A stretch of 64,000 nucleotides of DNA from Cyanobacterium sp. Dongsha4 (lineage in GTDB: Bacteria > Cyanobacteriota > Cyanobacteriia > Cyanobacteriales > Cyanobacteriaceae). A program made the translations under genes and the position numbers. Below the pieces are notes generated by a model. The model was given only the letters and a program-made list of their open reading frames with translations. It made no database searches and was not told the DNA's origin. Positions 1 through 64,000 of this stretch are shown one piece after another. The first letter of the stretch is position 1. Every line of letters starts with the position of its first letter. The stretch covers positions 2,121,326 to 2,185,325 of the forward strand of contig NZ_CP084098.1 in NCBI RefSeq assembly GCF_036345015.1, read 5' to 3'.

Positions 1-289
1 TTCAGAGAGTTGGTTTTTGGTCGTGAACGGAGTTAAGATAAAAAAGAAGTTTCTTCCTAATACCCCAACACCTTAAGGTTTGAATATATTTAACCCCTAC
101 TATCTGCTACCGTCAAATCTCTCCAAATAGGATATTCTTTACTTATATATCGAAATGAGGTAAATCTTGAGAAAGTAAGAAGTCTTTTGACTATGTATTG
201 GAAGTTACATATATAAAATTTAGATTTGAGTTATCCTTATCTATATAACCTCTTTTTACTCACTCTTTATCTTTAGTGAAGGAACAGTT

Positions 290-472
290 ATGATTTCATC
301 GACTATAGCGAATAATCTACCTCAAGACCAAGAAATTTGGAACAGTTTACAAAAAGCCATTGCTAAAAGCTCTGGTTTTCAAAGATGGCAAAAAGAAAAC
401 AAGTTTAATGGCACTGTGGAAGAACAAGTCACTCAGTATTTACGTTCTACTTTAGAAACACTAGCTTATTAA
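290..472 (+). CDS. small conserved hypothetical protein (60 aa)
   Basis: A 60-residue soluble, probably helical protein of unknown function, starting MISSTIANNLPQDQEIW. The start is supported by an AAGGAA ribosome-binding site a few bases upstream. There is no signal peptide or membrane segment, and I recognise no motif; the region WQKENKFNGTVEEQVTQYL is amphipathic. It is transcribed toward the convergent PIN-domain gene and is separated from it by about 60 bases. Similar short proteins are common in cyanobacteria (impression from memory, not a search). Coding status is likely because of the ribosome-binding site and the normal amino-acid composition; function is unknown. Confidence 0.6.
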   Translation: MISSTIANNLPQDQEIWNSLQKAIAKSSGFQRWQKENKFNGTVEEQVTQYLRSTLETLAY

Positions 473-535
473 CATTTACTGCATCTAAGGAATATTTTAA
501 GAATGTTGGTGAGCAGGGGCTTTTATTTGCAAATA

Positions 536-1297
536 TCACTTATTTTTAACTTCTAATGGAGGGAGTCCTATTCCCTCCCACGTTTTCCAGAATGACTGGG
601 GTGCAATAAAGTACCAAGCGACACCGATAGTAATTGTAAGGGTAGCAACGGCCAAAAATCCTGATTTGACAATGCTAAAAATGCTGTCTTCTGACCCTAC
701 TTTTCTTGAGTTTGAGTTTTTTGTGTTGTTTGTTTTGCCTGATGAAGAACTAATTCCCCTTAATTTGGATGTTTTTGGGAAGTTGTGGGAAGATACTTGA
801 TTGTTTTGATGATAGGATAAATTTTCCATTACATCTTGAACTGCTTGAGGTGTTTCATCTGCACGAATCCACTGTTTCAACTGAGCTGAACTGATAATTG
901 CTAAGTTTGTTTGTCCAATTTGATTTAATTCTCGCTTCAAATTACCATCGTTGCTAACAAAAATAATTATTTGTCCAGAATGTCTTAAAGCTAAATCATA
1001 TACTGATTCTGCGATCGCAATTGATAAACGAGCTTTTTTACTAATACTTTCTCCATCTTTGGCACTTAAAGCAGGATGGGATGACATAGTCGAAGTTATC
1101 TGCCAACCGCTATCAGGGAAAAAACGACTAAATTCCCTTGCGATTTTCTCATCTTTGGGAGTGATTGCTCTTTGAGTTAAAAAATTTAATTCCTGTAAAA
1201 CAACTTCAGGTAAATAACACTCACCCTTGTCACTAAACTCAGTCCAATCACGGGTACATCCTGATAATATTGTGGTTAGTTCAAAAACAAGTATCAT
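536..1297 (-). CDS. PIN-domain protein with C-terminal membrane anchor
   Basis: The N-terminal 145 residues look like a PIN-fold ribonuclease domain. An acidic residue lies in strand 1 (E6), another in VVLQEL (E36), and the SNDGNLKREL block around residues 116-125 matches the usual TNDxxL element of PIN nucleases. A low-complexity Ser/Asn linker (residues 165-205) leads to one hydrophobic segment (about 213-231), so the nuclease would sit in the cytoplasm on a membrane anchor. Strand 1 has VFELTT instead of the usual LDTN, so activity is uncertain. The gene is divergent from hisB, with 57 bases between the starts. No antitoxin-like partner is adjacent, which argues against a VapBC pair. Confidence 0.65.
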   Translation of the reverse strand: MILVFELTTILSGCTRDWTEFSDKGECYLPEVVLQELNFLTQRAITPKDEKIAREFSRFFPDSGWQITSTMSSHPALSAKDGESISKKARLSIAIAESVYDLALRHSGQIIIFVSNDGNLKRELNQIGQTNLAIISSAQLKQWIRADETPQAVQDVMENLSYHQNNQVSSHNFPKTSKLRGISSSSGKTNNTKNSNSRKVGSEDSIFSIVKSGFLAVATLTITIGVAWYFIAPQSFWKTWEGIGLPPLEVKNK

Positions 1298-1354
1298 AGA
1301 TAAATATATATTTAATAGCTTTATTTTTTATTAATAAATCCTATTCACTAACTA

Positions 1355-1996
1355 ATGTCTATTTCTACTATACCCACTCAGGATAATTTACAAGTCGTCA
1401 ATCCTTATGAACGTACAGCTTCCGTTAGTCGTACCACAAAGGAAACTGATATTAATGTCACCGTAAATCTTGATGGTACGGGAAAATGTAATGTTAATAC
1501 GGGTATTCCTTTCCTTGATCATATGCTACACCAACTTTGTTCCCATGGGCTTCTTGATTTAGATATTCAGGCTACTGGAGACATTGAAATTGATGATCAT
1601 CATACTAATGAAGATGTTGGTATTACTTTAGGACAAGCCATGGCCCTTGCCGTAGGAAATCGTAAAGGAATCAATCGTTTCGGTCATTTTATTGCCCCTT
1701 TAGATGAATCTTTGATTCAAGTGGCTCTTGATTTTTCTGGTCGTCCTCACTTAAGCTACGGGTTAGATATTCCTACTCAAAGAGTTGGTAACTATGATAC
1801 TCAATTAGTAAGGGAATTTTTCGTTGCTTTGGTCAATCATAGTCAGATAACTCTACACATTCGCCAACTAGATGGTATTAATTCTCATCATATAATTGAA
1901 GCAACCTTTAAGGCTTTTGCCCGTGCCATGCGTATGGCTTTAGAGATTGATCCCCGTCGCATTCACGAAATACCTAGTTCTAAAGGGGTTTTATAA
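1355..1996 (+). CDS. hisB: imidazoleglycerol-phosphate dehydratase
   Basis: HisB removes water from imidazole-glycerol phosphate to give imidazole-acetol phosphate in histidine synthesis. The family signatures are clear: the metal-binding [13 protein letters not shown] block and the second repeat [15 protein letters not shown], plus [12 protein letters not shown] near the N-terminus. The length of 213 residues is slightly longer than the usual 195-200 because of a 15-20 residue N-terminal extension before the RTTKETDI start of the domain; no better internal Met is present. It is monofunctional, with no phosphatase domain, and stands apart from other his genes as is common in cyanobacteria. 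Confidence 0.95.
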
Positions 1997-2077
1997 CAAT
2001 TAGTCATGACTCAATTAGAAATTAGTAATTAATTAGCTAAATAATCCATCATTCTACATTCTTTATTTTTAATTCTT

Positions 2078-3142
2078 ATGGTTTCTTCTCAATCAAAACA
2101 TTTATTAATCGCTTCTAGTGAGCCTTATACTGGAAAAACAGCTACAATTTTGGGGATTGCCCATCAGCTACAAAAGAAGGGGGTAAAACTAGGTTATGGT
2201 AAGCCCATTGGCACTTGTTTTAATCCTGATGATGGAATGCAAGATGAGCAAGATTTACAATTTATCAGTGAAATTCTCGGTTTGCCTCCCGAAAGAGTCA
2301 AAGCACCTTTGTTGTTTTTGGATGAGAAAACTATTACAGATTATCTTAAGACAAGCAATGACTATCAAGATACATTACAGGAATATTGTGATTCTATCGC
2401 AGGAGATTTAATTTTATTAGAGGGTGCAGGAAATTTAACTCAGGGTAAGCTATTTAATCTTTCTGTGCCAGAAATAGTGGAAAAAATTTCAGCAGAAGTG
2501 CTATTAGTTGTTAAATATGATGGACTATTAATAGTTGATCAAATTCTTCATGCAAAAGAAGTTTTGGACGATCGCCTCTTAGGTGTTTTAATTAATAGTA
2601 TCCCTAATGATGCCTTAGATCATATTGAAAGTGATCTTAAACCCTTTTTCCAAAGTAGAGGTATTGATATATTGGGAATGTTACCCACTGACAGACTATT
2701 ACAAAGCGTTAGTGTTAGAGAATTAGTATCTCAATTGAACGCAAGGGTATTGTGTCGAGAAAATCGTCTTGATTTAATGGTGGAAAGTTTAACGGTAGGG
2801 GCGATGAATGTTAATTCTGCTTTAGAGTATTTCCGTAAAGGACAAAATATGGCTGTAGTCACAGGAAGCGATCGCACTGATCTACAATTAGCCGCCCTAG
2901 AAAGCTCTACAAACTGCTTAATTTTAACAGGACACACTCCTCCTCAACAACTTATTTTAGCAAGGGCTGAAGACCTAGAAATCCCCATTCTGATGGTAGA
3001 TTGCGATACCCTTACCACGGTGGAAATCATTGATCGAGCTTTTGGTAAAGTCAGACTTCATGAAACCATTAAAGTAGAATGTATGCAAAATCTTATTGAA
3101 GAACATTTTGATGTGGATTTATTGTTAAAAAAACTAGGATAG
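2078..3142 (+). CDS. BioD-like P-loop protein with DRTGG domain (phosphotransacetylase N-terminal family)
   Basis: Residues 1-210 form a dethiobiotin-synthetase-like P-loop domain (SSEPYTGKTAT near residue 14, LILLEGAGNL near 110). Residues 215-320 form a DRTGG domain, with the diagnostic GSDRTDLQLAALE stretch and a VGAMNVNSAL lead-in. This two-domain arrangement is the N-terminal half of long phosphotransacetylases but without the catalytic PTA domain. Stand-alone copies are widespread in cyanobacteria and are often mis-annotated as cobyrinic acid synthase. A role in sensing nucleotides or acetyl-phosphate metabolism is only inference. It lies downstream of hisB with an 81-base gap and may be cotranscribed. 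Confidence 0.85.
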   Translation: MVSSQSKHLLIASSEPYTGKTATILGIAHQLQKKGVKLGYGKPIGTCFNPDDGMQDEQDLQFISEILGLPPERVKAPLLFLDEKTITDYLKTSNDYQDTLQEYCDSIAGDLILLEGAGNLTQGKLFNLSVPEIVEKISAEVLLVVKYDGLLIVDQILHAKEVLDDRLLGVLINSIPNDALDHIESDLKPFFQSRGIDILGMLPTDRLLQSVSVRELVSQLNARVLCRENRLDLMVESLTVGAMNVNSALEYFRKGQNMAVVTGSDRTDLQLAALESSTNCLILTGHTPPQQLILARAEDLEIPILMVDCDTLTTVEIIDRAFGKVRLHETIKVECMQNLIEEHFDVDLLLKKLG

Positions 3143-3155
3143 TTGACACTTTAAA

Positions 3156-3172
3156 ACAGGCGTTTTGCCTGT
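3156..3172 (+). terminator. stem-loop after the BioD/DRTGG gene
   Basis: A perfect 6-bp stem ACAGGC/GCCTGT with a GTTTT loop lies 14 bases after the stop codon and is followed by CTTTA. The T-run is short, so termination may be weak. The MITE-like element begins 7 bases further on. Confidence 0.5.
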
Positions 3173-3178
3173 CTTTAT

Positions 3179-3383
3179 GCAGGGCTGTTTCAAAGTAGAA
3201 ATACAAAAACGCTAAAACTATTGCCAGTAAAAGAATATAGGGTTTTAGAACTTTGAGGATTAAGAAGTAGTTAAAAATGTTGAGATTATCAATTTATAAC
3301 CATAAACCATTAAAAACTATTGCCCATTGCCTATTCCCCATTCCCCGCCTTAACCAGAAAATTTTAGAATGAAACAGCCCTGC
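3179..3383. mobile_element. MITE-like element, 205 bp, with terminal inverted repeats and target-site duplication
   Basis: The ends are a perfect 14-bp inverted repeat: GCAGGGCTGTTTCA at 3179-3192 and its complement at 3370-3383. It is flanked by a direct repeat, TGTCTTTAT at 3170-3178 and TGTCTTTAC at 3384-3392 (8 of 9 match), as expected for a target-site duplication. The inside has no reading frame of note and includes the TTGCC-rich filler seen in other intergenic spaces. It looks like a non-autonomous element or a deleted insertion sequence; I cannot assign the parent IS family. Confidence 0.7.
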
Positions 3384-3480
3384 TGTCTTTACGGGGTATC
3401 TATATCAAAAAGAGAATCGTTAAACTTTTGCTCCTTGCCTACCAACACCTAACGATTGAGATGTATCCTAGCTTATTAAA

Positions 3481-3508
3481 TAGTTGACCATGTCGAACTC
3501 AGGTTAAA
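3481..3508 (+). repeat. dispersed intergenic repeat, short copy (CGAACTCAGGTTA motif)
   Basis: The segment contains TCGAACTCAGGTTAAAA, the end shared with copies near 9.7, 22.9, 26.4, 54.5 and 57.6 kb. It lies 36 bases upstream of the RTX gene and may contribute to its leader. Only the terminal part of the repeat is present here. Confidence 0.45.
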
Positions 3509-3543
3509 ATAAGGGTATGAGTTAAGTAAAAGAGGGTGAGACA

Positions 3544-4326
3544 ATGGCTATTATATTTGGTACATCTCGCAATGACATTCTTCGGGTAAAAGATTCTTTT
3601 AATCGGGTTTTAGGTAAAGGTGGGAATGATGTTATCTATGCCGACGGTTTTACTAACACTATCTATGGGGATGACATAACAGAAAAAGTTGATGATGGTA
3701 ACGATACAATCTTTGGTTCTTCTCGTTTAGGTAGTAGAGATATAATTTATGGTGGTGGGGGAAATGATCTTATTTACGGCAATGAGGGCAATAATTATCT
3801 TAATGGCGGTAGTGGCAATGATAACCTTATAGGGGGTTCTAGCTATGATATGCTTTTGGGAGGTAGTGGTAGTGATACCTTAACTGGTGGTGGTGGTATA
3901 GATTGGTTTGTTTTTGATAACACTCATAATTCCTTAGACAGAATTAACGATTTTAATAATGGTGCTGACAAAATACTTATAGATACCAGTATTCTTAACA
4001 ATAGCATTGATCTAAGCACTTTAAGTAACGCCAATCATATTTTTAAAACCACTACCTTTGCTAATGGTACTCAATTTTATCAATTAAATCCTAGCGATTT
4101 TCTTTGGCTCGATCGCAATGGAGATTCTACAGACGGCATTTTCGCAGGAGTTACAGAAGAAATAGTTGTTGTATATAATAATGGCGTTGGCACAAATCCC
4201 AATTCATCAAATCCTTTAGAACAACCACCTGTAATTTATTACAATGATGGTACTCAATATCAACAACTAGCAATGTTAAGTAATGGTGCTTTACCCCAAG
4301 CTAATAATTTTATACTTTACTCCTAA
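3544..4326 (+). CDS. RTX-type calcium-binding repeat protein
   Basis: Residues 23-120 carry about six imperfect glycine/aspartate nonapeptides of the hemolysin type (GKGGNDVIY, GGGGNDLIYG, GGSGNDNLIGG, GGSGSDTLTGG). These form calcium-binding parallel beta-rolls in secreted proteins. There is no N-terminal signal peptide. RTX proteins normally leave by type I secretion through an uncleaved C-terminal signal; the C-terminus here ends in hydrophobic FILYS, which would fit. Residues 121-260 have no recognised domain and no catalytic motif. The start has a GAGGGTGAG ribosome-binding site directly upstream. No type I transporter genes are in the window, so the export partner must be elsewhere. Role unknown, probably cell surface or matrix. 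Confidence 0.8.
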   Translation: MAIIFGTSRNDILRVKDSFNRVLGKGGNDVIYADGFTNTIYGDDITEKVDDGNDTIFGSSRLGSRDIIYGGGGNDLIYGNEGNNYLNGGSGNDNLIGGSSYDMLLGGSGSDTLTGGGGIDWFVFDNTHNSLDRINDFNNGADKILIDTSILNNSIDLSTLSNANHIFKTTTFANGTQFYQLNPSDFLWLDRNGDSTDGIFAGVTEEIVVVYNNGVGTNPNSSNPLEQPPVIYYNDGTQYQQLAMLSNGALPQANNFILYS

Positions 4327-4426
4327 AATGGAACACAGAAAAATCAATAAGTCTATATTTGTTATTAATTCTTTTGTTTGACATCTTTTAAAAACAGAGA
4401 GTTTCGTATATAGTTTTTGTTGCTTT

Positions 4427-7400
4427 TTATGACCATTGTTTGATTAAATTATCAGCATCCCCCTCATTCACTGGGCGTGAATATAAGTATCCTTGTCCAT
4501 AATTACAGTTAATATTCTTCAAAATTTGTGCCTGAATTTCTGTCTCAATTCCTTCGGCAACTACATCTAAGGAAAGGTTATGGGCTAGGTTGACAATTGC
4601 TTCTACAATAGGACTAGACATATTCGTAGAAGTTAACGGTTGAATAAAAATGCGATCGATTTTTAGGGTATTGAAAGGTAAACGATGTAAATAACTTAAA
4701 GAAGAATATCCTGTGCCAAAATCATCTAAAGATATTTTTAAGTTACGCTCTTGTATCTGTTCTAAAACTTCCTTAGCATATTCAAAATTATCCATTAAAA
4801 TACTTTCTGTTATTTCAATTTTTAAGAGTTTACGATCAATATTATTTTCTTCCAAAATATGATCAAGTTCAGGGAGAAAATTAGGGTGTAATAATTGTTT
4901 ACTAGAAACGTTAACCGCTATGAATAATTCTAAATTAGGATATTTTTTTTCCCATTTTTCTATCTGTTTGATAGCTTGAGATAAAATCCAATTTCCTAAA
5001 GGGATGATTAAACTTGTTTCTTCTGCAATGGGAATAAACTCCGCAGGAGAAATAAATCCTAAACTGGGACTATGCCACCGAATTAACGCTTCAAATCCTG
5101 CAATAATCCCCGTTTTTAAGTTAATTATTGGTTGATAATATAATTCTAATTCTTCATTTTCTAAGGCTTTAACTAATGCCGATTCTAAGTTTAATCTTTT
5201 CAGTAAATCTGTGTGCATAGAAGCACTAAATACTTGATAGCAATTTCCGCCTTTTCCTTTCGCATGATACATGGCAATGTCCGCATCTCGTATCATTTCC
5301 TCTGGTTTTTTATAACCAAAAGAACTTAAAGTAACCCCGATGCTTACAGAGGAGTAAACTTCTTGATTTTGTAGAGTAGTATTAAATAAACAAGCAAGTC
5401 TTATTTCCTCAACTATATCATAGACTTCTTTTTCCAAAGTTATATCAGGTAACAAAACAATAAACTCATCACTACTTATTCTCGCAACGGTATCTTTTTC
5501 GGTTACGCAATCGACAATTTTATCCGCAATTATTCTTAGTAATTCATCTCCTATTTTATGTCCTAAACTATCGTTAATTTTTTTAAATTTATCCATGTCA
5601 ATCAGGAGAATTGCACACTGCTTTTGAGAGTCATATTTACGGATATAAAAAAACTGTTTTAGTCTATCTGTTAATAAAAATCTATTGGGCAAACCTGTTA
5701 ATTTATCATAAAAAGCATCATAAAATATTTGTTGTTCCATTATTTTTAATTCAGATATATCTACTATTTGTTGAATAAACTGAATAATTTTGTCTTCGTT
5801 ATTTCTTAAAGCTGTGATATTGACAATGGTATGAACAATTGAACCATTACTGGCTAAAAATCTTCTTTCTTCACTGTATTGATCTAAATTTTCAGTAATT
5901 ATTTTATGTTTAAAAAAGGATGATTTTTCTTGATCATCAGGATGATAAAATGTTGCTTCGTTTTTATTTAATAAGTCAATAGCAGAATATTTTAATAAGT
6001 CACATAAAGAATGATTAACTTGAAGAATATTACCATCAAAATCTGTGATAATCATACCAATAGGAGCAAGTTCAAAGATTAAGCGAAATTCCTGCTCACT
6101 TTTTTCTAATGCTTGTTTAGTAATGGTTCTACTGGTAATGTCTGTTAAAATTCCGTCTATTCTTAGCTTTTTCCCTTTTTCATCATAAACGATATTAGCG
6201 CGATCGCGGATATATTTTTCTGTGCCATTTTCAAGAATAATTCCATACTCAATATCATGATATTTAATTTCATCACCTAATAAAGATATGCTGAATAAAT
6301 TAGCATAATATTCTTGTACTTTTTGTTTATCTTGAGGATTAACTAAATCTAGCCAATAAGTTCTTTTTTTCAAAATTTTACTTAGAGAAGTCTGAAATAA
6401 TTTTTCCCCTGCTTGATTAATATAAGTTAATTGTAATGTTTGAGGATGAATTGACCAAATAACATCATCTAAAGATGATAATATATCGTAAAGTCTTTCT
6501 TGACTTTCTTTTAAAGCAACACTAATTTGCTCTTTTTCTAGTTCTATTTCTTGGGAAATAATTATTCGGCTTATGGTTTGCGAAATCGAATCAATTAAGC
6601 TATCAGAATAGTCAGAGTTGGTTTCATTTTGATTAACATTAAAGAAATGCAAAACTCCATAAATTTTTCTATCTATAAAAATAGGAATTCCCAGATAACA
6701 GTAAATATTAAATTCGTCTAATTTATTGATTAGAAATTTATCTTTTTTAAGAAAGTCAGTATTAATAATTTGCTGTTGTTTAACAACCTTGGTTGATAAA
6801 TAGTTAACTAATTCATTTGTTTGAAGATAGATATTATTTTCTAAATTTCCTGAAAATCGATTATAGGAAGCAATAATATTTATTCTGTTTCCAAAAACCT
6901 CAGAGATTATGGCAACATCTAAATCTAAAATTTTGGTAATTTCTTTTAAGTAATAATTAAAAACTTGTTGTAAATTCTGATTTGGTAAATTATTTAACTT
7001 GTTTACTAAATTCAGTTGCTTATTTAGGGTTTCTATTTCTTCTGTTTTTTTTAGTAGTTTTCGCTCCGTTATATATTTATCAGTAATATCATTTTGAATC
7101 CCAATAAAATTAATCACCTCGCCTTCTTGATTATAAACAGGAGAAACATAAACTTCATTCCAAAAAAGTTCTCCATTTTTACGGTAGTTTCTTAATACTA
7201 TTTTTTGGCTTTCTTTATTTTTAATAGCTTCTCTAAATAATTTTCTTTCCCCTTCTTGCTCATCATTTTGCTGTAAAAAGCGACAATTTTTTCCTTTTAT
7301 CTCTTCAAAAGAATAGCCTGTTATATTTTCAAAACCCTTATTTACATAAATAATAGAATTACCTTCTTGAGCAGAAGTTATTATAACACCGTTTCGACAA

Positions 7401-8092
7401 GAATCGATCGCTCTTTGTAACAAGTAAAATTGTTGATGTAAGTAATTACTATCAATTCCATTTTCGATAATGTCGATTATTTTGTGAATAAAGCTAAAAG
7501 TTTCATCATGGAAAATATCAGAATTATCCGTATAAAAACCTACTAAATAAACACTTCCTAGTTGAGAATTTGTGAAGGAAAAATTTAACCCTTTTTGGAT
7601 ATTTTTATGATTAAAATCGAGCAATTTAATTACTTCTAAGTTATTATCAATAAAATATCTTCTTGTTTGAGAGTATTTATCTCTAAGTAAGGAAAGAATA
7701 TTATCTATGACAGACTTTTCTACATTAATTTTGTTCCAGTTTTCATCCGAGAGCAAATAATAAATAGAAGATTGATTGTCTTTATCAAACCAGATAAAAT
7801 AACTTAACTCTAAACTCAAATCCAGATGAATAATTCTGATTAACTGCTGAAAAATATCCAAATTTCCTTGAGGTATAACTTGGAATAAAATCTCATAGGC
7901 AGAAATAATATTTTCTTTATGTTGTAACTTATATTCTAATTGACTTCTAATTGTTTCTATCTGATAGTTTTTTTTCTTATATTCCAAATACTGCTTTCTT
8001 AACTGAGTATTTTTTTTATTTAAAAGATATATTATGTAGAAACAGAAACAAATTAAAGATATTAATAAAATTAAAATAAAAGCATTCTGCAT
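4427..8092 (-). CDS. LOV blue-light sensor with GAF, PAS, degenerate GGDEF and intact EAL domains
   Basis: This 1221-residue signalling protein has, in order: a membrane segment (4-24); a coiled stretch and a weak GAF-like region (65-215); a LOV domain (224-338); a GAF domain (370-515); two PAS domains (about 535-655 and 665-785); GGDEF (790-955); and EAL (970-1221). The LOV domain has the flavin-adduct motif GKNCRFLQ with Cys270, an FWN asparagine, and NFIGIQNDIT with the signalling glutamine. GGDEF reads SSDEF (873-877) and lacks an inhibitory RxxD, so cyclase activity is doubtful. EAL keeps E1001-A-L, DDFGTGYSSL (1123-1132) and EGIETE, so c-di-GMP hydrolysis is expected. LOV-GGDEF-EAL receptors are known in cyanobacteria. 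Prediction: a blue-light-controlled c-di-GMP phosphodiesterase. It is a single-gene unit. Confidence 0.9.
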   Translation of the reverse strand: MQNAFILILLISLICFCFYIIYLLNKKNTQLRKQYLEYKKKNYQIETIRSQLEYKLQHKENIISAYEILFQVIPQGNLDIFQQLIRIIHLDLSLELSYFIWFDKDNQSSIYYLLSDENWNKINVEKSVIDNILSLLRDKYSQTRRYFIDNNLEVIKLLDFNHKNIQKGLNFSFTNSQLGSVYLVGFYTDNSDIFHDETFSFIHKIIDIIENGIDSNYLHQQFYLLQRAIDSCRNGVIITSAQEGNSIIYVNKGFENITGYSFEEIKGKNCRFLQQNDEQEGERKLFREAIKNKESQKIVLRNYRKNGELFWNEVYVSPVYNQEGEVINFIGIQNDITDKYITERKLLKKTEEIETLNKQLNLVNKLNNLPNQNLQQVFNYYLKEITKILDLDVAIISEVFGNRINIIASYNRFSGNLENNIYLQTNELVNYLSTKVVKQQQIINTDFLKKDKFLINKLDEFNIYCYLGIPIFIDRKIYGVLHFFNVNQNETNSDYSDSLIDSISQTISRIIISQEIELEKEQISVALKESQERLYDILSSLDDVIWSIHPQTLQLTYINQAGEKLFQTSLSKILKKRTYWLDLVNPQDKQKVQEYYANLFSISLLGDEIKYHDIEYGIILENGTEKYIRDRANIVYDEKGKKLRIDGILTDITSRTITKQALEKSEQEFRLIFELAPIGMIITDFDGNILQVNHSLCDLLKYSAIDLLNKNEATFYHPDDQEKSSFFKHKIITENLDQYSEERRFLASNGSIVHTIVNITALRNNEDKIIQFIQQIVDISELKIMEQQIFYDAFYDKLTGLPNRFLLTDRLKQFFYIRKYDSQKQCAILLIDMDKFKKINDSLGHKIGDELLRIIADKIVDCVTEKDTVARISSDEFIVLLPDITLEKEVYDIVEEIRLACLFNTTLQNQEVYSSVSIGVTLSSFGYKKPEEMIRDADIAMYHAKGKGGNCYQVFSASMHTDLLKRLNLESALVKALENEELELYYQPIINLKTGIIAGFEALIRWHSPSLGFISPAEFIPIAEETSLIIPLGNWILSQAIKQIEKWEKKYPNLELFIAVNVSSKQLLHPNFLPELDHILEENNIDRKLLKIEITESILMDNFEYAKEVLEQIQERNLKISLDDFGTGYSSLSYLHRLPFNTLKIDRIFIQPLTSTNMSSPIVEAIVNLAHNLSLDVVAEGIETEIQAQILKNINCNYGQGYLYSRPVNEGDADNLIKQWS

Positions 8093-8585
8093 ACTAAGAT
8101 TATGATTTGTTATGAAAATATATAATTAATTAAGAATGCAAATAAAAATTGATTGTTTATTAAAGATGAGAACATCACCTAGAATAAAGATATATTACTT
8201 GCTGAAACACAAGAAAATGAAAGTAATTTAAAGTTATTTAAAACTATTTTACTATTTTGATATTTGTCTTATTTTGTCAACAATTGCAATATTTTATTCT
8301 TTCTTCTAATAATATGTGATAATTTATTTTTGTTCTTAATAGCATAAGGATATTGTATCAAAATTAAGACGCTAAAGTTGCGAATAATTCCATAAGAGTA
8401 ATAATACTTTGACAAAGCGTCAATATTAGATTTCTTGCAGAAGTTAGGTAACAATCAAAAAATCGACTCTAACCCCATAGAAATTGATTTTAATTTTAAT
8501 TTTGCATTTGTATTTTAAAAGTCTGTTCGTCATTGGAATAAGATATAATTGAGTGTTTGGGGTAAAAAATAAAGCAATACAACTT
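8093..8585. other. gene-free spacer between the LOV protein gene and obgE
   Basis: A roughly 490-base A+T-rich spacer between divergent genes, expected to hold both promoters. A 61-codon minus-strand frame at 8269-8454 has no ribosome-binding site or recognisable protein features and I do not call it. No repeats or hairpins stand out. Confidence 0.6.
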
Positions 8586-9584
8586 ATGCAATTCATTGAT
8601 CAAGTTAAAATTGAGGTACAAGCGGGAAAAGGGGGAGATGGGATAGTTGCTTTTCGGAGAGAAAAATATGTTCCCGCCGGAGGCCCCGCAGGGGGTAATG
8701 GTGGCAGAGGGGGTTCGATTATTCTCAAGGCCGTAAATAGGTTACAAACCTTATTAGACTTTAAGTATGCTCGTCATTTTCAGGCAGAAGATGGTAAAAG
8801 AGGAGGCCCTAATAATTGTACTGGGGCATCGGGTAAGGATTTAATTTTAGAAGTGCCTTGTGGTACAATGGTTTATGATTTAGAAACTGATGAATTGATT
8901 GTTGATTTAGTGGACAATGAACAAACCTTCGTTATTGCCAAGGGAGGCAAAGGAGGTTTAGGTAATAAGCATTTTCTGAGTAACAGTAATCGAGCCCCAG
9001 AGTATGCTTTACCCGGTTTAGAGGGGGATTACAGACAATTAAGATTAGAATTGAAGTTGTTGGCGGAAGTGGGCATTATTGGGCTTCCTAATGCGGGTAA
9101 ATCCACTTTGATTTCTGCTTTATCCTCGGCACGTCCCAAAATTGCTGATTATCCTTTTACTACTTTAGTACCTAATTTAGGGGTTGTGCGTAAACCGACG
9201 GGAGATGGTACAGTTTTTGCGGATATTCCGGGGTTGATTGAAGGGGCTTCGATGGGAATTGGTTTAGGCCATGATTTTTTAAGACATATTGAGCGCACAA
9301 GAGTTTTATTGCATCTGGTTGATGTTAATAGTGATGATCCAGTCCATGACTATAATATTATTCAACATGAATTACAAGCCTATGACAAAGAATTGGGCGA
9401 TCGCCCTCAAATTATTGGTTTAAATAAGATAGATACTTTGGATGATAGTCGTCAAAATGAGATTATTGAACAATTTAAAACGGTAACAAAAGATCCTATT
9501 TTTCTTATTTCTGCTGTAACACAAAAAGGATGCGATCGCCTTTTACAAGCTATTTGGGATCAGCTAGACTCTTTGCACCAGTAG
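8586..9584 (+). CDS. obgE: GTPase Obg/CgtA, ribosome assembly
   Basis: Obg is an essential GTPase that binds the large ribosomal subunit. The glycine-rich N-terminal Obg fold is clear ([20 protein letters not shown], then several GGRGG/GGKGG turns). It is followed by a G domain with GLPNAGKST (P-loop), DIPGLIEGA (G3) and NKID (G4). I start at ATG 8586 ([11 protein letters not shown]), which matches the family start, rather than at the in-frame GTG at 8553 that adds 11 unrelated residues. This gives 332 residues. A C-terminal OCT domain is absent, as usual for cyanobacterial Obg. Confidence 0.96.
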
Positions 9585-9671
9585 AGTAATAATTAGATGG
9601 TGTTAGGAAGAAAGATGAGGAAAAAGGGGCTTTTAGAGTGTTGGGGTGTTAGGGGTAAACTTATTCTTTAA

Positions 9672-9720
9672 TTGCCTGTTGCCTACCTTAACTGACAAAT
9701 TTATATCAAACTCAGGTTAA
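9672..9720 (+). repeat. dispersed intergenic repeat (TTGCC...CTCAGGTTAA type)
   Basis: Begins TTGCCTGTTGCCTACCTTAA and ends ATCAAACTCAGGTTAA. Closely similar blocks lie at 22901-22942 and 54431-54480. It sits between the convergent obgE and PH-domain genes. Confidence 0.6.
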
Positions 9721-9754
9721 CGAAAATACTTTTGAACAAAGTCTAACTATAAAA

Positions 9755-10363
9755 TTAATTATTAATAAACATTAAAAATACATCACTAAAATCCTTTTTA
9801 TTAAAGGCTTGATGAGTTTTTCTTAGCCAATTAAAAGTATAGGAATTAATAGCTTTAAACTGTTGCTCCGTGGACTCTTGATGATAAGGTTTTAAAACAT
9901 TAGAAGCAATATTTAAACTTTTCTCAGCCAGTTCTAAATAAAGGGCATTTTCCTTTTGAATACTACTAATTTTTATTAGACTTTTATACAAATCTTTCAG
10001 ATATTCTATATCTTGTTTTCGCACATCTATTGAATAAGAATTACTACCTAAATTAAATTTTATTTCTATATCTAAATCAACAGTACCAGCCGTTTCTAAT
10101 TTAATCTCGCTAAAATGATTATTTTTGTAACTATATCTTTTTAGTAAGCGTTTTTTGCTAGTGGCAGAAGTTCCATCAAGATGAATTAAAGCATAGTTTG
10201 TAAAGCAATATTCGTCACTTTGAGATTTGATTAGGAAATAAATTTTTTCCCCATCTTCGTGTAAAACGTAATCATCTGAGGCTACTTTATCGTAATCTTT
10301 AGGGGAAATTACTTGACCAATATCACTTAAACCTAGTACATCTGAAGCAACTTTTTTAAACAT
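9755..10363 (-). CDS. bacterial PH-domain protein (bPH_1 family)
   Basis: The first 125 residues match the bacterial pleckstrin-homology family bPH_1: DVLGLSDIGQVISPKDYDKV, DDYVLHEDGEKIYFLIKS, DEYCFTNYALIHLDGTS and KKRLLKRYSY are typical. The remaining 75 residues are helical. There is no signal peptide and no membrane segment. The fold is well established for the family but the ligand and partner are unknown, and the cellular role is unassigned. It is convergent with obgE and divergent from the methyltransferase gene. Confidence 0.85.
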   Translation of the reverse strand: MFKKVASDVLGLSDIGQVISPKDYDKVASDDYVLHEDGEKIYFLIKSQSDEYCFTNYALIHLDGTSATSKKRLLKRYSYKNNHFSEIKLETAGTVDLDIEIKFNLGSNSYSIDVRKQDIEYLKDLYKSLIKISSIQKENALYLELAEKSLNIASNVLKPYHQESTEQQFKAINSYTFNWLRKTHQAFNKKDFSDVFLMFINN

Positions 10364-10466
10364 TTTTTTCTTGAATTTAATTACTATTGTGATTGAAATT
10401 TATCTTCATTCTAAGAAATAATAGTAAGGAAAAATATAACCTTAATATTAAAAAATAATAAATATA

Positions 10467-11669
10467 ATGTCTGAGTTAAGAAAAGCCGTTCAAGAACTTT
10501 ATAACACATATCCTTTTCCTCCTGACCCTTTACTTGATGAACCACCGACTGGTTATAATTGGCGTTGGCACTATCAATCAGCTTATAATTTTTGTACTGG
10601 CATTAAACCCCATAACGAAAAAATCCGTATTTTAGATGCAGGTTGTGGTACTGGTTCTGGTACAGAGTACTTAATTTTACATAATCCCTACGCAGAAATA
10701 ATTGCTATTGACATCAGCGAAAATGCTTTAGCGACGGCACAAAAACGCTTGGAGAAATCGGGAGTTTTGGCTAATTTTCACGGTAATATAACTTTTAAAC
10801 AGTTACCTATTGAGTCAGCAGTTACTTTAGAGGGACATTTTGATTTAATTAATTGTGTGGGTGTATTACACCATTTACCAGATCCTAAAGCAGGTATTAA
10901 AGCCCTAGGGGAAAAGTTAGCAGAGGGCGGAATTATGCACATTTTCGTCTATGGGGAGTTAGGTAGATGGGAAATTCAATTAATGCAAAAAGCGATCGCA
11001 CTTTTACAAAATGATAAGATAGGAGATTATAAAGATGGAGTAAAAGTAGGGAGAGAAATATTTGCTACCTTACCAGAAAATAACCGTTTGGTGAAGCGAG
11101 AAAAAGAAAGATGGCAATGGGAAAATCAAAGGGATGAATGTTTTGCAGATATGTATGTCCATCCTTGTGAAACAGATTACAATATTGATACTTTATTCGA
11201 TTTTATCCATAGTTCGAGTTTAGAATTTATTGGTTTTTCCAATCCTGATATATGGCAAATTGAGAGACTCATCGGCAAAAATCCTGACTTAATGAGTCGA
11301 GCAGAAAATCTCAGCCCTATACAACGTTATCGTTTAATTGAATTACTTGATCCTGAGTCTATCACCCACTATGAATTTTTCTTAGCTAAACCTCCTTTAC
11401 CAAAGTATGATTGGCAGGATGATGAGTTGCTAGGAAAGGCTAAACCAGAATTAAATCCTTGTTTGTACGGTTGGGAAAGTCAAAGTTTATTAGACTATCA
11501 ATTTAAGCCTGTCACCATTGATGATGAGGAGTTTGGTTTTATGCAATATTGTGCGAAGAATCCCACCGCCAATTTAACGGTAACGGATATTCTTAGTCAA
11601 ACTAACTTCACTCTATCACAGGTGCGATCGCTTCTTTCTCAGCAACTAATTATTTTATCAAACAAATAA
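10467..11669 (+). CDS. class I SAM-dependent methyltransferase
   Basis: A Rossmann methyltransferase domain occupies about residues 40-180, with motif I ILDAGCGTGSG (55-65), an acidic IAIDISENAL after strand 2, and LINCVGVLHHLPDP for motifs IV/post. About 210 C-terminal residues have no domain I recognise but are rich in Trp and acidic residues. The opening ELYNTYPFPPDPL is characteristic of a conserved cyanobacterial methyltransferase group. The substrate is unknown. The gene stands alone, so context gives no clue. Confidence 0.85.
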   Translation: MSELRKAVQELYNTYPFPPDPLLDEPPTGYNWRWHYQSAYNFCTGIKPHNEKIRILDAGCGTGSGTEYLILHNPYAEIIAIDISENALATAQKRLEKSGVLANFHGNITFKQLPIESAVTLEGHFDLINCVGVLHHLPDPKAGIKALGEKLAEGGIMHIFVYGELGRWEIQLMQKAIALLQNDKIGDYKDGVKVGREIFATLPENNRLVKREKERWQWENQRDECFADMYVHPCETDYNIDTLFDFIHSSSLEFIGFSNPDIWQIERLIGKNPDLMSRAENLSPIQRYRLIELLDPESITHYEFFLAKPPLPKYDWQDDELLGKAKPELNPCLYGWESQSLLDYQFKPVTIDDEEFGFMQYCAKNPTANLTVTDILSQTNFTLSQVRSLLSQQLIILSNK

Positions 11670-11694
11670 AAATGTTTAGGGTATTGAGGAAATG

Positions 11695-11724
11695 AGGTGT
11701 CAGGTGTCAGGTTGCAGGTGTTAA
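11695..11724. repeat. heptamer-type tandem repeat (GTCAGGT units)
   Basis: Three imperfect copies of a GGTGTCA/GGTTGCA heptamer. The same array occurs at 26322-26350 and 45709-45741. It resembles the short tandemly repeated heptamers described in cyanobacteria. Confidence 0.55.
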
Positions 11725-11768
11725 GGTATTGGGGGGATAAAGGAAGGTTTTTGCCCGTTGCCCTTTTT

Positions 11769-13310
11769 TCAATTCAAAATTTTCAATCTCCTTTCTGTCC
11801 ATTTGAAGATAAAAGAAGATAAAGTTGTTAAACATAGATAAACTAAAGCAACAGTAATATATACAGCAAAAGACTGGTAAGTAGTTGCCACAATTAACTG
11901 CCCTTGTCTGAATAACTCAGCAAAACCAATTACTGCCACTAAACTGGTATCCTTGATCAAAGTAATAAATTCATTCCCTAAAGGCGGTAAAATTCGGCGG
12001 AATGCTTGAGGTAAAATAACCTCTTTCATGGTTTGCCAATAATTCATTCCTAAAGACTCACAGGCTTCCCACTGCCCCGAATCAATGGATTCTATTCCGC
12101 CCCTAATAATTTCTGCTAGATAAGCAGTCACATTTAAACTCAAAGCAATAATTGCGGCAGGAAACCGTTGTAAACTCCAAGATAGCCCAATACCTTGAAA
12201 AAAGGCAGGTAATCCAAAATAAATGATAAACAGTTGTACTAACATGGGTGTACCTCGGAAAAACTCAACATATATGAGCAATAGGGTTTTGAGAATTTTT
12301 CTTCGGGAAATTAAACCAAAAGCGATTAACGAACCACCAATTAAGCCAAAGAAGATAGAAAAGGATGTTAAAGTAATGGTAACTAATGCCCCTTGAGGCA
12401 ATTTTTGCAACAGTAGTAAAGCTAGAGGTTGATTTGTTAGATTAGGATTATCTTGAGTGTTATTACTGCTAGAATTAGCACTAGCGATTAATGAAGGGGC
12501 GATTATCGGTAAGTTTGTTGGTTCTCCTGAAAACCATTTCTTATAAATTGCGTTATAGTTTCCGTTGCGTAAAATTTCGTACAAACCATAATTAATCAAA
12601 GCCACTTTGTCAGAATTATTGGGTAAGATTATTCCATAGTATTCTTCTTCTTCAACTGTTCCCACAATTTTTATTTTCTGTAAACCTGCATCTTTAATGG
12701 CATAAAGAGTCACAGGAGTATCGTTTAACACTGCATCTACTTTGCCATTGACTAATTCTTGTAATGCCAATACCGCAGAATCAAATGTAATTACTTGGGC
12801 ATTGGGAATTTTTGAAGCTGCGATCGCACCTGTAGTTCCTATAGCAACAGCAATTTTTTTTCCTTTTAAATCATCATAATTTTTAATAATTTCATTACTT
12901 TGTTGCACGGCGATGGCTAATCCTGCCTTAAAATAAGGACTAGAAAAACGAACAGATTTTGCTCTTTCAGGAGTAATAGTAATACCACCAATAGCCGCAT
13001 CAATAGTATTAGACTGTAAAGCAGGAATTAAACCATCAAAAGGCATAGACTCAAAAACAATATTTAAACCCACCTCCTTGCCAATAGCATTCATCAAATC
13101 AATATCAAAACCCTCTAAACCATTACCTGTTGCCGAAGGCATTTCCAAAGGGGGGAAAGTTGGCTCTGTCCCTACAGTAAAAGATATAGATTCATTAGCA
13201 AAAGATTTTTTCCCAAAAGGGTTAAAGGTAGTCAATAATATACAAACAAAAATCAGAAATCCAAATATAATTACTTTAGATTTTCGGTGGCGAAAAAGAT
13301 ATTTGAACAT
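11769..13310 (-). CDS. bgtB: amino-acid ABC transporter, fused substrate-binding protein and permease (BgtB type)
   Basis: One 513-residue chain joins a periplasmic receptor to its membrane channel. An N-terminal membrane/signal segment (14-30) is followed by an SBP_bac_3 domain (43-265; GFDIDLMNAIGKEVGL, AAIGGITITPERAKSVRFS). A Ser/Asn linker leads to a permease domain (about 300-505) with the EAA loop SLGMNYWQTMKEVILPQAF that docks the ATPase. The receptor is therefore tethered to the membrane. This fusion is the arrangement of the cyanobacterial Bgt system for basic amino acids and glutamine; substrate choice is inference. Its likely ATPase is at 21085-21840, on the other strand and across the accessory island. 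Confidence 0.85.
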   Translation of the reverse strand: MFKYLFRHRKSKVIIFGFLIFVCILLTTFNPFGKKSFANESISFTVGTEPTFPPLEMPSATGNGLEGFDIDLMNAIGKEVGLNIVFESMPFDGLIPALQSNTIDAAIGGITITPERAKSVRFSSPYFKAGLAIAVQQSNEIIKNYDDLKGKKIAVAIGTTGAIAASKIPNAQVITFDSAVLALQELVNGKVDAVLNDTPVTLYAIKDAGLQKIKIVGTVEEEEYYGIILPNNSDKVALINYGLYEILRNGNYNAIYKKWFSGEPTNLPIIAPSLIASANSSSNNTQDNPNLTNQPLALLLLQKLPQGALVTITLTSFSIFFGLIGGSLIAFGLISRRKILKTLLLIYVEFFRGTPMLVQLFIIYFGLPAFFQGIGLSWSLQRFPAAIIALSLNVTAYLAEIIRGGIESIDSGQWEACESLGMNYWQTMKEVILPQAFRRILPPLGNEFITLIKDTSLVAVIGFAELFRQGQLIVATTYQSFAVYITVALVYLCLTTLSSFIFKWTERRLKILN

Positions 13311-13554
13311 ATTATGTTAATCTAAGTTTTGGTTAAGCAGATTGAAATAAAAGCCATTCCAAGGTGCGATCAATCCACATAAGTATATTGACACAAAAAT
13401 TCATTGCTGAACCAAGGAAAGAATGTTCTATTTGTAATGCGTATTTGAGCAAGTAGTTCGAATAAACTTAAAATTTATTAACCAAAAAATTATAGAAAAA
13501 CATTATGAAATTATGAAATTGTCTGGGGATGAAATTAGATATGAGTTAAATTAG

Positions 13555-14181
13555 TTAGTTGTTTATATAAAGACATTTGTTAACTCGAATCCAAGATGCA
13601 CCCTGTTTTACCATATCTTGAATGAACAAACCGTCAGCTTCATAAATTGAGTAGTTATAGCCTACACGACGAGCTTCTTTTATGCAAACAAGTACATTTC
13701 CTCTATCCGTACCACCAATTATCGGATGTGCAACAATAACATTACTATCTGGACGATGTTTAAAATCGCATAGAACAACATCAAAGCCTTCTCTTGCTCG
13801 TTTCATCATTTCTGACAAGTAATTATCCTCGTAATAACTATCGGCGTTGAAAAAGCAAATAAAGTCAGACGTTGCTTCTTCAATAGCTTGTTTGCATTTA
13901 CCATGTCCCCAATCATTTAAGTTAGGACATTTAACGATTTTCCATTCAAGAGGGGCATCTCCAAAATATTCATTACTATAGTACAAAACAATATTGTCAG
14001 GTTTTTTTATTTGACGTTCTATAATTCTTTTAATACCCTCTATATTTTGCTCATGACAAATAATAGCAATAGTAACCGTTGCACGATAGCTTACAATATA
14101 GCAAATCTTTCTGTAAAAAAAATCAATACATTTCTTAATTGCATTAACTATTTTGAGTCTCAATCTAGTGATTGTTGCCAT
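13555..14181 (-). CDS. glycosyltransferase family 2-like protein (short)
   Basis: A 208-residue GT-A-type enzyme. A basic, partly hydrophobic N-terminus (1-35) may attach it to the membrane. It continues with ATVTIAIICHEQNIEGIKRI, and FICFFNADSYYEDNYL (108-122) corresponds to the DxD metal site of GT2 enzymes, here N-A-D with D114. The family is usually longer, and the acceptor half after residue 150 is short. The start ATG lies inside the last codons of the cytidylyltransferase gene (22-base overlap), so translation is coupled and the two products probably act in one pathway. Donor and acceptor are unknown. Confidence 0.65.
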   Translation of the reverse strand: MATITRLRLKIVNAIKKCIDFFYRKICYIVSYRATVTIAIICHEQNIEGIKRIIERQIKKPDNIVLYYSNEYFGDAPLEWKIVKCPNLNDWGHGKCKQAIEEATSDFICFFNADSYYEDNYLSEMMKRAREGFDVVLCDFKHRPDSNVIVAHPIIGGTDRGNVLVCIKEARRVGYNYSIYEADGLFIQDMVKQGASWIRVNKCLYINN

Positions 14182-14636
14182 TGTGCTATGATTCTTTTTT
14201 TTATATCTGTTGTACTAATTCCTTGATACCGTGGTACATATTTTACTACTTGATGAAATAAATCAAGATCAATATTGCTCACACCCATTTGAATTGGGTA
14301 ATTCTCAGAGTTCCAATCATCTCCTATAACGATACTAAACATATTGCTATATCCCTGAGCAACAGCATGATTTTTAATGGTATAAAAACATTTTTCACAC
14401 TCAACATTGGGAATAACCTGATCCACAAAGCTATTAGTTATAATAATCGCTTCTCGCTCTTCATAAGACAGAATAGGTGGTTGTCCTTTATATGTTTCAA
14501 TAAAATTATCTGTATTTAGCACAACTATCAAGAAATTTCCTATTTGCTTACACTTACGAAATAACTCAACGTGTCCTTTATGTAATAAATCAAATGTCCC
14601 GGCAGTATATACTATACGTCTTGTTAATTGTTCCAT
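14160..14636 (-). CDS. cytidylyltransferase-like nucleotidyltransferase
   Basis: A 158-residue member of the HxGH nucleotidylyltransferase superfamily, close to glycerol-3-phosphate/ethanolamine-phosphate cytidylyltransferases. It has TAGTFDLLHKGHVELF with the HKGH site (19-22), YEEREAII with R61, IGDDW (104-108) and the C-terminal RYQGISTTDI (136-145), equivalent to the ISTS motif that contacts the nucleotide. The expected reaction is a phosphorylated small molecule plus CTP giving a CDP-activated group. It lies 33 bases after the radical SAM gene and overlaps the glycosyltransferase gene, forming a three-gene operon. It would supply an activated group for a surface glycan or lipid (inference). 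Confidence 0.8.
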   Translation of the reverse strand: MEQLTRRIVYTAGTFDLLHKGHVELFRKCKQIGNFLIVVLNTDNFIETYKGQPPILSYEEREAIIITNSFVDQVIPNVECEKCFYTIKNHAVAQGYSNMFSIVIGDDWNSENYPIQMGVSNIDLDLFHQVVKYVPRYQGISTTDIKKRIIAQWQQSLD

Positions 14637-14669
14637 TCCAACATTTCGATTAATTTACAAAATTCTTTT

Positions 14670-15746
14670 TTAAGACTCCCAATCAACAAAGTGTAGTTTA
14701 CACCATGTATAATAAATATCCAACCAGCTTTCAAAAGATTTAAGAGATTTTAATGCAGGTCTAATGCCATCCATCAGCTTAGTATAAACGGAAACATAGT
14801 GCCTACATTCTCGGCAGTCTGTGTTAGCAATACAACATTCACTATCATCATAAGAAAAGTCTGTATGGTGTTGTCGATGATATGGCTTGTTCAAAATTAC
14901 ACAATCTTTAGAAATGCCTGTAGTTTCGTCAATATTCCATAATGTTTTACCACTATTGACATATTCGTTATAGTATTTGGAGTAAATTACGGTTTCAGGG
15001 TCTTGATCTATTCTTTCTTCTAAGATGTCACGAATTTTTGTTAAATCATCTTGGGTTAGCATTAGATTATCGTCTTTTGTGGACAGACGAAATGTGCTAT
15101 ATTCTTGGGTTTTCTCATTCAATTCAATTTTGTTTTCATATTGACGGGAAGGGCTATAGTGATTAAAGGAAATTTTAACGCCATGATCCTTACAAATTTT
15201 TACTACTTCGTTTATGTTATCAATATTTTTTTTATTAATGGTGTACATAAATATTGACTTGTTATCTCCTTGGGCATTTTGTAATGCTTTTTTAAAAACT
15301 GAAGCCCCACGAAGATATTCATCGGTTTCAAAGTTTCCCCAAACGGAAATATGCTTCATAAAAGTGATAGCAGGATCAAATTTGAATGTGCCATTGGTGT
15401 AAATTAGTCCTCTGTCCCAAAATTTGTTTGCAACTAATAACCTATTTTGTACTAACCCGGGTTCTGCACCGGCAAAGTGAGGATAAGTAATTCCACGTTT
15501 CACCTCATTAGCAAAAAAAATTTTATATTCCTCAATATTCTTAATTTCTTCGTATTTAGTTGATAATTCACCCTCAAAGAAAAAACATCCTTCACAACGA
15601 AGATTACACCGTTTTGTAATATCATATCCTGAAATTACTATATTACTGGCTTTATCCCTTATTTTAGTATATTTACATTTTAGATCTGAGCGTGAATCAA
15701 GATAGGATTGTAATTTACTTTTTTTTCCTGTTTGATGTTGTGACAT
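14670..15746 (-). CDS. radical SAM enzyme with C-terminal cysteine cluster
   Basis: The radical SAM signature CNLRCEGC (C47, C51, C54) binds the [4Fe-4S] cluster that cleaves S-adenosylmethionine. HFAGAEPGL replaces the usual GGEP turn. A second set of cysteines near the C-terminus (C282, C304/C305, C311, C314, in NTDCRECRHY) suggests an auxiliary cluster of the SPASM or twitch kind. Length is 358 residues. Substrate unknown. It is first in a minus-strand operon with the cytidylyltransferase and glycosyltransferase, so modification of a sugar, polyol or amino-alcohol later linked to CDP is a reasonable guess. No carrier peptide gene is visible, which argues against a RiPP enzyme. Confidence 0.8.
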   Translation of the reverse strand: MSQHQTGKKSKLQSYLDSRSDLKCKYTKIRDKASNIVISGYDITKRCNLRCEGCFFFEGELSTKYEEIKNIEEYKIFFANEVKRGITYPHFAGAEPGLVQNRLLVANKFWDRGLIYTNGTFKFDPAITFMKHISVWGNFETDEYLRGASVFKKALQNAQGDNKSIFMYTINKKNIDNINEVVKICKDHGVKISFNHYSPSRQYENKIELNEKTQEYSTFRLSTKDDNLMLTQDDLTKIRDILEERIDQDPETVIYSKYYNEYVNSGKTLWNIDETTGISKDCVILNKPYHRQHHTDFSYDDSECCIANTDCRECRHYVSVYTKLMDGIRPALKSLKSFESWLDIYYTWCKLHFVDWES

Positions 15747-16064
15747 TAATATACTTTAATATACTTTTTGATTATTGCTTTGATGATAAATAGAGGTAAA
15801 CATAGTCTGTTTATTTTCACAGGATTATAACCCAAATGTTTGAGATCACAAATAAGTTTTATCAGAAAAAGACAGAACCTCATATAAATAGAAACTTGTT
15901 ATTATTAGCATTTATTTTAATTTATAAGTAATAACAGTACAATATAACTGATGTTTAGTCGTATTTCTTGTGTAATTAAGTGGATGCAAAAAAGTTTTAT
16001 CGGAAATTGATTAGATAAAATATATAAAATAAATGTGACAATAGTTTATTTAGGAGAAGAGTAT
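15747..16064. other. divergent promoter region between the radical SAM gene and mntA
   Basis: About 320 very A+T-rich bases with no gene. Just upstream of the radical SAM start is a short direct repeat AATATACTTT/AATATACTTT (about 15751-15770). TAGGAGAAGA at 16051-16060 is the ribosome-binding site of mntA. Confidence 0.5.
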
Positions 16065-16379
16065 ATGAGGGCTTTCGTAGAGAGTAAAAACGATATTTTT
16101 CGGCAGTTACAAAATCATCAGAAAACTTTACAAAATTACGGAGTAAAGAGATGTGGTTTGTTTGGATCGTTTGTAAGAGGAGAAGCGACACCAAAGAGTG
16201 ATATTGATTTGCTCGTAGAGTTTGAACCATCGTTGAAAACTTTTATTAATTTTATGGATTTATGTTTTTTTCTCGAAGAGTTATTTGAGCGTAAAGTGGA
16301 TGTATTAACTCCTGAATCTTTGAGTCCTATTTTTGGGCATAGGATTTTGGCGGAGGTGGAATATGTGTCATTCTCTTGA
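16065..16379 (+). CDS. mntA: MntA-type nucleotidyltransferase antitoxin
   Basis: A minimal nucleotidyltransferase of 104 residues with the GSx10DxD site: GSFVRGEATPKSDID (G34, S35, D46, D48) and a third acidic residue near D79. In characterised pairs, MntA blocks its HepT partner by adding AMP to a tyrosine in the toxin active site. I start at ATG 16065, 8 bases after AGGAG, rather than at the upstream GTG at 16035. The stop lies 17 bases inside the hepT gene, the usual overlap of these pairs. It sits inside the accessory island on the strand opposite to its flanking genes. Confidence 0.9.
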   Translation: MRAFVESKNDIFRQLQNHQKTLQNYGVKRCGLFGSFVRGEATPKSDIDLLVEFEPSLKTFINFMDLCFFLEELFERKVDVLTPESLSPIFGHRILAEVEYVSFS

Positions 16380-16707
16380 GGATTATTTAGCTCATATTCA
16401 ACTGGAAACATCTTTTATTCTGGAAGTATCTAAAGGATTGGAGAAACAAACATTCGTGAAAAACCCAACTTTAACCAGAGCTATCGTCAGAAGTCTGGAG
16501 ATTATCGGCGAGGCAACAAAAAAGTTGCCTGATGATTTTAGACAACGCCACTATCAAATTCCTTGGAAACAAATGGCTGGAATGAGAGATAAGTTAATTC
16601 ATCAATATTTTGGAGTTGACTATGATTTAGTTTGGAATGTGGTTATAAATCAAATCCCTAAACTAGATCAGCAAATTCAACTTATACTAAGTACAAAGAC
16701 TTACTAA
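16363..16707 (+). CDS. hepT: HepT-type HEPN ribonuclease toxin
   Basis: A 114-residue HEPN (DUF86) protein with the catalytic Rx4HxY motif RDKLIHQY (R75, H80, Y82). HEPN toxins cut RNA as dimers; Y82 is where the partner MntA is expected to attach AMP. IGEATKKLP and the IPWKQMAGMRD lead-in are typical of HepT. The start ATG 16363 follows a GGAGGTGG ribosome-binding site at 16352-16359; an upstream in-frame TTG at 16333 is not needed. All key residues are intact, so the pair looks functional. The stop codon directly abuts the stop of the convergent oxygenase gene (0 bases between). Confidence 0.92.
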   Translation: MCHSLEDYLAHIQLETSFILEVSKGLEKQTFVKNPTLTRAIVRSLEIIGEATKKLPDDFRQRHYQIPWKQMAGMRDKLIHQYFGVDYDLVWNVVINQIPKLDQQIQLILSTKTY

Positions 16708-17799
16708 TTATTTCTTTAGATGTTTGAATTCGTGGCTCGATTCACTAATGCCCAATTTTCCTTTATTATTCCATTCTTCAAAAATTCTTTTTCTATCTTT
16801 ATCAACTAGATCAATGAAATCATCTACACTATAGAAATCTCCTTTATATCTGATATGAGTTAATCTTTGAGATTTTTGACTGTTAAAAATTTTATTTACA
16901 TAAAAAATAGATCGAGCCATTGTTCTTTGGTCTCCATCCTGAATATTAGTTGGTCTTTTATGTAAGGTAATTTCTTGATCCATAAATACAATTTGTCCAT
17001 CTTGCCAATTCTGGGTGTAAATATATTTTTCTTTATAAGTGACTTTTTTGATTTCATCCATGATGCGATCGCTCTCTGCCCTCGACATCCCCACAAATCC
17101 GTCAAAACTATGGCTAGGGATTTTCATTCCGGGTAAACCAGAAGCTGTTTCACTATAAAGCCTCGTTTCCATTCCATCCATGGGAATCATGTTGTAACGA
17201 AGAGTGACATTTTGGAGAGAATTGAGTCCGGGAGCCATAAAATTGTCAACCCACTTGTGTTTCACAATAAGTTCTTTAACCATACTTTGCATCTGGGAAC
17301 TCAAAGATTCATAGGCATCATGAGTACACAAAAACTGTGTTTGACTATTTTCAGTTCCACTTAAACTTTGAAGTCCGATAATTCTTTGACCATCATCAAA
17401 TGCACATTGATCACTATGCCAGTTCAATTCCCCATTCTGAAAAAAACCTAATGGTCTATTTTTCTTACTTTTCTTGTAACTTATAATACTTGCATATTTA
17501 GGCATATTTTCATCGATTTCTTTATTCGGATAACCTACATTAAGAAATATCTCTCTCCAGTGTCTGCCATGAACTTTTTTAGAAATAATTGCTTCATGAA
17601 TAAGAGCCATACTGGGGTCTCCCCAAGCAATCATAACTTCATTGATTTTTTTTACAGGAATATTTTGATTGACAAAGACAATACATTGTGAAGCACACAA
17701 TTTACCCAGTTCGATAATTTCTTCTTGACAATCCCAGTCAATATCATAGGCTTCAACTCCAACACTTGCTCCATAATTTGACAATGGTTTTGTTTTCAT
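16708..17799 (-). CDS. TauD/TfdA-family Fe(II)/2-oxoglutarate dioxygenase
   Basis: A 363-residue member of the TauD fold. Iron ligands are H128 and D130 in NWHSD and the distal H280 in EITLHKRP; an arginine for 2-oxoglutarate follows (R292 or R296 in QRTMARSIFYV). The family hydroxylates or cleaves small acidic or amine substrates; the substrate here cannot be read from sequence. The N-terminal GVEAYDIDW and CIVFVNQNIP are typical of TauD N-termini. It lies upstream of the radical SAM operon on the same strand, interrupted by the mntA-hepT pair on the other strand, so it may belong to the same pathway. Confidence 0.85.
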   Translation of the reverse strand: MKTKPLSNYGASVGVEAYDIDWDCQEEIIELGKLCASQCIVFVNQNIPVKKINEVMIAWGDPSMALIHEAIISKKVHGRHWREIFLNVGYPNKEIDENMPKYASIISYKKSKKNRPLGFFQNGELNWHSDQCAFDDGQRIIGLQSLSGTENSQTQFLCTHDAYESLSSQMQSMVKELIVKHKWVDNFMAPGLNSLQNVTLRYNMIPMDGMETRLYSETASGLPGMKIPSHSFDGFVGMSRAESDRIMDEIKKVTYKEKYIYTQNWQDGQIVFMDQEITLHKRPTNIQDGDQRTMARSIFYVNKIFNSQKSQRLTHIRYKGDFYSVDDFIDLVDKDRKRIFEEWNNKGKLGISESSHEFKHLKK

Positions 17800-18014
17800 T
17801 TTGATAATTACTCTATATAAACAATATTTTTTATAACTGATTTAATCATAGATTGAGTGAAGAAGAATACTATGTATGCTATGCTTTTACCAAATATTAG
17901 TCAAGTAAAATCTTTTAAATCGAACATCCTATTGACGTCATCTAATGAGTCTCATATAGTTTGTTTTTTTGAATCAATCTAAAAAAAAGATAAAGTGAAG
18001 ATATAAAAAATCAG

Positions 18015-19058
18015 GTGAAAAAAATTATTGAGTGGAATATCGCTCCAAATATTCTTAAAAAAATTAAACGAAAACTCAATCTGGTCAAGAAATTCTGCGA
18101 AGACCTTATATGGGTGTTATGCCGTCGGCTACGGTTTAAAATAGCTAGTATTGTGGCAATTTTACCATTAGATTACTCTGTGCAAAATAGCATTGCTCAT
18201 CAACTCGGACGTATATTGACTCCTTTTCGTAGGTTACATCCTCTTTTGTTGTCATCCTTTCAGACTGCCCTCGGAGTTAATTTGGCTGAAGCGAAAATTA
18301 TCTTAAATCAATGGGAAGCTAGTAAAGGACTTAGTACTTTAAACATATTTAGATATTCCCAAATAGATAAAGAATGGTTACAACGATATGTAGAAATTGA
18401 TGACATTTCAGTTTTAGGACAAATAGCAAAGAAGGGGGGATTAGTCCTTACTTATCATACTTTTCACCAAGATATATTACCTATAATTCTTAGTTCTATA
18501 GGAATATGTTTGATAACAGTCGGGGCGAATCCATTTAAACATTTGCATTATCGTCATGTCACTCGGTATAAGTATCTTAGACATAAAGCTATAGACGAGA
18601 AATTAAAATTATCTGGGGGGAATATTATTTACACTGATGATAAACGTAATTTGATAAAAAGTGCAAAAACAGCTTTTGCTAACGGAGATGTGGTTTTGTT
18701 GGCTTGTGATACCCATCACATAAACAGCAAATTCCCTCCTCTAAATTTATTAGGACTTCCTATTCGGATAAATGCAGGAGGAATGTTACGATTAGCGAAA
18801 AAAGCGAAAGTTCCCGTCTATTTTGCCCTTTTTTATACCAATTTGACAGAAGGATATAATCTTCATCTAAAGGCTATGCCACCACTAACCAATATTGAAC
18901 AAGATATGCAAGGATATTTCGATTTTTTGGAAACACATTTACAGAATGTACCATGGGCTTGGGAGGGGTGGTGGTGGTATCACAGTATGTTAGATTGGGC
19001 ATTGTTTCCAGCACATCCTACTATAAAGATGATCGATATGATAAGATTGCGCCCATAA
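18015..19058 (+). CDS. LpxL/HtrB-like lysophospholipid/lipid A acyltransferase
   Basis: A 347-residue protein with the acyltransferase Hx4D motif in YHTFHQDILP (H148, D153) and downstream features of the LpxL family (GGNIIYTDD, ACDTHH, GLPIRINAGGMLRLAKKAKVP). A hydrophobic, basic N-terminal region (27-52) suggests membrane association. The start is a GTG with only a weak upstream ribosome-binding site; no earlier ATG fits. Most cyanobacteria make a simplified lipid A, so the acceptor may instead be another lipid made by this island (inference). It is followed by the tandem glycosyltransferase gene after 109 bases, probably the same transcript. Confidence 0.75.
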   Translation: MKKIIEWNIAPNILKKIKRKLNLVKKFCEDLIWVLCRRLRFKIASIVAILPLDYSVQNSIAHQLGRILTPFRRLHPLLLSSFQTALGVNLAEAKIILNQWEASKGLSTLNIFRYSQIDKEWLQRYVEIDDISVLGQIAKKGGLVLTYHTFHQDILPIILSSIGICLITVGANPFKHLHYRHVTRYKYLRHKAIDEKLKLSGGNIIYTDDKRNLIKSAKTAFANGDVVLLACDTHHINSKFPPLNLLGLPIRINAGGMLRLAKKAKVPVYFALFYTNLTEGYNLHLKAMPPLTNIEQDMQGYFDFLETHLQNVPWAWEGWWWYHSMLDWALFPAHPTIKMIDMIRLRP

Positions 19059-19167
19059 ACTTAAACGAATACATTAATCTTGTATTCGTAATATATCTCG
19101 TTGCAGATTTTTAATAAATAATCAAAGATAAATATGTTACTTAATTAAATCAAAATCATATATTTTA

Positions 19168-21048
19168 ATGCTAAGACCGTATTTTTATTTATTTCGTAAT
19201 TTTTTGCAGAACTGCTTAAAATATTTAAAAAAACTTTTTCTTAACCCCAAATATTTTTTTAAAGTTGTATCTAGTCTTAAATCAAAAGAAAGTAAAAAAA
19301 TTTTTCTTTCAATGTTTCAACCGAAGGAAATAACACCATTAATATATCACATTTGGCTTAAGAAATATGATATAAAATCAAAAGACTATCCAGTATTCAA
19401 AAGTATAACCAGTTCATGGCATAAACCCCCCCTTATTTCCATTATTATGCCTGTATATAATCCAGACCCAAAGCATCTCATAGAAGCAATCGAGAGTGTT
19501 AAAAAACAGGTTTATCCCCATTGGCAATTATGTATCGCTGATGATGCTTCCTCAGAAACTTCCGAGATAAAAGATATTATAAGTAGTTACGAGAAAAATG
19601 ATTCACGTATCAAAGTAATTTTTCGTAGCCGTAATGGTCATATTTCTGCGGCGAGTAACTCCGCATTGAGCTTGGCAACGGGAGAATTTGTTGCATTACT
19701 AGATCATGATGATGTGTTGAATCCATTGGCTCTTTGGTTTGTTGCCGAAGCTATTATAAAAAATCCTAATGTAGGTCTAATTTACACTGACCATGATAAA
19801 TTATCGCTAAATGGAAAGCATTGCGAACCATATTTTAAGTGCGATTTTAATCTTGAATTAATGTTAGCACATAATTTAGTCGCTCACTTATCCTGTTATC
19901 GTCTTAATTTAGTCAATGAAATTGGCGGTTTTAGAGAAGGATTTGAAGGAGCTCAAGATTATGATCTTGCATTGAGGTGTATTGAACGTCTCGCACCTGA
20001 GCAAATTATTCATATTCCTCGTGTTTTATATCACTGGCGAATGTCAAATACAAGTACATCTTTCAGTCCGAAAACCAAACCTTATGCGGCTACGGCGGGA
20101 ATTAAAAGTGTGTCGGATTATTTGAAAAGGAACAATTTACCGGGGATAGTAGTCCCACACCCTGAACTTGAAGGAATGAATCGTATCGAACCACAGTTTT
20201 CTAGTAGTCTCCCTTTAGTTTCGATTATTATACCGACTCGGGATAGAGTTGATTTGCTCAAACCTTGTCTTGATTCAATTTACTCTATGACGACTTACCC
20301 TTCTTACGAAATAATTATTGTAGATAATGGTAGCAAAGATCCTGAAATCAAAGAGTTTTTTACACATTTAGAACAAAAAGGAGTAAATATTATTCGAGAT
20401 GAAGGAATATTTAACTACTCCCGTTTAAATAATCTTGCTGCAAAAGAAGCAAACGGAGAACTTCTGTGTCTTTTAAATAATGATACCCAAATTATTACTC
20501 CTCATTGGCTCGAAGAAATGGCATTTTTTGCTATAAAATCTGATGTTGGTGTCGTCGGTGCGAAATTATTCTATACTAATGATAAGGTACAGCATGGGGG
20601 TGTTGTACTCGGTTTGGGGAAACATCGAATAGCAGGGCATTCATTTACGGGTATATCGCCTAAAAACCCAGGATATATGGGCAGAGCAGGGTTACAACAA
20701 GAATTAAGTGCAGTCACCGGTGCTTGTCAATTAGTTCGTAAATCAGTATTCTGGGAAGTCAATGGTTTGGATGATTCCCTCGCTGTTAATTACAATGATG
20801 TAGATTTATGTCTTAGAATCCGTCATGCTGGTTATCGTAATATTTGGACTCCTTTTGCACAATTATATCATATGGGATCCGCATCTCGTGGCAGAGATAG
20901 CACCCATGAAAAGTTCTTCAGATTTCAGCAAGAGATCGAGTTTATGCGACAACGCTGGGGGGAGTTACTATTAAAAGATCCATTCTATTCTCCAAATCTC
21001 AGTTTAGAAAATGACTATACTTTTGCATACCCTCCTAGAAGTTTTTAA
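19168..21048 (+). CDS. tandem GT2 glycosyltransferase
   Basis: A 626-residue protein with two GT-A domains. The first (about 88-290) has PLISIIMPVYNP, IADDAS and DHDD (179-182) as the metal site. The second (about 345-560) has PLVSIIIPTRDR, IIVDNGS and LLNNDTQI, then YNDVDLCLRIRHAGYRN, typical of rhamnosyl-type GT2 enzymes. Such tandem enzymes extend surface polysaccharides or O-antigens by two sugars. An amphipathic, basic N-terminal stretch (1-45) may contact the membrane. It lies between the acyltransferase and the ABC ATPase gene, with 36 bases to the latter, so readthrough is possible. Confidence 0.85.
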   Translation: MLRPYFYLFRNFLQNCLKYLKKLFLNPKYFFKVVSSLKSKESKKIFLSMFQPKEITPLIYHIWLKKYDIKSKDYPVFKSITSSWHKPPLISIIMPVYNPDPKHLIEAIESVKKQVYPHWQLCIADDASSETSEIKDIISSYEKNDSRIKVIFRSRNGHISAASNSALSLATGEFVALLDHDDVLNPLALWFVAEAIIKNPNVGLIYTDHDKLSLNGKHCEPYFKCDFNLELMLAHNLVAHLSCYRLNLVNEIGGFREGFEGAQDYDLALRCIERLAPEQIIHIPRVLYHWRMSNTSTSFSPKTKPYAATAGIKSVSDYLKRNNLPGIVVPHPELEGMNRIEPQFSSSLPLVSIIIPTRDRVDLLKPCLDSIYSMTTYPSYEIIIVDNGSKDPEIKEFFTHLEQKGVNIIRDEGIFNYSRLNNLAAKEANGELLCLLNNDTQIITPHWLEEMAFFAIKSDVGVVGAKLFYTNDKVQHGGVVLGLGKHRIAGHSFTGISPKNPGYMGRAGLQQELSAVTGACQLVRKSVFWEVNGLDDSLAVNYNDVDLCLRIRHAGYRNIWTPFAQLYHMGSASRGRDSTHEKFFRFQQEIEFMRQRWGELLLKDPFYSPNLSLENDYTFAYPPRSF

Positions 21049-21084
21049 GTAAATACAAATCAAGATATATTAAAAAGACATCTT

Positions 21085-21840
21085 ATGACGAAATCCTCTT
21101 TGCCAATCATTATCTGTAAAAATCTCCACAAAAGTTATGGTACTTTAGAAGTTTTAAAAGGTGTTAATGTTGAATTTCATCAGGGAGATGTGGTGTCAAT
21201 TATCGGACCTTCAGGTTGTGGTAAAACTACATTTATTCGTTGTTTAAATCGTCTTGAAAGTGTTACATCTGGTACTTTACAAGTTATGGGTATTGATATT
21301 TCAGATCATACTATCAGTAATAGTAAACTGCGTCAGCTAAGAAGTAAAATAAGCATGGTTTTTCAACATTTTAATTTATTCCCTCATCTGACAATTTTAG
21401 ATAACCTCACACTAGCACCCCAAAAAGTATTAAAAAAATCCCCACAAGAAGCAAAAGAAATGGCTTTACACTATCTTGATAAAGTGGGATTATCTAGCAA
21501 AGCTAATTTTTATCCCCAACAACTTTCAGGGGGGCAAAAACAAAGAGTTGCCATTTCCCGCAGTTTATGTATGCAACCTGATATTATTCTATTTGATGAA
21601 CCTACCAGCGCTTTAGACCCAGAGTTAGTAGGTGAAGTTCTTACCACTATGAAACAACTAGCAGAAGAAGGAATGACAATGATTGTCGTTACCCATGAAA
21701 TGCAATTTGCCAGAGATGTTTCTAACTTAGTCTTATTCTTTAATCAAGGAATTATAGAAGAAATGGGAAATCCCCATCAAATTTTTTCTCAACCAAAAAG
21801 TGAGCGTCTTAAAAATTTTTTAAAACGGACTAATTTTTAA
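21085..21840 (+). CDS. bgtA: amino-acid ABC transporter ATPase (BgtA/GlnQ type)
   Basis: A 251-residue polar amino-acid ABC ATPase. It has Walker [11 protein letters not shown]-loop [12 protein letters not shown], signature LSGGQKQRV, Walker [15 protein letters not shown] and switch histidine VVTHEM. It should power the fused receptor/permease at 11769-13310, since no other permease is near and the matched pair is known from cyanobacterial Bgt systems. The partner lies 7.8 kb away on the other strand. The island between them may be a later insertion (inference). Confidence 0.9.
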
Positions 21841-21923
21841 ATGACTTGTGTTCAATATAAAATGTTCGATCGCATCAATGTGTCAGATTTGAGTATTGAG
21901 TTAATGTTTTAAAAATTGAGAAA

Positions 21924-22568
21924 ATGAGTAAAAATAATAAAAAATATTATGTTGTTTGGCAAGGTAGAAAAACAGGTATTTTTAATACTTGGAAAGAATG
22001 TGAGCAACAAGTGATCAATTTTAGTGGAGCTAGATATAAGTCTTATAAAACTCTTTTAGAAGCAGAAAGTGCTTTTAATTCTCAAGGACATACTACAGGA
22101 AAATCTTTACAAAATAATAGAAACTTAAATAAACTTAGCCAAGAAAAATTAATCTCTTCTTCTATCATTATGGATAGCATTTGTGTTGATGCTTCCTGTT
22201 TAGGAAATCCTGGTATAGTGGAATATCGGGGAGTTGATACTAAAACTCATGAGGAAATTTTCCACAAAAGCCCGATGAAGAATGGAACGAATAATTTAGG
22301 CGAATTTTTGGCTATTGTTCACGGTTTGGCGTATCTCAAAAAACAAAATAAAAATATACCTATTTACTCTGATTCTCGCACGGCTATTTCATGGGTAAAA
22401 AATAAAAAAGTCAAAACAACTTTAATAAGAAATTCAAGTAATAAAGAAATATTTAACTTGTTAGATAGAGCCTTAGAATGGTTATCAAATAACAGTTATT
22501 CTAATAAAATTTTGAAATGGAATAGTAAAGAATGGGGAGAAATTCCTGCGGATTTTGGCAGAAAATAA
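21924..22568 (+). CDS. ribonuclease HI with N-terminal viroplasmin domain
   Basis: The N-terminal 52 residues (KKYYVVWQGRKTGIFNTW, then FSGARYKSYKTLLEAESAF) form a viroplasmin/caulimovirus-VI domain that in eukaryotic RNase H1 binds RNA-DNA hybrids. After a 25-residue linker comes an RNase HI domain with the catalytic set D89 (CVDAS), E127 (NLGEF), D150 (YSDS) and D210 (ADFG) in the correct order. It cleaves RNA in RNA-DNA hybrids. The arrangement is the known hybrid-binding plus RNase H type, common in low-GC bacteria and less so in cyanobacteria. It is a stand-alone gene. Confidence 0.88.
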   Translation: MSKNNKKYYVVWQGRKTGIFNTWKECEQQVINFSGARYKSYKTLLEAESAFNSQGHTTGKSLQNNRNLNKLSQEKLISSSIIMDSICVDASCLGNPGIVEYRGVDTKTHEEIFHKSPMKNGTNNLGEFLAIVHGLAYLKKQNKNIPIYSDSRTAISWVKNKKVKTTLIRNSSNKEIFNLLDRALEWLSNNSYSNKILKWNSKEWGEIPADFGRK

Positions 22569-22856
22569 ATGGGCATTGATGACTTTAGTTATGATTTTTT
22601 GTGAGGAAAAGCCAAAATTAGGAATCAAAGGGCAAGGGGCAAAGTTAAAAGGGCAAAGGTAATTAACCATTAATTAGTAATACAAATATCTAACATCTGA
22701 CCTATCTGAGTTTGATGACAAAAGTATTGAACAATAAGGAGTTGAAACTTAGAATTGGCGAAATTTTCTCTGAAAAAAAATCATTAAATTGCGAAAAAAT
22801 GTATTTAAAATCAATTTAACCGTAGTTTATGTCAACTATAAGCACTATTGCCTGTT

Positions 22857-22892
22857 ACCCTTCTTCCCTTGAAAGGAAAGATACAGAAGGGT
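22857..22892 (+). terminator. hairpin with T-run upstream of ychF
   Basis: An 8-bp perfect outer stem ACCCTTCT/AGAAGGGT encloses an inner CCTT/AAGG stem, and TTTTT follows at 22892-22896. It lies about 290 bases past the RNase H stop, so it may end that transcript or belong to the repeat next to it. Confidence 0.4.
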
Positions 22893-22900
22893 TTTTCCTA

Positions 22901-22942
22901 TTGCCTACCTTAATCGACAATCTTGTATCGACTCAGGTTAAT
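22901..22942 (+). repeat. dispersed intergenic repeat (TTGCC...CTCAGGTTAA type)
   Basis: TTGCCTACCTTAATCGACAA followed by TGTATCGACTCAGGTTAA. It is closely similar to the blocks at 9672-9720 and 54431-54480 and lies 75 bases upstream of ychF. Confidence 0.6.
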
Positions 22943-23016
22943 TTTTGATTCTGATTGACCATTAGTCCTGAAATGCTTAATAATAAGGTTTGGATTAGTA
23001 AGAGAAAAAGAAGTTT

Positions 23017-24108
23017 ATGTTAAGAGCGGGAATTGTAGGATTACCAAATGTGGGCAAATCAACCCTTTTTAACGCTGTGGTAGCCAATGCAAAAGCTACG
23101 GCGGCAAATTTTCCATTCTGCACTATCGAGCCGAATGTGGGGGTTGTAGCTGTACCTGATGAGCGTTTGGAAGTCTTGGCAAAATTGTCGAAATCCCAAA
23201 AAATAGTTCCTACCCGTATTGAGTTTGTGGATATTGCAGGTTTAGTGAAAGGGGCAAGTAAAGGAGAAGGGTTGGGGAATCAATTTTTAGCTAATATTAG
23301 AGAAGTAGATGCGATCGTTCATGTGGTAAGATGTTTTGACGACGATGATATTATTCATGTTTCTGGTTCGGTTGATCCTCTTCGTGATATAGATGTAATT
23401 AATTTGGAGTTGTCTTTAGCAGATTTATCTCAGGTAGAAAAACGCCTGGAGAGACAGAGAAAACAGGCGAAAAAAGAGAAAGATGCAGGAGAAGAAGTGG
23501 TAATTTTAGAGAAAATTTTGCCCATACTCAATGAGGGTAAACCTGCTCGTTTAGTAGAATTAACAGAGGAAGAAAAAGCAATTATTAAACCTCTGGGGTT
23601 GTTGACGGCTAAACCTGTTATTTATGCGGCAAATGTTAGTGATGAGGATTTGGCAACAGGTAACGACTGGGTAAACCAAGTTAAGCAACAAGCAGAAACA
23701 GAAAATGCTAAGGTAGTAGTAATTTCTGCACAAGTGGAATCCGAATTAGTGGAATTATCTCCCGAAGAAAAAACGGAGTTTTTAGAGTCTTTAGGAGTTA
23801 GTGAAGGTGGTTTGCAGTCTTTAATTCAAGCTACTTATGATTTACTAGGATTGCGTACTTATTTAACCACAGGAGAAACAGAAACCCGTGCTTGGACTAT
23901 TTTGGCGGGTATGACAGCACCTCAAGCGGCAGGGGTGATTCATTCTGATTTTGAAAGAGGTTTTATCCGTGCGGAAACAGTCAGTTATCAAGATTTAGTT
24001 GGCTGTGGTAGTATGACTGCGGCAAAGGAAAAAGGTTTAGTGCGCTCTGAGGGTAAGGAATATACTGTACAAGAGGGAGATGTGATGTTATTCCGTTTTA
24101 ATGTTTGA
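23017..24108 (+). CDS. ychF: redox-regulated ATPase YchF
   Basis: A 363-residue Obg-like nucleotidase. The P-loop is GLPNVGKST, followed by [12 protein letters not shown] (switch I), [20 protein letters not shown] (G3 with downstream loop), and a C-terminal TGS domain ending [11 protein letters not shown] and [17 protein letters not shown]. The family prefers ATP over GTP and binds ribosomes. Full length and intact. It is preceded by intergenic repeats and not obviously in an operon. Confidence 0.97.
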
Positions 24109-24232
24109 TGAGGAGAAAAGGAGATGAGGAGTTTTTGGGGATTAGGGAAATATTAATTAAACGCTGTTGCCCGTTGCGTTAGAAGATTAGTTCTCAAGAT
24201 GCCCTTTTAAGCCTCTCTTTCAAAACTTTTTC

Positions 24233-24267
24233 AAAACCGTGCATGAGATTTTCACCTCACACGGCTC
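24233..24267 (-). mobile_element. group II intron domain V relic
   Basis: Read on the minus strand, the 35 bases start GAGCCGTGTGAGGTGAAAAT and end CTCATGCACGGTTTT. This is the near-invariant catalytic domain V hairpin of bacterial group II introns: the AGC triad on the 5' strand, a GAAA-type tetraloop, and the two-base bulge before the closing CACGG strand. No intron-encoded reverse transcriptase is present; the apcC gene ends 113 bases upstream on this strand. The next minus-strand bases (TGAAAAAGTTTTGAAAGAGA) could be a decayed domain VI. It is an intron remnant, not a splicing-competent intron. Confidence 0.75.
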
Positions 24268-24379
24268 TTACTTGCCTTTAATATATCTTAAATAATCAAA
24301 GCAAAAAATAAGAGCAGAATAACGAATTTCCACCCTCATTGTTAATTTAGATTCTGATTAAATCTGCCTATAAATAGGT

Positions 24380-24583
24380 CTATTTTAAGCCAGTATTAGT
24401 GCCAGGACGACCAGTTGCTAATTCAACCTTAACAATAGAGCCACCCATTTTTTGGATTCTTTGTTGCTCTTTGAACCAGTTTTCGTAGGGAACTAATTTG
24501 GTAAAGTAAGTATTTTGTAATTCTCTTTGAGTTCTAATTCTGGTTTGACTTGGAACACAAGCTGTTACTTTAAACATTCTCAT
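24380..24583 (-). CDS. apcC: allophycocyanin core linker LC7.8
   Basis: The 67-residue small core linker caps allophycocyanin trimers in the phycobilisome core cylinders. MRMFKVTACVPSQTRIRTQR and the closing GGSIVKVELATGRPGTNTG are the family sequence. It is third in the apcA-apcB-apcC operon, 258 bases after apcB, with a hairpin in the gap that may set its lower expression. Full length. A group II intron relic lies just downstream. Confidence 0.97.
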   Translation of the reverse strand: MRMFKVTACVPSQTRIRTQRELQNTYFTKLVPYENWFKEQQRIQKMGGSIVKVELATGRPGTNTGLK

Positions 24584-24820
24584 GGGGCAAAGCTCCTTAA
24601 ATAGTTATTAAAAACCTGAAACTATAATCTTAAAAAATTTTTGATTCCAGCTTTATTTCTGGATTAGTAATTTCAAAACTAAAATCTTATTTATATTATC
24701 TGACGGTCAGGAGTCAAGAGTCAATGCTAAATCAACTAAGCCAACAATTAGGTTTCAATTAAACTAGCACTCACTCTGGACATTCCTAACCTCAATAGTT
24801 AAGCCTTAAGCGGTTAATTG

Positions 24821-24839
24821 TGACTAAAATTTCTAGTCA
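24821..24839 (-). promoter_or_regulatory. stem-loop in the apcB-apcC gap
   Basis: A perfect 6-bp stem TGACTA/TAGTCA with a 7-base loop begins 3 bases after the apcB stop. No T-run follows on the transcribed strand, so it is more likely an mRNA 3'-end stabiliser or partial attenuator than a full terminator. This fits the usual excess of apcAB over apcABC mRNA in cyanobacteria. Confidence 0.5.
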
Positions 24840-24841
24840 AA

Positions 24842-25327
24842 TTAGCTTAAGCCAGAGCAGATGTAGTCGAAGTAAACACCCATTTCTTTACCAGCGTCAG
24901 CACCGACTAAACTAGCGGTAACTTCTTTCATTGCTTGGATAGCTTGAATGGTGGAGCTAATGGGTACACCTAAAGAGTTGTAGGTTTCTTTTAAACCATT
25001 TAATACGCGCTCATCGAGAATAGAAGCATCACCAGCTAACATTGCATAGGTAGCATAACGGAGATAGTAGTCTAAGTCACGAATACAAGCGGCGTAACGA
25101 CGGGTGGTGTACATATTTCCACCAGGACGAGTTACATCGGAGTATAATAAAGATTTAGCTACAGCTTCTTTAACGATGGTAGCAGCGTTAGCACTAATTA
25201 CACTAGCTGCACGAACACGGAGTTGTCCAGTTTGGAAGTAGGTTTTGAGTTTGCCTAAAGAACCAGCGTCGAGGTATTTACCTTGTACGTCAGAAGAGTT
25301 GATTACGGCAGTAATTGCGTCTTGCAT
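24842..25327 (-). CDS. apcB: allophycocyanin beta subunit
   Basis: A 161-residue phycobiliprotein. C81 in [17 protein letters not shown] is the phycocyanobilin attachment site, and N71 in PGGNMYTT is the position that is N-methylated in this family. It pairs with ApcA to form the trimers of the phycobilisome core that pass energy to the photosystems. It lies 96 bases after apcA. Full length and intact, with codon use typical of a highly expressed gene. Confidence 0.98.
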
Positions 25328-25423
25328 TGTTATTTCCTTTTTTACTTAAATGAACTTTTGCTTACTGTTTTAGCAGAGTAATATTATTGGTTAAATAGGA
25401 GAGAACGAAATAAAATCTCAATC

Positions 25424-25909
25424 CTATTGCATAGCACCGATAACGTAGTCGAAGTAAGTACCAGCTTCTGCTGCGTCTTCTGCGGACATTAAAGCGGTGG
25501 CTACTTCTTTCATTTCACGTACACTTTGAGCTACTGCACCAACGTCAGTACCTAAAGATTTGTACATTTCTTTTACACCAACTAAACCGATTTCTTCGAT
25601 GGGGGTAACATCACCAGCTACTACACCATAGGAGATTAAACGTAAGTAGTAGTCCATATCACGTAAACAGGTAGCGGTCATTTCTTCACCGTAAGCGTTT
25701 CCGCCAGGAGAAACAACATCAGGACGTTTTTGGAAGAGGCGATCGCCAGCTTCTTTAACGATACGCTCACGAGCACCAGTTAAGGTTTCAGCGATGCGTA
25801 AACGAGCTTCACCGGAGGTAACGAATGCTTTGATTCTGTCTAATTCACCGGGGCTTAAGTAACGTGCTTCTGCGTCAGCATTCACGATGGATTTCGTGAC
25901 AATACTCAT
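25424..25909 (-). CDS. apcA: allophycocyanin alpha subunit
   Basis: A 161-residue phycobiliprotein with bilin-binding C81 in [15 protein letters not shown] and the opening [20 protein letters not shown] typical of ApcA. First gene of the apcABC operon; an AGGAGGA-like ribosome-binding site lies just upstream on the minus strand. apcE is not adjacent, which is common in unicellular cyanobacteria of this group. A strong hairpin lies about 120 bases upstream of the start. Confidence 0.98.
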
Positions 25910-26027
25910 TTATGGATTCCTCCAAATAATTTGTTAAATACTATTTATTAATTAAACCAGAAATTCCGTTAAGCTGGTCTGGAGATTTGAAAAACCCCAT
26001 TCAATTTCTTGCTGAGTTTTTTCTTTT

Positions 26028-26063
26028 AATCAGTATAACCTTTTGAGGTTACTTTTACTGATT
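26028..26063 (-). promoter_or_regulatory. hairpin in the apcA upstream/leader region
   Basis: An 8-bp outer stem AATCAGTA/TACTGATT and a 6-bp inner stem TAACCT/AGGTTA with a TTTG loop and a 4-base bulge on one side. It is 119 bases upstream of apcA, within the expected long leader of phycobiliprotein mRNAs. On the plus strand T-rich sequence follows, but no plus-strand gene needs a terminator here. A leader structure affecting stability or translation is inference. Confidence 0.4.
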
Positions 26064-26280
26064 ATTTTTTGTCAGAGGCTTAACATCTCTTCGGTGATTA
26101 TTTTGCGATATGATGCTACCTTTCGCCTCATTTTCTTAATACTTTTTAACAATTTTCCTTCAATATATTTTGGTGGAGATAGAAAAAATAGCGAAAGAGA
26201 TTAGGTCAAAGGGCAAAGGGCAAGGGTTAAAGGAAATATATTTTAATGGGGAAACATAAGGAGTAAGGGTTCATATTTTT

Positions 26281-26430
26281 ATTTAACCTCAGTTCGGTTT
26301 TAGAATATCGGTTCAGGTTAGGTTTCAGGTGTCAGGTTGCAAGTGTTAGGGATAAGTTTATTAAACACTTTTGCCTTTTGCCCTCTTCATCATCACTCAT
26401 AGATGAAAATTTAGCCTGAACTCAGGTTAT
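26281..26430. repeat. inverted-repeat-bounded element (copy A), MITE-like
   Basis: The left end has TAACCTCAGTTCGG at 26284-26297; the right end has GAACTCAGGTTA at 26418-26429, nearly its reverse complement. Copy B at 57459-57636 has both the same left block (through AGAATATCGG) and the same right block (CATAGATGAAAATTTA then CYGAACT). The centre holds heptamer and TTGCC filler that differs between copies. Non-coding. Confidence 0.6.
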
Positions 26431-26466
26431 ATTGGACTCAGGAGACTTTGGCTATTTTGCAATGAA

Positions 26467-27690
26467 TTACACCTCATCTGGCAATATGTTTAGGACTTCT
26501 TTAGGAGACAATTTATTTTTAAACCAAATAAGTTTATGGGGTAAATCTTTAAAATTGACTCCTGCTTTAGCTAGGTTTAAACGCTCGGATACTGCGAGGA
26601 TTAAGTTGTTAGTTTCTGCTCGACGTACTTGATAAAACTTTTTTTGTAGATATTCAGGACGCCAATAACCAACTATTTCTAGTAAGAAATCTCTTCCATC
26701 AGGATGTACGAGACGAAAATCAGGAATCATGACACTACCGGGTAAGGGGATTAAATCGACTTCTCTTTCTAAACGCCATGGGGTTTTTAGTTTTTCCCAT
26801 CCTTTAGCAAAGGATTCTTCTAGGAGACTGTCATAGGTTTTGTTGTTGGCATAGTGGGTTACTAAACCGCAGTTGTCGTCTAAAAAAAAATGACCTATTT
26901 TTTCTCGTTTACTGTAAAAGTCTTTCATCTTCAATTTGGCTTCTAGTTTCCATTTGCTTACATGGAGTAAGGCTGGTATCATTTTTGCTAGGGCTAAACC
27001 GTAACGATTACTGACTTTAAATAAACTGGTAGGTCCGTCAATGGTAATGGTAAATCCTGTGTCTGCATCTCCTTCGATGTATGCCATTAATTGAAATAAT
27101 TTTAGATAACGAAACAAAAGTTTATATTCTCCGGGGTCATTACGGTGGGCATGAATGAGGATATGACTAGCACGGTAAAAAATGCCTTGTACTTGGGAGA
27201 GGTTATAGCGATGTATTAAAGTTTCTGGGGAGGGAGCATCAAATTCAGTTAAAATTCTGTTTTCTAGTAAGTCGGCATAAAGTCCTTTTTCTATTTCTTG
27301 GGGTAAAACTTCTCTATGTAGTTCTGCGGTTAAAGAAGATGCGATCGCATCTAGGATTTTAATGCGATTTTGCGGAATAGACGGTAATTTTGCCGCCGCT
27401 TCAAATACTTTTTGTCTTAATATCTGAGGTTCAAGAGGACTGATAATGTTAAATTGGGAAAAATTACTTTTGAGTAAATGAGCTAACCCTCTCTTAACTC
27501 GATAGTCTGGGCTATCCCCTTCTAATTCTTGCAGTTTTGCATCTAATTCTCCCTGAGTTTTGCCGAGATAGCTTTCAAAACAGTCTATTTGCTCCCACGC
27601 TAAATCAATAAAACGAGGCTGTAAAGGTAACTTTTTAGGAACAATAGTTTCTCCACTATAGCGGTAAATTAATAAATCACTTTTTAACAT
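26467..27690 (-). CDS. DUF790-family nuclease-like protein (Bax1 type)
   Basis: A 407-residue DUF790 protein. The family includes archaeal Bax1, a structure-specific nuclease that works with the XPB helicase. The N-terminus LLIYRYSGETIVPKKLP and the central GPTSLFKVSNRYGLALAKMIPALL are characteristic. The C-terminal PDFRLVHPDGRDFLLEIVGY has the spacing of a PD-(D/E)xK nuclease core (PD, then E in LLEIVG). No XPB-like helicase lies next to it here, so the partner would be encoded elsewhere. A role in DNA repair is inference from the family. The gene ends 557 bases upstream of apcA in the same direction. Confidence 0.85.
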   Translation of the reverse strand: MLKSDLLIYRYSGETIVPKKLPLQPRFIDLAWEQIDCFESYLGKTQGELDAKLQELEGDSPDYRVKRGLAHLLKSNFSQFNIISPLEPQILRQKVFEAAAKLPSIPQNRIKILDAIASSLTAELHREVLPQEIEKGLYADLLENRILTEFDAPSPETLIHRYNLSQVQGIFYRASHILIHAHRNDPGEYKLLFRYLKLFQLMAYIEGDADTGFTITIDGPTSLFKVSNRYGLALAKMIPALLHVSKWKLEAKLKMKDFYSKREKIGHFFLDDNCGLVTHYANNKTYDSLLEESFAKGWEKLKTPWRLEREVDLIPLPGSVMIPDFRLVHPDGRDFLLEIVGYWRPEYLQKKFYQVRRAETNNLILAVSERLNLAKAGVNFKDLPHKLIWFKNKLSPKEVLNILPDEV

Positions 27691-27860
27691 TATCTCAGTT
27701 TATACGAATTAGAATTTAACGAGTCTCTTTCCCTAACAAAAAATTGGAAATTGGGGGACTAAATTTTGTTCTGACAGATAATGAGAAATCTGTAAAATTT
27801 TGTAAATTTAGTTAAGATAACAACTAGAATAGTAGAATAAGTATCAGAAAAAATACCACT

Positions 27861-28184
27861 ATGCAACCATCTCAACCCACTGAAAAAGAACTACTTAGGA
27901 AAATTTTATTGCCTCTGCTAGAGGACTTTAAATACTGGTTTTCCCGTTCTTCTTCCTTGTTAGAGTCGGAAAATATGCCTTTTCTTTCTGAAGAAGAACA
28001 AACACGGCTATTAACCAGATTAAAACAAGCTCAAGGAGAGGTTGAAACAGCAAGAATGCTTTTTAATGTCACCGATGGACAAGCAGGAGTTGATACTCAG
28101 GTATTATTACCTTGGCATCAATTAGTAGCAGAATGTTGGGATGTTGCTCGAAGGTGGCGAGAAATAAAACAAAAAGGTGAATGA
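27861..28184 (+). CDS. DUF2605 family protein
   Basis: A 107-residue helical cytosolic protein of a cyanobacterial family of unknown function. LPLLEDFKYWFSRSSSLLE and LPWHQLVAECWDVARRWRE are the family landmarks. The next gene, 81 bases downstream, is a DUF2973 protein; the two families commonly occur together in cyanobacteria, which suggests a shared task, perhaps at a membrane because the partner has a membrane segment. Confidence 0.85.
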   Translation: MQPSQPTEKELLRKILLPLLEDFKYWFSRSSSLLESENMPFLSEEEQTRLLTRLKQAQGEVETARMLFNVTDGQAGVDTQVLLPWHQLVAECWDVARRWREIKQKGE

Positions 28185-28265
28185 TTGATTAACAATCGGG
28201 TTGGTCTTTTTTTCTAAAATTTCGATATATAAAAACTATATAGTAACTATTGATAAGAGGTTGAA

Positions 28266-28580
28266 ATGTTACATCTTATTTATATTTTAGCTTTTACGGT
28301 TATTGCTTTTTTTGCTATCAGCAACTTGATTCGCAGTTTAATTACCATTAGTGCTGATACTCAAAGGGGGGCTTGGACTGATACTCCTAGGCCTAGTAAA
28401 TCCCGTCAAAATTCTCCATATCAGGCTAGTCATCCCGAATTATATGACGAAGAAGGTAAACCGATTAATGAGCCATTATTAGTAATTCGTTCTGTATCTG
28501 TAGAAGATGCAAGACAAAAGTTAGATTCTCTTTATGAATCATCTCCTAGTCAAACTCGCTCAACAGAAGATGAAAGTTAA
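28266..28580 (+). CDS. DUF2973 family membrane protein
   Basis: A 104-residue protein with one N-terminal membrane segment (about 3-24, LIYILAFTVIAFFAISNLI) followed by a polar cytoplasmic tail. NSPYQASHPELYDEEGKPINEPLL is partly conserved in the family. A GAGGTTGAA ribosome-binding site precedes the ATG. It likely forms a transcription unit with the upstream DUF2605 gene. Function unknown. Confidence 0.82.
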   Translation: MLHLIYILAFTVIAFFAISNLIRSLITISADTQRGAWTDTPRPSKSRQNSPYQASHPELYDEEGKPINEPLLVIRSVSVEDARQKLDSLYESSPSQTRSTEDES

Positions 28581-28698
28581 TTAGTAATCAAAGGGCAAGG
28601 GGCAAAGGGCAAAGATAATTAACAACTAAAAATACCTGAAACCTGAAACCCGAAACCTATCACCTCTTTCCTAACCCCTAATTATTAAAAATTGATTA

Positions 28699-29382
28699 AT
28701 GAGAAGTAATTTTATTTCGGCTACTGATATTGATATTGCGGATTATATTGATTTTGCCATCTTACAACCAACAGCTACAACCAAAGATATTGAAAATGGA
28801 TGTAAAGTGGCAATGCAATACAATTTTGCCTCGGTGTGTGTTTATCCTTCGGCGGTGAAGGTAGCGGCGGAATTGCTTCATAATCAAAAATCGAAGGTTT
28901 GTACTGTTATCGGTTTTCCTTCTGGGGGTAGCACCACTAATTGTAAGATTTTTGAAGCTCAAGAAGCTGTAGAAAATGGGGCGCAGGAGTTGGATGTTGT
29001 TATTAATCTTGGATGGTTAAGGGAGGGTAATTCTGAGTTAATTTATCAAGAGATGGCTTCTATTGTGGAAGAAACAGGACAAGTTGTTAAGGCTATTTTA
29101 GAGACTTCCATTTTAACCCCAACAGAAAAGCATTTAGCGGCTGAAATTTGTATGGATGCGGGGGTTTCTTTTCTTAAGACTAGCACAGGTTGGTTTGGTG
29201 GTGCTACGGTGGAGGATGTTAAATTTCTTCAAGAAATTACAAAGGGCAGAATTGAAATAAAAGCCTCTGGAGGTATTAAAACCTTAGAAAATGCGATCGC
29301 ACTTATTAATGCCGGAGCGACTCGTTTAGGCACTTCTAAGGGAGTGGAATTAGTTAGACAACAAAAAAATCAAGAAGGTTAA
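28699..29382 (+). CDS. deoC: deoxyribose-phosphate aldolase
   Basis: DeoC splits 2-deoxyribose 5-phosphate into glyceraldehyde 3-phosphate and acetaldehyde. The Schiff-base lysine is in SFLKTSTGW and the second active-site lysine in [20 protein letters not shown] and DVVINLGWL complete the family pattern. The length of 227 residues is normal. The stop is 8 bases from the stop of the convergent caspase-like gene. The preceding 118 bases contain GGGCAAAG and ACCTGAA heptamer repeats. Confidence 0.95.
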
Positions 29383-29390
29383 TTCAGGTT

Positions 29391-31529
29391 TCAACTAATT
29401 TCATATACATATCTAAAAGTTGCCCATTTATTCATATTAAGAGCATAAATATCATTATAGTTATTGAATAATTGTGGATTAACATCACCATTTTGATGAA
29501 TGTCCTGTAATATAGATTTAGCAACTAATTCGGGATTTTCTAATATTATTATTTGTTCCATATCTTTTTTCATTTCTATCATTTTGTCTATATTTTTCAG
29601 AGTATTTTCAAAAGAGAATTGACTAACAATAATGATTAATTCTCCGATACCTTTACCTGCGTTAACAATCCATTTTAAAGGACTAGCATTTTCAGGTATA
29701 GAAATTTTATCTTGAGGGGGTATTAAAGTAGAATAAGGAGAAAAATATGCGATCGCTTCTCTGGATGAATTAATTCCTAAGAGTAAATAATATAAATCTT
29801 TTTCAGTTTCATTATTAATATTGATTGTAAATTGACTGCCTAAAGGAATATTAATTAGTAAATTATCTGGGTGAACATTGGTTGATTCATGGGGCTGATT
29901 TAACTTACTATTAAAAGTATATTTAGAATGAGTTGAAGAAATATTATCGTGAGTAATTTCTAAAGCAATATTCACTGGTAAAGTAGAAGAATATTGATTA
30001 TATGTAAGGTTAAATAATTTAGAAGCAAGAGTCGTTTTTAAAGGTTTAGTTAAGCGTTTAACCGCCGTAGAAACTGCTTCATGAGGAGATTGAGGTGTTG
30101 TATTGGGATATAAAACTCCTGTGGGAGAATATAAGCCATAGCCGTCAATATTTCCCTCTTCTAAGGTTAATTTGTCAAGGATACAATCGGCAAAAGTTTC
30201 ACCAATATTACTAATTGATACAACATTATCAATTACGCTCAAAGCACTTGTAGCGTCAACTTTTTCAATTTTTTCAAGAGTATCATTTAATGCAATATTT
30301 AGACCAGTATCTTGATTTATCACTCTGATATATTCCTGCAAAATGGTATTAATTTTAAGCAAGTTTTTATCCCCTTGAATAACAATTCCTTTTGCTTTGT
30401 TTCCCTGTAAAGAATTAATTTGTACAACAGCAAACTGCTCATTATGCTCAATTCTAAAACAAGAATTTAAACAATAATTAGATAATACTAATAAAGGAAG
30501 TCCTAGTAGCTCTAATTCTATGAGATTAGGTTCAATAATTTTAGTTACCATTGCTGAACCACGATTCTTTATTTCAAGGGGCAAGTGATAAGATAAAACG
30601 TCACTTTTATTGTCAGTAGTAAAATCTATTTTTTCTTTATTTCCGTGATATAAAGCCATTTGAGATGCAATATTTCTCATTAGGGCTAAGTTAGCTGTGG
30701 AAGGAAATTCTTGCCATAGGGATTGAGTTAGGTTGTATGTGAATAACCCAGATTTAAAATTGAGACTATTTATTTCAACAGAAATACTGTCTTGCGAAGG
30801 AGATAAAATTAGTCCTTGTAAAGGTTTATTTTGGTTGTTTTTAATAATTGAATTACTATTACTTTTGACTAATTTTTGATAAAATTCTTGCTCTTTTTCA
30901 CTAATAATTAAGTTAGGTTGAAAATCATAAGATCTCAAAGATAATTTATTCCGAATAGTTAGGGGTGAAGGAATAAAACTGGTATCTAAAATAAGGGTAT
31001 ATTTAGTTGTTTTTAATGACTCTGCTAATTTGATTAAAGTATCTAACAAAATATCATCGACAAATGGATGAGGAAACTCAGAATCGGAGCGTAAACTATC
31101 ATAAACTACTAAACTATCGACTAAATTGCGGTTATCATCACTGGAAAATAACTTAACCTGTCTGCCATAGCCACTAAAGTGGAAAACCACTACGTCATTA
31201 GCATTAGCTTGAAGGCAAAGATGTTCTTGAAAAGTTGTTAAAATATTTTCTCTAGTAGCTTGTCTATCAGTTAAAACAACAATATCTTCGGGAAAAAAGC
31301 CAAAACGATGAATTAACAATTGTCTTTGTAACTCAACATCCGTGACGCAACCATGAAGACTATCTCCATAGGCATACTGATTAATACCCACCAACAAGGC
31401 TAATTTACGAGTATTAGATTCAGCTAAAGTTTTACCATAGGCTGTAGTTGCTTGATATTTCCACGTATATAGAGAAGCGAGAGAGAATCCTACTCCTTGT
31501 AGAAAATTGCGTCTGGAAAAATTAATCAT
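29391..31529 (-). CDS. caspase-like (orthocaspase) pseudoenzyme with Tat signal
   Basis: A 712-residue peptidase C14-type protein. The N-terminus has a twin-arginine signal (FSRRNFLQG, then a hydrophobic stretch to about residue 30), so export of a folded protein is expected. The caspase p20-like domain spans about 40-200: LALLVGINQYAYGDSLHGCV, DIVVLTDRQATRENI. The catalytic His position reads HFSGYGRQ (Y121 for His), and the catalytic Cys position reads LILDTSFIP (S184 for Cys). Both catalytic residues are thus replaced. Tyr/Ser-substituted caspase homologues are known in cyanobacteria and are taken to be non-proteolytic. The C-terminal 450 residues include a Ser/Thr-rich carbohydrate-binding-like DUF4384-type segment (weak assignment). 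It is convergent with deoC. Confidence 0.85.
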   Translation of the reverse strand: MINFSRRNFLQGVGFSLASLYTWKYQATTAYGKTLAESNTRKLALLVGINQYAYGDSLHGCVTDVELQRQLLIHRFGFFPEDIVVLTDRQATRENILTTFQEHLCLQANANDVVVFHFSGYGRQVKLFSSDDNRNLVDSLVVYDSLRSDSEFPHPFVDDILLDTLIKLAESLKTTKYTLILDTSFIPSPLTIRNKLSLRSYDFQPNLIISEKEQEFYQKLVKSNSNSIIKNNQNKPLQGLILSPSQDSISVEINSLNFKSGLFTYNLTQSLWQEFPSTANLALMRNIASQMALYHGNKEKIDFTTDNKSDVLSYHLPLEIKNRGSAMVTKIIEPNLIELELLGLPLLVLSNYCLNSCFRIEHNEQFAVVQINSLQGNKAKGIVIQGDKNLLKINTILQEYIRVINQDTGLNIALNDTLEKIEKVDATSALSVIDNVVSISNIGETFADCILDKLTLEEGNIDGYGLYSPTGVLYPNTTPQSPHEAVSTAVKRLTKPLKTTLASKLFNLTYNQYSSTLPVNIALEITHDNISSTHSKYTFNSKLNQPHESTNVHPDNLLINIPLGSQFTININNETEKDLYYLLLGINSSREAIAYFSPYSTLIPPQDKISIPENASPLKWIVNAGKGIGELIIIVSQFSFENTLKNIDKMIEMKKDMEQIIILENPELVAKSILQDIHQNGDVNPQLFNNYNDIYALNMNKWATFRYVYEIS

Positions 31530-31795
31530 TGAGCTTTTTTTTGATTGGATTAGGGTGAGAAAATCTTACTAGAGAAATAAGTAAGTTAGTAATAAATGAA
31601 AACTAATGGCAATATTTGTAGTCTAATTAGCTGAAATAATCCTAGCAAAATTAGAGATATTTTTCAGCTATGGCAATTTCGATTAAAATTTTTTCCCCTC
31701 ACTTTGAATATTTCTCCCAACAGACGAGGATAAATTTTTCCGATAATCTTAGATGGAAATAGAATTCAAGTTTACGGAATAGAATGTATTTTTTC

Positions 31796-32605
31796 TCATA
31801 AGCCGACTAATTCTAAGTAGCTAGATATTAGATAATCTCCCCAAAACATCGTGATAATTGCACCTATGACTAGATAAGGTCCGAAAGGCATGGGTTGTCC
31901 TTTTTTCATCAACCGAAATGCGATCGCACCTATGCCAACAATTGTACCTACAGCACAAGCCAAAAAACCAGTTATTAAAACTCCTTGCCATCCTAACCAT
32001 ACTCCTATCATACTTGCTAACTTGGGATCACCACCCCCCATTGCCGCCTTACCAAATACGATACTACCAACAATTAAAATAGTATCAAATAACCAAATTC
32101 CCACTACACCGCCAACGATAGCAGAAAACAAAGATAAAACTAAACTTTTGACACTTCCATCACTGAGGTTAAAACCCAACCATCCTTGCCAAAATAAACC
32201 CAAAACCAATCCTGATTGAGTGAGAGAATTAGGTAAAGTCATGGTATCAAAATCGATTAACGCCAAAGCAATTAACCAACTAATAAAAGTCATATAACCC
32301 AGAGTTAACCAAGAGAAACCAAAATGCTGAAAAATCAAAACGAAGAAAAAACCCGTCATTGCTTCAATCAAAGGATAGCGAGGAGAAATAGGGGTATGAC
32401 ACCAACGACATTTACCCTTTAACCATAACCAACCAACCACAGGAATATTCTCAGTTTTACCAAGGGGGTGCTTACATTTGGGGCATCGAGATGGAGGATA
32501 AACAAGAGAAATCTTTTCTGGGATACGATAAATTACCACATTAAGAAAACTACCAATAGATGCACCAAAACTGAATACTATTAACAGAGTCAAAAAATTA
32601 GCCAC
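31796..32605 (-). CDS. pilD: prepilin peptidase (type IV pilus)
   Basis: A 269-residue polytopic aspartic peptidase that removes the leader from type IV prepilins and N-methylates the new end. The N-terminal zinc-type cysteines CPKC and CRWCH (methyltransferase part) are present, as are the two aspartate sites DFDTMTLPN and GGGDPKLASMIG. Around eight membrane segments. Complete and apparently functional. Needed for twitching and DNA uptake in cyanobacteria (family knowledge). No other pil gene is in the window. Confidence 0.94.
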   Translation of the reverse strand: MANFLTLLIVFSFGASIGSFLNVVIYRIPEKISLVYPPSRCPKCKHPLGKTENIPVVGWLWLKGKCRWCHTPISPRYPLIEAMTGFFFVLIFQHFGFSWLTLGYMTFISWLIALALIDFDTMTLPNSLTQSGLVLGLFWQGWLGFNLSDGSVKSLVLSLFSAIVGGVVGIWLFDTILIVGSIVFGKAAMGGGDPKLASMIGVWLGWQGVLITGFLACAVGTIVGIGAIAFRLMKKGQPMPFGPYLVIGAIITMFWGDYLISSYLELVGL

Positions 32606-32677
32606 GAATTCAATCAGTAATTAGAAGTTAAAAAGGTAACGATACACAGGGCAGAAGTAATTAATTAGTTTCTCCCC

Positions 32678-32709
32678 AATACCCTAATACCCTAATACCC
32701 TAATACCCT
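32678..32709. repeat. tandem octamer AATACCCT x4
   Basis: Four exact copies of AATACCCT in the pilD/DUF445 gap, followed by AAGCCC. Related GTATTGGG-type units on the other strand occur near 11725 and 35430-35455. Confidence 0.7.
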
Positions 32710-32764
32710 AAGCCCATACTTGCCAAAACCTACCTCAACCTAACATCGTAAATAAGTGTTTAAG

Positions 32765-34003
32765 CTAATTACTAAACCATAATATCAAACTCTGCAATGC
32801 ACCGATAAAAACTCCTAAAACACCACCTAAATTGACAATGGCTTGTAATTCACTTTTAACAATACTTTGGGTTGCTACTTCTAATTGTTCAGGGCTTGTA
32901 GCATTAACTCTATCAATGATAACCTGATCAATGGATAAAATCGGGATAGCTTCGGTGACAATTTTTTCTAAATCTTCTTCTAAATAACGCTCTAAAATTA
33001 AGGCTAATTCTTCACTGATTAATTCTAATGAACTATTAACCACACTGGAAGATTGTAAGCGATTAACGATTAATACTGAAATTTTATCCCAGTCGATACT
33101 ATAACTAAATTCATGGAGTAATTCTACTCCTTTTTCCTGAAGATAATCCCTAACGGCATTATTAGTCGTTTCCCTTAATTGTTTGACGGTGGCTACGGGT
33201 AAATTTTGTAAAGATAAATCGAGGAAAAATTCTTTTAATCTCGTTCTAATTTCTAAGGATAATAATAATTCTTGAATTCTTGTATTAGCGGTTTCTTTAT
33301 CATCCAAACAAAAACTTCTTAAACGACTTAGGGCATTTTTTACACCAAATAAATTGGCTACTACCCAATAAGTACCACTGGTTTTTTCTTTAAATCCTTC
33401 ATCAATAACATTTATGTTTCTATCCGTCAAAAAATTAATCAATGCTTGTCTAATTAAGTCGGGGGAAAACACTACCTTTAAAAGCCAGTCTGATAGTTGT
33501 CTCGCTTGACTTTCATTCATTCTAAATTCTAACAAGATGCGATCGAATATTTGATTAATTTGAGTTTCTAAAAAATCCCCTCTTCTGGATAAAGTTTTTA
33601 AAAGTTTAGGGATTGAATCACCAAATAAATCTCTTAAAATATCTGCTAAAATTTTAGCTGTTTTTTGTTGTTTATCCTCTTTGATTTGTTTTAATGCTAA
33701 TTGTAATAACCATAAAATAGCAGACTTAACTCTATCAATTTGTAAAAGTCTTTTTGCTAGTTTTTGCAATTCTTCTGGTGTTAAAAGAGAATTCATAATT
33801 GTATCGGAAACTCTTTTAGCTAACCTTTCTTGATTACGGGGAATTAATCCGGGAGTAAAAGGTAATCTTCTCCCCAATAAATGAATAGGTTTGTAAGGGC
33901 GAAATAGCATTTTTATGGCTAAATCGTTAGTAAAATATCCAATCACTCCCCCGGCAACAGGAGGGAGAATAATACGCCACCAATAATCAAATTCTATGGG
34001 CAT
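32765..34003 (-). CDS. DUF445 family membrane protein
   Basis: A 412-residue DUF445 protein. Its N-terminal membrane segment ([20 protein letters not shown]) and C-terminal one ([19 protein letters not shown]) flank a long helical, soluble region, and [20 protein letters not shown] is the hallmark segment of the family. The role is unknown in bacteria. It is divergent from prfB with a 315-base gap. Confidence 0.88.
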
Positions 34004-34318
34004 TCCCTATGTGAGTAATATGACAACAAATTTGCAGATAAACGAAAAACAGACCAATCTTTTACCAAAAATTATTTAGCAGATGCTAAATTTTAATCTT
34101 TGAATTTATTAATTACTAATGATCGGTCACAGAATTAGTCTTTTTTAACAATTTTAACGCAAATTATAAAGATATTTCCCAATCGAAAAGTAACTTTACT
34201 ATAAGTTGAATAAATTTAATATTTTTGATTCTTAAAGTTTGTTGAGATTCGACAATCGTCAGTTTTTTTGATATTATCTGGTGTTGTCGGTAATTTTTCT
34301 CACACTTATTCAATAGCA
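34004..34318. other. divergent promoter region between DUF445 gene and prfB
   Basis: About 315 A+T-rich bases without a gene or clear repeat. A minus-strand frame covering most of it lacks a ribosome-binding site and protein-like composition and is not called. Confidence 0.5.
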
Positions 34319-35426
34319 ATGGAATTATCAGAACTAAAGAAAGATATAAGCACAATCTCTGAGCGCCTGGGTAAAACTCAGGACTATCTTTGACTTACCT
34401 AATCTCAACGCAAAAATTAGGGATTTAGAACAAGTTGCCGCACAACCAGAATTTTGGGAAACAGGAGAAAAGGCACAGGAAACTCTACAGCAATTAAATG
34501 ATTTCAAGTCTTTATGGGATACATTTCATCAATGGCAAAGTAGTTTGGAAGATACGAAGGCGATTGTTGAGTTGTTAGAGATGGAATTAGACTCAGAATT
34601 ATTTAACGAGGCTCAATGTAATTTAAAATCTCTTGCCCAAGATTTAGATAAATGGGAATTACAGCAATTATTGAGTGGAGTTTATGATCAAAAAGGTGCT
34701 ATTCTAACAATTAATGCTGGTGCTGGTGGTACAGATGCTCAGGATTGGGCGCAAATGTTATTAAGAATGTACACCCGTTGGGCGGAAAATCAGAATTATC
34801 GGGTAACTTTGACGGAACTTTCCGAAGGGGATGAGGCAGGGATTAAGTCGGCAACTTTAGAGATAGATGGAAAATATGCTTTTGGTTATCTGAAGGGAGA
34901 AAAAGGGACTCATCGTCTAGTCAGAATTTCTCCTTATAATGCCAATGGAAAGCGTCAAACGAGCTTTGCTGGGGTGGATGTGATGCCTAGTTTGGGAGAG
35001 GAAGCCATTAAGGTTGATATTCCTGAAAAAGATTTAGAAATCACTACCTCTAGGGCAGGGGGGAAAGGAGGGCAGAATGTTAATAAGGTGGAAACGGCGG
35101 TGAGAATTGTTCATATTCCCACGGGTATAGCGGTCAGATGTACTCAGGAGCGATCGCAACTTCAAAATAAGGAAAAAGCCTTAGCTATTTTAAAGGGTAA
35201 ACTTTTAGTTATTTTAGAGGAACAAAGGGCAAAAGCGATCGCAGATATTCGAGGGGATATAGTAGAAGCCGCTTGGGGTAATCAAATAAGAAATTATGTG
35301 TTTCATCCTTATCAATTAGTAAAAGATGTGCGCACCAATGTGGAAACAACCGCCGTCGATGATGTTTTAGATGGTAATTTAGAGGCTTTTATTGAAGCAT
35401 ATTTGAGGGAAGGCACAAATAATTAG
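34319..35426 (+). CDS. prfB: peptide chain release factor 2, expressed by programmed +1 frameshift
   Basis: RF2 ends translation at UGA and UAA. The ATG at 34319 opens a 24-codon frame that stops at an in-frame TGA (34391-34393) in the slippery context CTT TGA C. A +1 shift joins it to the long frame from 34392, giving about 368 residues. The GGQ motif for peptide release is in [14 protein letters not shown], and the stop-codon reading tripeptide is in [15 protein letters not shown] (SPY where SPF is usual). Treating the main frame as starting at 34545 would lose the N-terminal helical domain. The self-regulating frameshift senses RF2 level (established for the family). Confidence 0.93.
34379..34394 (+). 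promoter_or_regulatory. RF2 programmed frameshift site
   Basis: CAGGACTATCTTTGAC: an internal AGGA Shine-Dalgarno-like element, then TAT CTT TGA C, where the ribosome slips on CTT into the +1 frame. Spacing and sequence match the classic prfB site. Confidence 0.92.
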
Positions 35427-35641
35427 GAATTGAGGTATTGGGGTATTGGAGTATTAGGAAGAAGTTCATTAAACACTTTTGCCTTTTGCCCTGTGCTGAT
35501 GTTGCCCTTTTTACTATGCCCGTTACCCTTGTCTTAATTGCCGATTTAATTGTTAAATTTCAAAAAAAATTTCCATAATTTGCATAAATTTACATTTTGC
35601 CACTGATAAGTAAATAGCAAAGAAAAAATTAACTATCAATT

Positions 35642-37840
35642 ATGGGAAACATCGTCGGAATTGACTTAGGCACAACCAACTCCGTTGCCGCCTTTAAATT
35701 TGCAGAAGCACAAGTCGTTAATGACCCTAAACATGGCACTTTAGTTAGATCTGTGGTATCTTTATCTAATAATAGTTTAATAGTAGGTCAAGAAGCCTAT
35801 AATCAGCTATTACAAGATCCAGAAAACGTCATTATCTCCATCAAACGCTTAATGGGGCGTGGTTTTGGGGATGATGTGGTGCAACAACAGTTAAAAAACT
35901 TCGGTTATAAGATTACTCAATCCAGCGAAGGCACAGAAAACAGTATCTCTGTGTGGTTAGGAAGCAAAGAATATCAACCCGAAGACATTAGTGCAGAAAT
36001 CCTCAAACAAGTAGTTAAAAATGCCCAAGCCTATCAGGAAAATATGGGGCAAACGGGCAATATTACTAAAGCCGTTATCACTATACCTGCTTACTTTAAT
36101 GATAAACAACGTTACGCTACGGAAATCGCCTCTGTGAGGGCTGGTTTTGGAAAACCTATTTTATTACCTGAACCCACTGCGGCGGCTATTTCCTACGGTT
36201 TTAAGCCCGATAGCGATGATGTAAAAACTATCTTGGTATATGATTTTGGAGGCGGTACTTTTGACTCATCTTTAATTACGTCTGCTGGAAGTCAGTTTAT
36301 CGAGTCGGGTAAAGCAGGAGATTTATGGTTAGGGGGAGATGATATTGATAACAGATTAGGGGAATTAGTTAAGCAAAAGGTAGCGAAGGAGGAGGGGTTA
36401 GATAATATAGATGGTTTAATCGCTAATATGCCCTATTATCAACAAGTTAGATTTAAAGCGGATTTGAAAATTGCGACGGAAAGGGCAAAAATTGATTTAA
36501 GCAGTAAAACCGAAGGGAAGATTAATCCTTCTACTCCTCTCCTTGATGAGTTTGGTATGGCTATCCCCATCGATGTAACCATTACAAGGGCAGAATTTGA
36601 GTACATGATTTTGCCTTTGGTGAAGCGTAGTATCGAAATTTGTCACGATGCCATTAAATATTCTGATTATCCTGCGGATATGATTGATATGGTGTTGATG
36701 GTAGGAGGTTCAAGTCAAATACCATTGGTACAAGAGGAGGTGAAAAAGGCTTTTGGAGATGATAAAGTAGTAGTGCATCCTCGCCCTATGTATGCTGTCG
36801 CAGAAGGTGCTGGTATTGTGTCTGCAGGTGTGACGGAAGTGGTTGGCACTGTATCCCGTGATTATTGTATCCAATTAGTGGATGATCCTCGTTATCAATT
36901 AATTAAGCAAGGGGATGTTTTGCCCATTCAAAAGAATCATACTTTCAAAACGGAAGGGGAAGGGCAAGAATTAATCCATTTTAAGTTTTTTAGCCCTGAT
37001 GAGGTAAGGGAAGCCATTGATTTACGCAAAAATGATGAGCGTATTGGGGATATGTGGTTGGCGTTGGATAAGCCCTATCCAAAAGGAACAGAAGTTGATG
37101 TGATGGTAGAATTAGATGAGCAAAATTCTGCTTTAACCATGACTGCTTGTCTGAAAAATAATCCTTCTATTCGGGTTAGTGGTAGTTTTTCTAGGGGTAA
37201 TCATGATGAAAAAATCAATCAAAAAGTGGAGGAGTTAATTCATAAACTCAATGAGGAAGGTGAATTAACGGAAATTGGGGTGCAACGTGCCAATGAATTA
37301 ACAGGTGAGATTGTAAGGGCTTCAAATCAAATATATCTTAATGGGATTTTACAACGGGATAGACAACAGGTAGCCGAAGAAAAACTTAAGGAATTAGAGG
37401 CTTTTGCTTGTGGCGATCATGACACTATCTTGATGTATTTAAGAGATTTCAATTTTGCCTTAGAATTCTGTTCTCATATTATGCATGAGGATCAAGTTAA
37501 CCGCCTAAAAAATTTAGTGTCAGAAATGCAGACGGCGGTTGATACCAATAATATTTCAGGGATGCAGAGATTAGCAGAAGATGGTAGTCGGGAATTTGAT
37601 AATTTACCTGATTTAGTGCGTATTCTCTTGTTAATTCGTTTTGGTGTTGCCCGTGCCTGTCGTATTGCACCTGCACACGGTAAGGTTTTGGAAAGCAAGT
37701 TTATCAATCTTCTCGATGCGATGGAAAGGGGAGATGGTAATACGGGTGATCGCCTCTATCGTGAATTATTAGAGGAAATACGAGAATACATTGATCAAGA
37801 TTTACCCACAGGAGTTGTTGCCACTGGCTTAACCCGTTAA
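35642..37840 (+). CDS. non-canonical Hsp70 chaperone (first of two)
   Basis: A 732-residue Hsp70 with an intact ATPase domain: GIDLGTTNS (6-14), catalytic lysine K68 in IKRLMGR, PAYFNDKQR, DFGGGTFD (201-208) and VGGSSQIP (354-361). A DnaK-like substrate domain begins about residue 410, but KNHTFKT and FSRGNHDEK differ from housekeeping DnaK. The last 200 residues are helical and acidic, and the C-terminal EEVD/DnaK tail is absent. It is the first gene of a six-gene same-strand cluster ending in a GrpE-like gene. The ATPase half is almost identical to that of the second Hsp70 at 41160. It should be the active partner of the pair (inference). Confidence 0.9.
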   Translation: MGNIVGIDLGTTNSVAAFKFAEAQVVNDPKHGTLVRSVVSLSNNSLIVGQEAYNQLLQDPENVIISIKRLMGRGFGDDVVQQQLKNFGYKITQSSEGTENSISVWLGSKEYQPEDISAEILKQVVKNAQAYQENMGQTGNITKAVITIPAYFNDKQRYATEIASVRAGFGKPILLPEPTAAAISYGFKPDSDDVKTILVYDFGGGTFDSSLITSAGSQFIESGKAGDLWLGGDDIDNRLGELVKQKVAKEEGLDNIDGLIANMPYYQQVRFKADLKIATERAKIDLSSKTEGKINPSTPLLDEFGMAIPIDVTITRAEFEYMILPLVKRSIEICHDAIKYSDYPADMIDMVLMVGGSSQIPLVQEEVKKAFGDDKVVVHPRPMYAVAEGAGIVSAGVTEVVGTVSRDYCIQLVDDPRYQLIKQGDVLPIQKNHTFKTEGEGQELIHFKFFSPDEVREAIDLRKNDERIGDMWLALDKPYPKGTEVDVMVELDEQNSALTMTACLKNNPSIRVSGSFSRGNHDEKINQKVEELIHKLNEEGELTEIGVQRANELTGEIVRASNQIYLNGILQRDRQQVAEEKLKELEAFACGDHDTILMYLRDFNFALEFCSHIMHEDQVNRLKNLVSEMQTAVDTNNISGMQRLAEDGSREFDNLPDLVRILLLIRFGVARACRIAPAHGKVLESKFINLLDAMERGDGNTGDRLYRELLEEIREYIDQDLPTGVVATGLTR

Positions 37841-37855
37841 TTGTAAAAAAAAATT

Positions 37856-37881
37856 GTTGGGTTACACGTTGTTAACCCAAC
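37856..37881. repeat. REP-like palindrome (GTTGGGTTA...TAACCCAAC)
   Basis: A 9-bp perfect inverted repeat with an 8-base spacer and CCTACAA on its right side. It resembles the TTGGGTT...AACCCAACCTAC hairpins dispersed in cyanobacterial genomes (family knowledge). It sits in the gap after the first Hsp70 gene and could trim or attenuate downstream mRNA. Confidence 0.6.
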
Positions 37882-37903
37882 CTACAAAAATTATGGAGTT
37901 TTT

Positions 37904-38113
37904 ATGACTGAGAAAATGAAGGAAAAATTTGATTATCATTCTATTGATTTAGACAAGGTAAAAATAGAGAAAGAAATACCTAATGAAAATAAAATAGTTG
38001 TTGGTAATATTACATATTCTCAAGAGACTATTTATGTTAATAGTTTTATCAAAAAGGTTTTTCCAACAATTCATTTTTTCTTGGGTATATGTGTAAGTTT
38101 TCTTTCTTTTTAA
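37904..38113 (+). CDS. small protein with C-terminal hydrophobic tail (69 aa)
   Basis: A well-placed GGAG ribosome-binding site lies about 5 bases before the ATG. The first 48 residues are charged (MTEKMKEKFDYHSIDLDKVK) and the last 20 form a hydrophobic tail (VFPTIHFFLGICVSFLSF), as in tail-anchored membrane proteins. No known domain. It lies between the Hsp70 and LysM genes in the same direction, 38 bases before the next gene, which makes it likely to belong to the same system. It could also be a decayed fragment. Confidence 0.5.
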   Translation: MTEKMKEKFDYHSIDLDKVKIEKEIPNENKIVVGNITYSQETIYVNSFIKKVFPTIHFFLGICVSFLSF

Positions 38114-38151
38114 ACAACAAAAAATAATCTTCTTTATTAAGATAAAATAAT

Positions 38152-38682
38152 ATGACTGAAAAATTAACTTGTCCAGTGTGCGATCGCACCGAAATTGACA
38201 CGAATATTTGTCCTAATTGTGAGACAGATTTATCTACTATTAGACTGTTAAAAGAGTTGCCACAAATAGAAGAAAAAGACCAGAAAAAGTCACAAAAGTT
38301 ATTGATAATTACTTTAGCTAGTGTGTTAATAATGGGTTTATTAGTAGGTAATGTAACAGGGTATTTTGTCTCAAGAAATAACTTTAATAACCGTTTACAA
38401 GTCATTAATCAGGAAAATAATCAATCCGTAGGGATAGCAGAAAAACCAGAAGTAATTAAACCCGAATTAAACTGGTGTGGAGGCTTTAATTATCGAGTTA
38501 AATCTGGTGATTCTCTTTATATGTTAGGGTTACGTTTTTATGGAGATAGTGACGGTTGGCAACTAATTTTCCACGCTAATCCCAGTATAAATGATCCTAA
38601 AAATCTACAAGTAGGGCAAGTAATTTTAATTCCGAATTTAACCGAATTATGTCAAACTAATCAATCTTATTTGCAGAGGTAA
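38152..38682 (+). CDS. zinc-ribbon, membrane-anchored LysM protein
   Basis: 176 residues in three parts. An N-terminal zinc ribbon (C7, C10, C20, C23) is followed by one membrane segment (about 49-71, LLIITLASVLIMGLLVGNVTG). A LysM domain (113-161) has YRVKSGDSLYMLGLRFYGD and QVGQVILIPN. The likely topology is ribbon inside and LysM outside, touching peptidoglycan. This gives the chaperone cluster a possible anchor at the envelope. It is 5 bases from the helical-repeat gene, which indicates cotranscription. The role is inferred only. Confidence 0.85.
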   Translation: MTEKLTCPVCDRTEIDTNICPNCETDLSTIRLLKELPQIEEKDQKKSQKLLIITLASVLIMGLLVGNVTGYFVSRNNFNNRLQVINQENNQSVGIAEKPEVIKPELNWCGGFNYRVKSGDSLYMLGLRFYGDSDGWQLIFHANPSINDPKNLQVGQVILIPNLTELCQTNQSYLQR

Positions 38683-38687
38683 TAAAT

Positions 38688-41138
38688 ATGAATATATTTA
38701 AAAGACTTAATATATTTTGGAATAATATCAAAAAAACATTTCCTTTATATAGACAATATAGATATTGTTTAACCTATAGCAATGATTTAAGACAATTACG
38801 AGAATTAGCAGTTAGTATTGAACAAATCTGGTTAAATACTAAGTATCAAAATAAATATATTTTTCTCCATAGTTTGGTTAATAAATTCATTTCAAATATT
38901 CAAAACAAGAGGTTAGAATATAGTAAAAAAATTACCACTGCAGAAAACTGGGTTGCAGAAGCAAATAGAATTTTTGAATTTATAAAAGATGATCCTTTTA
39001 ACATTAATGATTTATCTCAAGCTATTAATTTATATCATAAGGCAAATGAGCTTTTCTTCGACAAAAATTTTATGATTAGTGAAGATAATTTAAGAGAAAT
39101 TTTAGCGAATCGCAAAAAATTTATTAACCTTTATCAAAAGGGAAAAGAAAAAGCTAGTCAGGGATATTATAAAGAAGGATTATCATTATTAAATGAAGCA
39201 AAAAATCTTTTTTATCCTGATAAATTAGCCCGAAGAATTAGTCAATTTCAAGACAAAATAAAATTTGAGGAAGAGTATGAAGAAAATTTACTCAAAACTA
39301 AAGAATTAGCCAGAGAAGGTAATTTTCTTTCTGCTTATAATCAACTGCAATTAGCCTTAGATAAATTTCAGCGTCAAGATGGTAATGAATTGAGAGAAAA
39401 GTTACAGATAGTTATTGATGCAAAAACTGATTATCGACAGGGTTTAATGGCAGAAAAAATAGATAATTTTCTCCTTGCAAAAAAACAATATTTATCGGCT
39501 TTATCTAAATTACCTCAGTTAACTGACGCTAATTATCGTTTAGCGTTGATTGATATTAAACAACATAATTTTACTTCTGCTTTATCTTACTTAGAGAATT
39601 TAGAGGAAGAAAAGGCAAGTTATTTGAGAGGTTTTATTTATCTGCAAAAAAATGACTATCATAATGCGGTAAAAGAATGGAAATTAGTGAATAATTCTCT
39701 TGTAAATAATGACAAAGAATCACTAAAAACCCTAATTCAAAGAAACAAATTACAAATCATCAAACATATCGAAGATTTAGTTAGTGAGGAGAAGTATCAA
39801 GAAGCAAAAATTTGCTCTGAAAATCTCCTCAAACAATACGGTTATGATCCTAAAATAGACCATAATTTAAACAAGCATATTCAACCTGCTTTACAGCATC
39901 AATTATGGCAATCTCAAGATTTAATTCAGATTATAACTCAATTAGAGCAGGAATTTAAACAGAATCCTAATTTAACTACTTTACATAATATGGTGATCGC
40001 ACTTTATTATCAAGCCCAATTAGATGAAAATTATATCGAAAGATGGATTAATTGTTGGATGACAGTATTGTTAAATATCAACAAAAGTGAGGTTTTTCAG
40101 AATCTATCTTGGTTGAATGTGAAAGAGATTAACTATGATAAAATGAGGGATGATTTGATTAAAATAGTAGAAGGTGCGATCGACAAATATAAAGATAATA
40201 ACCTAGATAAATATTATCAATTTAGGGATATATTGAGAAGGGAAAATCTAGCTTTAGAATTAATCGGTAATCCTCCTAAGACGGGAATAAAAATCAAACA
40301 AATATTTATCACTCCCGGATTTTATCTACAACATCAAACACAATTAAAAAGCATTCAATTAAAAACAGATAAACTGTCAACTTTATTTACTGATTGGGGT
40401 TTAGCCGTTGCCGCTTGTCTGAAAAACGATACAGAAAGGGCGATTAAAATTAAACCATCTCAACAACATTCATCAGGAGTAGAAAAACTAGCCTATCATT
40501 TAATCAACTATTATGAGGGGTGTTATTATCTCCAACATCATAGCTGGAGAAAAGCAAAAAATCCCTTAGAAATTTCTCAAACAGAAATTAAAAATAATCG
40601 TGATTGGGTGACAAATATTAATAATCTCTGTGAAAAACAAAGACAAAAAATAGAGGAAAATAAAGAACATTTAGAGTTTGCTCAATTCTGGTATGATTTA
40701 TTAAAATCAAATCAATCCGCTAGTTATTTAGCAGAATTTAAAGCGAGGGAAATTTCTCAACAAGTAGCTGATGATAAAATATCTTTTTCTCAAGCTATAA
40801 ATAAACTAAAAGATGTACAAAATATTGATAAAAATAATCCTTTAGTTATAGATTTATTGAGTAGATTAGAATATAGTATAGAAGCCGAAGAAGTTAGTAA
40901 ATTAATTCAACAAAATAAATTTGAAGAAGTAGTTAGAAAATTAAAATACTCATCTAATCAAGAATTAAAATATAATGTAGCTTCCATGTTTATTGAAGCG
41001 GTAATTAAAGGTGCAAATAAGGCTTATTTAACCTATGAAGAAAAACAGGGATTAAGGGATATTGCTTATTGGGCGTATCAAATTTGCCCCTATGAATCAG
41101 ATTTTCAAGAAATTTATCGTGCTTTAGGAATTATTTAG
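38688..41138 (+). CDS. large TPR-like helical-repeat protein
   Basis: 816 residues, almost wholly helical. TPR-like units are visible (ASQGYYKEGLSLLNEAKNLF, LAREGNFLSAYNQLQLALDK, YLQKNDYHNAVKEWKLVNN, LVSEEKYQEAKICSENLLK), about every 34-45 residues, with later less regular repeats. There is no membrane segment and no catalytic motif. Ends 21 bases before the second Hsp70 gene and starts 5 bases after the LysM gene. TPR proteins often serve Hsp70s as cochaperones or scaffolds; here that role is inference from position. Confidence 0.8.
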   Translation: MNIFKRLNIFWNNIKKTFPLYRQYRYCLTYSNDLRQLRELAVSIEQIWLNTKYQNKYIFLHSLVNKFISNIQNKRLEYSKKITTAENWVAEANRIFEFIKDDPFNINDLSQAINLYHKANELFFDKNFMISEDNLREILANRKKFINLYQKGKEKASQGYYKEGLSLLNEAKNLFYPDKLARRISQFQDKIKFEEEYEENLLKTKELAREGNFLSAYNQLQLALDKFQRQDGNELREKLQIVIDAKTDYRQGLMAEKIDNFLLAKKQYLSALSKLPQLTDANYRLALIDIKQHNFTSALSYLENLEEEKASYLRGFIYLQKNDYHNAVKEWKLVNNSLVNNDKESLKTLIQRNKLQIIKHIEDLVSEEKYQEAKICSENLLKQYGYDPKIDHNLNKHIQPALQHQLWQSQDLIQIITQLEQEFKQNPNLTTLHNMVIALYYQAQLDENYIERWINCWMTVLLNINKSEVFQNLSWLNVKEINYDKMRDDLIKIVEGAIDKYKDNNLDKYYQFRDILRRENLALELIGNPPKTGIKIKQIFITPGFYLQHQTQLKSIQLKTDKLSTLFTDWGLAVAACLKNDTERAIKIKPSQQHSSGVEKLAYHLINYYEGCYYLQHHSWRKAKNPLEISQTEIKNNRDWVTNINNLCEKQRQKIEENKEHLEFAQFWYDLLKSNQSASYLAEFKAREISQQVADDKISFSQAINKLKDVQNIDKNNPLVIDLLSRLEYSIEAEEVSKLIQQNKFEEVVRKLKYSSNQELKYNVASMFIEAVIKGANKAYLTYEEKQGLRDIAYWAYQICPYESDFQEIYRALGII

Positions 41139-41159
41139 TATATTTTTATTTGTTTAATT

Positions 41160-43310
41160 ATGGGAAACATAGTCGGAATCGATTTAGGCACAACTAACTC
41201 CGTTGCCGCTTTCAAATTGACAGAGGCACAAGTAGTTAATGATCCTAAACATGGCACTTTAGTTAAATCTGTGGTATCTTTATCGAATAATAGTTTAATA
41301 GTAGGTCAAGAAGCCTATAATCAACTATTACAAGATCCAGAAAACGTTATTATTGGCATCAGGAATTTATTAGGGCGTAGTTTTTCCGATCAAATAGCAC
41401 AGATATACATAAAGACATTTGGTTATAAAATTACCCCTTCCACAGAGAATAAGGAAAATATATCTATTTGGCTTGGCGGTAAAGAGTATCAACCAGAAGA
41501 TATTGTCGCAGAAATCCTCAAACAAGTGGTTAAAAATGCCCAAGCCTATCAAGAAAACATGGGGCAACCGGGCAATATTACCAAAGCCGTTATAACTATA
41601 CCTGCTTACTTTAATGATAAACAACGGTACGCCACGGAAATTGCCTCTGTGAGGGCTGGTTTAGAAAAACCCGTTTTATTACCTGAACCCACGGCGGCGG
41701 CTATTTCCTTCGGTTTTAAGCCCGATAGCGATGATGTTAAAACCATCTTGGTATATGATTTTGGAGGCAACACTTTTGACTCAACTTTAATTACGTCTGC
41801 TGGAAGTCAGTTTATCGAATCGGGTAAAGCAGGGGATTTATGGTTAGGGGGATATGATATTGATAACAGATTAGGGGAATTAGTTAAGCAAAAGGTAGCG
41901 AAGGAGGAAGGATTAGATAATATAGATGGTTTAATCGCTAATATGCCCTATTATCAACAAGTAAGGTTTAAAGCGGATTGGAAAATCTATATCGAAAGGG
42001 CAAAAATTGATTTAAGTAGTAAAACGGAAGCGAAGGTTAATCCTTCTACTCCTCTCCTCGATGAGTCTGGTATGGCTATCCCCATCGATGTAACCATTAC
42101 AAGGAAAGAATTTGAGGCGATGATTTTTCCTTTAGTGAAGCGTAGTATCGAAATTTGTCACGATGCTATTAAATATTCTGATTATCCTGCGGATATGATT
42201 GATATGGTTTTGATGGTGGGAGGTTCAAGTCAGATACCATTAGTACAAGAGGAGGTGAAAAAGGCTTTTGGAAATAATAAAGTAGTAGTGCATCCTCGCC
42301 CAATGTATGCTGTTGCCGAAGGTGCAGGTATTGTGTCTGCTGGTGTCACGGAAGTGGTTGGCACTGTTTCCCGTGATTATTGTATCCAATTAGTGGATGA
42401 TCCTTGTTATCAATTGATTAAGCAAGGAGAAGTTTTACCTATTCATAAAATTGTAACTTTAAAAACTGCTTCAGAAGGAAAAAGACTAATTCGTTATCAG
42501 CTATTTAGCCCCGGTGAGGTAAGGGAAGGCATTGATTTACGAAAAAATGATGAGTTTTTAGGTAATTTATGGTTTATTTTAGATCCATCATATTCCAAAG
42601 AAACCGAAATAAATTTGATATTGGAATTAGATGAAAGAAATTCTGCTTTAACTATTACTGTCACTCTCAAGGATAATCTTTCTATACCACTTAATTCTAT
42701 TTTTTCTAGGGGTGATAAAAGAGATGAAATTTTATTAGAAATTGACAGAATATTAGATCAATTAAAAAAAAAGAGTTGGTATAGCTTTTTAAATTTAGCT
42801 TATGACATAGCAATTCAAACAACTAAATTATACATAAATGAAACATTACAAACAAAAATTTTACAAGAAATTGAAGAAAAATTAAAGGATTTAAAAAATA
42901 TGATAACTTCCCTAAACAATAACAATAATCTAAGTCAAATGAAATCTACTTTGTACCATCTAAATATAATGCCTAATCCTTATGATGTTTTAGAAGTATC
43001 TCCTGCAGCTTCTAATGCAGAAATAACCAAAGCCTTTGCAATGGCAATGAAGAAAAAGAAATATAATCCTAAACAAATTGCCGAAGCCAGAAAGCAATTA
43101 ATGGATAGTCAACAACGTTTGATAGCAGATTTTCTTCGCCCTAATTTGCCCTTAATTCAACGGTTAAAATATTATGATTTATCCCCTTTAAATGAACCTA
43201 TACCTATGATTAATTTAATCCCTGAATTTGATAATTTAGATCAAGCATATCAAAATACTGAAATAATCACAGAAGAAGATAAAAAAATAGGACAAGAATT
43301 ATTTAATTAA
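41160..43310 (+). CDS. second Hsp70, ATPase-substituted and fused to a J-like domain
   Basis: 716 residues. The ATPase domain is nearly the same as in the first Hsp70 but differs at key sites: the catalytic lysine is R68 (IIGIRNLLGR), and the phosphate loop reads DFGGNTFD (N204 for Gly). Divergence from the first copy begins near residue 420. After a short substrate domain and a coiled linker (about 540-600), residues 606-660 resemble a J domain (NPYDVLEVSPAASNAEITKAF), but HPD is absent; the corresponding stretch is KKKKYNPKQIAEAR. It may be an ATPase-poor regulator of the first Hsp70 (inference). It is 51 bases before the GrpE-like gene. Confidence 0.88.
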   Translation: MGNIVGIDLGTTNSVAAFKLTEAQVVNDPKHGTLVKSVVSLSNNSLIVGQEAYNQLLQDPENVIIGIRNLLGRSFSDQIAQIYIKTFGYKITPSTENKENISIWLGGKEYQPEDIVAEILKQVVKNAQAYQENMGQPGNITKAVITIPAYFNDKQRYATEIASVRAGLEKPVLLPEPTAAAISFGFKPDSDDVKTILVYDFGGNTFDSTLITSAGSQFIESGKAGDLWLGGYDIDNRLGELVKQKVAKEEGLDNIDGLIANMPYYQQVRFKADWKIYIERAKIDLSSKTEAKVNPSTPLLDESGMAIPIDVTITRKEFEAMIFPLVKRSIEICHDAIKYSDYPADMIDMVLMVGGSSQIPLVQEEVKKAFGNNKVVVHPRPMYAVAEGAGIVSAGVTEVVGTVSRDYCIQLVDDPCYQLIKQGEVLPIHKIVTLKTASEGKRLIRYQLFSPGEVREGIDLRKNDEFLGNLWFILDPSYSKETEINLILELDERNSALTITVTLKDNLSIPLNSIFSRGDKRDEILLEIDRILDQLKKKSWYSFLNLAYDIAIQTTKLYINETLQTKILQEIEEKLKDLKNMITSLNNNNNLSQMKSTLYHLNIMPNPYDVLEVSPAASNAEITKAFAMAMKKKKYNPKQIAEARKQLMDSQQRLIADFLRPNLPLIQRLKYYDLSPLNEPIPMINLIPEFDNLDQAYQNTEIITEEDKKIGQELFN

Positions 43311-43361
43311 ATAAACTCTTAAAACTATCAATAAAACATAAAATAACAACAAAGCAAAATT

Positions 43362-43844
43362 ATGGAACAATATCAAGAAAACTTACAGCTATCCTTACAA
43401 CAAAGAGATAAATTATTAACTGAAATAACTCAATTATTGAAAAGCAAGACAAAATTAGAGCAAACTGTCAAAATCCAGCAACAGGAAAACGAAGCAGAAA
43501 ATGAGGCTTTATATAGTGAATTATTGGATATATTTGATAGTTTAGAGTTTTTAATTAATTATTTAGATAGTAATTTGCAAGAAGAAAACTTTAACCCCAA
43601 AGCCTTTAAAAGATTGCCTAAATTTGTCGGCAGTATGCAAGAAAAGTTATTAACTATTTTATCCCGTAGAGAAGTAGAAAAAATCGATTTTAATGGGGTG
43701 ACTCCTGATTTTAGTATCTGTAAAGTGGTAGATAGAGAAATTCGGGAAGATATACCAGAACAAACTATCACAAAAATTGTCCGTCAAGGTTTCAAAATTA
43801 AAGAAAAAGTATTGCGTTATGTAGAGGTGATAACAGCTAAATAG
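43362..43844 (+). CDS. GrpE-like nucleotide exchange factor
   Basis: 160 residues: an N-terminal coiled coil (5-60) followed by a compact C-terminal part that follows the GrpE pattern of LLTILSRREVEKIDFNGVTP and TITKIVRQGFKIKEKVLR. Overall similarity to canonical GrpE is low, so it is probably specialised for the Hsp70s of this cluster. Last gene of the set. Its presence strongly suggests that at least one of the Hsp70s cycles nucleotides. Confidence 0.75.
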   Translation: MEQYQENLQLSLQQRDKLLTEITQLLKSKTKLEQTVKIQQQENEAENEALYSELLDIFDSLEFLINYLDSNLQEENFNPKAFKRLPKFVGSMQEKLLTILSRREVEKIDFNGVTPDFSICKVVDREIREDIPEQTITKIVRQGFKIKEKVLRYVEVITAK

Positions 43845-44001
43845 TAGATGAAAAGTTGCGTTGTAGGGGTGGTTTCAAATTTTAGGTCGTTGATGTCAAG
43901 TTAAGTATCAGTCAATCAAGGATTTTTTCTACACTTCCTAAATATATCTCAATTAACCATAACAAAAAATTAGAGAAAAGGTTAGAAGTCCAGAGCAATG
44001 A

Positions 44002-45681
<1,680 letters not shown>

Positions 45682-45708
45682 TTGGTAAAGGGTTCAGGGT
45701 TATGAAAG

Positions 45709-45741
45709 AGGTGTCAGGTGTCAGGTGTCAGGTTGCAGGTG
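45709..45741. repeat. heptamer array (GTCAGGT)
   Basis: Three copies of GTGTCAG and one GTTGCAG variant, as at 11695 and 26322. The spacer that follows also holds an ACTCCGA heptamer pair (45780-45799). Confidence 0.6.
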
Positions 45742-45826
45742 TTTTTGTTTTTTCTTATTTACCATTGTCTTTTTTATCTTAACTCCGAACTCCGAACTCA
45801 AATGTTTGCCCTTTACCCTTCACCTA

Positions 45827-45854
45827 ATTATTAATTGATGATTATTAATTGATG
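45827..45854. repeat. 14-bp tandem duplication over the ndhD stop codon
   Basis: ATTATTAATTGATG occurs twice in direct succession. The second copy contains the ndhD stop and final codons. It looks like a slippage duplication of the 3' end with no effect on the protein. Confidence 0.7.
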
Positions 45855-47428
45855 TCTGGGGCTTTTAACGCTACCCATTGGGATTGATTCTGAGCGGTTT
45901 TGGTTTCCTGCAAACTCGGTACAGACTGACGTAGTAAGGCAGTTAATTGATTGGTTGTGGCATCATAAATTTGTGTAACTATTTTGGGATATAATCCAAT
46001 ACCGATAATAGGAATTAAGAGACAAGCAATGATAAATACTTCTCTTGGTTCAGCATCGATTAAGTTTGTATGGGATACCAACTCTTCATTTTCTGGCCCA
46101 TAAAGCATTTCTCTAAGCATAGATAAGAGATAAATGGGAGTTAGAATTACACCCACCGCCGCCAATGAAACCATAATTACTTTAAACGTGAGGTTATAAG
46201 CATCGCTGGTGGCAAAGCCGATAAATACCATTAATTCTGCTACAAAACCGCTCATACCGGGTAATGCAAGGGATGCAAGGGAACAAGTTGTCCACATAGC
46301 AAAGATTTTTTTCATTTTCTGTCCCACTCCCCCCATTTCGTCTAACATAAGGGTATGGGTGCGATCGTAGGTTGCTCCCACCATAAAGAATAAACTTGCC
46401 CCAATTAAACCATGGGAAATCATCTGTAACATAGCACCACTTAAACCAATGTCAGTGAAAGAAGCGATACCAATTAACACAAATCCCATGTGAGAGATAG
46501 AGGAATAGGCGATTTTTCTTTTTAGATTTCGTTGAGCAAAGGAAGTAAAGGCGGCATAAATAATATTCACTACCCCCAAGATAATTAGAATCGGTGCAAA
46601 TACTGCGTGCGCATCAGGTAACATTCCTGCATTCATCCTAATTAGGGCATAACCGCCCATTTTTAAGAGAATACCTGCTAGTAGCATATGAGCGGGGGCG
46701 GTAGCTTCTCCGTGAGCATCGGGCAACCATGTGTGAAGGGGGAATATCGGTAATTTTACTCCGTAGGCAATTAAAAAACCTCCGTAAAGTAACAGTTGTA
46801 AATTTAAACCAAAATCCTTGGATGCGATCGCACTCATATCAAAAGTAACGGTATCGCCATAAAAAGCCATGGTTAAAGCCGCCACAAGGATAAATAAAGA
46901 GCCTCCTGCAGTATAAAGGATAAATTTGGTCGCCGCATATAAACGCTTCTTACCGCCCCATATAGATAGGATTAGATAAACAGGGACTAATTCCAATTCC
47001 CAGACCAAAAAGAAAAGTAACATATCCTGCACAGCAAAGACAGCAATCTGCCCGCCATACATTGCCAACATCAGAAAATAAAACAATTTTGGCTTGAAAG
47101 AGACAGGCCACGCCGCCATAATCGCCAAAGTGGTGATAAATCCTGTCAGAATAATTAAGGGCATAGATAAACCATCCGCCCCTACAGACCATTTTAAGTC
47201 AATGTCAGGAATCCAAGTATAACTTTCTACCAGTTGTAAATTAGGATTGCTTAAGTCATAACCTTGATAAAAAGCATAGACAATGAGGACAAAATCAATT
47301 AATCCCACTGTCAAGGCGTACCACCTAACGGTTTTGCCGTCTTTATCGGGAATAACAAATACAAATAGCGAGGCAACTATGGGGAAAAGAATAATAGTTG
47401 TTAGCCAAGGAAAATTTATTAAATCCAT
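45845..47428 (-). CDS. ndhD: NDH-1 subunit NdhD (NdhD1 type)
   Basis: 527 residues, a polytopic antiporter-like subunit of the photosynthetic NDH-1 complex, which drives cyclic electron flow and respiration in thylakoids. Membrane elements with functional charges are visible: [18 protein letters not shown] (the E), [20 protein letters not shown] (the K) and [11 protein letters not shown]. NdhD1 (respiration/cyclic type) rather than the CO2-uptake NdhD3/4 is suggested by the isolated gene without ndhF3 or cup genes; this is an inference. Complete. Confidence 0.93.
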
Positions 47429-47714
47429 TCTGAAATTACTATTTTTATCTTGATTTTCTGAATATGTAAATTAATGTCTATGATTTCAACCTTAATGATT
47501 GAAAGACATCAATAACAAAATCTTGAACCTATACCAACAATCTAGCAAGATTTCTTGAAGATCTAACTATTCATAATGTTAAGTTTTGTTTTTACTAGAA
47601 AAAGAAAGTCTCTAATTTTTCTAAATTTAAGTAGAAGAAAAAAATAGTGTTCCAGATAACAATTTCTTGACCTATTAGAGTTAAGATTAAGTAAAGGTAA
47701 AATAGAGATTTTCC

Positions 47715-49001
47715 ATGATTTTGCTAACACAACCCACAATTTCCCCTCAGCGTCAGTATAATCTTGATTTGAATGTGATTCCATTTAACAATGGACTGAC
47801 TCTAATTCATCAACAAATACCCTCGAGTCAAGTGGTTGTTGCCGATGTTTGGGTGAATGCGGGAGTAACCTCAGAACCAGAATCATGGTCTGGGATTTCT
47901 CATTTTTTAGAACATATGATCTTTAAGGGAACAAAAAATATTTTACCAGGAGATTTTGATTATGTAGTGGAGAATAGTGGCGGTTGTGCTAATGCAGCAA
48001 CAAGTTACGATTATACTCATTTCTTTTTAACCACTGCCCCTCAATATTTACCAAAAACCTTACCTTACTTGGCAGAAATTCTTTTACAGGCGGAAATCCC
48101 TGAAGATGAGTTTTATATCGAGAGAGATGTCGTTTTAGAGGAAATTCGCTCTAGTTATGATGATTATGACTGGATTATCTTGCAAACGGTAGCAACTATT
48201 CTTTATCAACATCACCCCTATCGTCGTTCAGTTTTAGGGGAAGAACCTTTATTATTAGAAAATACCCCCAATCGTATGCGTTGTTATCATCGCACCCACT
48301 ATCAACCAGAAAATATGAATATCGTTTTGGTGGGAAATATTGATCGTCGTTCGGCTACATCCCTTGTAGAAAGATACTTCCAAGATTTTTCTATAAGATC
48401 AGAATGTCCTACCGTTAATTTTGACAGTGAGCCTCCCTTGGTGGATATTCGCCGTGAAAAACTATACTTACCACGTTTAGAAAATCCTCGACAAGTCATG
48501 GCATGGGCAGGCCCCGGTATTGAAAATTTAGAGGGTGCGATCGCACTTGATTTATTATCCATCATCTTAGCAGGAGGAAGAACATCTCGCCTAGTCAGAA
48601 AACTTAAAGATGAATTGGGATTAGTATTTGATATTTGTTGCCATTTCTCCCTGCAAAAACATTCTAGTTTATTCACTGTAACCGCTTATTTATCAGGGAA
48701 TCATAATCCGAGGGTTGAAGAATTAATCAGACAGGAAATTTCTCGCTTACACCAAGAAGCAATTACAGAAAACGAGCTAAAAAATTGTCAGAGGATTTTA
48801 TGTCATGACTATATATTCTCTACTGAAACACCAGAACAATTGTCCGCTTTATATGGTTATTATCAAATTTTAGATAAGGCGAATTTAGCTCTTCAATATC
48901 CCCATGTTGTCAAGAATTTAACCGCAGAGAAGTTGCAGGGGTATGCACGTCAATATCTTTCTCCCGAATATTATGCTATCTGTGACGCTTATCCTTGTTA
49001 A
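47715..49001 (+). CDS. M16 family zinc peptidase
   Basis: 428 residues with the inverted zinc motif HFLEH (H63, E66, H67) and the third ligand region in ERDVVLEEIRSSYDD (E142 or E143). It is a single two-domain half-clam of the processing-peptidase type; the second half-like domain is present at residues 200-420. Cyanobacteria often carry an adjacent inactive partner, but none follows here: the next gene is cofG, which overlaps by one base. Probably peptide turnover. Coupling with cofG looks accidental. Confidence 0.9.
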   Translation: MILLTQPTISPQRQYNLDLNVIPFNNGLTLIHQQIPSSQVVVADVWVNAGVTSEPESWSGISHFLEHMIFKGTKNILPGDFDYVVENSGGCANAATSYDYTHFFLTTAPQYLPKTLPYLAEILLQAEIPEDEFYIERDVVLEEIRSSYDDYDWIILQTVATILYQHHPYRRSVLGEEPLLLENTPNRMRCYHRTHYQPENMNIVLVGNIDRRSATSLVERYFQDFSIRSECPTVNFDSEPPLVDIRREKLYLPRLENPRQVMAWAGPGIENLEGAIALDLLSIILAGGRTSRLVRKLKDELGLVFDICCHFSLQKHSSLFTVTAYLSGNHNPRVEELIRQEISRLHQEAITENELKNCQRILCHDYIFSTETPEQLSALYGYYQILDKANLALQYPHVVKNLTAEKLQGYARQYLSPEYYAICDAYPC

Positions 49002-49990
49002 TGACTTTTTCCCAATATGTTTCTCTCGAAAAAGTAGGTTCATCTATGGCAAAGATAATCACTTATAGTCCAGCCTACACCCTTGTTCCTACTTATGAAT
49101 GTTTTAATCGTTGCAGTTATTGCAATTTTCGTACAAACCCCTTTCAAAGCCCTTGGTTAGAATTAGAAACCGCAAAACAAATTTTAACTTCTTTAGAACA
49201 TCAAGGAATTATAGAAATATTGATCTTAAGCGGTGAAATTCATCCTCTATCCCCTCGTCGAAAGTTATGGATAGAAAGAATCTATGATTTAGCCAAATTA
49301 GCTTTATCTATGGGATTTTTACCCCATACTAATGCAGGTGTGTTGAGTTATGAGGAAATGGTTTTACTGAAGGAAGTCAATGTTTCTCTTGGTTTAATGG
49401 TAGAGCAAATTAGTCCTAAACTGTTAGATGATGTTCATAAACACGCACCTACCAAAATACCCCAACTAAGGTTACAACAACTACAATGGGCAGGAGAGCT
49501 AAAAATTCCTTTCACCACAGGCATTTTAATGGGTCTAGGAGAGTCCAAACAAGACCGTAAAGATAGTTTAGATGCGATCGCACTTTTACATCGACAATAT
49601 GGGCATATTCAAGAAGTGATATTACAACCCTACCAACCGGGGAAAAAAGACGCATTTCAAGGAAAGCCCCTTAATGATGAAGAAATATTGGAGGTTATCG
49701 CCCTAGCAAGGGAAATTTTACCTAAAGATATAGCTTTACAAATACCGCCAAACCTACTTAAAAATAGCCAATTAATTCTCAAATCTTTGGAATTAGGAGT
49801 AACAGATTTAGGGGGAATTGTGCCAAAAGATGAGGTAAACCCAGACTATCATCATCAAAAAATTGATTTACTCCGACAGGAATTATTACAACAAGGTTAT
49901 CAACTAAAACCACGTTTGCCAGTATATCCCCAATATTATTCATGGTTATCCGACTCCCTTCAATTCTCTCTCTCTCAAAAAATATCCTAG
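49001..49990 (+). CDS. cofG: FO synthase subunit 1, radical SAM
   Basis: CofG works with CofH to make the deazaflavin FO, the antenna of cyanobacterial photolyases. The radical SAM site CFNRCSYCNFR is present; YSPAYTLVPTYECF before it and GGIVPKDEVNP later are typical of CofG. The first ATG (49001) shares a base with the M16 stop; the family start is more likely MAKIITYSPAY at 49046, and the first 15 residues may not be part of the protein. Length is about 314-329. cofH is not in the window. Confidence 0.93.
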   Translation: MTFSQYVSLEKVGSSMAKIITYSPAYTLVPTYECFNRCSYCNFRTNPFQSPWLELETAKQILTSLEHQGIIEILILSGEIHPLSPRRKLWIERIYDLAKLALSMGFLPHTNAGVLSYEEMVLLKEVNVSLGLMVEQISPKLLDDVHKHAPTKIPQLRLQQLQWAGELKIPFTTGILMGLGESKQDRKDSLDAIALLHRQYGHIQEVILQPYQPGKKDAFQGKPLNDEEILEVIALAREILPKDIALQIPPNLLKNSQLILKSLELGVTDLGGIVPKDEVNPDYHHQKIDLLRQELLQQGYQLKPRLPVYPQYYSWLSDSLQFSLSQKIS

Positions 49991-50243
49991 TTTCAAATAA
50001 ACTTCATAGGTTTAAAGAGGTATTATCCATTTAACTTACATTTTTTTAGTTCTTGAAAATAATTCAAACGCTTCTCTATTGCCTGTTATCCATTCCCTTT
50101 CTTAAGCAGACAACTTACAGCAATTTTCATTTCCTTAAACCACACTTTGCATTCTCCTTTGCGAGAGATAAAAAATGTAGTTTATTGATTAAAAAAGTGC
50201 GGTAAATGCAAACTAGCTTGACATTTGTGCTAATAATTGAGAG

Positions 50244-52208
50244 CTAATTTAAGAGTGAAATATTCCATTGAGTATATGTATCTTTAGGGTTAACAATATT
50301 AATAATTGATTTATTTTTATACAGACTTAAAATGATATTACGAAAAAAATAAGGAGGAATAAAACAATCACAAAAATCAATATCTTCTTTGATGTTATCG
50401 TGAATTTCTGGAAAACTTGTTGCGTTTTTATGCTGTAATAGATTTATCAACTTTTTCTCAAAAATATTTATCTCAGGAGAATGTTTAACTAAACCTAAGC
50501 TCTTTAAAATTGAACAATTGTTTAATATTTTATATCTGAGCATATCTGATAATAATTCTTGTCTTAAAATAGGCTTAAAATTAACATTTAAATCTCCTGA
50601 TATTGAGTACTTATATAATTTTTTATAAGTAAAAAGGTAATGTAAATCTTCTAAATTTAGCTTATGGTGAATACATTTCTTAGAAACAGGTTGAAATAGA
50701 GTTTGATAAATTTCTGCACCTTTTCCTGTTTTTGGTGTGTCAACATTTCTAATAAGAATTAATTGCTGACATCTATTTTTATTAATCACTTCTTCACATT
50801 GTTTCATGAAAGCAGTAAAACTATTTCCGCTACGAGTATTATTAATAATAAAACCTTTCTTCATACCTGTTTTCGGACAAGTAAAAGTAAATCCTTTTGA
50901 TAAATTTTTACCTGACAAAAATTGAAAGTTAATATTTTCTACTCCCAGACATTCTAAAACATATCTAAACATTTCTAAAAATTCTTCATCGCTATAATCT
51001 AAAATAATGCTTAACTTTTGAGTTTCTTGTTGATTTTCTGCAAAGACTTGCTCCCATTTGTTCAAAAAATCTGGACGCTTTTTATTTGGAGGTGGTGGGG
51101 GGATTTTTTTTATTTTATCTATATATTCAGCAAAGAATTTACCGCCTAAATTTAAGGCATTTCTCAGATTTATTCTTTCTCCTAAAGCATTGTCGGCTAA
51201 TATTTTTTTCTCCAAAGGATAAATAGCAGAATTTGGTTGAGGATGACATTGAAGATGGAGAGGTTTGAGGCGATTTATCCATAATTTTTCGGCTTCTGCG
51301 ATAGTTATATCATCAAGAAAAATATTTTTATTAATACGAGCTAAATCTGATTGAACCATGGTTCTTTTATAGGTTTGCCAATTTTCTTGGGTAATGCTAA
51401 TTAAAACTAAAAAATTGACTAAACGTTCATTATGAAAAATTGTGTTAGCGTTGAAAACATTACTAAAAGCTCTTTCAATTTGGTCAAAACAAATAATAAT
51501 TGGTTTACTGGCATCGGTAATTCTGCCAAAATTACTTAAAATTCCTCTAGCTAGTTTTTCATTATCAATAGATTTATTTAATCCTAAAATTTGTAAGTCT
51601 TCTTCGTCTAAATCTTCTCCTGCTAACCATTCACAGGCTAAGTCATAATTATCTGTAGTTAACTGGTATAAAGCAGTAAAGAATTTTTTTGCTTCGACAA
51701 TTCCAGCAGGATAACTATTTTTTAAATGACGAATAAAAGCTGTTTTTTCGCCTAATAATTTATCCAACCAGTTAGCGGAATTTAATACTGGTAAACCTTT
51801 TAACCATAACTTTAGTTGTGATTCTTTTTCCCCTTCTGGGATTTGCATTAAACTGCTGACGGTATATTGTAAAGTGTGTCGCCAAAAATAGTGATAATCT
51901 TCGATGGGTTGAATATAAACAAAGTAAGCGGATGAGTTTAATTTATCTTTTAAACGTCCTAATAAATGACTTTTTCCACACCCTGCATCCCCTGTTAATA
52001 AAATTGTTTTGGTTTGCCGAAATTTATCCTTAATAAGCAATTGTAATTGATATTCTATTTGCTCAAATGCTGGTTGATGAATGGAATCAACGTTTTCTTG
52101 ATGATGCTTTTCAAACCAGAAGTTACCGTAAGTTACATCATCAAAAGGATTAGGAATTATTCCTTCTTTTGCTTTTAAATCTGATAATACTGTTTCTAAA
52201 TCTACCAT
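50244..52208 (-). CDS. uncharacterised AAA+ ATPase (654 aa)
   Basis: An N-terminal P-loop ATPase with Walker A TGDAGCGKS (72-80) and Walker B IIICFDQIE (237-245). A lid/winged-helix region follows. Residues 380-400 contain a proline run (IPPPPPNKKRP) as a hinge. The C-terminal part (400-520; FTFTCPKTGMKKGFIINN, CQQLILIRNVDT) resembles an alpha/beta fold of nuclease-like size, but I cannot identify catalytic residues. The arrangement is like ORC/Cdc6-type or phage-defence ATPases. It is 74 bases downstream of a tandem winged-helix gene in the same direction, so the two form a pair. No substrate or pathway recognised. Confidence 0.7.
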   Translation of the reverse strand: MVDLETVLSDLKAKEGIIPNPFDDVTYGNFWFEKHHQENVDSIHQPAFEQIEYQLQLLIKDKFRQTKTILLTGDAGCGKSHLLGRLKDKLNSSAYFVYIQPIEDYHYFWRHTLQYTVSSLMQIPEGEKESQLKLWLKGLPVLNSANWLDKLLGEKTAFIRHLKNSYPAGIVEAKKFFTALYQLTTDNYDLACEWLAGEDLDEEDLQILGLNKSIDNEKLARGILSNFGRITDASKPIIICFDQIERAFSNVFNANTIFHNERLVNFLVLISITQENWQTYKRTMVQSDLARINKNIFLDDITIAEAEKLWINRLKPLHLQCHPQPNSAIYPLEKKILADNALGERINLRNALNLGGKFFAEYIDKIKKIPPPPPNKKRPDFLNKWEQVFAENQQETQKLSIILDYSDEEFLEMFRYVLECLGVENINFQFLSGKNLSKGFTFTCPKTGMKKGFIINNTRSGNSFTAFMKQCEEVINKNRCQQLILIRNVDTPKTGKGAEIYQTLFQPVSKKCIHHKLNLEDLHYLFTYKKLYKYSISGDLNVNFKPILRQELLSDMLRYKILNNCSILKSLGLVKHSPEINIFEKKLINLLQHKNATSFPEIHDNIKEDIDFCDCFIPPYFFRNIILSLYKNKSIINIVNPKDTYTQWNISLLN

Positions 52209-52282
52209 GTTTTACTAAGTTTAATCAATCAATTTTTTATAGTTTTTTAACAAATATTGTTTATTTTTACTTGACTATTAAA

Positions 52283-53080
52283 TTACTTGACTATTAAATA
52301 GAAAATTGGATAGCCAATACTTTGGGGAATACCAGCATCATATTCTTCGTCAGTGTATTGGGAGGCATCCACTAAACGGCTAAGGGAAATTTTATTTTCT
52401 TTTTGTAATTCAAATATCATACTATCTAACTCATCTCTGGACAATAAGGATTTATACTCATTTCTTAGATGAAAAATTGGTAAGTAGTTATCAGTGTTTA
52501 AGGTGCGATCGAGTCTTATAATAGTTTTCAGAATATCATCAGGAGTAATTTTTTCTTTAATTTTTGGGGAGATTTTGCCAATAAAGTAATCACGAATAAA
52601 GTTTAAATAATTATTAAATGATGCTTTTGTTAAGTTAATATTTCCTAATCCCTCAGCTAAATATTCTTCAGCTAAATATTGTTTTCCTTTGTCTGTCAAT
52701 TCTACATGAATAATTTTTTTATTAGTAATATTTATTAAGTTTTCCTTGACTAATTTCTCGATTAATAAGTCTCTCTTAGAAGCTGGAATAATATTTATTT
52801 TTGATATTCTAATCTCTTTATTCTTACATTTTTTGAGTATATTAATCTCTAGTTTATTTCTATTTTCTCTGTTGTTTAAAACTTGTTGTCCATCGTTATT
52901 AATTTTGATAGTGACATTTTTTTCTTTGAGATGAATCAATTGATTATTGTAGAGTTCATAGCAAAGTTTTTGAGTCTGTTCAATGTTTGTTTTTGTATTT
53001 GGTTTAATATCACCTATTTTTCCTTGGTAATTATCCTGTCCTAATAGCTTTAATAAAATTTTGATGTGTTGTATTTCCAT
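52283..53080 (-). CDS. tandem winged-helix protein, partner of the AAA+ ATPase
   Basis: 265 residues with three likely winged-helix units: IKILLKLLGQDNYQGKIGDI, then LLIEKLVKENLINITNKKI and, at the C-terminus, LLSRDELDSMIFELQKENKI. The ending SQYTDEEYDAGIPQSIG and IFYLIVK follows the last wing. There is no nuclease motif. It may bind DNA or load the ATPase (inference). It is the first gene of the two-gene operon. Confidence 0.65.
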   Translation of the reverse strand: MEIQHIKILLKLLGQDNYQGKIGDIKPNTKTNIEQTQKLCYELYNNQLIHLKEKNVTIKINNDGQQVLNNRENRNKLEINILKKCKNKEIRISKINIIPASKRDLLIEKLVKENLINITNKKIIHVELTDKGKQYLAEEYLAEGLGNINLTKASFNNYLNFIRDYFIGKISPKIKEKITPDDILKTIIRLDRTLNTDNYLPIFHLRNEYKSLLSRDELDSMIFELQKENKISLSRLVDASQYTDEEYDAGIPQSIGYPIFYLIVK

Positions 53081-53153
53081 AGGTGCGATCGCTTCTTAAT
53101 TTTATTCTCAAAATAATACTATAATTTAACTAAAAATAATATTCTAACAATTT

Positions 53154-54221
53154 TTATTGACTATTATTATTCATAATTTCTCCAGAAGCTCCATAATATT
53201 TTAGTGGATAAGCCATAGTGATATTTTCTTCTTGATATTTGTGATGAATTGCCTTCATAAATTCATGGGTAATGATAAACTTATCAAAGTACTCATTTAT
53301 CTTTAAATATACCGTTAAATTGATAGCAAAATAGTCAAAATTTTCATATCTCAAAAAAGGCTCAAATTCTTTATCTCCTCCTTCAATATTTTCTAAAACA
53401 TATTTGGCAACTTTTAGGGTAACTTTTTCAACTTTTTCTAAATTACTATCGTAACTAACTCCAATTTTTATTGTTATTAAAATGGAGGAACTATCTAAAG
53501 TATAATTTTTAAAACTGGCATCAATAATTTTAGCATTAGGAATAACAATTATATTATTATAAATATCTTTAATAAGAGTATATTTTAATTCCACATCCTG
53601 CACATATCCTTCTTCTCCATCTTTTAGTTGAATATAATCTCCCGGTCTAATTTTTCGAGAAACAATAATATTAACCCCTGAAATAAGATTACTTAAAGTG
53701 TTTTGAAAAGCTAAACCAATAGATAAACTACCAATCCCAAAAGCAGTAATTAAAGCTGTAATTTTGATACCAATAGATTGGATAATTATTAAAAAACCAA
53801 TACTAAAAATAAGAACTTTTGTTAAATATTCAAATAAAGAAGTTAATGAAACAGCAGTCTCATTTTCTAGGCTATAAAGTTGAATTAAATTAACTGCCAA
53901 ACGGGAAACTAATATAGTTCCCATGGTTAAAGCAATAACTATTAATATCTTTTCAATGAGAATATTTAGGGTTGATGGAATACTAATACTAGGCAGTACA
54001 AGTGCGATCGCACCTACAATAGACCAAGTTAAAATAACCCCTCTAAAAGACTTAATAATAAAAGAATATTTCCCTAAAAACTTGTCAGGTTGTAATTCTA
54101 AATTTTGTCTAAATTTTTGTAATCTATTCTCTATAACAAAACCAATTAATCCTACTAATAAAACAGTTAAAAAGGGAATTAAAAAACTAGATAATAATTG
54201 CCAATTTAAAAACGACATCAT
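53154..54221 (-). CDS. MscS family mechanosensitive channel
   Basis: 355 residues with four to five membrane segments (first at 7-27), a pore-lining segment (GIGSLSIGLAFQNTLSNLIS) and the conserved beta-domain (VSRKIRPGDYIQLKDGEEGY and DIYNNIIVIPNAKI). It releases solutes on osmotic down-shock. Full length. It lies downstream of psaK across a 320-base gap. Confidence 0.88.
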   Translation of the reverse strand: MMSFLNWQLLSSFLIPFLTVLLVGLIGFVIENRLQKFRQNLELQPDKFLGKYSFIIKSFRGVILTWSIVGAIALVLPSISIPSTLNILIEKILIVIALTMGTILVSRLAVNLIQLYSLENETAVSLTSLFEYLTKVLIFSIGFLIIIQSIGIKITALITAFGIGSLSIGLAFQNTLSNLISGVNIIVSRKIRPGDYIQLKDGEEGYVQDVELKYTLIKDIYNNIIVIPNAKIIDASFKNYTLDSSSILITIKIGVSYDSNLEKVEKVTLKVAKYVLENIEGGDKEFEPFLRYENFDYFAINLTVYLKINEYFDKFIITHEFMKAIHHKYQEENITMAYPLKYYGASGEIMNNNSQ

Positions 54222-54430
54222 AAATAATGATTATTAACATAAATTTATTACTCAAAATATAACTATAGCAATCCTATCCGAGTTGTGTTAATTATCTTGT
54301 GAAAAAAGACGATAAGTAAAAACTTATATAGCAAGAGGAATAATATCTTCGATTAATTGATTTTTTACTAATGATGTAGAGATGCTAGTAAAGAATAATT
54401 TATTTAATAATCTCCTGTTGCCTATCAGCA

Positions 54431-54480
54431 TTGCCTGTTGCCTACCTTAACCTACAATTTTAGATCGAACTCAGGTAATA
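54431..54480 (+). repeat. dispersed intergenic repeat (TTGCC...CTCAGGTAA type)
   Basis: TTGCCTGTTGCCTACCTTAA then TAGATCGAACTCAGGTAA. Matches the copies at 9672-9720 and 22901-22942. Confidence 0.6.
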
Positions 54481-54492
54481 ATAAAGTTAGAA

Positions 54493-54529
54493 TCCCCCAC
54501 ACAATTTCTTATTTGTAGTCGGTGGGAGA
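54493..54529 (-). terminator. possible psaK terminator
   Basis: On the minus strand a TCTCCCAC/GTGGGGGA stem with one mismatch and a 21-base loop, 13 bases past the psaK stop. There is only a weak T-rich tail, so the call is tentative. Confidence 0.35.
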
Positions 54530-54541
54530 ATCTCAAAAGGC

Positions 54542-54808
54542 TTACAATGCACCTAAACTCGCTAAACCAAGAATAACTCCAGCACCGAGTAAATGTCCAA
54601 AGCTAGTAGTTGCTAATAAAGCAGGTAATCCCATACCACCAAAAAATGCTTCTCCGGGTAATTTAGGACCTGCACCGGGTTCTTTCATGGTATATTTAGC
54701 AAATGCGATCGCAACTATATTACAAACAATCATGGTTAATCCTACATTCAAATTCCATTCTAAGGTAGTAGGAACAGCAGTAGCAAGTAAAGAATTGAGA
54801 TACAACAT
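54542..54808 (-). CDS. psaK: photosystem I subunit PsaK
   Basis: 88 residues with two membrane segments (about 19-39 and 60-85) joined by the cytoplasmic loop KEPGAGPKLPGEAFFGG. PsaK is a peripheral PSI subunit that binds chlorophyll and mediates phycobilisome or IsiA contact. The ATG follows a TCTAAAAATCT leader; the short N-terminal extension is typical of the family. The HIP1 palindrome occurs inside the gene. Single gene. Confidence 0.93.
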   Translation of the reverse strand: MLYLNSLLATAVPTTLEWNLNVGLTMIVCNIVAIAFAKYTMKEPGAGPKLPGEAFFGGMGLPALLATTSFGHLLGAGVILGLASLGAL

Positions 54809-54971
54809 AGATTTTTAGAGAAAATAGTTCATAATGTTTTCAAAGTCTTCATTTTAAGTCTCTTAGAGAAAAAAATTCTCATTTTGTTGCAATACTTTGC
54901 ATTTTTGTTAATTATTGTAAATATCTTGGTTGAATTATTCAGTTTTAAATAGTTAGAAAGATTAAATATTG

Positions 54972-55883
54972 ATGAGAGAAATAGATCAAAAACTAATTGT
55001 AATTTGTGGAGCGACAGCATCAGGAAAATCCGCTCTAGCCCTTGAAATAGCCCAAAAACTAGACACATTGATTATCAGTGCCGATTCTCGCCAAATATAT
55101 CATGATTTCGACATTGGTACAGCCAAACCCTCCTCCCTAGAACAAAAATTAGTATCACACTATTTAATTGATATTTGTCATCCCCAAGAAGTCTTGACCG
55201 TTGCTCAGTATCAAAGTTATGCTCAAGATATAATCAAAAAATCAAGCTCTATTCCTTTAATGGTAGGAGGTACAGGATTATATATAAAATCCGTCACGAG
55301 AGGGTTAAAAATACCTCCTGTTGCCCCTCAAGCAAAATTGCGATCGCAACTTGAAACCTATAGTCAACAAGAAAGATACGCTTTTTTACAAAAAATTGAC
55401 CCCACTTCTTGCAAAAAAATACATCCTAATGACGATACAAGAACAATTAGAGCATTAGAGGTATATTATGTCACGGGAAAGACCATATCCGCACAACAGG
55501 GGGAAAATCCCCCATCTTACCCAATTTTACATCTAGGCTTATACTGTGAAAGAGAATTTTTGCGCCAAAGAATCGCCACCCGCACAAAAAAAATGCTAGA
55601 AATGGGTTTAGTAGAAGAAACAGAATTCTTAATTAGTAAATATGGTATTGATTTACCCTTATTAAATACTTTAGGATATGCAGAAATTAAACAATATTTG
55701 CAAGGAGAAATTAGTTTATCAGAGGCACAAGATTTAATTGTTACTCATACCTGTCAATTTGCGAAAAGACAACAAACTTGGTTTAATGGCTATCCTGAAA
55801 TAGTCTGGTTAGATGTAAGTTCTTCCCAATTAGTAACAAATGCTTGGGAAAAAATCGATCCATTTATCCATAAAAAATATTAA
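54972..55883 (+). CDS. miaA: tRNA dimethylallyltransferase
   Basis: MiaA adds a dimethylallyl group to A37 of tRNAs that read U-starting codons. It has the P-loop CGATASGKSALA, then ISADSRQIYHDFDIGTAKP, PLMVGGTGLYIKSVTRGL and the substrate region NTLGYAEIKQYLQGE. I start at ATG 54972 and not at the TTG three bases earlier. 303 residues, full length. It lies 25 bases before the CruP-like gene. Confidence 0.95.
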   Translation: MREIDQKLIVICGATASGKSALALEIAQKLDTLIISADSRQIYHDFDIGTAKPSSLEQKLVSHYLIDICHPQEVLTVAQYQSYAQDIIKKSSSIPLMVGGTGLYIKSVTRGLKIPPVAPQAKLRSQLETYSQQERYAFLQKIDPTSCKKIHPNDDTRTIRALEVYYVTGKTISAQQGENPPSYPILHLGLYCEREFLRQRIATRTKKMLEMGLVEETEFLISKYGIDLPLLNTLGYAEIKQYLQGEISLSEAQDLIVTHTCQFAKRQQTWFNGYPEIVWLDVSSSQLVTNAWEKIDPFIHKKY

Positions 55884-55907
55884 ATTTATTAAAAAATTCT
55901 CAGAATC

Positions 55908-57422
55908 ATGAATTTTAAACTACCCAGTGAAACTGAAACCAGATTAACATTAGCAGATAAATTTTGGTCAGATTTTCGTCTTAATAATCAACCCATTAAA
56001 AATGTTGTTTATTCCAGTCAAGAAATAGTTAATAATCATGATTTTGATGTTGTCATCTGTGGTGGCACTCTTGGTATCTTTTTAGCCACAACTTTACAGC
56101 AAAAAGGTTATAAAGTAGCAATTATTGAAAAAAATATTTTACAAGGTAGAGAACAAGAATGGAATATTTCTCGCTCTGAATTAGAATCACTATTAGAATT
56201 AGATTTATTAACCTCTCAAGAATTAGAAAAAATTATTTTTACTGAATATAACCCTGCTAGAATTGGTTTTTATAAAAGTTATGAATTATGGGTGAAAAAT
56301 GTTCTAAATGTAGGAGTTAGTCCAAAATTATTGATTGCTAAAATTAAAGAAAAATTTATATCTTTAAATGGAATTATTTTAGAAAATACTGCATTTTATT
56401 CCGCTCAAATAAATGATAATGGAGTAGAAATCAAAACAGATAAAAACTCCTTAAAAACAAGACTATTAATTGATAGTATGGGGCATTTTTCTCCTATTGT
56501 TAAACAGATAAGAAATGGTGAAAAACCTGATGGAGTTTGTTTAGTTGTTGGCAGTTGTGGCAAAGGATTTAAACAGAATGAAACAGGAGACTTAATTTAT
56601 TCTTTTACTCCGATTATTAATCAATGTCAATATTTCTGGGAGGCTTTTCCAGCTAAAGATGGGCGCACAACTTATCTTTTCACCTATGTGGATGCTAAAC
56701 CCGAAAGAATTAGCCTAAAAAACTTAATGACAGAATATTTAAGGTTACTGCCCGAATATCAACAAATAGAATTAGATAATCTTGATTTTCAACGGTTTTT
56801 ATTTGGTTTTTTCCCTGCCTATCGTAAAAGTCCTTTAAAAATGCCTTGGGATAGAATTATAGCGGTGGGCGATAGTAGCGGTATGCAATCTCCCGTCAGT
56901 TTTGGTGGTTTTGGAGCGATGATGCGTCATTTACCCCGTTTAACTTCAGCCATTGATGAAGCCTTAAAAGGAGATTATTTAACCCGTGAGGATTTAGCTT
57001 TAATTCAGCCTTACCAACCAAATATTTCTGTTACTTGGTTATTTCAGAAAACCATGAGTGTGCCTATTGATAAGCAACCCCAACCAAATCAAATCAACGA
57101 TTTAATGAGCGGTGTTTTTCGGGTAATGGATAAATTAGGTGACGATGTGTTAAAGCCTTTTTTACAAGATGTGGTGCAGTTTTCGGGTTTAACAAAGACT
57201 TTACCGCTAGTTAATCCGATGTTAGTTTTACCTTTACTTCCTCAAGTGGGTTTACCCATTTTGGCAGATTGGCTCAAACATTACGTTAGTCTTGGAACTT
57301 ATACGGGTTTATATCCTTTCGCTAAAGGTTTAAGTGGTTTCTCTGAAAAACTTGCCCCTCGACAACAGTATTACTATCATCGTTATTTGGAATTGTTGCA
57401 ATATGGAAGCGGCGATCGTTAA
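55908..57422 (+). CDS. cruP: CruP-like FAD-dependent lycopene cyclase paralogue
   Basis: 504 residues with an N-terminal dinucleotide-binding motif (VVICGGTLGIFLATTLQQKG, about 48-67) and the CruA/CruP-type blocks GREQEWNISRSELESLLEL, EYNPARIGFYKSYELWVKN and GDSSGMQSPVSFGGFGAM. The length and the compact N-terminus fit CruP better than CruA, which is longer. CruP is a paralogue of the lycopene cyclase CruA; in plants and cyanobacteria it is linked with oxidative stress rather than main carotenoid flux (family knowledge). CruA versus CruP is not certain. Confidence 0.75.
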   Translation: MNFKLPSETETRLTLADKFWSDFRLNNQPIKNVVYSSQEIVNNHDFDVVICGGTLGIFLATTLQQKGYKVAIIEKNILQGREQEWNISRSELESLLELDLLTSQELEKIIFTEYNPARIGFYKSYELWVKNVLNVGVSPKLLIAKIKEKFISLNGIILENTAFYSAQINDNGVEIKTDKNSLKTRLLIDSMGHFSPIVKQIRNGEKPDGVCLVVGSCGKGFKQNETGDLIYSFTPIINQCQYFWEAFPAKDGRTTYLFTYVDAKPERISLKNLMTEYLRLLPEYQQIELDNLDFQRFLFGFFPAYRKSPLKMPWDRIIAVGDSSGMQSPVSFGGFGAMMRHLPRLTSAIDEALKGDYLTREDLALIQPYQPNISVTWLFQKTMSVPIDKQPQPNQINDLMSGVFRVMDKLGDDVLKPFLQDVVQFSGLTKTLPLVNPMLVLPLLPQVGLPILADWLKHYVSLGTYTGLYPFAKGLSGFSEKLAPRQQYYYHRYLELLQYGSGDR

Positions 57423-57458
57423 GATTTATTAACGATTAAAAAGAAGAAAACTTATTTA

Positions 57459-57636
57459 TTTAACCTCATTTTGGTTTAAGAATATCGGGTAAGGGTTCGG
57501 AATTCGGAGTTCGGAGTTCGGAGTTTTTAATTCTTAATTCTTAATTTTTAATTATCAACTATTCACCCCAACACAATTCACTAATTGCTCTTTTCGTCAT
57601 CATTCATAGATGAAAATTTATTCCGAACTAAGGTAA
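57459..57636. repeat. inverted-repeat-bounded element (copy B), MITE-like
   Basis: Left block TTTAACCTCA...AAGAATATCGGG and right block CATAGATGAAAATTTATTCC then CGAACTAAGG match the element at 26281-26430. The interior has a TTCGGAG heptamer array (57495-57525) not found in copy A. Confidence 0.6.
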
Positions 57637-57638
57637 AA

Positions 57639-57656
57639 AAGGGGTTTTACCCCCTT
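57639..57656 (-). terminator. rho-independent terminator of psbY
   Basis: On the minus strand a 6-bp AAGGGG/CCCCTT stem is followed by a T6 run, 19 bases past the psbY stop. It is a textbook intrinsic terminator and shares its edge with the repeat element. Confidence 0.8.
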
Positions 57657-57674
57657 GCGTTTTAGCCTCTGAAG

Positions 57675-57797
57675 TTAAGAATTTTGTTTGTTGAGAACTT
57701 TTTGGAATTGTGCGATCGCAGCAGCACCAATATTAAATAATGCCCAACCTGCGGCAACTCCAAGGGGTAATAATACGATTAACACTCTCCAGTCCAT
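57675..57797 (-). CDS. psbY: photosystem II protein Y
   Basis: A short gene of 40 codons plus stop. The protein begins [20 protein letters not shown] and continues [20 protein letters not shown], with one membrane segment (about 4-24). The [11 protein letters not shown] start and GWALFNIG are the PsbY signature; PsbY is a small non-essential PSII subunit close to cytochrome b559. A GGAGAA ribosome-binding site precedes the ATG on the minus strand, and a clear terminator follows. It is easily missed because of its size. Confidence 0.92.
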
Positions 57798-57939
57798 TTT
57801 TTTATTCTCCAGTTTTTATCTTCTTAATTTATGTAAAAGATAATAACATTTGTTGAGCATTTGTTTGATGTTGTCTGGGGTAGTTTTTCCCCTACGACTA
57901 TGGTTAAATCAATTGATTCTCATTGATGACAAACACTAA

Positions 57940-59562
57940 CTAAATACCTGCCTCAAAAGCAATGCCTTCTTCCACAAAATTGGGGAAATTCCGAAGAATA
58001 TTTTGCCTTTCACTATCACCGACAAAAAGGTAAGTACCCGGTACATCAGTATTTTGAAAACGATAAAAAGGAGTAGCTTGATTTGAACCTGCACCAAAAG
58101 CATAAAAGGCGACTCCTTCTTCGATAAAGTTGGGGAAATTCTGACGAATATTTCGGCTTTCTTCTTCCCCTGCAAATAAATATGTACCAGGGCGATCGCT
58201 ATTTTGAAAACGATTGAAACGAATTAAGTTATCTTGAGGGTTTTCCGCCACAGAAAAAGCAAATCCTTCTTCCACAAAGTTGGGGAAATTCTGACGAATG
58301 TTTTGACTTTCTTGCTCCCCTGCAAATAAATATGTACCGGGTTGACTGCTATTTTGAAAGCGATTTAAAGGAACATTGAGAGTATTACTAGCATCAGGAA
58401 CTAGAATTTGACCATAGGGGTTAAAGCTATTGTTATTTCCAGCATCAGCGACAATTACCGCTTTATTGTTAGTTCCCACTGCCACAGCCGAGTTAGTTTC
58501 TTGATTGCCCTCTACATCAAAAGTAGTGCTATTTCCTAGAGGTTCACCGTTACTGTTAAACTGACGATATTTAACACTGTTAGAACTTTCATCGGTATAA
58601 CTTATGATGATACTACCATCAAAAGCAAGATCCACATCAGGATTGTTTTGATTACCTAAAGAGCTATCAACAATAATTTCTGTGCTATCCTTAGCCGTAC
58701 CATCAGAATTAAAGCGCCGGAAATGAATATCTGTGTCATTTTCTCCAAATTCATGAGTCCAAGCAATGACAAAGTTTCCCTGAGAGTCGATGGCAATAGA
58801 AGATTGGGTTTGATTTTTGTCTCGGTTAACTTCTGATACCGCATTAATTTCCGCTCCTAATTGATTTCCCTCATTTCCGAAGCGACGGAAGTAAATAGTA
58901 TCATTGCCATTAAAATCAACAGTATAACTAACCACTCCAGCTAATACAGAATCGGGGTTATTATCATTAGCAATGGGTACAGATGCCACTGCACTTTCTG
59001 ATTCATTACTAAAACTAGAAGAAATAGGAATATCACCAGTTAGAGGGCTTCCATCAGCATTAAAAAGCCGACCTCGAATATCAGAGTCATTAGCTTCAAA
59101 TTGATGAGTCCAAACAACGGAAAAATCACCCTCTGAATCAATAGCCACTTGAGGAAAAGATTGAACTTTGTTTTGTTCAAAGGTAGCAACTAAAATCTCA
59201 TTACCAACTTGACGAATACCATCGGAAGTAATGTTAAAACGACGGGCAAAAATATCATCATTCCTCGAATAAGCTACCACAAAGAAACCATCAGGAGCAA
59301 CAGCGATGGAAGGATTAAACTCACTACCTACGTCACTAGAAATAAAAATCTCAGATTCAGGAAAAGGTATTTCTGCACCACTAGGATCAAAAACTGTTCC
59401 CCGAATGTCAAAATCATTAATATCATTACCAAAAGGTTCTTGCCAAACTACGACAAAGTTCCCATTACTATCAATACCCACATCAGGACGGCTAAAAGCA
59501 TTAGCAGTAATAGTGTTATCATTAACTTTAAAGGGAGAGTTAAAGGGTGCAAACAAAACCAT
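57940..59562 (-). CDS. beta-repeat protein with three C-terminal DUF5648-like repeats
   Basis: About 540 residues. The N-terminal two-thirds holds about six repeats with the pattern of SNGNFVVVWQ, PDGFFVVAYSR, SEGDFSVVWTHQ and SQGNFVIAWTHE, likely blades of a beta-propeller. The C-terminal 150 residues hold three near-copies of RFQNxxxPGTYLFAGExE followed by NIRQNFPNFxEEGxAF, resembling DUF5648. No signal peptide is visible. I start at MVLFAPFNSPF (59562); an ATG 33 bases upstream (59595) is possible. Probably a surface-associated or secreted protein; export route unknown. Nucleotide repeats from 57960 to 58340 mirror the triplication. Confidence 0.75.
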   Translation of the reverse strand: MVLFAPFNSPFKVNDNTITANAFSRPDVGIDSNGNFVVVWQEPFGNDINDFDIRGTVFDPSGAEIPFPESEIFISSDVGSEFNPSIAVAPDGFFVVAYSRNDDIFARRFNITSDGIRQVGNEILVATFEQNKVQSFPQVAIDSEGDFSVVWTHQFEANDSDIRGRLFNADGSPLTGDIPISSSFSNESESAVASVPIANDNNPDSVLAGVVSYTVDFNGNDTIYFRRFGNEGNQLGAEINAVSEVNRDKNQTQSSIAIDSQGNFVIAWTHEFGENDTDIHFRRFNSDGTAKDSTEIIVDSSLGNQNNPDVDLAFDGSIIISYTDESSNSVKYRQFNSNGEPLGNSTTFDVEGNQETNSAVAVGTNNKAVIVADAGNNNSFNPYGQILVPDASNTLNVPLNRFQNSSQPGTYLFAGEQESQNIRQNFPNFVEEGFAFSVAENPQDNLIRFNRFQNSDRPGTYLFAGEEESRNIRQNFPNFIEEGVAFYAFGAGSNQATPFYRFQNTDVPGTYLFVGDSERQNILRNFPNFVEEGIAFEAGI

Positions 59563-59824
59563 GTTTATTTCTCTTGTTAAATCTGTGTATATCATTACAG
59601 ATTCATCATAGGGTTTATTTGTTCCTTCATAATAGATAATCCCATAGGTTGTAAACTTACTTTACTATCACTTAAATTTGATGCAAGAATTAAGAATAAG
59701 TTTGTAGTGAAACCTTTTGGGTTTTGTCATCTTGAAAATAACGACTAAAGTTATTACTAAGAGCTTATTTTGTATTATTGTATATATAGTTAGAGTTACT
59801 TAATTGTTATTATCGGTTTTAGAC

Positions 59825-60184
59825 TTAATTTCCCTCCGTTTCTGCTAGATAGGTTAAACAGCGAAATTTCAAAGCCATTAAATTATCGTAAACAGGATTT
59901 AATTTGCAAAGAGGTGGAATCGTTAAAATTGTACGGTTAAAAATAGTTATTTTTCTGGCAAAAGGACATTCAGCAGGAATTAAGTTGTTAATACGATGAG
60001 CAGTAATACTATCAGCAATTTCAATATCATCTAACCAACTTTTTAGGGGGGAAAGTAAATCTATTTTGTGCCATTTAAACTCAAATTTAGGTAAATGCCA
60101 TCTACTTTTTAGAGATAAATCCGAAGAATAACTTATTTGATTTTGCAACACTATTTCAGAAAAAAGATAATCAATAACACCCAT
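59825..60184 (-). CDS. Mo-dependent nitrogenase C-terminal domain-like protein
   Basis: 119 residues. The C-terminal block CPFARKITIFNRTILTIPPL followed by CKLNPVYDNLMALKFRCL matches the family named after a short region of Mo-nitrogenase. Proteins of this type occur widely in cyanobacteria including non-fixers, so the name does not show nitrogen fixation here; no nif gene is in the window. The start is chosen at MGVIDYL (60184), 7 bases after GAGGAG, instead of the in-frame TTG at 60199. Confidence 0.8.
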   Translation of the reverse strand: MGVIDYLFSEIVLQNQISYSSDLSLKSRWHLPKFEFKWHKIDLLSPLKSWLDDIEIADSITAHRINNLIPAECPFARKITIFNRTILTIPPLCKLNPVYDNLMALKFRCLTYLAETEGN

Positions 60185-60497
60185 TATTTTTCTCCTCAAT
60201 TAAAGATAAAAAATGTAGCTTACTTCTCTATTTTTTGACTTTATGTTGATAAAAATAGTTCCAATAAATTTGAATAAGTAAACGGCAAATAATTCTTTAT
60301 AGTCTCATTTCCTTACTTTTTGCAATGTTTTCCTAATAATTTACTTTTATCTTAATTTTATCGGAAAATTTAATCAGTAAAAGCCGATTTGCTACTAATT
60401 ACAACTTAAATTAATCTTTACTCATAAAATGTAACTTTTGATACCTAATGTACTTTTATGCTTTAATTATATTCTAATATAATTATTGTTAGAAAAA
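60185..60497. other. divergent promoter region upstream of truB
   Basis: About 310 A+T-rich bases with no gene, repeat or hairpin that I could support. GAGGAG near its left edge is the ribosome-binding site of the minus-strand gene. Confidence 0.5.
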
Positions 60498-61388
60498 ATG
60501 AATGGTTTTCTTAACCTCAATAAGCCTCAAAATTTTACCTCTCACGATTGTGTTGCTAAATTAAGAAAAATTCTCAAGACAAAAAAAATTGGTCATGGTG
60601 GTACTTTAGATCCCTTAGCTACAGGGGTTTTACCTATCGCTGTTGGTAAGGCTACTCGTTTATTACAGTTTCTACCTTCAGAAAAAGCCTATAAAGCCAA
60701 AGTAAAATTCGGTATTCAAACAACTACGGATGATTTGGAAGGGGAAATAATTAGACAACAAGAGGTTAAAGATTTAACTCTGGCGAAAATTATGGATATA
60801 CTGCCTGAATTTATGGGAGAAATTGAGCAAATTCCTCCTGCTTATAGTGCAATTAAAAAAGATGGTAAAAAATTATATAATTTAGCAAGAAAAGGGGAAG
60901 TTATCGATATACCGAAAAGAAAAGTTTTTATTGATAAAATAGACGTTTTAAACTGGCAAGAAAGTGAGTATCCAGAATTAGATTTAAAGGTTATTTGTGG
61001 TGGTGGCACTTACATAAGAGCGATCGCACGAGATTTAGGAGAAAAATTAGGAACAGGGGCAACTTTAGCTAATTTACAAAGAACTTTAAGTTGTGGAATG
61101 ACACTGGAAAATAGTTTGAGTTTTGATGATATAATCAATCAACAAAAAGCAGATGAATTATCATTAATTGAATTGGACTATCCTCTGCAAAATATGCCTA
61201 AAATATACTTAAATAAAGAAGAAAGTAAAAGTTGGTTATTAGGACAAAAAATTAGTAGAATAACAAAAGAAGAATATCAATTTTATTGTACTTATAATCA
61301 CGAAAATAAATTTATCGGTATTAGCGAACAAAGAGAGAATACAGAAACAAATATAAAACCAAAAATAGTTATTTATCCAAATTTGTAA
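60498..61388 (+). CDS. truB: tRNA pseudouridine(55) synthase
   Basis: TruB makes pseudouridine at position 55 in the T-loop of tRNAs. The catalytic aspartate is D38 in GHGGTLDPLATGVLP. IPPAYSAIKKDGKKLYNLAR and CGGGTYIRAIARDLGE complete the family motifs. I start at ATG 60498 (MNGFLNLNKP), not at the TTG 12 bases upstream. 296 residues, normal length. An intrinsic terminator follows at 61472. Confidence 0.95.
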   Translation: MNGFLNLNKPQNFTSHDCVAKLRKILKTKKIGHGGTLDPLATGVLPIAVGKATRLLQFLPSEKAYKAKVKFGIQTTTDDLEGEIIRQQEVKDLTLAKIMDILPEFMGEIEQIPPAYSAIKKDGKKLYNLARKGEVIDIPKRKVFIDKIDVLNWQESEYPELDLKVICGGGTYIRAIARDLGEKLGTGATLANLQRTLSCGMTLENSLSFDDIINQQKADELSLIELDYPLQNMPKIYLNKEESKSWLLGQKISRITKEEYQFYCTYNHENKFIGISEQRENTETNIKPKIVIYPNL

Positions 61389-61471
61389 TATAATTTTTTC
61401 ATTGCGATCGAAACTATCAAAAAAAAGCCTAAAGCCCCTACTATTCAATATTAAAGATTTTTCTCTGTGAA

Positions 61472-61488
61472 ACAAGCATCTTGCTTGT
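61472..61488 (+). terminator. rho-independent terminator after truB
   Basis: A 7-bp perfect stem ACAAGCA/TGCTTGT with a 3-base loop is followed by GTTTTTC. It is 83 bases after the truB stop on the same strand. Confidence 0.8.
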
Positions 61489-61562
61489 GTTTTTCTCCTT
61501 CATTTCTGATAAACTTAGCTACGTAAATAACTGATAACTAAATCAAAATCGAGATATTACAA

Positions 61563-62006
61563 ATGAAACTGAGTGAACAAATCCAAGATCAACAAATACG
61601 TCTAAATATAGCCCAAGATTGTGTAAAATTAATGGAAGCTCAAGTAGAAGCAAAAACAGGTGTTACTGGTATTCTTTTTAAGACTCTTTATAAAGGGATT
61701 AAAAGTATTAGCCCAAACTATACCCAAAAAGCAATATTCGGTTTGATTCCTTCTATTTCTCAGGCACTTAATCCTTTATGGGATGAAGGAATTGAAAAAG
61801 GAAATCCTGTCACTTACTTACAAAGTAATCCCACATTAACTGCTAATACTATTTTAAGTGTGACAGATGAGCGAATTAAGAAAACAGCAAATAAAATTAT
61901 TAAGGTTTCCTATGAGAAAATTCGCAATTCTCTACAAGATGAAATTGAACAGGTAGTTCCCCAATTAGCTGAAATATTGGGTAAATATGCTAAAAAAGAG
62001 AAATAG
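61563..62006 (+). CDS. conserved hypothetical protein (DUF6918-like)
   Basis: 147 residues, helical, without signal or membrane segment. KTGVTGILFKTLYKGIKSIS and ALNPLWDEGIEKGNPVTYL remind me of a family designated DUF6918, but I am not certain. No catalytic motif is visible. Single gene with its own spacer on each side. Confidence 0.6.
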   Translation: MKLSEQIQDQQIRLNIAQDCVKLMEAQVEAKTGVTGILFKTLYKGIKSISPNYTQKAIFGLIPSISQALNPLWDEGIEKGNPVTYLQSNPTLTANTILSVTDERIKKTANKIIKVSYEKIRNSLQDEIEQVVPQLAEILGKYAKKEK

Positions 62007-62292
62007 GAAATGGTTTTATAAGTATTATTTTATGGAAGAATATTTATATTGTTGGTTTTTCTATATTATCTCTAATAAATTAATAGAAAATAATTGATAT
62101 AAATTATAATCTATATAGTTTTAATTATCATAAAAGATTAATTTAGTTTCTATGGATTTGCTATTTTTATTTAATCTAATAACTCATAGCAGATAATGGA
62201 GAACTTTTTAAATAAGAATTGAGCATAATTATAGTAAAAAGTCAAATATTTTACCTAGTTTTTGAGCAAAAATCCCAGAATAAAAAACTATA

Positions 62293-62871
62293 ATGATTGT
62301 CGATTTACCTCACAGTGAAATTATTTATCATGAAAATTTTTGGTCTGAAAAAGAAGCCACTTTATTGCTAGAAAAGTTGAAAGCGGAAATACAATGGCAA
62401 CAAAAACAAATAACATTATTCGGGAAAACTCATTTAGAACCTCGTTTAACAGCATGGTATGGTGATGAAGGTAAAATCTATACTTACTCTCATATCACCA
62501 TGTCTGCCCAAAAGTGGAATCAAACTTTGATTGCTATTAAACATAAAATTGAAAAAGTTATCAGGATTGAGTTTAATAGTGTTTTACTAAATTATTATCG
62601 TCATGGTAAAGATAGTATGGGATGGCATAGCGATAATGAGCCAGAATTAGGGAAAAATCCTGTGATAGCTTCTGCCAGTTTTGGGGGAGAGAGACGATTT
62701 TTGTTAAAACCGAGGAATAAAAGTCAATCTCTAAGAAAAGAAATTATTTTGCGTCATGGTAGTTTATTGATTATGGCAGGAGAAACTCAGCACTATTGGT
62801 TACATCAAATTCCTAAAACCAGTAAGCCTGTTTCTGAAAGAATTAATCTTACTTTTCGTTGGATTAAATAA
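62293..62871 (+). CDS. alkB: AlkB-type DNA/RNA demethylase
   Basis: 192-residue 2-oxoglutarate/Fe(II) dioxygenase that oxidatively removes methyl groups from 1-methyladenine and 3-methylcytosine. Iron ligands are H112 and D114 in MGWHSDNEPELG and H171 in HYWLHQIPK. Arginines R183 and R189 in ERINLTFRWI bind 2-oxoglutarate. Closest in layout to the ALKBH2/3-like bacterial group. Complete. The 286-base upstream spacer has no feature beyond low complexity. Confidence 0.93.
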   Translation: MIVDLPHSEIIYHENFWSEKEATLLLEKLKAEIQWQQKQITLFGKTHLEPRLTAWYGDEGKIYTYSHITMSAQKWNQTLIAIKHKIEKVIRIEFNSVLLNYYRHGKDSMGWHSDNEPELGKNPVIASASFGGERRFLLKPRNKSQSLRKEIILRHGSLLIMAGETQHYWLHQIPKTSKPVSERINLTFRWIK

Positions 62872-62964
62872 ATAATGTTTGTTGGGGTTAAGGTGATTTT
62901 ATTCTTAATTACTAGGAAACGATAAAATAGTGTTTTCAACTTATCCCGAATTTAGATTAATTTT

Positions 62965-64000
62965 ATGCAACCAGAAAACTTACTAGATTTAGTAAAAAAA
63001 CAAGGAATTAAAAATGCAGAAGTTTATCAAGTAGAATCTTATTCTCGCCCGATTTGTTTTTCGGCTAATCGTTTAAAACAAATTGAGTCTTCTCAAGTTT
63101 CTGGGGTTGCGTTACGTTTATGGAGAGATAATAAACCGGGTTTAGCTTTGGCTTATGGGGAGTTTGATGCTAATGATTTAATTGCCAAAGCCCTCGCAAT
63201 TTCTGATTTGAATGATCCTGAAGAGATATTTTTAAATGATGCTAATAACTTAATTTATTCTAATTATGATGGTAGCTCGGAAAGATTTATTGATCAAGAT
63301 AAAAAAATTATAAAAGAAGGAGAAGATGCGATCGCATCTATTTTAGATTTATATCCTGAAGCAATTGTTAATTTGGATGTGGAATGGGAAAGAGAAACCA
63401 CAACATTAATCAATACTCAAGGATTATATTGTCAACAGAAAGATATTAGTCAAAGTGCATCTCTGGGATTGGAATTAGTAAGAGAAGAAGACTTTTTAGG
63501 CATTTATGACGGAGAATACTCCCATGGGCATATTAATTTAACGAGAATCATTGAATCAGTTTTAAGACGATTAGAATGGGCAGAAAAAAACGTTGCTATC
63601 AAAACAGGCAAAATACCAGTCTTATTCACTCCTAATGCCGTCGTAACTCTCTGGGATACCGTCACCGAAGCCTTAAATGGAAAATATATTCTTGATAAAT
63701 CATCCCCTTGGAGTGAATCTTTAGGAAAAACAGTTATTTCTCCTTGTTTAACTTTAAAGCAACAACCAGATTTGAAACCCTATGATTGCCCTTTTGATGA
63801 TGAGGGTAGCATGACTCAAAATTTAACTTTGATAGAAGCAGGAGTCTTAAAAAGTTTTTATACGGATAAAAAAACCGCTTCTAAACTGGGCATAAATAAT
63901 ACGGGCAATGGTTTTCGTGGGGGTTTAGGGGCTTATCCAAGTCCAGACTTAGTAAATTTAGTAATTAGTGAAGGTAATAAATCTTTTCCAGAAATAGTGA
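62965..64000 (+). CDS. TldD/PmbA-family protein, partial (runs off the window)
   Basis: The frame opens at ATG 62965 (MQPENLLDLVKKQGIKNAEV) and stays open to the end of the window, covering about 345 residues. The C-terminal part includes NLTLIEAGVLKSFYTDKKTA and NNTGNGFRGGLGA, typical of TldD/PmbA proteins, which form a heterodimeric peptidase that trims unfolded peptides and some RiPPs. The TldD metal motif HExxxH is not seen, so this is more likely the PmbA (TldE) partner. Truncated only by the window edge. Confidence 0.85.
   Translation, partial: MQPENLLDLVKKQGIKNAEVYQVESYSRPICFSANRLKQIESSQVSGVALRLWRDNKPGLALAYGEFDANDLIAKALAISDLNDPEEIFLNDANNLIYSNYDGSSERFIDQDKKIIKEGEDAIASILDLYPEAIVNLDVEWERETTTLINTQGLYCQQKDISQSASLGLELVREEDFLGIYDGEYSHGHINLTRIIESVLRRLEWAEKNVAIKTGKIPVLFTPNAVVTLWDTVTEALNGKYILDKSSPWSESLGKTVISPCLTLKQQPDLKPYDCPFDDEGSMTQNLTLIEAGVLKSFYTDKKTASKLGINNTGNGFRGGLGAYPSPDLVNLVISEGNKSFPEIV

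Follow-up and report, generated by a model that had tools for sequence, protein, structure and literature searches.

A conserved cyanobacterial five-gene cassette encoding a putative membrane-tethered Hsp70 machine without HPD

To our knowledge, control of Hsp70 proteins by the HPD motif of a J-domain is treated as universal. The mitochondrial import motor, which is composed of mtHsp70, Pam18/Pam16, Tim44, Mge1 and Zim17, resembles the cassette reported here in having a membrane-tethered Hsp70, a GrpE protein, a J-like subunit that is devoid of HPD, a scaffold and a protein with a zinc ribbon; however, the scaffolds and zinc ribbons of the two are not known to be homologous, and the cassette includes neither an HPD partner, which is Pam18 in the import motor, nor a linked translocase gene.

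The DnaK1-DnaJ3-GrpE machine of type IV pilus motors (McDonald et al. 2022, PMC9239167) is similar to the cassette in that it is cyanobacterial and combines a dedicated Hsp70 and an envelope-linked task with a TPR element (there in DnaJ3) and GrpE. By contrast, it works with another Hsp70, with a DnaJ and with the single housekeeping GrpE of N. punctiforme, it has no zinc-ribbon/LysM anchor, and DnaK1-DnaJ3 is reported in nearly all motile cyanobacteria (PMC9239167) whereas the cassette is sporadic. As to an HPD partner of the DnaJ3 type, the J-like protein linked in the cassette is without HPD. The single GrpE of N. punctiforme suggests that this species lacks the cassette. HscC-DjlB/DjlC of E. 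coli also resembles the cassette, i.e. a specialised Hsp70 with its own J proteins, a sporadic distribution and a suspected membrane-linked task (PMC8215388). However, HscC probably has no GrpE partner, its ATPase is stimulated by DjlC, its allostery residues are, according to a review, identical or conservatively replaced (all PMC8215388), and its described subunits include neither a TPR nor a zinc-ribbon/LysM protein.

We analysed a window of 64,000 nucleotides, which is part of the 4.3-Mb genome of Cyanobacterium sp. Dongsha4. A preliminary description had proposed that a six-gene cluster in this window encodes a dedicated, self-contained chaperone set with two non-housekeeping Hsp70s. We confirmed the six open reading frames (ORFs) at the coordinates given there, all on the + strand; however, the core set comprises only five genes, which encode an Hsp70 (HspA), a zinc-ribbon/TM/LysM anchor, a TPR solenoid, a J-like protein and a GrpE-like protein (Table 1), and neither a 69-aa ORF nor the second Hsp70 belongs to this core. 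Outside the cluster, the same genome encodes three canonical DnaKs, a single canonical GrpE and no fewer than five clear J-domain proteins; therefore, the cluster exists alongside a complete housekeeping machine and, with its conserved neighbourhood, agrees with the idea of a dedicated set. As previously stated for this locus, no named precedent is known to us: we found no published description of this composition in the open-access literature.

Table 1. Positions of the cassette features in the window
Feature	Position	Strand	Evidence or remark
hspA, non-canonical Hsp70, 732 aa	35642..37840	+	Pfam HSP70, residue alignment; orthologue heads 47/48 five-gene loci
Anchor protein, 176 aa: N-terminal CPVC...CPNC zinc ribbon, one TM helix, C-terminal LysM	38152..38682	+	
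TPR-like helical solenoid, 816 aa, no Pfam family	38688..41138	+	Cyanobacteria-only in collections searched
hspB, Hsp70 duplicate with degenerate ATPase motifs, fused to J-like domain	41160..43310	+	Alignment, residue check
J-like domain, C-terminal part of hspB, no HPD	42963..43307	+	~120-aa stand-alone gene in most relatives
GrpE-like nucleotide-exchange factor, 160 aa	43362..43844	+	Pfam GrpE

The search probe was the 816-aa TPR protein, since no other part of the cassette is as specific. Homologues were detected in 18 of 60 relatives, in 30 of the 386 genomes of a phylum sample (two of the 30 being weak) and at 40 named GTDB loci, all of which are cyanobacterial, with hosts that include Geminocystis, Anabaena, Nostoc, Calothrix, Chamaesiphon, Spirulina and Planktothricoides. 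Reading the neighbourhoods directly, with known duplicates removed, we found all five families at 48 of the 62 loci examined, all 48 being cyanobacterial, while the others represent contig ends, split genes or decayed copies; thus, conservation in no genome but this one is strongly contradicted. The order Hsp70 - anchor - TPR - J-like - GrpE on a single strand holds at 47 of the 48 five-gene loci, the sole exception being a distant genome of the phylum (L149) in which all five genes are kept and the anchor gene is shifted to the front. At these loci, genes usually overlap or lie a few bases apart (median intergenic gaps -4, -4, 13 and 2 bases). Moreover, the pairwise evolutionary distances of the five proteins correlate (r 0.68-0.90), and dN/dS between the two species of the window genus is 0.08-0.36 across the five genes, i.e. 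they are under purifying selection. Within the 386-genome sample, the HspA-type C-terminus, TPR and J-like families share ~25 genomes, barring contig-edge genomes and decayed remnants; the genome-wide probe consisted of two peptide patterns and, therefore, distant non-cyanobacterial relatives may be missed. Judging by these genomic patterns, we conclude that the five genes are an all-or-none module inherited as a set and under selection, and that chance is excluded.

Remnant cassettes are present at L092 and L093 and in genomes G414, G397, G133, G148 and G166. Genome G058 carries two cassettes and a third, fragmentary copy (L042, L043, L052); in one of these cassettes hspA is split, and no GrpE gene was detected beside it. 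A search for a conserved sixth neighbour gave none beyond clade-level synteny, and the flanking genes, which vary between clades and are housekeeping genes in the window, indicate no client. A search for the CIRCE heat-shock element found none, and promoter and terminator scans gave nothing above chance. After the first Hsp70 gene, an imperfect palindrome, GTTGGGTTAACAACGTGTAACCCAAC, spans window positions 37856-37881, and the sister species has a similar sequence at the same place.

Both Hsp70s of the cluster match Pfam HSP70 (309 and 275 bits). HspA scores under the NCBIfam cut-offs for dnaK (TIGR02350; 295 vs 822 bits) and HscA (236 vs 708 bits). The catalytic residues of the ATPase (D8, T11, K70, E171, D194, G196-G198 and T199) are kept in all 48 HspA orthologues, duplicates included; the numbering is that of DnaK, taken from a transcribed E. 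coli sequence, and agrees with the 2kho alignment. In DnaK, the J-domain is contacted through R167 (by D35 of HPD), L391 (by H33) and E217 (by other J residues) (PMC13012618), and residues of the interdomain linker are required for ATPase activity and allostery (PMC6843406). The LLLD linker (VLLLD in DnaK) is absent from all 48 HspA proteins, duplicates included; among 41 non-redundant orthologues, L390-D393 and E217 are lost in every one and R167 in 40, mostly in favour of E, with I in the window HspA. A conserved TVSRDY segment stands where the linker would be. With regard to nucleotide exchange by GrpE, the residues of the K55-E267 bridge differ in HspA, K55 being replaced by Y in 40 of the 41. 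HspA is without the usual contact points of the J switch and, therefore, looks like part of an undescribed machine that may work under different rules.

The J-like domain at the C terminus of HspB matches Pfam DnaJ at 23.2 bits, under the cut-off of 27.8. A model of J-like residues 1-57 (block pLDDT 83-95) has a J-type fold in which the loop between helices II and III is shortened, and the Foldseek matches of the model in the PDB are mostly J domains, including the DnaK-complex structure 5nro, with a probability near 1 and E > 0.01. None of 59 J-like proteins contains HPD, and the window domain reads NPK instead. The histidine is never present; about half of the proteins retain D at the aspartate position and, therefore, some residual J-type contact is possible. 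By residue alignment, both sides of the classical J/Hsp70 contact are gone, and the ATPase site is kept. The standard Hsp70/J cycle previously envisaged for this locus is unsupported because HPD, R167 and the LLLD linker are all missing.

The J-like gene of the sister species stands alone as an ORF of 120 aa, and homology between this gene and the window region begins only near the J-like part. HspB is 77% identical to HspA over 586 aa, and nucleotide identity between the two genes is patchy (61% at 200-300, about 90% or more over most of 400-1300); as read from this pattern, hspB mixes gene-converted stretches with stretches that diverged long ago. HspB carries the substitutions K70R, R71N and G198N, and the catalytic-residue test fails at K70 and G198. 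Thus, of the two proposed non-housekeeping Hsp70s, both belong to the family, but the second was rejected as an independent member of the system, as it arose by local duplication and is fused with the J-like gene. A comparable fusion is present in one Nostocaceae-type genome (G338, L148), and Geminocystis GBBB08 has the start of a related Hsp70 copy followed by the contig end; the phosphate motifs are degenerate in both. These cases suggest that a pseudo-Hsp70 bears the J-like domain in some lineages.

Structure prediction gave an all-helical solenoid for the 816-aa protein (mean pLDDT 89), and the closest solved folds belong to TPR proteins, among them P58IPK, a co-chaperone of Hsp70; therefore, the label TPR-like, which it had already been given, is right. 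The GrpE-like protein was also correctly recognised: it passes Pfam GrpE (59.9 bits vs a cut-off of 25.8), and its gene is present at every locus with all five genes.

LysM is a peptidoglycan-binding domain in other proteins. The anchor matches Pfam LysM at 33 bits, its N-terminal four-cysteine zinc ribbon is invariant, and a simple hydrophobicity test called a TM helix in 54 of 56 anchor ORFs. LysM is absent in several lineages, in which the anchor has 66-74 aa and consists of zinc ribbon and TM helix only. Of the earlier proposal that LysM tethers the system to the envelope, the constant zinc ribbon and TM helix thus stand, and LysM as the essential tether was rejected; since LysM is dispensable in these lineages, wall binding is not the core function. 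Positive charges tend to precede the TM helix, and this bias, which is modest, suggests that the zinc ribbon lies inside the cell. Some TPR proteins start with a hydrophobic helix. Moreover, the J-like proteins of Planktothricoides, Leptolyngbya Prado105 and strain SU2 contain a TM helix and a SPOR-like region, the SPOR match being over the Pfam cut-off only in Leptolyngbya Prado105. Peptidoglycan-binding-family domains are therefore joined to two different subunits, which supports a location at membrane and wall. Extended J-like proteins with a TM helix and repeated SPOR-like regions are encoded at L048:11456-12925, L084:1792-3330 and L085:9131-10354.

The 69-aa ORF between hspA and the anchor gene (37904-38113), previously counted as a small tail-anchored sixth member, was rejected: it matches no significant Pfam family and has no homologue even within the genus, where the same gap holds a different short hydrophobic ORF. 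Short hydrophobic ORFs in the Hsp70-anchor gap are seen in the window and at L035 (about 7990-8160) and L037 (about 7960-8120); those of genomes G001 and G008 are alike, and the window ORF is unlike them.

The reading that we favour, with reasonable though far from full confidence, is that the cassette encodes a dedicated Hsp70 machine that is tethered to the membrane, is controlled independently of HPD and acts on a client of the envelope. From the linkage of the genes we infer that the cassette proteins would interact physically. The five-gene machine would sit on the inner membrane, at its cytoplasmic face, where the anchor, with its tail in the wall, would recruit HspA directly or via the TPR solenoid. 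The TPR protein would act as a scaffold or as an adaptor for the client; the J-like protein may be an adaptor or a brake, like the HPD-less Pam16, rather than a classical ATPase trigger; and the GrpE-like protein is the predicted cognate exchange factor. Hydrolysis by HspA would be coupled to the client by another route, i.e. through the TVSRDY segment that replaces the linker together with partner contacts. In the window species, the fusion of an ATPase-degenerate HspA copy to the J-like protein would give a pre-assembled Hsp70/pseudo-Hsp70 pair. The client probably belongs to the envelope or is associated with the cell wall. By analogy with the mitochondrial import motor, we also entertain, tentatively, a trans-envelope motor that holds or pulls its client; such a motor would have abandoned HPD/R167 control on both sides and would use the HPD-less adaptor, the TPR scaffold, a zinc-ribbon anchor extending into the wall and the cassette's own GrpE.

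Alternatively, the cassette could be a satellite of the housekeeping DnaK system for a particular client; it would recruit ordinary DnaJ and GrpE, and HspA would work normally. The canonical J proteins and GrpE encoded in the genome would be available for this, and the DnaK1-DnaJ3-GrpE machine on type IV pilus motors is a known cyanobacterial case (PMC9239167); however, HspA has neither the R167 nor the linker on which an HPD J-domain depends, and all five-gene loci have their own GrpE-like protein, which makes this explanation unlikely.

We consider it quite improbable that the cassette is an antiviral or conflict system in which an Hsp70-based regulator resides in defence islands. ZorA-ZorB-ZorC adjoin the cassette in Spirulina CS-785/01, where prokaryotic viperin is also present at the locus, in Planktothricoides SR001 and in an Oscillatoriales MAG; restriction genes of types I and IIG lie next to it in two relatives; and its distribution is sporadic with decayed copies. 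However, defence genes lie near about 4 of 20 loci vs a few among 20 regions drawn at random from these genomes, which in this contrast of aggregate family counts, rather than a per-locus test, is no clear enrichment. Moreover, none of the five cassette proteins matched a PADLOC model, a search for plasmid or viral copies of the TPR gene found none, and the window neighbours are housekeeping genes. A defence role is a weak lead. The ZorA-ZorB-ZorC genes are at L047:12678-18213, L048:233-4951 and L080:1-3266, with no ZorD noticed nearby, and at L047 the viperin gene lies between the Zor genes and the chaperone cassette.

Finally, that the cassette is a decaying relic of little function, as the remnants in several genomes and the degenerate motifs of HspB might indicate, is highly improbable and for intact loci already contradicted by the dN/dS of 0.08-0.36 in the window genus, the invariant catalytic residues in 48 HspA copies and a gene order preserved across the phylum.

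As a dedicated membrane-tethered Hsp70 machine, the cassette would indicate an unstudied envelope task of cyanobacteria and supplies a genome marker for it. Moreover, a conserved operon-like cluster without R167, linker and HPD but with an ATPase site offers a natural test of alternative ways to drive an Hsp70.

A second odd Hsp70/GrpE-like pair is encoded in the same genome (L118:4132-8521; C1:2779131-2783520). It consists of a 1046-aa NYN-Hsp70 fusion, in which PF01936 scores 23.5 bits, just under the cut-off of 24.2, and a neighbouring 399-aa protein with a weak GrpE match. In the window, a release-factor-2-like gene (34545-35426, 293 aa) is readable only from a TTG start; presumably, it is subject to a programmed frameshift, as in other prfB genes.
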